From: Candidatus Omnitrophota bacterium | GTDB lineage: Bacteria; Omnitrophota; Gorgyraeia; JAFGGP01 | Assembly (NCBI GenBank): GCA_016930485.1 | Contig: JAFGGP010000003.1 | Location: 1 to 32,490 of the forward strand | Direction of reading: 5' to 3' | DNA: 32,490 nucleotides | Shown: piece after piece, positions 1-32,490 of the stretch | Numbering within the stretch: position 1 is the stretch's first letter | Layout: each line of letters opens with the position of its first letter | Program-made: the position numbers and the translations under genes | Notes under the pieces: generated by a model | Told to the model about the DNA's origin: nothing | Seen by the model: the letters and a program-made list of their open reading frames with translations, nothing else | Database searches by the model: none

Positions 1-83
1 AGGTTCCTTGCTCCCGTAGTATACAGCATGTGAGTCTTTGATGCTGGCGATGTACCATTTTTATAATTTCCTATGCAGCAAGA
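1..83. other. Left edge, no gene recognised
   Basis: I see no convincing coding sequence here. Together with 115-289 it forms the AT-rich 3' flank of the pilus operon. The short open frames on the plus strand in this area are low-complexity and run through the terminator hairpin, so I do not call them. A gene to the left of the window could end here. Confidence 0.4.
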
Positions 84-114
84 AAAAGAAAAGGGCAAAA
101 AGCCCTTTTCTTTT
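84..114. terminator. Bidirectional rho-independent terminator
   Basis: A perfect 13-bp inverted repeat (84-96 with 102-114) encloses a 5-nt A loop. The GGGC/GCCC base of the stem sits next to the loop and the outer arms are A/T rich, giving U-rich 3' ends in both directions. It lies about 175 bp past the stop of the pilC/gspF gene, which is the last gene of the minus-strand operon. It probably ends that transcript and perhaps a convergent one from the left. Confidence 0.75.
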
Positions 115-289
115 CCCCTTCAAAAACCCTTATATCCTCTCTGCGCACACTCTTATCTCTTCAATCTCAAGACACCTTGTTTCAATATCTCAGTCACCAA
201 TATGATGGTAACTCATTTTTATAAAATATGTTATGTAAATATAGACCGCGTTTTTTATGTCCCTCTGCCGAGGAGCAAAAAGCAGCCCC

Positions 290-1498
290 TTATCCCCTGA
301 AGAGCTGGATCATATTCCAGAGCGGTAAAAAGATTGCCAGCGCCATACCTAACACGACCACACCGAGAACAGCTGTCATAATAGGCTCGATTAAGGTTGT
401 TAAATTTTTTACCATAGTCTTGATCTCAAGATCGTAATAATCGGCTATAGAATTCAGCATATCCTCGATAGCTCCGGTTTTTTCGCCGATCGAGACCATA
501 TGAGCCACCATAGGAGGAAAAACAGCGCTTCCCATGATCGACTCAGAAATGCCCCTGCCGTCCGCAACGCTCGTTTTAATCCGATCGATATCCCTGCCTA
601 TAACAGCATTGCCTACCGTCGCGGCGACGATCTCCAGGCTCCGCAAAATAGGCAGTCCGCTTTCATTCAGGGTGGAAAGCATCATCGCAAAACGGGCCAT
701 AGACACCTTCACAAACAACTCTCCGAAAACAGGGACCTTAAGCTTGAAAGAGTCCCACTGGTACCGCCCCTGTTTCGTGTTGATATATGTGACAAATAAA
801 TACCCAGCGGCGGCCATTGACGGAATAACAATAAACCACCAGTTCTTGATGAGGTGGTTCGAGGCGATAAGGACTCGCGTCGGAAGAGGGAGCGCCGTGT
901 CAAAGCGGGCATACATAGTAGCAAATTTTGGAACCACAAACGTAACCAGTACAAACGACGCGATAAACATGGCAACGATGGTAATCAAGGGATAGCGAAG
1001 GGCCGCCGATACATTCTGCCGCGTCTCGTTATCGCGCTCCATCATTTCTGCAAGCCGTAATAATACCCTGTCCAAAACACCGCCGGCCTCACCGGCAACC
1101 ACGGTATTAACGTACAACTCGGAAAACGACGCAGGGTGCTTATCAAGGGCCTGGGAAAGGCTGGCGCCGCCCTCGATATCGTGTACCACCTTTGCCAGAA
1201 CCTCTTTGAGCGCAGGGCTTTCTGTCTGTTCGGAAAGAATGGTGAGGCCTGAAACGATAGGGACGCCCGCCTTCACAATAGTGGCAAACTGTCTGGTAAA
1301 GGCGATCATATGATGCTGCGCAACCTTTTTGCCTTTCTTCGCCCCCGTGCCTTTTGGTTTTTTATCGATAGCGATAGAGATCGGCGTATACCCCATCTCA
1401 TCCAGTCTGGTCGTTACCGCCTGTTCATTAGGGGCAACCAGCGTTCCGGTCACATCCTTTCCCCTTGCGTCTTTTGCCTTGTATTTATAGATCGGCAT
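290..1498 (-). CDS. pilC: Type IV pilus inner-membrane platform protein PilC/GspF (MshG-like)
   Basis: This 402-aa protein is the polytopic inner-membrane platform that couples the assembly ATPase to pilin polymerisation. It carries two T2SSF repeats, at about residues 68-190 and 270-394. The second repeat keeps the pattern G-I-S-E-S followed by F-P-P-M-V and I-G-E-K-T-G. There are three hydrophobic segments, near 170-192, 220-241 and 372-396, and the length is normal for the family. The ATG at 1498 is preceded by a GGGAGA Shine-Dalgarno sequence. It is the last gene of the ATPase-ExeA-PilC block; in MSHA loci the same order (mshE then mshG) is seen. A 184-bp gap with a small GC-rich hairpin (1547-1560) separates it from the ExeA-like gene, so it may have partly separate expression. 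Confidence 0.93.
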   Translation of the reverse strand: MPIYKYKAKDARGKDVTGTLVAPNEQAVTTRLDEMGYTPISIAIDKKPKGTGAKKGKKVAQHHMIAFTRQFATIVKAGVPIVSGLTILSEQTESPALKEVLAKVVHDIEGGASLSQALDKHPASFSELYVNTVVAGEAGGVLDRVLLRLAEMMERDNETRQNVSAALRYPLITIVAMFIASFVLVTFVVPKFATMYARFDTALPLPTRVLIASNHLIKNWWFIVIPSMAAAGYLFVTYINTKQGRYQWDSFKLKVPVFGELFVKVSMARFAMMLSTLNESGLPILRSLEIVAATVGNAVIGRDIDRIKTSVADGRGISESIMGSAVFPPMVAHMVSIGEKTGAIEDMLNSIADYYDLEIKTMVKNLTTLIEPIMTAVLGVVVLGMALAIFLPLWNMIQLFRG

Positions 1499-1682
1499 AG
1501 TGTTCTCCCTGGGTTAACGGTCGTCTTAGTTTGCTGTCTCTCTCTGTGCGGGGTCCCGCAACAAAGTCAACGGCCCCTTCTATCTTCTGCGGCGCAACCT
1601 GCCGTAAAGCCTCCCTTATCTCTATCCCCACCAGAAAATGCGGTCTTGTAAAATGAGTGAATCGACCGTCACTTTTTCCTGA

Positions 1683-2501
1683 TCAACCGGGCGCGAACTG
1701 TTCGGTCGTCGACTTCACCAATTCAGCATCAATCGTCTCCGACTTCTTCCCGAAACCGGTCAGGAGACTTAAATCGCATATGGTATTAATCCGCCGGGGG
1801 ATCCCTCCTGAATGATCATGGATAAAATCAAAGGCGTCCTTTGTAAAAATGCTGTCTTCTCTACCGGCAACCTTCAGTCTGTGCTGGATATACCCCTGTG
1901 TCTCGTTTTTTTTAAACTTATCGAGATGGCAGCGAATCGCCACCCGCTGGTCAAATTGCTTGAGGTTGGCTATTTTATCTTTTAGCTCCGGCTGCCCGAC
2001 AAGCAGTAGGGTCAGGAGAAATTTATTGTCGGTCTGAAAATTAAGAAGCATGCGCAACTCTTCAAACACACTCTCATCTTCCAGGACGTGGGCCTCATCA
2101 ATCAAGACAACCGTTTCCTTGCCGTCGCGCATATTATCCAGCAATACATTGTTAAGAATCTCTAAGAGCGAATCCGCCATAATCTCCGTCTTTTTCTCAG
2201 GAAGGGCCTGCACCCTGAGATTTCTCACGATACCTCTCAACAGCTCAACATCACTCACCTTGGGATTTGAGATAACGGCGAGTTTGTACTTATCCTGACC
2301 GAGTTCGTTTAACACGGCCCGCGCTACCAGTGTCTTGCCGCATCCGAATACACCCGTCAGCATCGCCGCGCCCATCCCCTCGGCGATGGCGTATGTCAGC
2401 TTAATCAGGGCGTCCTCGTGCTGTGGCGAGGGAAAGAGAAAGCGGGGGTCAGGGGTATTGACAAACGGTTTTTCTTTTAATTTCCAAAATGATTCATACA
2501 T
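1683..2501 (-). CDS. ExeA/GspA/MshM-type AAA+ ATPase
   Basis: This 272-aa cytoplasmic ATPase opens with the typical ExeA start M-Y-x-x-F-W-x-L-x-x-x-P-F. Walker A is G50-V-F-G-C-G-K-T57, Walker B is V-V-L-I-D-E-A-H (131-138), and a sensor-1 strand L-L-V-G-Q-P-E-L follows near 166-173. In type II secretion, ExeA works with ExeB to install the secretin across peptidoglycan; in MSHA loci the equivalent is MshM. The C-terminal peptidoglycan-binding domain and TM segment of long ExeA proteins are absent, which is the MshM form. The probable ExeB-like partner is the PilP/GspB-like protein at 10867-11457. The ATG at 2501 lies 15 bp after the GspE stop and has an AGGGA site upstream, so the two are cotranscribed. 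Confidence 0.9.
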   Translation of the reverse strand: MYESFWKLKEKPFVNTPDPRFLFPSPQHEDALIKLTYAIAEGMGAAMLTGVFGCGKTLVARAVLNELGQDKYKLAVISNPKVSDVELLRGIVRNLRVQALPEKKTEIMADSLLEILNNVLLDNMRDGKETVVLIDEAHVLEDESVFEELRMLLNFQTDNKFLLTLLLVGQPELKDKIANLKQFDQRVAIRCHLDKFKKNETQGYIQHRLKVAGREDSIFTKDAFDFIHDHSGGIPRRINTICDLSLLTGFGKKSETIDAELVKSTTEQFAPG

Positions 2502-2516
2502 CTGTATAATCCCTGG

Positions 2517-4370
2517 TTACGTCCGTTTTGCAAGCCAGCCGGCAATCTTTTTCTGATAGTCATCGATATCGGCCTCGCGGACTGTCTTTGGTTTAGCGGC
2601 AGGCGCCTGCTCGGAAGGTGCCGCCTCCTTAACCTGTGTTATAGGCTTTACCATCGCCTCCGGAGGGGCCGCCGGCTTGATCTCTACCCGCTCCTCAGTG
2701 ACCCTGCTCACCTCTTCCAGTGTTGTTGTCCCGCTCAACACCTTTTCCATCCCGTCTTCACGTAACAACTTCATATTAAGGTTTTTTCGGGCGTAGTCCC
2801 TGATCTCCAGAATCGAGGACCCTTGAATAACCATCTCGCGCACCTCGTCATCAAAGACAAGGAGTTCAAAAATACCCACCCTGCCCTTAAAGCCTGTACC
2901 CTTACAGTTCGAGCAGCCCGCCCCCTTGTATATCTGGAGAGGTTTATTTTCATCGACACCAAGCTTCTTTTTGACCGCCTTAGAGGGCTCATACGGCTCT
3001 TTACATGCCGAACAGATCTTTCGTAACAGGCGCTGGGCCATAATGGCGCTTACCGAGGCAGAAATAAGAAAGGGTTCAACCCCCATATTTTCCAGTCGTG
3101 TTATCGAACTGGCCGCATCGTTGGTGTGTAAGGTGCTGAATACCAGGTGGCCCGTTAACGCCGACTGAACAGCAATAATCGCGGTCTCAAGGTCGCGAAT
3201 TTCTCCAACCATGATAACGTCGGGGTCCTGACGGACAATGCTCCGCAGGCCGCTGGCAAAGGTAAGTCCTGCCTTCGGATTGATCTGCACCTGACGGATA
3301 AGACCTAATCGGTATTCGACCGGGTCCTCAACCGTAATGATATTTCTATCGATTGAATTAATCCTCGTCAAGGCAGAATAAAGTGTTGTTGTCTTGCCGC
3401 TGCCCGTAGGCCCTGTACTCAGGATAACGCCGTGCGGCCTTAAAATAACCTGTTCGTACAGTGTTAAATCATTCTTTGAAAACCCAAGTTTTTCCAGTCC
3501 GATTAATACGCTTGAGGTATCCAGAAGCCTCATAACAACGTTTTCTCCGTGAATGGTCGGGAGTGTTGAGACACGAAAATCGATGCGCTTGCCGTCGACC
3601 TGCATCTGAAAATGTCCGTCCTGAGGTATCCGGTTTTCGGCGATGTCCAGGTTGCATAACACCTTAACACGCGAAATAATGGCAAGCTCCAGATGTTTTG
3701 GCGGCGAGGGTATTTCATGTAAAATTCCATCTATTCTAAACCGCACCCTTAAAATATCTTCTTCCGGTTCGATGTGAATATCGCTCGCCCGGTCCCTGGC
3801 GGCCTGCGTGATAATCAGGTTTACCAGTTTGCTGATGGGCGATTCGCCCTCCATCGCCTCAAGGACATCCAGGGCCTCTGTTCCTGATTCAAGCGTAGCC
3901 TGGCCCATGCGCTTAATAAGCTCCTCGGCGGCGCTAGGACCTGACCCGTAAGAAGTCTCGATTGCCTTGTCGATATCTTCCCCGGCGCTTAAGCACGCCT
4001 CGATAATCCCGTCATGATAATGCGTGGAAAGATGATCCATGGCCGTCAGGTTTGTCGGGTCTTCCATGGCAACGACCAAAGCATCCTTGATTTTAAAGAG
4101 CGGGAAACATCTGAACCGCCGCGCAAGATCCCGGGGGACATGCTCGATGACCTTCGGATCCGGTATGTACGTTGAAAGATCGACGTAGATAGTACGCATA
4201 TCGTCGGCTACCACAGTATATAAATCATCCTTTATGACAAACCCCAGATCGACAAGTGCCTTTTCGAGAGGCCGTTTTTGCTTTTCTGCCTCTGCCTTTG
4301 CCTTCTCAAGCTGGGCCTGTTCGACTATATTTCTTTCAAGAAGCAGCTGTTCAAGACCTTCTAACGGCAT
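2517..4370 (-). CDS. gspE: GspE/PilB/MshE-family assembly ATPase
   Basis: This 617-aa hexameric ATPase powers pilin polymerisation. The N-terminal ~150 residues match an MshEN/T2SSE_N region (M-R-T-I-Y-V-D-L at 58-65). The catalytic core has Walker A G320-P-T-G-S-G-K-T327, an Asp box around 345-353, Walker B D-V-I-M-V-G-E-I-R-D (384-393) and a His box H408-L-V-F-S-T-L-H-T-N-D. The tetracysteine zinc motif is C453-x2-C456 and C486-x2-C489. Two oddities: the c-di-GMP motif RLG of MshEN is not preserved at the N terminus (P-L-E-G-L-E), and there is a Pro/Ala/Lys-rich C-terminal extension of about 60 residues after the core, ending in a charged helix. GAGGTG precedes the ATG at 4370. No PilT retraction ATPase is present in the window. 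Confidence 0.95.
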   Translation of the reverse strand: MPLEGLEQLLLERNIVEQAQLEKAKAEAEKQKRPLEKALVDLGFVIKDDLYTVVADDMRTIYVDLSTYIPDPKVIEHVPRDLARRFRCFPLFKIKDALVVAMEDPTNLTAMDHLSTHYHDGIIEACLSAGEDIDKAIETSYGSGPSAAEELIKRMGQATLESGTEALDVLEAMEGESPISKLVNLIITQAARDRASDIHIEPEEDILRVRFRIDGILHEIPSPPKHLELAIISRVKVLCNLDIAENRIPQDGHFQMQVDGKRIDFRVSTLPTIHGENVVMRLLDTSSVLIGLEKLGFSKNDLTLYEQVILRPHGVILSTGPTGSGKTTTLYSALTRINSIDRNIITVEDPVEYRLGLIRQVQINPKAGLTFASGLRSIVRQDPDVIMVGEIRDLETAIIAVQSALTGHLVFSTLHTNDAASSITRLENMGVEPFLISASVSAIMAQRLLRKICSACKEPYEPSKAVKKKLGVDENKPLQIYKGAGCSNCKGTGFKGRVGIFELLVFDDEVREMVIQGSSILEIRDYARKNLNMKLLREDGMEKVLSGTTTLEEVSRVTEERVEIKPAAPPEAMVKPITQVKEAAPSEQAPAAKPKTVREADIDDYQKKIAGWLAKRT

Positions 4371-4446
4371 AACGCACCTCGCCTTTCTTAAATGAGGACA
4401 TGACGTATGTATGAGAAGCAGGCGTAAGTCATATGTGCGAATTTAA

Positions 4447-4505
4447 CCCTTGACAGTACGTTCGGCGAAATAAAACAGATATCCTTCATATGCACTTGTC
4501 AAGGG
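4447..4505. promoter_or_regulatory. Inverted-repeat dyad with TTGACA boxes, possible promoter/operator for gspE
   Basis: CCCTTGACA at 4447-4455 is matched by its exact reverse complement at 4497-4505, 41 bp apart, in the 170-bp gap upstream of gspE. On the minus strand the right arm supplies a consensus TTGACA -35 box (4502 down to 4497). The best -10 at 15-17 bp is poor (TATCTG or TCTGTT). An operator dyad is as likely as a plain promoter. Confidence 0.35.
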
Positions 4506-4540
4506 CTTCATAGTGTTTTCGTTTTTGTATGACACCTTTC

Positions 4541-4906
4541 CTATTGAAGAATGCCGCTAATCCTCTCTATCAGGTTGGGTATAGCCTCGCTTTTGAATAG
4601 CGTCTGATCCGCGCCAACTTCCTTGGTAATCTTTTTTGTTTCTTCATCCTCTTCGGTTGTCACAAAAATCACCTTTATCCGGGAACGCTTCTTATCAAAT
4701 TTGATAAAACGGCAGAGTTTAAGGCCGTCGACCGCCGGCAGCTGAATCTCTGCTATAAGAAGGTCGGGCATCTCTTTTCTGGCCTTTCGCAATGCCACAT
4801 CCCCTTCATATACCGTCTCAACCTCAAACCCTTTTTCCTGCAACCCGTTTATTAATACATCGGTAAATCCGAGATCGGGATCGGCGATTAAGATTTTTTT
4901 GGCCAT
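4541..4906 (-). CDS. Stand-alone pseudo-receiver (response-regulator-like) with Glu at the phosphoacceptor
   Basis: This is a 121-aa CheY-like single domain with no output domain. It starts M-A-K-K-I-L-I-A-D-P-D. The usual acidic pair is D9-P10, and the phosphoacceptor position reads P-D-L-L-I-A-E53-I-Q-L-P, so Asp is replaced by Glu. The switch Thr (V-T-T-E-E-D) and the conserved Lys (F-K-S-E-A) remain. Glu often mimics the phosphorylated state, so this may be a constitutively active or protein-binding domain. The ATG at 4906 is chosen because the GGGGGAGG ribosome site would lie inside the 18-nt longer GTG-initiated frame (4924). It sits directly before gspE, suggesting a role in controlling the ATPase; FrzS of Myxococcus is a known pseudo-receiver precedent in T4P motility. 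Confidence 0.85.
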   Translation of the reverse strand: MAKKILIADPDLGFTDVLINGLQEKGFEVETVYEGDVALRKARKEMPDLLIAEIQLPAVDGLKLCRFIKFDKKRSRIKVIFVTTEEDEETKKITKEVGADQTLFKSEAIPNLIERISGILQ

Positions 4907-5059
4907 CTCTTCCTCCCCCTTCACACCTATCTAAAAATACCATCTTACAGATTTCGTGAATAAAACGGCTGTTGTTCCCTGTCCCGTTAGAAAAGCCGCC
5001 CCTCGGCGCATCTCTTGTCCCCTGTCTCTCACGAGAAGACGGGGGCTACAACACAATAA

Positions 5060-5365
5060 TTATAATGTCACCTTTACCGCCAAGAAAATGCCCGCTCCGA
5101 TCATGAGAATACCAGCAAGAAACAATAAAATTGAAACCGCCATCTTAAACGAGGCAAGTTTCTCATCGATTGAGTACACCTTATTGAGAATCTGATTGAT
5201 CTCTTCCTCGGCAATGGTAATTTCGTTTTTCCTCTTCGCCTTGCCGAATATATCGATCTCCTGTGGTAAAATGTTTCTGTTGGTAACCCGCAAAGGGGCG
5301 ATAATAAAAATAAAGGCGAAACACAGGGTAAACAGACCCAGAATAAAAAAGAGTATCGCGATCAT
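5060..5365 (-). CDS. Small two-TM membrane protein, hypothetical
   Basis: I do not recognise the family of this 101-aa protein. It has a hydrophobic segment at 2-25, a polar, charged middle of about 45 residues with a predicted helix (A-E-E-E-I-N-Q-I-L-N-K-V-Y), and a second hydrophobic segment at 76-98. A GGGAGG site sits 6-7 nt before the ATG at 5365. Its topology (TM, 35-50 residue loop, TM) is shared with the proteins at 17683, 22177 and 22933, but it lacks their D-F-F-I-K-H-R motif, so common descent is only a possibility. It lies between the TPR gene and the pseudo-receiver, inside the pilus cluster. Confidence 0.7.
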   Translation of the reverse strand: MIAILFFILGLFTLCFAFIFIIAPLRVTNRNILPQEIDIFGKAKRKNEITIAEEEINQILNKVYSIDEKLASFKMAVSILLFLAGILMIGAGIFLAVKVTL

Positions 5366-5579
5366 CGATTGCCTCCCCCCTGACGCGCACCCGACCCTCG
5401 ACTCTCATCCACAACTCGTCATTCGTATGGTGCGGCTTTAAGACCGACTACGTACTACGAGTTGTATGCCCCGAGCGTTTGGATAAGGTCCGGCATCTTT
5501 GTGTTGTGCGTTACCATATCTGTTATATTCCGTTCTATACAGGTATATGTCACGGGGCATGCTACGCCCAGACCAGTAG

Positions 5580-6737
5580 CTATTCTATAGCAATCTCCTT
5601 AATCCATCTATTAATCAGCTCGATCCGATCAACGGGTAAATCGCCTGCGGATGCCAAATATCGTTTATAGTAGAGGACTGCCTTCCTGCAGTCATTGAGA
5701 TAGTCATCATATAAAATAGCCAGATTATATAACGCGGCTGAATTTCCTGGTTCTAACTGGACGACTAACTCATATTCTTGGGCAGCCTTTTCATACACAG
5801 ACTGTCTGGCATATTCTGTCGCAAGATTAAAATGCGACTGTCCGTCTCCCGGATATATGTAGATAGCACGTTTATATTCTTCGATTGCCTTGTTGCTATA
5901 GCCCTGCATGGCATACTCGGTCCCCCGGTTGCAGTAGGCTATGGCCTTGAGTCTCTTGAGTTCCTCAAGCTGGGACAGTATATCCTGCTGGCGATCCAGA
6001 TACCCTTTCTTTTTATAAAACTCGGTTGTATACTCCTCTTCCAGTCCGTTGAGGGTACCGGTCAGTTTTTTCTTTGTCTTTTCCTTCCTGCCCTCACCGG
6101 AGATCTCGGATAAGGAACGGGAAATGTCCTTGATCTTCTCTTTTCGGGAATCAAGTTCGCCCTCGAGCCTCTTGATCTTCTTCTTTAACCGGGAATATTC
6201 CCGTTCGAGCGATCTGATCGTTTCATCTATCTCCGGGATATCCTGGAATTTTTTTGTTATCACGCTTTTTGTCGGCAGATCGATCGTCTTTTCGCCCGTG
6301 GGTTTAAACATCTTTTCGGCATTTAATAAAAATCCTAATTCCTTCGCCTTGTTGAACTCTGCCAGTGCCTGCTGGTACTCCCCTTTTTCGTAACACTGTT
6401 TTCCCCTTTGATAATGCCGTTCTATCTGTTGGGAAAGGTCCCCCGTTTCTGTTGGCTCCTCGACAGGGACTGTCTCTTGAGTGGCCCCGGCTGTCACGGG
6501 ATTAGTGTCGGTGAGCTTTTCATCCGCCACCTCTTCGTCTGCTGCCTCTGTCTCTATCTCTTCTCCGTTGTCCACCGCAACCGTCTTCTCCGTGGCACCC
6601 TCTTGTGCTATCCTCGCCTCTGCCGGCTGCTCCTCCTCTGCCTGCACAGTGCTCGGACCCGTCATAACAGACAGGCAGAAAAAAACCACCAATGCGATAC
6701 CTGTGCTATACCTTTTCACAAAATGTGTGTTTTTCAT
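5580..6737 (-). CDS. Exported TPR/coiled-coil protein, MshN-like position
   Basis: This 385-aa protein has a signal peptide (K-N-T-H-F-V-K-R-Y then a hydrophobic core, likely cleaved after V-Q-A33). A strongly acidic Glu/Ala/Thr-rich linker (34-100) follows, then one TPR (about 104-137), a long charged coiled coil (about 165-262), and three more TPR units (about 265-370) with the patterns A-Y-C-N-R-G, H-F-N-L-A and A-L-Y-N-L-A. It lies downstream of the secretin and the coiled-coil gene and upstream of gspE, which is where TPR protein MshN lies in MSHA loci; TPR pilotins such as PilF/Tgl are another analogue. I infer a periplasmic or outer-membrane-side scaffold for secretin or pilus assembly. 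GGGGTGG precedes the ATG. Confidence 0.8.
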   Translation of the reverse strand: MKNTHFVKRYSTGIALVVFFCLSVMTGPSTVQAEEEQPAEARIAQEGATEKTVAVDNGEEIETEAADEEVADEKLTDTNPVTAGATQETVPVEEPTETGDLSQQIERHYQRGKQCYEKGEYQQALAEFNKAKELGFLLNAEKMFKPTGEKTIDLPTKSVITKKFQDIPEIDETIRSLEREYSRLKKKIKRLEGELDSRKEKIKDISRSLSEISGEGRKEKTKKKLTGTLNGLEEEYTTEFYKKKGYLDRQQDILSQLEELKRLKAIAYCNRGTEYAMQGYSNKAIEEYKRAIYIYPGDGQSHFNLATEYARQSVYEKAAQEYELVVQLEPGNSAALYNLAILYDDYLNDCRKAVLYYKRYLASAGDLPVDRIELINRWIKEIAIE

Positions 6738-6773
6738 AATCCACCCCGTTGTTACTGGTTTATTGTTAGACCA

Positions 6774-9218
6774 TCATTGGCCGGCTCCCTGGAGTAAATC
6801 ACGGACCTCCTGCTCGGCCATCTCAGCAGCCTCTCTTGCCTTATCGTCATCCGTTGTTGCGCGCGGAGCCTTCGGGGTTTGAAGAGACGATGATTCATTG
6901 CCGGCAGAAATGCCAAAGGTCTCCGAAAGACTTAAAAGCTGCTGCTGCAATGAAGCGTTAACACCCAACGCCTTGGATAACTCGCTGGTAATGCGCTTCT
7001 GGTATTCCTGTGCCTTTGTCAATCTCGCTTTAAAATCGTCGTTCTCCATCTTTATCTGATCAAGTTCCAAACGAAGCTGTGACGATTCCTGGGTCTTAGC
7101 CTCTAATGACCTGGCCAGTCTGGTCAGGGAGGCCTCGAGCGTTGTCATATCCGCGTTCGCCTTTTCCAGCTGGCTCGTCAGCATGGCAATCTGTTCGGTA
7201 AGTGAGGCTCTCTCAGCCATGACCGTTTCCAGTTTTTCGCTTAAGACAAGAATTTGATTCGATCGTTTGCCAAGCATCGCCTCGTTCTTGCTTATTGTCT
7301 GCTGAACAAACGCCAGTTTATCCCCTAAGACCGACCTCTCTTCCTCAAGCCGCGCCGAATCCTCTTTGATCTGTGCAATCTGCCCTCGCGCCTCCTCGTT
7401 CTGCTTCGTAATCTGCGCCAGCTTTGTTCCGATCTCTTCCTTTTCCGCAGTAACTGTATTAACCTGAGCAAGAAGGGCGTCTCTTTCCTGCAGGAGCTGA
7501 GTGAGATTTTCCTGGATGGTCCCCAGCCGCTCTTCCAGCTGGGCACTGTAGCCTTCCGTTTCATCGTGTTTCTTTGTTATGGCTGCGATATTCTCAAGGG
7601 CGCTGTGCAGTTTGCCCGCCAGTGTCTGCCTTTCTTCCCGCGAGGCAACAACCTCTTTATTCAGGGATTCGATTGTCTGCTGCATCTCGTGATTCTGGTT
7701 CAGCATGTCGTTGTGTGCCTTGGTCGTGGCATCAAGTTTGCCAGATGCCTCCTGGAAGGTCTTCTCCAAGGCGCTCTTTTCTTTCTCTAATGAGGCTATC
7801 TTTTTATTCAGGTCGTCTACCAGGGCTGTGACCTCTTTATTCTTCGCCCCCACGCTCTGGCTGTTCTCCATGGCAGAAGACAGCTTCTGGGTCAGCTCAT
7901 CTGCCCGGGCCGTTGCCTCACGCCTCTCTTTGGTTAAAGTGGCAATCTCTTTATTCAGGGATTCGATTGTCTGCTGCATCTCGTGATTTTGAAAAAGAAA
8001 TCCCTCGGCAGCCTTTGTCGACTCAGTTAACCTGCCTGCAGTCATACCGAGTTTTTTTTCCAAATCAGCCTTTTCTTTTTCGAATGAGGTAATGGTAGCA
8101 TTAAGTCTGGCAACATCCTCAAGGGCGGTTTGCTTCTCTTTGCCGACGGATGCAAGTTCTTTGCTCAGTGCCTGGGCCTCCTTTGTCGATATCGCTATCT
8201 CATTCTGCAGTTGCGAACGTTCTTTCGCAACATTGTCAAGTTGGGTCTTCTGCGAAGAAATCTGCTTGAGGAGGCCGTCTCGTTCTTTTAATAAGTCCGC
8301 TACCTTCTGAGAAAGTCGGCTTTCGGCCTCTTTATATTCTCCCAGCTCTTTCATTACCTTTTCTTCTTCCTGTCGCACCTTGACCAATTCAGCACGCAAC
8401 GCCTCTATCTCCCGCTTCATCTCCTGAGCGCTCTCCACCTGACGATCCAAGAGAGCGGTCTTTTCGCTGAGTCGCACCTCCAGGGCATCCCGGACAGCCG
8501 CTGTCTCACGCAGCAACCCTTCCAATTCGGCTATCCGTTGCTTTAAGGTGTTATTGGCAAGTTGCGTCTGTCCGATTTCCTGCTTAATACGGAGGTTATC
8601 TGCCTTTTGCTCCTCAAGCATCGTCCTGACATCGGCCAGTTTTTCCTTTAACTCTGAATTCTCGGCCCTGGTCCGGTCGAGTTCCTGTGAAGTAAGATCG
8701 AGCTGCTCCGATAACTGACTAAACTGTTTTTTCAAAGATTCATTAAGCGAGGTGACAAAAGCGAGCGATGCGGTCAGGCTATCAAGCTCCTTGCCGAGCG
8801 GCACAGCAGATACGTCCCCCGGCATTGTTAGCTCCGCGGCGGCGCCTGTCTTTGTCTTGAGGGGGCGCAGGGTCTCCTTCTGGATGACACCGATACCCGC
8901 CCGCAACTCCTTGTTTTCGGTGGCGACGCGCTCTAAGGTCCGGGAAAACTCCTGAATTTGTTCCCGCAGCATGCTGTTTAATTTTTGGGTCTCTTCCAGT
9001 TTGCCCTGTGTTTCATCAAGCTCGTCCTTCATCGCTATAAGTCGGGTATTGACCCTGCCGGAGGCCTCCTGTTCAGACCGGGATTCTCTTCCCATCTCGA
9101 TCGCATTCTCATACAGATAGACCACTCCTTTTCCTAAAAAAAGCAGGCCGGCGAGAATGACCGGGGCTAAATATCCTATGTGTTTTGTCAGTCCCTTTTT
9201 GGACGCTGTGCTACCCAT
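6774..9218 (-). CDS. 814-aa membrane-anchored coiled-coil protein
   Basis: No enzyme domain is visible. A single TM segment (about residues 13-36) follows a short basic N terminus; almost all the rest (45-775) is heptad-rich coiled coil with very high Glu/Lys/Gln/Leu content. A short low-complexity tail ends in a charged helix (E-M-A-E-Q-E-V-R-D-L-L). The ATG at 9218 is chosen because AAGGAGG lies 5 nt upstream; a TTG start at 9248 would add 10 residues and place this site inside the gene. The middle holds a near-tandem 98-residue duplication. It sits between the secretin and the TPR protein, so I infer a structural part of the envelope machine, perhaps reaching across a wide periplasm. Filament-like or SMC-like similarity would be expected from composition alone and is not evidence of function. 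Confidence 0.85.
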   Translation of the reverse strand: MGSTASKKGLTKHIGYLAPVILAGLLFLGKGVVYLYENAIEMGRESRSEQEASGRVNTRLIAMKDELDETQGKLEETQKLNSMLREQIQEFSRTLERVATENKELRAGIGVIQKETLRPLKTKTGAAAELTMPGDVSAVPLGKELDSLTASLAFVTSLNESLKKQFSQLSEQLDLTSQELDRTRAENSELKEKLADVRTMLEEQKADNLRIKQEIGQTQLANNTLKQRIAELEGLLRETAAVRDALEVRLSEKTALLDRQVESAQEMKREIEALRAELVKVRQEEEKVMKELGEYKEAESRLSQKVADLLKERDGLLKQISSQKTQLDNVAKERSQLQNEIAISTKEAQALSKELASVGKEKQTALEDVARLNATITSFEKEKADLEKKLGMTAGRLTESTKAAEGFLFQNHEMQQTIESLNKEIATLTKERREATARADELTQKLSSAMENSQSVGAKNKEVTALVDDLNKKIASLEKEKSALEKTFQEASGKLDATTKAHNDMLNQNHEMQQTIESLNKEVVASREERQTLAGKLHSALENIAAITKKHDETEGYSAQLEERLGTIQENLTQLLQERDALLAQVNTVTAEKEEIGTKLAQITKQNEEARGQIAQIKEDSARLEEERSVLGDKLAFVQQTISKNEAMLGKRSNQILVLSEKLETVMAERASLTEQIAMLTSQLEKANADMTTLEASLTRLARSLEAKTQESSQLRLELDQIKMENDDFKARLTKAQEYQKRITSELSKALGVNASLQQQLLSLSETFGISAGNESSSLQTPKAPRATTDDDKAREAAEMAEQEVRDLLQGAGQ
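7653..7694 (-). repeat. 42-bp exact direct repeat, copy in second duplicated unit
   Basis: Identical to 7947-7988 over 42 bp, offset by 294 bp, exactly 98 codons in the same frame. It encodes the peptide N-H-E-M-Q-Q-T-I-E-S-L-N-K-E. It marks the most conserved part of an internal duplication in the coiled-coil gene. Confidence 0.9.
7947..7988 (-). repeat. 42-bp exact direct repeat, copy in first duplicated unit
   Basis: Partner of 7653-7694. Similarity extends at the protein level on both sides (E-K-E-K-x-x-L-E-K before, K-L-x-S-A-x-E-N after), so the duplicated unit is about 98 residues. Confidence 0.9.
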
Positions 9219-9361
9219 TACCCCCTCCTTGTTCTCCGGTGTTGGCAATTTGATAGTATCTTTCCTTTGCTAAACAAAACTGCACCTTTCATAAAGAAAA
9301 ATGGTTCTCTTTAGGATATAGGCCTCGCTCGATAACCTGTATAATCTCGTTTCACTATCTG

Positions 9362-10870
9362 TTAATGTGCTGCTCCTAACTCCAGCCGTCTTACCGGTCG
9401 TAAATCCATAATGAGCGGCTTTGGTTTTTTCTTGGCCTCATCCCTCTTCTGAATCGCCTCAAACTGCGGAAACTCCTCCGGTATCTCTGTTGCGAGAATT
9501 GCCTTTTCGGTAAAAGCACGATGTGTGTCTGTATCCAGAATATGCGCAGTAATAAAAATAATCAAATCTGTTTTTGTCTTTCCTTTTTCCGTTTTTTTGA
9601 AAAGATGCCCCAAAATAGGGATTTCGCCTAAAATAGGGATTTTCTTCTCATCATCCGTATCGGTTTGATTGATCAACCCGCCGATTACCACGGTTTCCCC
9701 ATCGGCGATCTGCACCTTTGTCTCGGCCCTCCTGACAGAGGTGACCGGATACTGGATGCTTTCGATAGTCTTTGTAGTCAGCAAACTGCTTACCTCAGGC
9801 ATCAGATCAAGCGTGATCGTCCCTTCCCTGTTCACATGAGGAGTGACTGTAAGGACAACGCCAATCTCTTTTTCCTCGATGCTTGTAATTTCAAAATTGC
9901 CGGTTGTTTCGTTTCTCTCGAAAGAACCGGGTATGGGCTCAGCCCGGGCAACAGAAATTTTTGCCTCCTGATTATCCAGCGTGATAATCGTAGGGTTTGC
10001 CAGCGTTGTCGTATTTTCCCTTGAATAGAGCACCTGCAAAACCGCCCTGTATGCCGTGAAATCGAGCGTGCCGAATGTAAACAATGCCGTGGTTCCGGTA
10101 ACATCAGAGGTGACCTCGGGAAAGGATGCCCCGCCATTAGGCGGAAATCCAGGGCCTGTCGCCGCCTGATCGCCCAAAGGGTAAAAACTGCCCCCAAGGG
10201 CTTTTCTGTCAAAAGGGAAGGTGACCGGCCGTTTGGCACCGCTCAGGGTAACTTGATTTGTCCAGTCGATGCCGAGGTTTTCGGTATCTTCCAAAGTCGT
10301 CTCAACAACGCGTGCCTCAATCCTCACCTGCGGGGTCTCTGCGTCGAGCTGGACAACTAATTTCTCAATCGTATTGATGACCGCGGGTGTATCGGTGACA
10401 ATCAGGGAATTAGAGCGCGTATCCGCCTCGATAGTCCCTGATTCGGAGAGTACCTTTGCCAGCGCCTCTTTCAACATCGTCACATCGGCATTTTTGAGCT
10501 GGAATATCTGCGTGATCGGCGGTTCCCGCTCTGCTTCCTCCGGCGTGGTCACCTTGATAATCCGCCCCTTTCTGGTATAGGCAAAACCGTTGACCGTCAC
10601 AATCGCATCCAGCGCCTCATCGACCGTGACGTTGCTGAACTGCACACTGACAGGTCCTGCCACCTCTTCTGATATGATAATATTCAAGTCGTTTTGCTTT
10701 GCCATAAGGCGAAGAATGTCGCCTATCTCGGTATCCCTGAAATCCATCGAGATAAGCCGCTCCTCGCTCTGTTGGGCAAAACTGACAGGAAGGGTACACC
10801 ACGATATAATGCATAGCGCAGCGAATAGGGCCGTTCCGACCTTACCGCAATAATGGATAACGTTTTTCAT
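9362..10870 (-). CDS. gspD: Outer-membrane secretin (GspD/PilQ/MshL family)
   Basis: This 502-aa protein would form the outer-membrane gate. A signal peptide ends near S30-F-A-Q33. An N0/STN domain spans about 40-108 (I-S-M-D-F-R-D-T-E-I then I-L-R-L-M-A-K). One N1-type domain spans about 118-178 (T-R-S-N-S-L-I-V-T-D). The secretin core runs about 182-445 with E-A-R-V-V-E-T, the V-V-I-G-G-L-I strand near 394-400, and the signature I411-P-I-L-G-E-I-P-I-L-G-H-L-F424. There are no AMIN domains and only one N1-like repeat, so it is compact, as in MshL. A Gly/Pro-rich insert lies at about 210-262. The ATG overlaps the stop of the upstream gene (ATGA), implying translational coupling, and has an AAAGGAG site. 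Confidence 0.95.
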   Translation of the reverse strand: MKNVIHYCGKVGTALFAALCIISWCTLPVSFAQQSEERLISMDFRDTEIGDILRLMAKQNDLNIIISEEVAGPVSVQFSNVTVDEALDAIVTVNGFAYTRKGRIIKVTTPEEAEREPPITQIFQLKNADVTMLKEALAKVLSESGTIEADTRSNSLIVTDTPAVINTIEKLVVQLDAETPQVRIEARVVETTLEDTENLGIDWTNQVTLSGAKRPVTFPFDRKALGGSFYPLGDQAATGPGFPPNGGASFPEVTSDVTGTTALFTFGTLDFTAYRAVLQVLYSRENTTTLANPTIITLDNQEAKISVARAEPIPGSFERNETTGNFEITSIEEKEIGVVLTVTPHVNREGTITLDLMPEVSSLLTTKTIESIQYPVTSVRRAETKVQIADGETVVIGGLINQTDTDDEKKIPILGEIPILGHLFKKTEKGKTKTDLIIFITAHILDTDTHRAFTEKAILATEIPEEFPQFEAIQKRDEAKKKPKPLIMDLRPVRRLELGAAH

Positions 10871-11457
10871 GGCCGTCTCCTTTCTTTCTTTTTGCTTTTT
10901 AAGGTGCCTTCGTCTACTTCCTCTTCTTCAAGAATAAGATAATACTCCCTTCCGTCCTGTTCCAATGTTACCCTGTCTTTTTCGATCGCGATAATCGTAC
11001 TGCCTTCTATGGTTTCCCCTTCGACTAAAATCTCATCATTAATCATCGCAAGGGCCCTCCCGCTCCCGCTCCAGGAGATGCCCCGTAACGTTAACTTGCC
11101 CTTTCTGGAGGTCACCCCCACATTTAGGGAAAAAAACGGGTCTCGGCCCCATTCGGCCTCAAGCACCTTTTGCTGCTGCTGTATCGCGGTTTCATCTCGC
11201 GGTCCCAACTTGGCAATATCGATACCCAGATCAAACATATCTGATTGCGCCGGCTTCGGCGTCGCCGGTGAACCAGAATGTGTCGGTTGCGGCGCAGGCG
11301 CGGATGAAGGGGCTGCCCCGTGAGCGGCCGGTGCCGGCGGCGGTTCTGACGCTGCCTTCTTCTGGGGTGCCTGCACAAGATTAACGTACAGCACCACCCC
11401 CAAAACTGCTACAAGCACACTGGTAATCGTTAATTCGCGGGTCGTTTTTGAATCCAT
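10867..11457 (-). CDS. PilP/GspB/GspC-like periplasmic linker protein (MshK position)
   Basis: This 196-aa bitopic protein has one TM segment (11-29), then a Pro/Ala-rich flexible linker (31-72). The motif G104-R-D-P-F-F109 introduces a small beta domain (about 120-178) with L-x-G-I-x-W, R-A-L-A-M-I-N and E-G-E-x-I-x-G. This GRDPF plus HR-type fold is typical of GspB/ExeB and PilP, which connect the inner-membrane complex to the secretin. It ends in a Lys/Arg-rich tail. Its place directly before the secretin, with a 4-bp stop/start overlap, fits. Because an ExeA-like ATPase is encoded nearby, an ExeB-type role is attractive; the exact family (PilP, GspB, GspC or MshK) cannot be settled by eye. 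Confidence 0.82.
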   Translation of the reverse strand: MDSKTTRELTITSVLVAVLGVVLYVNLVQAPQKKAASEPPPAPAAHGAAPSSAPAPQPTHSGSPATPKPAQSDMFDLGIDIAKLGPRDETAIQQQQKVLEAEWGRDPFFSLNVGVTSRKGKLTLRGISWSGSGRALAMINDEILVEGETIEGSTIIAIEKDRVTLEQDGREYYLILEEEEVDEGTLKSKKKERRRP

Positions 11458-11480
11458 ACCCTTTGTGCCCTCTCAAGAAA

Positions 11481-12050
11481 CTATGCAAGTACGTAAGTGC
11501 TTAATATCAAACGCACCTTAAGAACATCGGTAACCTCTTCAGGGTCCTTTTCTATTACCAGATCCTCGACCGTAAAGAGGGTTGCCAGATTCCCCAGCTC
11601 CTTAATATATTCGGCTACCTGTCTGTATGCACACGAGATTCGGATTTCTATGTAGACCTTGCTGACCCCTGCCGGCAGGTCCTCTGCCAGATCCTTGAGA
11701 TCTTCCCTTGGAATAATAGAAATAACGTCGATATTCAGCTCTGTCGTCTTTCGTGCCAGCTGCTGAATAATCTTGGGAATTTCCTCCTTACTCGAGGCCT
11801 GCTCGCTCAAACGCTGGATGCGCTCTTTTAACAGCTGGATCTCCTTATTGGGATCAGGAACGCGGAAGATCATTTTTTCATTTTCGCTGATCTGAAAAAG
11901 AAGCGGCAACAGCTGGGCCTTCAGATCTTCTATCTCCTGGGCCTTTGGCATATACAAAAGGAAATACCCCCCACCGAGCCCCATAAAAGAGACCAGCAGA
12001 AAAATCGCAATCGCCTTGTTCTTTTTCAGTAATGCAGAATCGATAGCCAT
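11481..12050 (-). CDS. pilO: PilO/MshJ-like inner-membrane alignment protein
   Basis: This 189-aa bitopic protein has a short basic cytoplasmic tail, one TM segment (12-34), a coiled coil (about 36-85) and a C-terminal alpha/beta ferredoxin-like domain (about 95-185), including Y-I-E-I-R-I-S-C-A-Y-R-Q-V-A-E-Y-I. This is the classic PilO layout; PilO dimerises with PilN in the periplasm and links to PilP. It lies 21 bp after the PilM-PilN gene and 23 bp before the PilP-like gene, so the core order is kept. Family length is normal. Confidence 0.9.
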   Translation of the reverse strand: MAIDSALLKKNKAIAIFLLVSFMGLGGGYFLLYMPKAQEIEDLKAQLLPLLFQISENEKMIFRVPDPNKEIQLLKERIQRLSEQASSKEEIPKIIQQLARKTTELNIDVISIIPREDLKDLAEDLPAGVSKVYIEIRISCAYRQVAEYIKELGNLATLFTVEDLVIEKDPEEVTDVLKVRLILSTYVLA

Positions 12051-12071
12051 ATCTCTCTGTCTTTCTTCCTA

Positions 12072-14564
12072 TCAATACACCAATTGGCACACCAGTTCAA
12101 AACTCGCCTTTGGTGTCGGTGAATAGGGATCCCTGGTCGTCGCGACTAGCTCTACCTGCACAAAAAACGGTGATTCATCCAGAGTAATCATATACTGAGA
12201 CAGCGTTAAATCAATAGAGGTATACGTGGGATAGATATCCCCTTCTATCCTGATTTTAACCGGCTGCGTTTCGGGTACGGTAGAAAGCCGGGTCAAAATA
12301 ATACCTTCCGGGGTAATGAGACTCAGCTCTTTTAATGCGCCCGACCACACCGGCTGTCTGCCCACCGCCTTTTCCAGGAGTGCTTTCCTTTCCTCGATCG
12401 CCTGCCTCATGCGATCGTACTCCTTAATCCGTTCTATAGTAGGCTGCAGCTTTGCTATGGCAAAATGGGCGCTATCCACAAGTTTTCTGTATTTGGTAAC
12501 CTGCGAGTAAAACGTTGCGTAAAATATCGAAAGCAGCAGCGCCAGCACCGGGATAGTGATCTTCAGGGCAAATTTTACCAGTTCGAGTTTTTGCTGTATC
12601 TTTGCCTCGAGCGGTATTAAATTAACGGCCGGCTTCTTCTCAAGGGCTATACCAAAGCACGTTGCGAGATTCGGAACAAGCTTCTCTAGCAGTTCCTGAT
12701 TGGATTTGCGCGGGTCTGTCCAGCCGGCAATGACCTCTAACGGATCGAGTTTTTCAATCTTGACGTCAACCAGATTCCGCGAAAAATACTCATCCAAGTT
12801 TCTCAGTCGAGAAGTGCCACCGGTAAGAAAAAGCCTGTCAATTTTATTTACCTTGAACGCCTGCCTGTAGTAATTGATCGATCGTTTCATCTCGGTCATT
12901 AACCGTTCCAATACAGGACGCATCATTGCGGCAATCTGAGCAATGCTGACAATCTCCTTTTTTGCGTCCGGGTTGGTGGCATCCTTTTTTGTAGGAATTC
13001 CCCACGTTGACTTAAGTCGTTCTGCCTCGTCGATAGTAATGGTTACCCGGCCGCTCTCGGTAGTAATAGTCCTGATCATCGACTGCGTAATATGATCCCC
13101 TGCGGTTGATATCTCACGGGAAAACTGCAGGCGTCCCTCTTTAAAAAAGCTGATGGTGGTAGAGCGCGCACCGAGATCGACAATAGCGATTACCTCTCCC
13201 TCGGCAAGTATCATCCCCTTCTGCACTATATTCAGGAGCGTAAAAGGAACCAGGGAAACCCGTATGGGTTTGAGACCCACCTGCGTAATCAGCTCTGTCT
13301 TTTTGTTGACAAGACTCTTCTGGGCAGCAACGGCAATAACCTCCAGTTTGACACCAACGCGGTCATGCACCTCTCCTCCTACCTGAAAATCAAAGATCGC
13401 CTCTTCCAGGTCAAACGGGAGTGATTTCTTGAGCTCCAGGGCAACGGCCCCTTTAACTTCCTTCTGCGCCATCTGAGGCACCGTAAGGGAATTAATGCTT
13501 ACCCCGGGACCGCTAACAACCGTCACCGCATTGAGCGCATTCATATTGTTTTCTCTCATCAGTTCTTTCAGTACGGCCATGACAAACTCATTTCGCGCCT
13601 TCTCCTTCGACCGGATATCAAAGGGAATAACCTTATAGCCAAAACCCGCAAGATAGACATTCTTACCGGCGTAGTTTAACTGAATAATCTTTATAGAGCT
13701 GAAACCGATATCGATGCCGATGAGACCGTTTGAGCTGGAAAAGAAATTCTTGAGTCTCTTCTGGAGACTTTCCAGATTAAAACCCTGCTTTTTTGCGCTG
13801 GCTTCCGCTTTGTCGACTTGACCATCATCCTCATCCTCGTCGGATACCTCTTCACTCCCGCCCAACCTACCCTCACCTGTTTCTTCTGTCAATTCTGCCT
13901 CTGCCTCGGACGAAACTGCCATATCCAATTCCTCGGCCCCCGTCTCAGGTAAAGATTCAGGCGTAAACCGTGCCCCCGTATCCTGAAACACCTTCTCACC
14001 CTTTCCGGAGATATCAGAAGAATCGGGGGGAGTCGCTCTCTCTTCTTCGGATGTCTCAACTGAATCGATAGAATCGTCTTCTGAATCCACCATTCCCCCT
14101 GTATCCTGCTGAGGGAATTCTTCTATGTCGTCCGTTTCTTGTGCTTCTATCTGCGACTCAACCTGATTATCCGATTGGTCTTCTGATGTCTCTGCTGACG
14201 CGGCCGTTAACTCCTGTACTGCTTCATCGGCCGAAGAGGCCCCCTCTGATAATTCCTGTGATTGAGTCTCTTCCTTGACAGGAGAGTTTTCGCCCTCCTC
14301 GGTTTTTTCGACTAATCTATTCCATTGTTTTTCGACACCGGCACAACCCGCCTCCTCCTGCGAAGGCCCCTCTGGAGAAACATCCCCCTGCGAGGCCTGT
14401 TCTCGCCCTTCTTCTGATGCGTCTCGTTCCCGCTGGGTATCTTCAGTGGGCAATTCCGGTACCCGGGCAGATTCGTCCTCTTCAGGCTTCTTTGCGCCAA
14501 AATAAGAAGCGAGTTTATCTTTAATATCTTTCTCCTGATCTCTTTGTTTTTCTCCCTCGGCCAT
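12072..14564 (-). CDS. pilM: PilM-PilN fusion (GspL/MshI-like) with long acidic N-terminal extension
   Basis: This protein of about 830 aa has three parts. Residues 1-255 are Glu/Ser/Asp/Gln-rich and probably disordered, after a short amphipathic helix (D-I-K-D-K-L-A-S-Y-F-G). About 264-640 is an actin-like PilM ATPase domain with phosphate-1 I-G-I-D-I-G-F-S-S-I-K, phosphate-2 A-I-V-D-L-G-A-R-S-T-T and adenosine motif L-F-L-T-G-G-T-S. About 646-830 is PilN: the N-L-I-P motif (648-651), one TM (665-687), a coiled coil and a ferredoxin-like periplasmic domain. Separate PilN uses an INLLP motif to bind PilM, so here partner and motif are joined in cis, as in GspL. The ATG at 14564 is preferred over the adjacent GTG at 14567. 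The acidic extension is unusual for PilM. Confidence 0.93.
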   Translation of the reverse strand: MAEGEKQRDQEKDIKDKLASYFGAKKPEEDESARVPELPTEDTQRERDASEEGREQASQGDVSPEGPSQEEAGCAGVEKQWNRLVEKTEEGENSPVKEETQSQELSEGASSADEAVQELTAASAETSEDQSDNQVESQIEAQETDDIEEFPQQDTGGMVDSEDDSIDSVETSEEERATPPDSSDISGKGEKVFQDTGARFTPESLPETGAEELDMAVSSEAEAELTEETGEGRLGGSEEVSDEDEDDGQVDKAEASAKKQGFNLESLQKRLKNFFSSSNGLIGIDIGFSSIKIIQLNYAGKNVYLAGFGYKVIPFDIRSKEKARNEFVMAVLKELMRENNMNALNAVTVVSGPGVSINSLTVPQMAQKEVKGAVALELKKSLPFDLEEAIFDFQVGGEVHDRVGVKLEVIAVAAQKSLVNKKTELITQVGLKPIRVSLVPFTLLNIVQKGMILAEGEVIAIVDLGARSTTISFFKEGRLQFSREISTAGDHITQSMIRTITTESGRVTITIDEAERLKSTWGIPTKKDATNPDAKKEIVSIAQIAAMMRPVLERLMTEMKRSINYYRQAFKVNKIDRLFLTGGTSRLRNLDEYFSRNLVDVKIEKLDPLEVIAGWTDPRKSNQELLEKLVPNLATCFGIALEKKPAVNLIPLEAKIQQKLELVKFALKITIPVLALLLSIFYATFYSQVTKYRKLVDSAHFAIAKLQPTIERIKEYDRMRQAIEERKALLEKAVGRQPVWSGALKELSLITPEGIILTRLSTVPETQPVKIRIEGDIYPTYTSIDLTLSQYMITLDESPFFVQVELVATTRDPYSPTPKASFELVCQLVY

Positions 14565-14586
14565 CACCTGTGTCTCTTTCTGTGCG

Positions 14587-14760
14587 TTACCGACCGACCT
14601 CAGCGTGTTCCTGTTCCCTCAACCATACATCAATCGCCTCACGCACCAACTTTGAGATACTCGTCCGCTTGCCGACCTCTTTTGTCTTCACATAGGCAAT
14701 ATCCTGAAGGGCGTCGATCTGATCTTTTCTGATATACATCTCTGTCCTGTGCATAAACAT
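14587..14760 (-). CDS. 57-aa ribbon-helix-helix (CopG/Arc-like) DNA-binding protein
   Basis: This small gene translates to a 57-aa protein. A strand R-T-E-M-Y-I-R is followed by helix 1 (K-D-Q-I-D-A-L-Q-D-I-A), a turn with K-R-T-S-I-S, and helix 2 (K-L-V-R-E-A-I-D-V-W-L). This is the standard RHH_1 layout, in which the strand of a dimer reads DNA bases. AGGAGT lies 6-7 nt before the ATG at 14760; an alternative ATG is at 14754. It lies between the histidine kinase and pilM-pilN, with 22 bp to pilM, so it is in the same operon. An autoregulator of the pilus operon is the simplest role. An antitoxin is less likely because no toxin-sized partner is adjacent. Confidence 0.82.
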   Translation of the reverse strand: MFMHRTEMYIRKDQIDALQDIAYVKTKEVGKRTSISKLVREAIDVWLREQEHAEVGR

Positions 14761-14814
14761 GATCTACTCCTGCTCACCTCATTGAGCCGAAACTGTGCAC
14801 CGACCAACCTACAA

Positions 14815-16875
14815 CTACCGCTTAACAACCTTATACAGATGTGCCTTATCCATACCGTCAACAGGATAGAGCGCGATGCCGCTCTTAAACTGGACGGCCT
14901 CGGAAAAAGAAAACTTTTCTAAGGCCAAATCGACTATCTCCTGTAAAACGTCGGCAATAATACGCTCGCTTCCCTCTTTATCCGTCATCGCCAAAAGCAC
15001 CACCGACTGTTCATGTTCCAACTTGCCAATTACATCAACAACGCCTGTCTTTTCGAACTCCTCCTTAAGTTTTTGTTCTACGGCCTCAAGTAAACAGGGT
15101 GCTGTCCGGGCCGTTCTTTCGGCAAGGTAGTCAAGATTGATAACTCTTATCAAAATAAAAGAAAAAAAGGACTTGCGTTCCTTTGCCTTGGCAATCATCA
15201 ATTCAAGCTTGTCATCTAAAAAAAGCTCGTCGTGAAAAACGGGTAATTCAAAAATAAACGTATTACCTTTTTCCGAACTCGCTGCCCATATGCGCCCCTC
15301 ATGTTTTCGTATAATCTCCTTTGCGATAGGAAGCCCGAGGCCTGTCCCGCGCGCACCGGGGCCTGGTTTTCGGCCTACCTGATAAAACTTATCAAAAATC
15401 TTTGTCAGTTCTTCCTCCCGGATAGGCGTACCGTTATTAAAAATGCGGCATTCAACAGCATTGCCTTCCGTCGTCCGTACGGTAATCTGTATAACGCCTC
15501 CTTCAGGGGTAAACTTTACTGCGTTGCCGACCAGATTGGTCAAAACCTGTGATACCTTGTCGCTGTCGACATACACCGATGGCGTTTCTTGGCCTTGCTT
15601 AACGGTAAGAGCGATGCCCTTCTTTTCCGCCTGAAGCCGCATTCTCCCCACCGTCTCCTCTACCAGTGTTATAAGCCCCACCTTTTCCTTGTGAAAGGTA
15701 ATCTCTCCGGACTCAAGCTTGGAGAGATCTAACAAATCATCAATAATGACGTAGAGCCTCTCTGAATTTCTCTTGATGATTGCTATCAAATCCATCTGTT
15801 TTTCCGCAAGCGTCCCGAACGAGGGTTCGGTCAATAGGTCGATGCCTTCGCGAATGGATGTTAATGGCGTCCTGAGCTCATGGGAAACGGTCGAAATAAA
15901 CTCCGATTTAAGCTGGTCTAATTCCTTCATCTTTGCATATGTCTTCGTATTTTCAATCGCGAGTCCTGCGTGGTTCGCGATAATAGTCAGGATGTTAAAC
16001 TGATCTTCTTTAAATTTATCCGCCTCTGCAGCGCCGATGGCCAGGCTGCCGGTAATCAGGCTGCCGATCGGAAGGGGGACAATCAAAAATGAATTAATAG
16101 CGTCTCCGACCGCAACCCCCATCAACTCGCCCGTTTCTTCAATATCCTCAATTGCTCTATCGCGATCGATCCCCCGGGAGGTCATCCGTTCTGTTTCGCG
16201 AAAGACGCGTTCGCGAAAGATGTCATATAGCGGGTGTCCGTAGGGAACCGACCCCTTGATAAAAATTTGCACCTGCTCTTCGTCAAAAAGCGTAAAACTG
16301 CAAAAGTCGTAGCGTGTCACCTCTTTCAACCGGGCCATCACCAGCTTGACAAGACGTTCCTTATCGAGCATAAAAATCATGTTTTTTGTGATACTCAATA
16401 CCGTGCGCAGCTCCCTGGTCCTCTCCTCCACCTTTCGCTCAAGCGTTTTGTTGTAGTTTTCGATTTCGTCCCGGTACTCCTTGAGCGCCTTTGCCATCTC
16501 GTTGAAGGTCTTCTCGAGCACGCTGAATTCATCATAGGTCACCATATCAAGATTATAGGCGAGGTCTCCGGAAGCAATAGCCCGAGCCTTATCAACCAGC
16601 CGCTGAATAGGTTTCGTAATAAAATAGGTCACCGCCATGGCTACCATGAACGCAAAGGCAAGGCTGATGAAATACGACACAGTCATAAATTGCAGCGCTT
16701 TTTTTACCTGGATATATTCCTGAGGAGGTATCGTCGTTGCCTCAATCAGACTTTGGCAGAAAATAATCATCAGGAGTCCGGTAATCGTTACCAACATGGT
16801 AACAAAAGCCGGAATGGCTACTGACAGCTTAAATTGAAAATTTTTTTTGAATAGATACTTCAGCTTTTGTCGCAT
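14815..16875 (-). CDS. Membrane histidine kinase: 2 TM, HAMP, GAF, HisKA, HATPase, degenerate GGDEF
   Basis: This 686-aa sensor kinase has TM segments at 17-41 and 63-87 with a short loop of about 20 residues outside, a HAMP domain (about 88-140), a linker coiled coil and a GAF domain (about 165-312). HisKA carries the phospho-accepting H332 in F-I-S-T-V-S-H-E-L-R-T-P-L. The ATPase domain has N447 and N451 (N box), an N-N-G-T-P-I G1 box and G510-T-G-L-G-L515. The C-terminal ~120 residues look like a GGDEF domain (final strand G-I-A-L-Y-P-V-D-G), but the signature is G617-K-L-E-H-E-Q623, so cyclase activity is not expected. A c-di-GMP or GTP sensing or dimer role is possible. It lies just after two receivers. 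AGAGG precedes the ATG. Confidence 0.93.
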   Translation of the reverse strand: MRQKLKYLFKKNFQFKLSVAIPAFVTMLVTITGLLMIIFCQSLIEATTIPPQEYIQVKKALQFMTVSYFISLAFAFMVAMAVTYFITKPIQRLVDKARAIASGDLAYNLDMVTYDEFSVLEKTFNEMAKALKEYRDEIENYNKTLERKVEERTRELRTVLSITKNMIFMLDKERLVKLVMARLKEVTRYDFCSFTLFDEEQVQIFIKGSVPYGHPLYDIFRERVFRETERMTSRGIDRDRAIEDIEETGELMGVAVGDAINSFLIVPLPIGSLITGSLAIGAAEADKFKEDQFNILTIIANHAGLAIENTKTYAKMKELDQLKSEFISTVSHELRTPLTSIREGIDLLTEPSFGTLAEKQMDLIAIIKRNSERLYVIIDDLLDLSKLESGEITFHKEKVGLITLVEETVGRMRLQAEKKGIALTVKQGQETPSVYVDSDKVSQVLTNLVGNAVKFTPEGGVIQITVRTTEGNAVECRIFNNGTPIREEELTKIFDKFYQVGRKPGPGARGTGLGLPIAKEIIRKHEGRIWAASSEKGNTFIFELPVFHDELFLDDKLELMIAKAKERKSFFSFILIRVINLDYLAERTARTAPCLLEAVEQKLKEEFEKTGVVDVIGKLEHEQSVVLLAMTDKEGSERIIADVLQEIVDLALEKFSFSEAVQFKSGIALYPVDGMDKAHLYKVVKR

Positions 16876-16900
16876 GGACAGCCTCTGAACATCTCTCGGC

Positions 16901-17276
16901 CTATCTTCGAGAGAGTAGTTCTTTTATCTTCTCAAGCAATCTCCGCGGTTCATAGGGTTTGGTTACATAGCATCCGCCCCGAAAAAGGCACCTTCCAGAA
17001 TATCATCCTGGCGGCCCTTGACGGTCAGGAGAATCACGGGAATATGCTTCGTCCCCTCTTTTTTTCTTTGAGTTCCCGGCAAATCTGATAGCCGGTCTTG
17101 CCCGGCATAATAACATCGAGCAAGATCAGGTCCGGGAGATGGGTGCACACCTTCTCAAAACCCTCTTCCCCGGTTCCGGCGGTGATAATGTCATAATCGC
17201 TCCGCTCAAGCCTGCTTTTGACCAAGCTTAAGACATCGGGTTCATCGTTCACTACCAGAATTTTTTTGCCGAACAT
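16901..17276 (-). pseudogene. CheY-like response regulator broken by two single-base frameshifts
   Basis: The first frame starts at ATG 17276 (GGAGGGG site) and encodes a normal receiver N terminus: V-V-N-D-E-P-D, then D-L-I-L-L-D-V-I-M-P with the phospho-Asp. It leaves frame at an A7 run (minus strand, 17059-17065). The continuing receiver sequence (H-I-P-V-I-L-L-T-V-K) is in the -1 frame and runs to G-A-D-A near 16970, where a second one-base loss occurs. The final piece, Y-V-T-K-P-Y-E-P-R-R-L-L-E-K, is in a third frame to the TAG at 16901. Restoring both bases gives a full receiver of about 125 aa. Sequencing error, real decay, or a programmed shift at A_AAA_AAG for the first site are all possible. 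Confidence 0.85.
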
Positions 17277-17302
17277 TGCCCCTCCGTATACAACAATTAA
17301 CG

Positions 17303-17671
17303 TTATCTATTTAAGATGTATGCGCTGATTGTGCGGAGCAGTTCCTCCGCGTTATACGGCTTTATAATATACGCAACGGCCCCTAATTGGAGCCCCCGAT
17401 CCAAATCCTTTGCCTCACTCTTGGCGGACACAACAATCACCGGTATATCACGTGTCTTCTCTGTACCCTTAAGGAGTTTAAGGACCTTGAACCCGTCCAA
17501 TCCCGGCATTAATATGTCGAGAAGAATCAAGTCGGGCTGATAGACCTTTGCCATATTGAATCCGATATCACCGTCCAGAGCGGCAATAACCTCAAAATTG
17601 TTGATTGTCAACCTGTCTTTGAGCAGTTCTATCTCGTCCGGTTCGTCATCAATGACTAAGATCTTCGCCAT
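17303..17671 (-). CDS. Single-domain response regulator (CheY-like), intact
   Basis: This 122-aa receiver has no output domain. It keeps every catalytic residue: acidic pair D8-D9, phospho-acceptor D52 in D-L-I-L-L-D-I-L-M-P, switch S82 in V-V-S-A-K, and K104 in I-I-K-P-Y. It starts at ATG 17671 with GAGGGG upstream. It lies between the promoter-proximal two-TM gene and the broken receiver, and the histidine kinase follows, so it is a likely phosphorylation target of that kinase. Stand-alone receivers are common in pilus motility systems (PilG/PilH type). Confidence 0.93.
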   Translation of the reverse strand: MAKILVIDDEPDEIELLKDRLTINNFEVIAALDGDIGFNMAKVYQPDLILLDILMPGLDGFKVLKLLKGTEKTRDIPVIVVSAKSEAKDLDRGLQLGAVAYIIKPYNAEELLRTISAYILNR

Positions 17672-17682
17672 ACTACCCCTCG

Positions 17683-17940
17683 TTACATCTGATATAAACT
17701 GACGCCAATAATGAGTATTGCCGTTAAAAAAATAACCGCTGCTATTATCCTCCTATGTCTTATAAAGAAGGCATCGACCTCGATGCGGCGATTCAGACCA
17801 TCCTGGCGTCGGTCAAAGACAAGACGTGCAATCGGTCTCTCCAGAAGTCTGCACAGGGCCTCAAGCCCCTCTCGGGATGCAAGGAATAAAAAACCGCATC
17901 CAAGAATGATAACGCCTGAGAAAAAAAGAAAAATTCTCAT
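17683..17940 (-). CDS. Small two-TM protein of the D-F-F-I-[KR]-H-R family
   Basis: This 85-aa protein has TM segments at 3-21 and 65-83 flanking a basic loop of about 43 residues. The loop contains R31-L-L-E-R-P36 and D56-A-F-F-I-R-H-R63. The same two elements appear in the N terminus of the 22177-22905 product (R-E-F-F-E-K-P and D-D-F-F-I-K-H-R) and the second more weakly at 22933 (N-D-F-V-V-T-Y-R). I know no described family with this signature. It is the first gene after a near-consensus promoter and heads the kinase-pilus operon; its stop is 11 bp before the receiver's stop-side flank. The ribosome site is weak. A small inner-membrane accessory subunit is a guess. Confidence 0.75.
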   Translation of the reverse strand: MRIFLFFSGVIILGCGFLFLASREGLEALCRLLERPIARLVFDRRQDGLNRRIEVDAFFIRHRRIIAAVIFLTAILIIGVSLYQM

Positions 17941-17985
17941 TCTTGATTTAGCAATTTAGTTTTTGTTAAAACATGTTATAATTTA

Positions 17986-17995
17986 ATCACGTGAT
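17986..17995. promoter_or_regulatory. 10-bp palindrome at the predicted start site
   Basis: ATCACGTGAT is a perfect palindrome placed just downstream of the -10 box at 18000-18005, near the expected transcription start. A second palindrome, AACATGTT, lies at 17970-17977. Either could be an operator; the ribbon-helix-helix protein at 14587 is a candidate binder. Confidence 0.35.
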
Positions 17996-17999
17996 GCAT

Positions 18000-18029
18000 A
18001 TTATAGTCTATTAAGTTTTAAAAAGTCAA
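18000..18029 (-). promoter_or_regulatory. Sigma70-type promoter of the kinase-pilus operon
   Basis: On the minus strand TTGACT (18029-18024) is followed after 18 bp by a perfect TATAAT (18005-18000) in an AT-rich region. The predicted start near 17993 gives a leader of about 50 nt before the two-TM gene at 17940. The genes from there to about 5.0 kb are closely spaced, so this promoter may drive most of the assembly operon. Confidence 0.8.
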
Positions 18030-18209
18030 GGAAAGTTTTTATAGAATGCGTAGAAGGTGAAAGGTAAAAAATGTGTAACATATTGTAAAATAAGGGGTTA
18101 GGAGGCTCTTTGCACTATCCCTTTAGGTCGACACCATAACAGTGATCTGGGGTTTTTATCCCTATTTAGCAGGAATAACCACCTGCCAGACAGGTAATCT
18201 GTTGCCTTA

Positions 18210-18452
18210 TTAGCGTGATGCCCTGACTTTAATCACCGAAAGCTCTTCACGCATTGCCGCCTGCTCTTTTTGAATGCTGTCAAGGCTGGCAATAATGTTA
18301 TCGAGCTTCTTTATAACCTTGTCTCTATACTCCTCGGTCTCCGAACTTACCCTCGCAAAGGCAGGTTTTTCTCTGTGATTGAGAACGCCGTTGATGCACA
18401 GAGTAACAAAAAGGGTGAAAAGAAAAATAGCCAGCCATACTTTAATACGCAT
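18210..18452 (-). CDS. Short bitopic coiled-coil protein, hypothetical
   Basis: This 80-aa protein has one N-terminal hydrophobic segment (about 4-23), then a polar helical region (about 38-75) rich in Glu, Lys and Asp with heptad-like spacing (D-K-V-I-K-K-L-D-N-I-I-A-S-L). ATG 18452 is chosen because AAGGAGGT lies 7 nt upstream; the longer frame from 18482 would contain that site. It is the last gene of the minor-pilin operon, 36 bp after the second PilX-like gene. The hydrophobic segment could be a signal peptide or an anchor. No family is recognised. Confidence 0.7.
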   Translation of the reverse strand: MRIKVWLAIFLFTLFVTLCINGVLNHREKPAFARVSSETEEYRDKVIKKLDNIIASLDSIQKEQAAMREELSVIKVRASR

Positions 18453-18488
18453 ATCACGCACCTCCTTTTTCACATACTTCAACGATCG

Positions 18489-18926
18489 TTATTGTTCGGT
18501 AACATCCATGGCGCTTTCGATAGTCAGGATGACATTACTGCCGGCCTGCTCGGCATAGCAGTTAAAATGTCCCTGAACCCCCTGCACCGTCATGGTTTCA
18601 GTAAAGTATCCTTTGTTGTTATTGGATGGGTCGCTCGGATCCGCACCCCACGGAGATAGCCGGGATGGGCCCTTAAATCCTGTGGGGTTATCATACAACA
18701 GTTCTGTTGCCCGGGAAAAACACACCTCACCGATGTAGAACGCCTGCGTTTCCCGTAACGCTGCGCGCGCGGTGGCAAATCGGGTGCTTTGAAGCGAGGT
18801 AAGGACCATTCCCAGTGCTGCAAGGACCATCATGATGAAAACAATGATAATGAGGGCAAGTCCCTTTTGAGACGATTGCCCCTGTTTTTTGTCTATGCCA
18901 AAAATAGTCGTAACCCCTTTATTCAT
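18489..18926 (-). CDS. PilX/MshP-like minor pilin, second copy (X2)
   Basis: This 145-aa protein has a PilX-type N terminus: ...S-Q-K-G followed by L-A-L-I-I-I-V-F-I-M-M-V-L-A-A-L-G, then Q-A-F-Y-I-G. As usual for PilX/GspK-type proteins, the Glu at +5 of mature pilins is missing. The N terminus closely matches X1 (19950-21038), but the long beta-rich C-terminal region of X1 is absent. Two Cys (F-N-C-Y and E-V-C-F) could form a disulfide. Its start overlaps the PilW2 stop (ATGA) and AAGGA lies 6 nt upstream, so translation is coupled. It belongs to the duplicated V-W-X set. Confidence 0.85.
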   Translation of the reverse strand: MNKGVTTIFGIDKKQGQSSQKGLALIIIVFIMMVLAALGMVLTSLQSTRFATARAALRETQAFYIGEVCFSRATELLYDNPTGFKGPSRLSPWGADPSDPSNNNKGYFTETMTVQGVQGHFNCYAEQAGSNVILTIESAMDVTEQ

Positions 18927-19420
18927 AGAAAATTCCTTAAATATATGCCGCTGGATAGGGTCAGGTTTTCTCTGCCTGCTGAAATAGTCAGGTCGATTTC
19001 TATTCGTCTGATTGCGCTCCTGAGCGCGGCGGAAACAGGCGTTGAAAGCTGTGTATTTGAGGAGTTGTAGTAACGAAACGCGAGGCTCTGGATATTACCG
19101 GCTAAAATATTGTTATTCCGGTATAATGAGCCGCCTGATATGTGATACCGGATGTCGTTGTCCGCAGCATCGTAAAACCGGAACTCTGACGTATCGGCGG
19201 TTAAAATACTGCTGGTGTCTTTTGTCTCTCTCATCTCCCGTTTCATCCAGTCGATCGCGATGCGCGCCTCGGCCCCGCGTTCTTCACGGAAACTCACCAG
19301 CTCCCATACATCAACAACCGCGATAATAATCGGGGCAAGTCCTGCGGCAATCACCCCTACCAATGCAATCACCGCAACCGCCTCTATCAGCGTAAAACCA
19401 TTCCTCCTTCTCCGCTTCAT
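18923..19420 (-). CDS. PilW/GspJ/MshO-like prepilin, second copy (W2)
   Basis: This 165-aa prepilin has a short basic leader M-K-R-R-R-R-N-G8 cleaved before F-T-L-I-E, with Glu at +5. The hydrophobic assembly helix is followed by V-W-E-L-V-S-F-R-E-E-R-G-A-E-A-R-I-A, then the GspJ/PilW pattern I-R-Y-H-I-S-G-G-S-L-Y-R-N-N-N. It aligns along its length with W1 (21045-21608), sharing F-R-E, E-A-R-I-A, G-x-S-L-x-R-N-N and the C-terminal R-N-F. It would sit at the pilus tip or initiate assembly with PilV and PilX. AGGGGA precedes the ATG. Confidence 0.9.
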   Translation of the reverse strand: MKRRRRNGFTLIEAVAVIALVGVIAAGLAPIIIAVVDVWELVSFREERGAEARIAIDWMKREMRETKDTSSILTADTSEFRFYDAADNDIRYHISGGSLYRNNNILAGNIQSLAFRYYNSSNTQLSTPVSAALRSAIRRIEIDLTISAGRENLTLSSGIYLRNFL

Positions 19421-19432
19421 TGTGCTAGTCCC

Positions 19433-19939
19433 CTATCGATTGGCATTTCGTACCGATGAAAACTTGGCACTCCCGATTTTGCTGTGCGCCACCACAACAT
19501 CGATCCGCTTGTAATCGGTCCCGGCAGAATCGGGGCGAACAGTATCAAGATCAAAGGCATCGGGATCAACGTAATAGACCGTTACCGACCGTGAAAAACC
19601 CGGAAAACCGGATACCGGGTTTTCTGTATAGCCGTCAAAGTCGTCGACGTCATCATACGCCGAGCGCGCCGACTCACCGGAATCGGGCCCTAAGGTAGCC
19701 GACCATGGCGCCGAAGAGCTCTCGTCGAATCGCTTGCTTAAGACCTCTTCGAGGAGCCCTTCGGCCAACTGATACGCAGTCATCCTGAACTCTGACTCGA
19801 TACTCCGTTGTCCAATATGGGCAAAGAGGATCATAAGCGGAGGGACGGCGAGCGCAAGCACCATAATTATAATGGCAAGTTCCACTATAGTGACGCCCTT
19901 GAGACGGCTCAAAAAAGAAAATGCCCGTTTGTCATTCAC
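19433..19939 (-). CDS. PilV/GspI/MshD-like prepilin, second copy (V2)
   Basis: This 168-aa prepilin starts at GTG 19939 with an AGAGG site; there is no nearby in-frame ATG. The leader M-N-D-K-R-A-F-S-F-L-S-R-L-K-G15 is cleaved before V-T-I-V-E. It carries L-G-P-D-S-G-E-S-A-R and D-D-V-D-D-F-D-G, a motif that I associate with MshD-type pilins. It aligns well with V1 (21660-22160), including the F-D-E and L-G-P-D-[ST]-G-E-S-A-R blocks. It lies 10 bp after the X1 stop. Confidence 0.88.
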   Translation of the reverse strand: MNDKRAFSFLSRLKGVTIVELAIIIMVLALAVPPLMILFAHIGQRSIESEFRMTAYQLAEGLLEEVLSKRFDESSSAPWSATLGPDSGESARSAYDDVDDFDGYTENPVSGFPGFSRSVTVYYVDPDAFDLDTVRPDSAGTDYKRIDVVVAHSKIGSAKFSSVRNANR

Positions 19940-19949
19940 CGCTGTCCTC

Positions 19950-21038
19950 TCATAACTCTCTCCATTCGGTAATCACCAGGGCCGTTTCCCCGGCCTCCTG
20001 AAAACCCGGAATGTCCTGCACCAATGCAGCGTCATAGGTGAGATTGATCTCATCAGCGTTATTCATGTTGATATGCTGATCGGTCACCATGGCCCCGGAA
20101 AACTCCAGATCGCTGATATTGCTCATATTGATATTCCCTAACGCATAGACCAGTCCATGAATAGTTAAACCGTCGTAGCCCGACAGGGTCACATTGCCGC
20201 CTACCGCCATCGCGGGAAGCTGGCTCCCTGTCGGTGACAGGCCTGCGGTAACGGATAAATTTTGTTTCTGGCCGGATGTTGTGAGGTTCGCCTCCGTAAT
20301 CAGTGCCCCTTCAACCGTAACGTCTTTCTCGACGGTGATATTGCCGCGTGCATACAAAATACCGGTAAAGGCAACCCCTGCCTCCAGGGTAACGCTCCCC
20401 TCAACCAAGATATACCCGCTGGCATCCTCTTCAAAGATACAGTTGCCGGTTACAGTCTCATTGGTCATAGCCTCATACTCGGAAAAATCAAGTTCGGGAA
20501 TCTCAAGCGGTGACCCCGGCGTCACATCGCCCAGCACCGTAACCCCTACCCCAAGGTTTACCTCCCCTACCGCTGTAATATCCCCGGCGACATTGCCGGT
20601 TGAGTTCGAGAGATGAATGCTACCCGTAGCAAACTGAACCGATCCAAAGGTTGCCGGAACCGAAATTGCAAGATGCTGCTGGACCACCCTGACCGATTCC
20701 CCTACCCGTGCCGTAACTGTGATATCAACGTTTGCGCTATCTTGATTAGCATACTCGAACCAGCACTCGCCACCTGCAAGCGATACAGAACTGATCCCGA
20801 AGGGCGCATCGGTCGGCGGCACATTATCACTGAAATCGCTGTCGGTACGGAACTCTCTTTCCAAAATCCACTCCAGCCCTCCTTCAGCGGCGTAAAAGGC
20901 CCGTGTCGTATTGAGGCCGTCTATCGCCGTTGTCATCTGATTCGAAATGAGTGATGCCAAGACGGCGCCCAGTGCACCCAAGACCATCATGATAAACACA
21001 AACACAATAAGGGCCATGCCTCCGCGAACAGTCATCAT
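19950..21038 (-). CDS. PilX/MshP-like protein with long repetitive beta region, first copy (X1)
   Basis: This 362-aa protein starts R-G-G then M-A-L-I-V-F-V-F-I-M-M-V-L-G-A-L-G and R-A-F-Y-A-A-E-G-G-L-E-W, the PilX/GspK-type N terminus without Glu+5. After about residue 130 it turns into short beta-strand repeats (G-N-V-A-G-D-I-T-A-V-G-E-V-N-L-G, S-V-T-L-E-A-G-V and similar) typical of polymer-forming or bactofilin-like beta solenoids. It ends V-I-T-E-W-R-E-L. The same kind of C-terminal domain and E-W-R-E ending occurs in the secreted protein at 24187. GAAAGG precedes tandem ATG codons at 21038/21035. It is probably a large tip adhesin-like minor pilin. Confidence 0.85.
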   Translation of the reverse strand: MMTVRGGMALIVFVFIMMVLGALGAVLASLISNQMTTAIDGLNTTRAFYAAEGGLEWILEREFRTDSDFSDNVPPTDAPFGISSVSLAGGECWFEYANQDSANVDITVTARVGESVRVVQQHLAISVPATFGSVQFATGSIHLSNSTGNVAGDITAVGEVNLGVGVTVLGDVTPGSPLEIPELDFSEYEAMTNETVTGNCIFEEDASGYILVEGSVTLEAGVAFTGILYARGNITVEKDVTVEGALITEANLTTSGQKQNLSVTAGLSPTGSQLPAMAVGGNVTLSGYDGLTIHGLVYALGNINMSNISDLEFSGAMVTDQHINMNNADEINLTYDAALVQDIPGFQEAGETALVITEWREL

Positions 21039-21044
21039 GCCTTT

Positions 21045-21608
21045 CTAAAGCCTTCGGGGAAAATTTCTCGGATGTACCCCGGCTATAAGCGTCTCTCTTT
21101 TTGCCCCCTTGACGATAATCAGCTCTACTTTGATTCTCCAAATATCGGTAGCAGCCCCGCCGTCAACGGGATTGCCGATAAGGTTCCCCGACCGGTCAAA
21201 ATAGCTCAGTGTCAGAGAATTCACATTGTCTGTCATCGCATAATTATTTCTCATTAATGAGTCACCCGAAACCCAGTAACGGACACGTTCGCCTGCGACG
21301 GTATCAAACGCAAGCGCTGTCGGTAATGCCTCGATAACCGAACGAACGGTTGCGATCTGATGGGTTTCTCTGATCATGCGCTGGAGCGCAATGCGCGCCT
21401 CAGAAACCTCGCCCTCTCTGAAACTCAAAAAATCCCAGATGTCTACCGATACGGTTAACAGTCCGATGACAGCGGCACTTATTACCCCGACAACAACAAT
21501 AACCATGACTATCTCGATGAGGGTAAACCCCGTAAGAGACAGAGGTTTTTTCATGAGGTAAGATGAAAGCCGTGGCAAACCGTTAGTCTTGCCATTCACT
21601 CCGGACAT
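21045..21608 (-). CDS. PilW/GspJ/MshO-like prepilin, first copy (W1)
   Basis: This 187-aa prepilin has a 27-residue leader ending S-L-T-G27 before F-T-L-I-E, longer than the 5-8 residues common in type IVa pilins. An internal ATG (M19) would shorten the leader to 9 residues but has no ribosome site, while GAGAG lies upstream of ATG 21608. The mature part has W-D-F-L-S-F-R-E-G-E-V-S-E-A-R-I-A and R-Y-W-V-S-G-D-S-L-M-R-N-N, matching W2. It lies 6 bp before X1, so the two are cotranscribed. Confidence 0.9.
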   Translation of the reverse strand: MSGVNGKTNGLPRLSSYLMKKPLSLTGFTLIEIVMVIVVVGVISAAVIGLLTVSVDIWDFLSFREGEVSEARIALQRMIRETHQIATVRSVIEALPTALAFDTVAGERVRYWVSGDSLMRNNYAMTDNVNSLTLSYFDRSGNLIGNPVDGGAATDIWRIKVELIIVKGAKRETLIAGVHPRNFPRRL

Positions 21609-21659
21609 TGTATGTTCTCTCGGCTATTTTCTCTCATGAAATAAGAGAAGTGTATGGGT

Positions 21660-22160
21660 TCATAATGAATGGAGCGGTGTAATAATGGTTTTAAAAATCA
21701 AATCGCCGGTCAGTGAGTGCGTAATAGTCACAATAACCAGTTTATATCCCGGTGTCCAATTATCCGGTAGCGGCGACGGGATTGTCAGAATGGTATCCGG
21801 GCTCGCTTCATCCACATAGCCTACCGTTACCGATGCCGTATAGTAAGGAAACTGGTCGTCGACCAGACCGCTCCACCCATGAAAATCGTCGACATCATCA
21901 AAATCAGCACGGGCACTCTCGCCGGTATCGGGACCGAGCACGGCAGACCAGTTTCCGGTGTCATCCTCGGTATCTCGTTCGTCAAACTTCTTCGAACAGA
22001 GCTCTTCCATAAGCACCTGAGATAGTGACGTAGCGGTATTAAGGGCCTCTGCCTTGACCGATTTTTGAGATACCTCTGCGATAAGATTGAGTAATGGTGG
22101 GATTGCGATGGAAAGTACAACGATAATAATGGCAAGTTCGATGAGTGTTATTCCCTTCAT
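21660..22160 (-). CDS. PilV/GspI/MshD-like prepilin, first copy (V1)
   Basis: This 166-aa prepilin has a minimal leader, M-K-G3, cleaved before I-T-L-I-E. The helix is followed by M-E-E-L-C-S-K-K-F-D-E-R-D, then L-G-P-D-T-G-E-S-A-R and D-D-V-D-D-F-H-G-W. It is a paralogue of V2. It is the first gene of the first V-W-X set and comes 16 bp after the two-TM gene at 22177. A Cys in the early helix region (E-L-C-S) has no obvious partner. Confidence 0.9.
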   Translation of the reverse strand: MKGITLIELAIIIVVLSIAIPPLLNLIAEVSQKSVKAEALNTATSLSQVLMEELCSKKFDERDTEDDTGNWSAVLGPDTGESARADFDDVDDFHGWSGLVDDQFPYYTASVTVGYVDEASPDTILTIPSPLPDNWTPGYKLVIVTITHSLTGDLIFKTIITPLHSL

Positions 22161-22176
22161 AGATATCCGCCGTCCG

Positions 22177-22905
22177 CTATTTTACTGCCTCAAGATACTT
22201 CAAGAGTTCTTTATCTTCTATAACAGCCTTGGTATCGGTGGTCTCCCCCTGCTGTGCGGCGGACTCTTCCTGTTTTTTCTCCATGGCCTCTTTCGCCTCA
22301 CGCTCCTTCGCCTGTTGTCTGAGCATGCGCAGCAATGCCTTATCTTCGATTAACGCCTCGCCTGTAGGCGGCGCCGCAACAGCGGAGGTCTCTTCTGCCC
22401 TGTCCGGCAGAGTATGCCCCTGCTGGTCCGGAGAAGGGCTCTGTTCGGAAGCAAGTGACTTCGAGATAATGCCACCTTCGAGCACTTCGTCTACGTACTT
22501 GACACGGGCCTTAATCAACTGAGACTGCACACGCTGCTCTTCTGTGGACAGCTGTTCGGCCTTTTGCTGTGAGCTATAACGGGCCGGCTCTGCGGACTCC
22601 TCTGCCGTTACCACCGATTGTCTGTACGGCGCGCTCGCCGCAAGCTGCGAAAAAGTCTCGAGGTCCGCCTTCGTGGTCGACATCCGCACCCCTTCAACCA
22701 GTATTGTTATGCCTACGCCAACCAGAAATATGCCAGCAATATAGCGGTGTTTGATAAAAAAATCGTCGATGAGGAATTTCTGACCGCGGATATTCTGCGG
22801 TTTTTCGAAAAATTCCCGTATCTTTAAAAAACTGTCGGGATTGATAAAAAATAAAACGGCAGACTCGATAATGAGCGCCGCAAATATGAAGAGAATAATA
22901 ACCAT
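22177..22905 (-). CDS. Two-TM D-F-F-I-K-H-R protein with long charged C-terminal tail
   Basis: In this 242-aa protein the N-terminal 75 residues match the stand-alone protein at 17683: TM (3-21), R30-E-F-F-E-K-P36, D47-D-F-F-I-K-H-R54, TM (56-73). The remaining ~165 residues are Glu/Gln/Ala-rich and probably helical or disordered. The tail carries a repeated motif, A-L-I-E-D-K-A-L-L-R-M-L near residue 184 and A-V-I-E-D-K-E-L-L-K-Y-L at the very end. This looks like two copies of a short docking helix. I recognise no family. It lies between another two-TM gene and the V-W-X modules. The ribosome site is weak. Confidence 0.78.
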   Translation of the reverse strand: MVIILFIFAALIIESAVLFFINPDSFLKIREFFEKPQNIRGQKFLIDDFFIKHRYIAGIFLVGVGITILVEGVRMSTTKADLETFSQLAASAPYRQSVVTAEESAEPARYSSQQKAEQLSTEEQRVQSQLIKARVKYVDEVLEGGIISKSLASEQSPSPDQQGHTLPDRAEETSAVAAPPTGEALIEDKALLRMLRQQAKEREAKEAMEKKQEESAAQQGETTDTKAVIEDKELLKYLEAVK

Positions 22906-22932
22906 CGGCAGTATAACCGGACAATAAGAAAA

Positions 22933-23283
22933 TTAGTGTATATTTTTTGGTGACCCGCTGCCTATCTTGAGTACCTCTTCGAGGTACTCTTCCCGCATCT
23001 TCGCATGAAAGGCGACTTGCGCCATCTCGAATGTCTTGTGTTTTGCCCTTGCCTTTTCAAGTTCGTCGCGCACAATCCAATCAAAACCGCTGAAAATAAC
23101 AAAGGCACCTATCAGCACCAGACAAATGCAAACCCCCTGCCGGTAGGTAACGACAAAATCGTTAACGGTGTAGACACCTGTCGCCAGCCGCCTCCGTCGT
23201 TTACCCGCGTCTTCTGATACCAAGAGCACAATCAAGCCCGAGACAATAATGCCCGTCCCTGTCGCAAAAAGAAATGCACCCAT
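22933..23283 (-). CDS. Small two-TM protein, divergent member of the same family
   Basis: This 116-aa protein has TM segments at about 3-22 and 51-69, separated by a basic loop (G-K-R-R-R-R-L) and V40-N-D-F-V-V-T-Y-R48, a weak version of D-F-F-I-K-H-R at the same place relative to TM2. A charged helical tail of about 45 residues follows (E-L-E-K-A-R-A-K-H-K, then E-Y-L-E-E-V-L-K). The GGAGGTG site is strong. It lies directly after the GspG-like gene and 27 bp before its larger paralogue, so two family members are adjacent. Confidence 0.75.
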   Translation of the reverse strand: MGAFLFATGTGIIVSGLIVLLVSEDAGKRRRRLATGVYTVNDFVVTYRQGVCICLVLIGAFVIFSGFDWIVRDELEKARAKHKTFEMAQVAFHAKMREEYLEEVLKIGSGSPKNIH

Positions 23284-23337
23284 CTCCCACCTCCTTACTT
23301 AGGTGATTGCGGGGGAGAATAACTATTACGGGGAGAA

Positions 23338-23799
23338 TTAAAATGTATTTTCATCGATGCCGGGTGTTGCCGTATTCGCCCATATCTCACCCGCATCCCG
23401 CGCACCGGGAGACGATTCCCGCGGCCGATAAACCCACCCCCCAGTAGTCCCGATAATAGTGCCACGGGGCTCTGAGAGGGCCTCAACCACGTTATCGCGG
23501 TCCCCGTCGGTATCGAGCGGGTTATCCGGAAGATTCCCGTCTATCATGACGACGCTCCGGCCGCTATCTTCGCTTACTTCCTCAAGCACAGGAAAACGGG
23601 GGCTTCCCTGCAGAGTCTGATCAATATAAAAATCCTTAATACCCCGGCGCATCTGTTCAAGGGCCTGTTTTACGGCGGTGACCTTAACAGATATGAGAAA
23701 GGACTGAAACGCCGTAACCGCCCCTATCGCCAGAATAAGCACCACAATCATAACAACCGCTAATTCAACAAGGCTCAACCCCTCTGCCTGCTTCTTCAT
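23338..23799 (-). CDS. GspG/PilA-like pseudopilin
   Basis: This 153-aa prepilin starts M-K-K-Q-A-E-G7 and is cleaved before L-S-L-V-E-L-A-V-V-M. ATG 23799 is preferred to the TTG at 23823 because AAGGAT lies 7 nt upstream of the ATG. After the helix comes a short globular domain with D-G-N-L-P-D-N-P-L-D-T-D-G-D-R-D-N, an acidic loop that could bind calcium as in GspG, and G-G-W-V-Y-R-P...G-E-I-W-A-N, a GspG-like end. It is the first gene of the minor-pilin operon. It could be the major subunit of this machine or one more minor pilin. Confidence 0.88.
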   Translation of the reverse strand: MKKQAEGLSLVELAVVMIVVLILAIGAVTAFQSFLISVKVTAVKQALEQMRRGIKDFYIDQTLQGSPRFPVLEEVSEDSGRSVVMIDGNLPDNPLDTDGDRDNVVEALSEPRGTIIGTTGGWVYRPRESSPGARDAGEIWANTATPGIDENTF

Positions 23800-23913
23800 T
23801 GCAGCTATCCTTCTTTTTTTCAAGATGTTACGGTATATAAGCCTGCAAAGTGACCACTAGTGCCCTATAGTCATTTCTTATGACAACGGATTCCCATGAA
23901 CTTTTTATATCTA

Positions 23914-23941
23914 ATTATAACAAAAAGTTAGCACACTGCAA
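23914..23941 (-). promoter_or_regulatory. Extended -10 promoter of the minor-pilin operon
   Basis: On the minus strand TGTTATAAT provides a perfect -10 (23919-23914) with the TGn extension. A weak TTGCAG -35 lies 16 bp upstream (23941-23936). Transcription would start near 23907 and run through the GspG-like gene, the two-TM genes and the V-W-X-V-W-X set. Confidence 0.65.
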
Positions 23942-24034
23942 GAAGTTTATTTATTAATACTATTGTATGCCAAAGAGGCGGGTAGGCTGCGGTCCCCTTG
24001 ATGAAGCTTGATGAAGCCGGAGAGGTCTTCTATA

Positions 24035-24079
24035 AACAGCATATCCTGCCCCGTTACATACAGGACAGGATATGCTGTT
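24035..24079. repeat. 14-bp perfect inverted repeat, large hairpin
   Basis: AACAGCATATCCTG (24035-24048) is the exact reverse complement of 24066-24079, with a 17-bp spacer. It lies between the 24113 hairpin and the next promoter. There is no U-tract on either side, so an RNA-stability or processing element, or an operator, fits better than a simple terminator. Confidence 0.7.
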
Positions 24080-24112
24080 CGGTCTTTCTGAAGGAATCAC
24101 GATAACAAACTC

Positions 24113-24143
24113 ACCCTTTTTTCTGCGTCGCAGAAAAAAGGGT
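24113..24143 (-). terminator. 14-bp hairpin, probable terminator of the riboswitch-controlled gene
   Basis: ACCCTTTTTTCTGC (24113-24126) pairs perfectly with 24130-24143 around a 3-nt loop, 43 bp past the stop of the gene at 24187. On the minus strand the stem is followed by GAGTTTG, a poor U-tract, so termination may be partial or assisted. Confidence 0.6.
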
Positions 24144-24186
24144 TCTCCTCAAAAAGCCGCGCCTCTTGATGCGGCTCTGTGAGGTC

Positions 24187-25158
24187 CTATTCAATCTCCC
24201 GCCACTCTTCCCACTCAAAGCCCTCTGCGATCTCGCCGACCAACCCACCGGCCCCGCCAACGGCCTCTGCGCAATAGAGGATATCGCCGTCGTCCAGATC
24301 AATGTCTACCTGCCGCGTCTCGACGAGTATGGCCCCAAGGACCTGAGCCCGAGCTTCAGGCTCGTCATCGTCACCCTCCTTGGCCGCATAGACATCCTTC
24401 GGCTCAAAACCAAAAAACGCCAGCGCCTTCTCTATAAAAGAAGGCTCTGTCCGCATCGACCCTGCACCCGGCTTTCCGACATTGATAAAGATCTTGTCGG
24501 ACTGGCCCTCTGTATCAGCGGCATAGACAATAATCACACCGTACCACTTGGCATTGTCATACAGCCGTAACTCCGCCATGCCGGCACCGTTATGGTCATC
24601 CTCGATAATCAAGAGCCCGTACCCGGTAAAATCGCCCTCAAGCTGCATCTTGATATTGTGCAGATAGACGATTTTGTAGTCGCTGGGGCTCCCGATGCTA
24701 TCGCTCGTCCCCCACTTCTGTAACCCGGGCTGATTTTCAAGGGTCATATCCGCCTGGGACTTATAGGCATTGACCATGGCCGCGACGTCGATACTCTCAC
24801 TGTTATACTGCTCATTCGGGACGCCCTCAAGCGTCATATCGGCATCGATGACAATATCGCCTTCGTTCGTATCGGTCGCCAGACCCGCCACATGACCGGA
24901 GCTGAGCTGCGCACCGCCCAGGTCGTGATTATAGCCACTTACCGTGTCTTCAGAGTTGCCGGTGATATTTACATCAAACGGCTCTGAATCACCCCTGTTG
25001 ATAACGGTAATCGCGGCCAAATCAGCAAACGTCCCTGACGATGTCTGGGCCTTTCCGGTAATCTGGATCTTCTTTGCCTCCTGCGCCTGGACAGGATCGG
25101 TTAATGCAACCAGCACAATAACACTAAGACAGAGAACAATTATAAGATTCCTTTTCAT
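24187..25158 (-). CDS. Secreted PilX-C-terminal-like protein under c-di-GMP riboswitch control
   Basis: This 323-aa protein has a classical Sec signal peptide (M-K-R-N-L-I-I-V-L-C-L..., cleaved near V-Q-A26) and no prepilin site. The mature protein resembles the C-terminal part of large PilX-like minor pilins: D-M-T-L-E-G, Y-L-H-N-I-K-M-Q-L-E-G-D-F-T-G-Y-G, then A-K-W-Y-G-V-I-I-V-Y-A and V-L-G-A-I-L-V. It ends E-W-E-E-W-R-E-I-E, like the E-W-R-E-L end of X1. A charged insert lies near 240-272. It could be a soluble or surface partner of the pilus tip, or an adhesin. GGAGGTG precedes the ATG. The only gene directly behind the riboswitch, it has its own promoter and terminators. Confidence 0.82.
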   Translation of the reverse strand: MKRNLIIVLCLSVIVLVALTDPVQAQEAKKIQITGKAQTSSGTFADLAAITVINRGDSEPFDVNITGNSEDTVSGYNHDLGGAQLSSGHVAGLATDTNEGDIVIDADMTLEGVPNEQYNSESIDVAAMVNAYKSQADMTLENQPGLQKWGTSDSIGSPSDYKIVYLHNIKMQLEGDFTGYGLLIIEDDHNGAGMAELRLYDNAKWYGVIIVYAADTEGQSDKIFINVGKPGAGSMRTEPSFIEKALAFFGFEPKDVYAAKEGDDDEPEARAQVLGAILVETRQVDIDLDDGDILYCAEAVGGAGGLVGEIAEGFEWEEWREIE

Positions 25159-25191
25159 AATGTCACCTCCCTCCGTTTTAAGAGTGTACTG

Positions 25192-25305
25192 TAAACCCCG
25201 TTAGACCCCGGTTTAAAGGCCGAGGTTTTCTTGTTTATTGCAACTCCGCAGTGCACCCATTTCCTCACCTTGAAAATCAGGGCTTTCTGAGTCTAACGGG
25301 GTAAA
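25192..25305. repeat. 106-bp element with 11-bp terminal inverted repeats and TAAA flanks (MITE-like)
   Basis: CCCCGTTAGAC (25196-25206) and its exact reverse complement (25291-25301) bound a 106-bp segment, flanked by TAAA at 25192-25195 and 25302-25305. This could be a small non-autonomous transposable element with a 4-bp target duplication. Because it lies in the transcribed leader it could also fold into an RNA stem enclosing further short hairpins, such as CCTCGG/CCGGGG. Confidence 0.55.
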
Positions 25306-25306
25306 T

Positions 25307-25336
25307 AAAAAACCCTACTCGTCTGAATAAGTAGGG
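25307..25336 (-). terminator. Intrinsic terminator of the riboswitch expression platform
   Basis: On the minus strand CCCTACT (25336-25330) pairs with AGTAGGG (25319-25313), followed by six T (25312-25307). It begins 12 nt after the aptamer P1 end. An alternative hairpin pairing 25338-25343 with 25326-25331 would use part of the same arm, so the two forms exclude each other, as expected for a transcription-control switch. Confidence 0.88.
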
Positions 25337-25348
25337 CCTTATTTCTGA

Positions 25349-25436
25349 CCTGGCAACCCAGCCGCCTTTCCCGGAGGTTGAAGGCCTGTGGTTTTGCGCC
25401 CCACCCTTTCAGATGGTTTGCCCTTTTCGAGCCAGA
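25349..25436 (-). promoter_or_regulatory. Class I cyclic-di-GMP riboswitch aptamer (GEMM-I)
   Basis: The minus strand has the GEMM-I core in order: P1 strand TCTGGC, then AGGGCAAACC, a 6-bp stem closed by a GAAA tetraloop (25401-25416), then GGCGCAAAACC, CAGGCCT, a second hairpin, and GGCTGGGTTGCC, closed by GCCAGG pairing with P1. By alignment from memory with the V. cholerae Vc2 aptamer, the middle G of GGG (position 20) is kept, which points to c-di-GMP rather than cGAMP. It is followed by a terminator and the secreted PilX-like gene. Confidence 0.92.
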
Positions 25437-25463
25437 CATATCTGTTTACACTACTATAGTTTA

Positions 25464-25492
25464 AGTATAGCATATAGTCTGGTTGCCGTCAA
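25464..25492 (-). promoter_or_regulatory. Sigma70-type promoter of the riboswitch transcript
   Basis: On the minus strand TTGACG (25492-25487) is followed after 17 bp by TATACT (25469-25464). The predicted start near 25457 lies about 20 nt before the aptamer P1 strand, as expected for a riboswitch leader. Confidence 0.85.
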
Positions 25493-25588
25493 AAATCTCT
25501 GCACTATTTCTCCGGCAAAAAACACCTAGTGCTTTTCTATGTCCAGTAGCCAAAATATAACAGATTTTATCAAAATAGCGTGCGGGGG

Positions 25589-26053
25589 TCAACCCTCTTC
25601 TTTTCTGAGCCTGACATCAATCTTGCCTTCCTTTTCCAGCCGTTCGAGCTTCTTTGACATCCGGTTAATCCACTCAACCAGCACCGTCAGTTCATCGGAC
25701 CGTCTTACCTGAAGCTGGCGCCCGAACTGCCCCTCTCCTATCTCATCCAATAGCCGTTCAACACGCACCAGAGGCCCGACGATCCGATGGGTCAGGATAA
25801 CTCCGAAAAGCAGAATCAGCGGTATGGATATGGCCAGTTGAAAAAATGCGCCAAAGGCAAGGCCGTTCTGGATGATTGAAAAGGAATCATCCGTTAAGAG
25901 CCCCCCGGCCCTCAGACCGAACCAGAGCATAACATAGGCGGCAGCCGTGCCCAAGGCAGTAATAATCACAACAAACACCAGAATCATCTTAACGTACTTA
26001 AACTGAAATTTGGCGTCAACGAGATATACCCTTCTCTGACTGGTTGCAGCCAT
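25589..26053 (-). CDS. Small two-TM HAMP-domain protein
   Basis: This 154-aa protein has TM segments at about 21-43 and 66-90 with a short extracytoplasmic loop, followed by a HAMP domain (about 88-142) with R-I-V-G-P-L-V-R-V-E, D-E-L and a second amphipathic helix. It has no kinase, cyclase or methyl-accepting output domain, so it may be a HAMP-only signal transducer working with another protein. A strong GGAGGTG site precedes the ATG. It is the last gene of the upstream operon, 38 bp after the FimT-like pseudopilin and just upstream of the riboswitch promoter. Pairing with the nearby kinase is only a possibility. Confidence 0.85.
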   Translation of the reverse strand: MAATSQRRVYLVDAKFQFKYVKMILVFVVIITALGTAAAYVMLWFGLRAGGLLTDDSFSIIQNGLAFGAFFQLAISIPLILLFGVILTHRIVGPLVRVERLLDEIGEGQFGRQLQVRRSDELTVLVEWINRMSKKLERLEKEGKIDVRLRKEEG

Positions 26054-26091
26054 AGTAACACCTCCTCTTTTTTTCGTATCTCGCCTTGCGG

Positions 26092-26739
26092 TCAGTTACA
26101 TGTAGCCCTTCCTGTCTCAGGGGTAACGGTAACCGTCTTTGTGCGTCCCTGATACACCAGTGTGACCGTACCTGATGCGGCAAGGGCGGTGTTGTTCGCG
26201 TCACGGGGCTCGCCCAGGGAAGAAAAGCGGAGTTCCGCAGTCCCCCCGAAATTAACGGCATTTAAATCAATGCCGGCAAACTCTGCGCTTGTATCATAAT
26301 CAATTATCATATTGGTGCGCGTCGTCGGATCGGGAATGGTGGCATCGCTGGATACCAGAAAAACCCGGTAGCTGTTTCCGCCTGTATCAAATTCCAGGCC
26401 ATAGCCTGTATGTTTGCTGATAGAGATCTGCTGGACATACCTGATATCGGAGATAAGTTTACGCGCCGCGCCGTTGAGTTTTAAATCGTAGTAGGTGTCA
26501 AACCTGGGAATGGCTAATACCGCTAAAATAGCTATGACAACAATGATCATGATCATTTCAAGCAAGGTGAACCCCGTCAGAGAGCCACGGTATGATAAAG
26601 AATAAGACGAGGGCTGCCTATCACTGCCATTGCATGAGATAGCGTGTGTCTTATTCGCTAATTGGGTAAACCCCGCCAGAGCAATACGGCCTCTCCCTGA
26701 AAATGTCTGATGAGAAAACATAACTCTTTTTTCTGTCAT
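26092..26739 (-). CDS. FimT/GspH-like pseudopilin with a 56-residue leader
   Basis: This 215-aa prepilin has the mature start F-T-L-L-E-M-I-M-I-I-V-V-I-A-I-L-A-V-L-A-I-P-R-F, after S-L-T-G56. The mature protein (~159 aa) has the FimT/GspH fold markers R-K-L-I-S-D-I-R-Y-V-Q-Q and a C-terminal V-T-V-T-P-E-T-G-R, typical of GspH/FimT. The leader is extremely long for a prepilin; only M1 and M7 offer start codons, and no in-frame ATG, GTG or TTG lies close to the cleavage site. The leader contains A-L-A-G-F-T-Q-L, which resembles a degenerate cleavage site. Either the leader is real, or the reading frame has been extended or altered upstream. Confidence 0.85.
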   Translation of the reverse strand: MTEKRVMFSHQTFSGRGRIALAGFTQLANKTHAISCNGSDRQPSSYSLSYRGSLTGFTLLEMIMIIVVIAILAVLAIPRFDTYYDLKLNGAARKLISDIRYVQQISISKHTGYGLEFDTGGNSYRVFLVSSDATIPDPTTRTNMIIDYDTSAEFAGIDLNAVNFGGTAELRFSSLGEPRDANNTALAASGTVTLVYQGRTKTVTVTPETGRATCN

Positions 26740-26787
26740 AAGTTACCTATAAACGTACTGTTACTATACCCCAGCGCCCGGGGCTTG

Positions 26788-28779
26788 TCAATCTATTTGC
26801 CCCTGAAGCGTACCCAGGAGTCTGAGATTTTCCCGCGCGATCATGCCGGCCGGACCGTCCGGATCCAGGCGCTCCGCTTCCTCAAAGAGGCCCCGTGCCT
26901 CATCTGGTTTATTCATGCCGACAAAACAGATGCCGAGATTGTTGTAGGCAAGCGCAAAACGCGGGTTTAATTCGATTGCCCGGATAAACGCATTGCACGC
27001 CTCTTCAAGTCTCCCATTATTCTTCAAGAGCACACCGAGACTATTATATGCCTCGATAAAATCAGGGTTGAGTTGGATAGCCCTCTTATAGGACTCGAGT
27101 GCCTTCTCAAAAAGTCCCATCTGTTGATAGGTAAGTCCTGCATTATGAAGGGCCTTTGCCGAATCGGGTTCGAGGCTGAGGGCACGGTTGTGCATCGTAA
27201 GGGCTTCTTGAAAATCGCCGCGTTCAGCAGCCAGAAGCCCATTCAATGAAAAGGCCTCCTCATTATCGGGATCTATTTCGATCGCCTTCGCGATATACCG
27301 CTCTGCTTCCCTGTTCTCGCCGAGCCGGTAGGAACAGAGTGCCAGGCCGAAATAGACATAGTTGTCTTCGCTGGCTCCGGTTGCCGAGACCTGCATCAGT
27401 TCTACCGTTTTCTCCAAGGCAGCCCTGCCTTCTTTGAACCTCCCCTGCGCCACCAGCACTATCCCCAGGTTGTGCCATGCCTTGTGATTGAGCGGCGCGC
27501 CTGCAACCGTTTTCTGCCAGAACCGCACTTCATCGCGCCAGTCAAGATTTCTGTGAATTGTTCCCACCGTATAGCCGGTAGTAAAAAAGAACATCAACAC
27601 AAGAAATGAGGAAAAAAGCTGCTTCGGCTCCTTTGTCAGTACATGCAGGAGGTGATATAGTGCCCACACAAAAAGAATGCAGTAGCCGATCGAGGACAGA
27701 TAAATCAACCGCTCCCCTATCAGCCCCATAATAGGGATAACGTTTGAGGCGGGAAACCAGTTCAGAAAAAACCAGCCGACGCAAAATAAGACAACCGGCT
27801 GTTTTTTTCTCGTGATCAGGGCCACTGCAATCAAGAGATACGCGATGACCGCCCCACCGAGCACCCGTGGCTCCAAAAAATGATGCGCGATAGGTATATC
27901 ATACAGCAGACGCAGCCCCACGGGAGAAATGAGAATGCGAAAATAGGTCAGGAGCACCGTAAGCATCGTAAAAAAAGTATAGAGAAAAGTGCCGCCGATA
28001 TAAGACGACTGACCGACCTCCCGGAGAATAAGATAGCGTATAACCAGGTAGCCGGAGGCGATGACAAAAAACGGGAGGTACCAGAGCGCCTCTTTCCGCG
28101 CAGAGCGCCAGAGAAAAGAACCCGCACACACATCATAGAGGATCAGGACAAACGGCAGCATGCAGGCAGACTCCTTACTCAACAACGAAAGAACAAAACA
28201 GGCAAGACTGGCCGCATAGAGCAGCGGATGGCCCGACTGTCTCTTAAAGGCGATATAAAGCAAAAAAGAGCCGAGTAAAAAGAAGGCGTACAACGGATCG
28301 CCACGCGACGCTATCCAGCTGACCGCCTCTGTCTGTACAGGATGAACGGCGAAAAGGAGTGCGGCACCCATGCTCATCGGGATCTGCATCTTTCGCTCTC
28401 GTATGCAGCCGGACAAAAAATGAAGCGCCAGAAGAAAAACAAAAAAGGCGTTGGCACAATGAAAAAGCAGATTGGTCAGATGGTACCCGAAAGGATTCAG
28501 TCTCCAGAAGTGGTAATCTACCGCGAATGAAACCGTGCGCAGGGGCCGCCAGATGTGATGCCTGTCACCGACAGAAACAGTATCGGGTGATGTAAAGTAA
28601 AGCGGCACATAGGCGAAGTTTTTGATGTACGGGTTATCGGTAATAAACGCGATATCATCGTAGAGAAAGTCACCGTTGACGACAGCGCCATACGCGATGC
28701 CGACAGCCGCTATAAAAAACAGTGCCGCCATAAGAGCGCTTTTCCTGTCGAGATTCTGTATAACCGAATTTCCTGTCAT
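26788..28779 (-). CDS. TMTC-like GT-C membrane glycosyltransferase with C-terminal TPRs
   Basis: In this 663-aa protein the first ~410 residues are a polytopic GT-C fold with about ten to twelve TM segments. The first outside loop has the acidic pair D41-D42 in F-L-Y-D-D, and later come W-R-P-L-R-T-V-S-F, the P-V-Q-T-E-A-V-S-W motif, S-P-V-G-L-R-L-L-Y-D and G-E-R-L-I-Y-L-S-S-I-G-Y, all typical of TMTC/DUF1736 proteins. From about 430 to 645 there are five or six TPR units (A-W-H-N-L-G, A-L-H-N-A-G, A-Y-N-S-L-G, A-Y-N-N-L-G). TMTC proteins transfer mannose from a lipid-linked donor. With the neighbouring GT2 and epimerase genes, modification of surface or pilus protein is plausible. Its start overlaps the epimerase stop by 4 bp. 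Confidence 0.9.
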   Translation of the reverse strand: MTGNSVIQNLDRKSALMAALFFIAAVGIAYGAVVNGDFLYDDIAFITDNPYIKNFAYVPLYFTSPDTVSVGDRHHIWRPLRTVSFAVDYHFWRLNPFGYHLTNLLFHCANAFFVFLLALHFLSGCIRERKMQIPMSMGAALLFAVHPVQTEAVSWIASRGDPLYAFFLLGSFLLYIAFKRQSGHPLLYAASLACFVLSLLSKESACMLPFVLILYDVCAGSFLWRSARKEALWYLPFFVIASGYLVIRYLILREVGQSSYIGGTFLYTFFTMLTVLLTYFRILISPVGLRLLYDIPIAHHFLEPRVLGGAVIAYLLIAVALITRKKQPVVLFCVGWFFLNWFPASNVIPIMGLIGERLIYLSSIGYCILFVWALYHLLHVLTKEPKQLFSSFLVLMFFFTTGYTVGTIHRNLDWRDEVRFWQKTVAGAPLNHKAWHNLGIVLVAQGRFKEGRAALEKTVELMQVSATGASEDNYVYFGLALCSYRLGENREAERYIAKAIEIDPDNEEAFSLNGLLAAERGDFQEALTMHNRALSLEPDSAKALHNAGLTYQQMGLFEKALESYKRAIQLNPDFIEAYNSLGVLLKNNGRLEEACNAFIRAIELNPRFALAYNNLGICFVGMNKPDEARGLFEEAERLDPDGPAGMIARENLRLLGTLQGQID

Positions 28780-29687
28780 TGCGAAACGCCCTCCCTGCCG
28801 GAACAGAACATTCGCCCGAGCCCCTCATCAAAGCTGCAAGGCCTAAATCCAAGATCATCGATCGCTGACCGGATATCGCAGGCAAATCCCTCTTTCAGAT
28901 GCAACAGCTGTATCGGGGCAATCCTCGCAAGACCGAGCCTGTAAAGAAAAGAGCAGATATAGTATACAGGATAAAACGGGAGATGTACTTTTGATTTTTT
29001 TAACCCCATATAATTGCAGAGCTTATCACAACACTCATCGAGGCTGATCCGTTCCCTGCCGGCAAGCGTATAGGCCCGTCTGGGCCATACAGGCAACTGA
29101 CACAACTCCCGTATGAGTGCGGTCAGGTCATCGACATAGAGCGGCTGCATAATGGATGTCCCGTCGCCGACAACAGGGATATACGGGAATGTCTTAATCG
29201 CCCTGATCAGCATACCGATATTTTTTGTATCACCGGCTCCATATATCAGTGACGGCCGCAGGATAAGAAAGGAAATGGTCGATGAACGCACCAGCTCCTC
29301 GGCCTCAAGCTTGCTCTTTTCATAGGCACCGAGGTGTGCGGAAAGGACACTCGCGGTGCTGACAAAGAGGAACCGCTTTACCTCTGCCCGGCGCGATGCG
29401 TCGATAAGATGCGCTGTCCCCCGGACGTTCGTCGCAGAGATAAGCGAATCAGAGGCCGGGCTGGTACGGGCCGCAAGGTGGATGACCGTATGGATGTCCC
29501 GGAGGGCATCGGTGAGGCCCTCGCCGGTCACCAGATCCCCGATTACAACCTCCAGCCCTTCGCGCGCGGTTATCTTCCCGGCGCTCTGAGGACGCACCAG
29601 CACACGGAGGAGGGACCCGCCGGCGAGCAATTCATCGATAAGGTGGCGGCCGACAAACCCTGTCGGGCCGGTAAGCAGTATCTTCAT
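28776..29687 (-). CDS. Extended SDR NAD(P)-dependent sugar epimerase/dehydratase
   Basis: This 303-aa Rossmann-fold protein has the G7-P-T-G-F-V-G13 dinucleotide motif, D-L at the end of beta 3 region (I-G-D-L), H-L-A-A-R, S-T-A-S and the catalytic Y-E-K-S-K. L-R-P-S-L-I-Y-G-A-G-D and a V-D-D-L segment follow. These place it among extended SDRs acting on nucleotide sugars or lipid intermediates (hopanoid-associated HpnA and complex-I NDUFA9-like members are similar). The substrate cannot be read from sequence. It begins 1 bp after the upstream radical SAM stop with GGAG 5 nt before the ATG, and overlaps the TMTC gene by 4 bp. Confidence 0.88.
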   Translation of the reverse strand: MKILLTGPTGFVGRHLIDELLAGGSLLRVLVRPQSAGKITAREGLEVVIGDLVTGEGLTDALRDIHTVIHLAARTSPASDSLISATNVRGTAHLIDASRRAEVKRFLFVSTASVLSAHLGAYEKSKLEAEELVRSSTISFLILRPSLIYGAGDTKNIGMLIRAIKTFPYIPVVGDGTSIMQPLYVDDLTALIRELCQLPVWPRRAYTLAGRERISLDECCDKLCNYMGLKKSKVHLPFYPVYYICSFLYRLGLARIAPIQLLHLKEGFACDIRSAIDDLGFRPCSFDEGLGRMFCSGREGVSQ

Positions 29688-29688
29688 C

Positions 29689-30993
29689 TCATCTCCAGAG
29701 AATGCGTTTCATGAACGCCTTCACGTACGCCCAGCGGAAATAGTAGGAGGTAAACGCCTCCTCCTTGAGGCGCAGTAAATCCCCCTTTGACAGACGGGGA
29801 TGGTCGATAACCGGGTCAAAGGAGGTGAAGTGGTCGAACTCCTCGGTCACAATCTCCTTTAACTCGTCATAACACTCGGTTCCCGGATAGGGGGCTAGCA
29901 TATTAAACGAGACGGTATGGGTGTTCAGGTGCTGTGCATAGCGAATAGTGTCGCGAATCGTCTGGAGGGTGTCCGAAAGCAGGCCGAGTATATAAAAGGC
30001 CGTCACCCGTATCTTTTTCTCATCGCAGTAGCGGATAATCATCTCCTGGTGCGCCTTGGAATCGAAGGGAAGCCGGTGTGCCGCCTTCATCACCTCTTCG
30101 CTGGCAGACTCTATACCTACGTTGATCGACCGCAGACCCGCTTCATAGAGAAGATCCAGAAGATCTATATCGAGGTCCTTGATGTGTGTCTCGCAGCCCC
30201 ACCGCAGATTGATGTTTCGTTTTATCATCAGTCGAGCAATCGCCTCGCTGCGCGAGCGGTCAATGGTAAAAATCGGATCCCGGAAAATAACGCCTCTTAT
30301 CCCGTAGGCCTTTTTCAAAAACTGCAGTTCATCCACCACGCCTTCCGGTGAACGCATACGAAAGGAAAAATTCGCCCGATAGGCACAGTACGCGCATCCG
30401 TACGGACAACCACGGGCAGACTGTACAGGTATAACGGGTCTGACGGTCAGATTCGGAAAATACGAAAATCTCCTGATGTCATATAAGCCCCATTCGGGAA
30501 AAGGCAACGCGTCCAGGTATTTTACCGGCGGGGACTCGACCATCCCTCTAAGGGTCTCTCCGTGCGCCAGCCGGTAGGCGACCGCCTCGGGTTCTCCCCT
30601 GACAATAAAATCGGCCGCCGGCTCAAAGATCTCCGGAACGTTCCCGGCGAAGGGCCCGAAAAACCCCACCGCAGCACCCCATCTCTTTTTTATCAGACGG
30701 GCAAACTTCACCTCCTCCCGGTAGTTAATAATCGAGGAGGCAACGAGGGCATAATCTACCTTCTCATTCGGCAGCGTGTCGGTGATGATAACACGGTGAC
30801 TATACCGCTCTAAAATGGCAACCATATATCCGATACTTACCTGAGGCAGAGACACGCCCCTTTTCTTTGCCTGTTCGATAAGGCGGGCCTTGAGGGAACG
30901 GCCTACCATAAAACGCGTTCCGAATCCGCCCGCCCAATCCCGGTAAAAGAGTTCACTCTGGGGATGCGGTATCTCAACGATAGCTATCTTCAT
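29689..30993 (-). CDS. B12-binding-type radical SAM protein
   Basis: In this 434-aa protein the first ~150 residues look like the cobalamin-binding-like region of B12 radical SAM proteins (Y-A-L-V-A-S-S, F-F-G-P-F-A-G, V-R-G-E-P-E), although the D-x-H-x-x-G cobalamin motif is not seen. The radical SAM core carries C196-x3-C200-x2-C203 in R-G-C-P-Y-G-C-A-Y-C and later S-I-N-V-G-I-E-S-A-S and L-A-P-Y-P-G-T. Members modify lipids, cofactors or natural products, often methylating or cyclising. Its start overlaps the stop of the upstream radical SAM gene (ATGA), so the two act together. The product is unknown. Confidence 0.9.
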   Translation of the reverse strand: MKIAIVEIPHPQSELFYRDWAGGFGTRFMVGRSLKARLIEQAKKRGVSLPQVSIGYMVAILERYSHRVIITDTLPNEKVDYALVASSIINYREEVKFARLIKKRWGAAVGFFGPFAGNVPEIFEPAADFIVRGEPEAVAYRLAHGETLRGMVESPPVKYLDALPFPEWGLYDIRRFSYFPNLTVRPVIPVQSARGCPYGCAYCAYRANFSFRMRSPEGVVDELQFLKKAYGIRGVIFRDPIFTIDRSRSEAIARLMIKRNINLRWGCETHIKDLDIDLLDLLYEAGLRSINVGIESASEEVMKAAHRLPFDSKAHQEMIIRYCDEKKIRVTAFYILGLLSDTLQTIRDTIRYAQHLNTHTVSFNMLAPYPGTECYDELKEIVTEEFDHFTSFDPVIDHPRLSKGDLLRLKEEAFTSYYFRWAYVKAFMKRILWR

Positions 30994-32078
30994 GGATGCC
31001 CCGCCTTAAAAAATGCCCGGATCGCCTGCGGTATATTCTGAACGATCGCGGGATACGCCTCACAACTCTGCCAGCACCGGCGACACCTCTTCATCCGACG
31101 GGCCGCCTCGCGAACCGAATGCCTGCCCAATAGCGAGAGTATATCATAGTTGCACTCTCTCAGCGATCCAATGGGTGTATCGAGAAAGGGGCACGGAAAT
31201 ACCTCGCCGTAGGGGTCGATGGTTGCCGTTGCCTCCAGCGCGCTGCAGCTGATCGGACTGGCGCCCCCGGTAACAAATAACCGCGCCAGCCGCAAAAACA
31301 CCCTGGGAAGCAGTTCGTCATACGGCCAAAAACGAAATTCATTCTCAAGCTGCCGCAGGAGCTCCGTTGTCTCCGCGGCATATCCCCGCACATCGATGCC
31401 GCTCTCCTGGTTATGAAAAATCCTCATCTCGTGGGCTATATTTATGAAGTACGGAATACCTTCCTTTTTGACAAATCTCACCAGATCCGGTATGTCGGCG
31501 AGATTGTCTCTGCTGATGGTGATCTGAAAAAACACCTTCATATTCCTCCGCCCGAGCCCGAGTAGTCTGGCATAGGTCTCCATAACCCGGTCAAAACAAC
31601 CCTCAACCCCCCGCAGTTCATCCTGCCGGGCGCCTAAACCATCGACACTCAAAGAGGCATAGGTAAAAAGCTCTGCGCAGCGTGATGTAATCTCATCAAA
31701 AACCGAGACGGTCCGCGCCGTGGCAATGCCGTTGGTCGGGATATTGAGGAGCGAAAAATTCCGGCACCGTTTATATGCCTTGCAGATGATCGTATCGATC
31801 TCTTCTCTGAGAAGCGGCTCGCCGCCCGTCACGTTTAGCCACAGGAGGCGCCCGCCTATACCCGTCACTATCCTGAGTACCTCATCGGTGCTTAACTCCC
31901 TCTGGAGTAAATCGGGGTTATCACGGTATATCTTCCATACGCCGCAGATACGGCATCTGCTGTTACAGCGCCAGGTCGAAATAAAGGTATATTTATAGGG
32001 GATACACGCCCTCCTCAGGAGTCTCCTCAGGGAAAGCAGGATATTTTCTTTTCCTAAGACGAGCAGTTTGTTTCTCAT
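30990..32078 (-). CDS. Radical SAM protein with SPASM-like C-terminal cysteines
   Basis: In this 362-aa protein, counted from ATG 32078, the 4Fe-4S motif is C38-x3-C42-x2-C45 in W-R-C-N-S-R-C-R-I-C. V-T-G-G-E-P-L is the SAM-binding strand, and I-P-T-N-G and A-S-L-S-V-D-G follow. The C terminus holds several Cys (I-S-C-S, F-P-C-P-F, then R-C-R-R-C-W-Q-S-C), a SPASM/twitch arrangement for extra clusters. The start is set by GGGGAGG about 8 nt upstream; a GTG at 32108 would enclose that site. SPASM proteins modify peptides or act in lipid and sugar pathways such as HpnH-like adenosyl hopane formation. The substrate here is unknown. Confidence 0.9.
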   Translation of the reverse strand: MRNKLLVLGKENILLSLRRLLRRACIPYKYTFISTWRCNSRCRICGVWKIYRDNPDLLQRELSTDEVLRIVTGIGGRLLWLNVTGGEPLLREEIDTIICKAYKRCRNFSLLNIPTNGIATARTVSVFDEITSRCAELFTYASLSVDGLGARQDELRGVEGCFDRVMETYARLLGLGRRNMKVFFQITISRDNLADIPDLVRFVKKEGIPYFINIAHEMRIFHNQESGIDVRGYAAETTELLRQLENEFRFWPYDELLPRVFLRLARLFVTGGASPISCSALEATATIDPYGEVFPCPFLDTPIGSLRECNYDILSLLGRHSVREAARRMKRCRRCWQSCEAYPAIVQNIPQAIRAFFKAGHP

Positions 32079-32122
32079 GGCACTTCCTCCCCTGTGCAAG
32101 AACGCCACAGCACCTCAGGTCT

Positions 32123-32490
32123 TCACGGCTTTTTACGCGAATAGTGCTGATATATCCACATTACATCCCTCAACATCCGCCACGAGTCGCCGATGAGATG
32201 GACCTTTGAGGCCTTGCTGTTGGTCCAGACAACCGGGATCTCCATAATCCGGTATCCGCTCAGCCGCGCCTTATAGAGCAGTTCGACATCAAAGGCGAGC
32301 GATGAGATGTGAAGCCTGTCAAACAGCACATGCACAATCTGCCGGCGGAACCCCTTAAAGCCGCACTGCGTATCCCTGATGCCCGGCAAGAGCACCAAGC
32401 GGACAATTCCGTTAAAGACACGAGCCATAACATGCCGGTACCACGGGTAGTTATAAATAAGCGCGCCGGTCACACGGCGTGACGCCACTA
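32123..32490 (-). CDS. GT2 glycosyltransferase, C-terminal part (gene continues past the window)
   Basis: The frame is open to the right edge, so the N-terminal catalytic half (DXD region) lies outside. The visible ~121 residues match the end of dolichyl/polyprenyl-phosphate sugar transferases (ALG5/DPM1 type): L-P-G-I-R-D-T-Q-C-G-F-K-G-F-R-R, then F-D-V-E-L-L-Y-K-A and G-Y-R-I-M-E-I-P-V-V-W. Such enzymes load a sugar on a polyprenyl phosphate, the donor used by GT-C enzymes like the TMTC protein at 26788. The GTG inside the frame near 32488 is not taken as a start because homology should extend upstream. Confidence 0.9.
   Translation of the reverse strand, partial: VASRRVTGALIYNYPWYRHVMARVFNGIVRLVLLPGIRDTQCGFKGFRRQIVHVLFDRLHISSLAFDVELLYKARLSGYRIMEIPVVWTNSKASKVHLIGDSWRMLRDVMWIYQHYSRKKP

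Follow-up and report, generated by a model that had tools for sequence, protein, structure and literature searches.

The sequences through which riboswitches switch lie mostly in the first helix of the aptamer (PMC10907184). In Cd1, the c-di-GMP-I riboswitch (RF01051) of Clostridioides difficile, the antiterminator takes the 3′ side of the aptamer at C87/G86, and mutating the P3-docking loop abolished ligand binding, so that P2 is needed for it (PMC9262584). In the pilM GEMM-Ib riboswitch of Geobacter metallireducens, an ON switch, the 3′ strand of the aptamer is used by the terminator and an A stands for G20, as cGAMP riboswitches have an A at position 20 (A14 in the Geobacter structure; PMC6274999). 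The ZMP (pfl) riboswitch has an expression platform that invades a helix other than P1, namely P3 (PMC10907184).

The window, by which we mean the whole stretch of DNA analyzed (32,490 nt), comes from a Candidatus Omnitrophota genome (G000; 1.9 Mb, 89% complete) that belongs to the same class as Omnitrophica WOR_2 bacterium GWF2_43_52. A cmscan search with Rfam found a single riboswitch in the whole window, at 25348–25431 on the minus strand. We propose, with a probability of about 0.7, that this element is a transcriptional c-di-GMP-I riboswitch that, in the folding model described below, would switch its gene OFF at high c-di-GMP. An earlier note on this DNA, made from its letters, had claimed a full GEMM-I unit, and the promoter, the aptamer and the 12-pair terminator with its six U were indeed all in place, with every landmark that it had named (Table 1). 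Promoters and terminators like those of the window were rarer in shuffled sequences (means of 0.4 and 0.5 per 441-nt region, respectively), and TATACT or CATACT boxes stand upstream of most other riboswitches in G000. The terminator stands alone as a hairpin, separated by 7 nt from the aptamer upstream and having no base in common with it, and the downstream gene starts 149 nt past the terminator's U-run.

Table 1 Features of the riboswitch unit and its gene in the window.
Feature	Position	Strand	Remarks
Predicted sigma70-type promoter, TTGACG-N17-TATACT, TG extension (extended -10)	25464–25492	(-)	10/12 consensus matches
c-di-GMP-I (GEMM-I) aptamer	25348–25437	(-)	covariance match and folding
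Aptamer helix P1	25436–25431/25354–25349	(-)	
Aptamer helix P2, GAAA loop	25416–25401	(-)	
Aptamer helix P3	25393–25355	(-)	
Predicted switching sequence, P2 loop and 3′ strand	25398–25413	(-)	UCUGAA.GGGUGGGGC
Predicted antiterminator partner, terminator 5′ arm and loop	25322–25337	(-)	GCCCUACUU.UUCAGA; complementary to the switching sequence
Intrinsic terminator	25307–25340	(-)	12 pairs (25340–25309), 8-nt loop, six U
Dispersed repeat, ~115 bp	25191–25305	(-)	long terminal inverted repeats TTTACCCCGTTAGAC / GTCTAACGGGGTTTA; fills the leader from terminator to gene
Putative ribosome binding site	25166–25174	(-)	GGAGGGAGG; read from the sequence
Gene for a 323-aa secreted protein	24187–25158	(-)	Sec-type signal; short relative of a DUF7305-containing family

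The covariance check that had been suggested with the c-di-GMP-I assignment bore it out, as RF01051 scored 66.8 bits on the aptamer against a curated cut-off of 35 (E 5e-13). The c-di-GMP-I-GGC model, RF03167, also scored over its curated cut-off (63.7 bits against 59, E 5e-13) and wins the Rfam clan competition, the best label resting on the E-value. Following that label, the aptamer would be a GGC variant with a different ligand, which we regard as very unlikely: beside the high RF01051 score, the conserved G of the RF03167 model (GACGCGAAg in its consensus), which would correspond to the middle G of 'GGC', is an A at pocket position 47 in the window aptamer and in all 14 units of G000, and the genome encodes canonical diguanylate cyclases. 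The pocket letters G20, A47 and C92 (in AGGGC, GCAAAACC and GGTTGCC) are of the c-di-GMP type, in a mapping that leans in part on what we take to be the Vc2 numbering. The pocket numbering was otherwise mapped via PMC6274999. Seven GGDEF domains were found in G000, five of them strong matches with a canonical GGEEF, and within this 89% complete genome all seven keep the Asp, so that none (0/7) has the Ser in its place by which Hypr enzymes are recognized (PMC6456294). A cGAMP (GEMM-Ib) riboswitch, for which the pilus-related gene context would be typical in Geobacter (PMC6456294), is highly improbable here, as the window aptamer has a G and not the cGAMP-type A at position 20 and no Hypr serine occurs among the GGDEF domains found. 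Because of the pocket letters and of canonical GGDEF enzymes without this serine, c-di-GMP is the likely ligand, and judged by its letters the aptamer is an ordinary, known c-di-GMP-I riboswitch.

The earlier note had further suggested that an alternative stem overlaps the terminator arm and makes the unit a transcription switch. This stem is present and stronger than suggested, and we have refined the idea to a P2-directed antiterminator, which would predict OFF. The P2 loop and 3′ strand (25413–25398) form 15 bp with the terminator 5′ half (25337–25322), which is an antisense copy of them, and this pairing and the aptamer-plus-terminator pairing are mutually exclusive. With the 3′ end of the nascent transcript at 25322–25318, the 15-bp duplex and not the aptamer was the minimum-energy fold, and in constrained ensembles at transcript lengths of 116–124 the antiterminator lay 5.4–7.4 kcal/mol below the aptamer state, all energies being nearest-neighbour estimates that leave out tertiary structure and ligand. 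In the full-length transcript, the aptamer-plus-terminator and antiterminator states were within about 2 kcal/mol of each other, a near balance that would make the outcome kinetic and not predictable from energy alone.

In the mechanism that we propose, RNA polymerase would transcribe the aptamer first. Binding of c-di-GMP would lock P2 into the pocket and the P2/P3 tetraloop contact, leaving the later terminator arms no partner but each other, so that transcription would stop at 25307 (OFF). In the ligand-free RNA, the terminator 5′ half would take the single-stranded GGC beside P2 as a toehold, invade P2 and pair with its 3′ strand and loop, upon which the terminator could not form and the secreted protein would be made (ON). 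Since P2 is needed for binding, the ligand should block this invasion and free the terminator.

To see how specific the pairing is, 105 aptamers of the class were collected with their flanks, and the 70 units with a standalone terminator entered a pairing test. The P2 3′ strands paired with their own terminator 5′ arms at a mean of -9.5 kcal/mol against -8.3 when permuted (0/5,000 permutations as good; 3/5,000 within genomes), and with the P2 loop and the terminator loop included the own mean was -12.1 kcal/mol against -10.1 ± 0.34 in permutations overall and -11.1 ± 0.28 within genomes (0/10,000 in both cases), numbers that are supportive and are not probabilities of function, because the P2 strands are related and phylogeny, unlike composition, is not preserved in the permutations. 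A pairing of -12 kcal/mol was reached by 37 units in 21 genomes. Among ten strand/arm combinations in the 70 units, that of the P2 3′ strand with the terminator 5′ arm was the strongest; weaker own-pair excesses were seen for the P1 5′ strand with the terminator 5′ arm and for the P2 5′ strand with the terminator 3′ arm. The P3 5′ strand and the aptamer 3′ strand, also considered as antiterminator partners of standalone terminators, were unsupported in this comparison. Terminators not associated with riboswitches (n = 261) had a mean of -8.8 kcal/mol, and only two of them match the strength with which the window terminator pairs with the window P2. The pairing was mostly absent in a small sample of named Omnitrophota genomes, so that it is no phylum-wide rule, and most of the c-di-GMP-I units sampled outside the class have no terminator, so that the platform is not comparable there.

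The likeness of the terminators to P2 might instead be a by-product, for example of terminators copied from P2 or of a shared base composition. P2 is indeed alike across units, the window terminator pairing with the P2 of others and in 1 of 69 cases better than with its own, and unrelated terminators too show some pairing with the P2 3′ strand. We nevertheless consider this explanation unlikely, because own pairs are stronger than pairs permuted within genomes (0/10,000) and because the complementarity extends into the terminator loop, where termination needs no conservation. It is also rather improbable that the ligand-bound aptamer prevents the terminator and so switches the gene ON, in the style of the cGAMP-responsive pilM riboswitch with the aptamer 3′ strand in the terminator. 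This architecture, described for pilM (PMC9262584), precedes the C9, C31 and C44 genes of G000, but the window terminator stands alone 7 nt downstream and has no base in common with the aptamer. OFF switching by invasion of P2 is the reading that we prefer for the window unit.

RF01051 matches were found in 54 of the 59 sampled genomes of the class, and G000 carries 14 c-di-GMP-I units. Their other targets are a PilX-like protein behind two tandem riboswitches (C45), a GspH/I/J-PilX-like operon (C35), giant secreted proteins (C6, C31, C9 and C42), a 570-aa secreted protein (C44), another secreted protein (C27), a response-regulator/CheW cluster (C54), an RlpA-like protein and a lipoprotein; the C32 unit lies at a contig end. 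In seven of the 14 units, the first terminator is of the anti-P2 design, with pairing energies of -18 to -22 kcal/mol, and among these seven are all four pilus-related units (that of the window, the C35 unit and the two of C45). In the units before the secreted or giant proteins of C9, C31 and C44, the aptamer 3′ strand doubles as the terminator 5′ arm, as in pilM, and by this analogy the three units are predicted to be ON switches. More broadly, we give even odds to the proposal that one Omnitrophota class evolved both a P2-invasion platform, with the terminator 5′ half antisense to P2, and a pilM-like ON platform for other targets, one signal repressing pilus-related genes and inducing giant surface proteins, with two extra P2 hairpins in some of the aptamers.

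Several further observations were made on these units. At C45:15051–15413, two complete riboswitch-terminator units, both anti-P2, stand in tandem before the PilX-like protein. In several relatives and in the C32 unit, the terminator 3′ region matches the P1 5′ strand (TTTATCGGC / GCCGATAAA), a candidate third design read from the sequence. Extra structure, mostly two tandem hairpins, was seen at one fixed site of P2, between GGGRC and GCAAAG, in 5 of the 14 G000 units (L011, L012, L013, L014 and L015) and elsewhere in the class at about a dozen loci in other families (L239, L241, L245, L249, L250, L258 and others). With RF01051, these aptamers score far lower than normal ones, and they seem to represent a structural variant that recurs. 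The small membrane protein that heads the C9 riboswitch operon (L081) resembled, by eye, the 116-aa protein at 22933–23283 of the window, with which it shares the pattern MG.LLF.TG..IIVSG.

The protein encoded downstream of the window riboswitch has the Sec-type signal that had been claimed for it (MKRNLIIVLCLSVIVLVALTDPVQA), while a prepilin N-terminus is absent and no pilin model matched. Its claimed resemblance to the C-terminal domain of PilX-like proteins is weak and was seen through its longer homologues. Pfam and NCBIfam searches of the 323-aa protein gave no match, its profile link to the PilX-like proteins of G000 was not significant (hhalign probability 4.6%), and single-sequence structure prediction gave a mean pLDDT of 37. 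Its homologues in five genomes of the class, however, are about 540–610 aa long and occur in tandem pairs or triplets, which adjoin pilin genes in one genome, and 10 of 12 family members match DUF7305 (PF23981), which we take to be the C-terminal part of PilX-like proteins. The 323-aa protein itself does not match DUF7305; it aligns to the longer family over its first 230 residues and at a WEEWRE-type C-terminus, the middle being missing. No riboswitch was found near the homologues in the five relatives. Overall, these alignments suggest a weak PilX resemblance, from which a role at the pilus tip might be surmised. The view that another part of the locus touches c-di-GMP held, as the window encodes a GspE/PilB-type ATPase (2517–4370) with an MshEN (c-di-GMP binding) domain (E 2.9e-13). 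The C-terminal end of a histidine kinase (14815–16875) looked by eye like a degenerate GGDEF (SGIALYPVDG), with no Pfam call.

The repeat that fills the leader has 20 full-length or partial matches in G000, at 70–94% identity apart from itself, and appears MITE-like. It folds better than shuffled sequences (z -2.8), and as it has no U-run on the minus strand it should not block read-through. Its core is also found as an inverted pair in a named Omnitrophica locus (L106). An integron attC site was considered for this repeat and dropped, the order of the core sites being inverted.

We came across no GEMM-I riboswitch described with a P2-directed antiterminator in the limited literature searched, which makes the novelty of this design provisional, and no paper joining Omnitrophota and riboswitches was found there. 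The aptamer and the class of genes (surface, pilus) are what one would expect of GEMM-I. If recurrent, a P2-directed antiterminator would link this aptamer to termination by a further route, and two platforms of opposite sense built on a single aptamer type within a genome, if true, would amount to a readable c-di-GMP programme in an uncultured phylum.

Compared with the known systems, the window unit is like Cd1 in aptamer fold and pocket letters, and both are transcriptional, each having a standalone terminator with which an antiterminator competes, the antiterminator and OFF being predictions for the window. However, while the Cd1 antiterminator takes the aptamer 3′ side, that of the window would take the P2 loop and 3′ strand. 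With pilM it has a pilus-related target and the overall aptamer in common, but it differs in the letter at position 20, in its terminator and in the predicted direction, a pilM-like terminator being found in three sister units of G000. It scores over the cut-off of c-di-GMP-I-GGC (RF03167) but is without the G of that model at A47. As in ZMP (pfl), a helix other than P1 would be invaded, P2 in place of P3, but invasion builds the terminator in ZMP (pfl) and would build the antiterminator in the window. The helix in which strands are predicted to exchange, P2 and not P1, would set the window unit apart from both of the GEMM switches that have been studied most closely.
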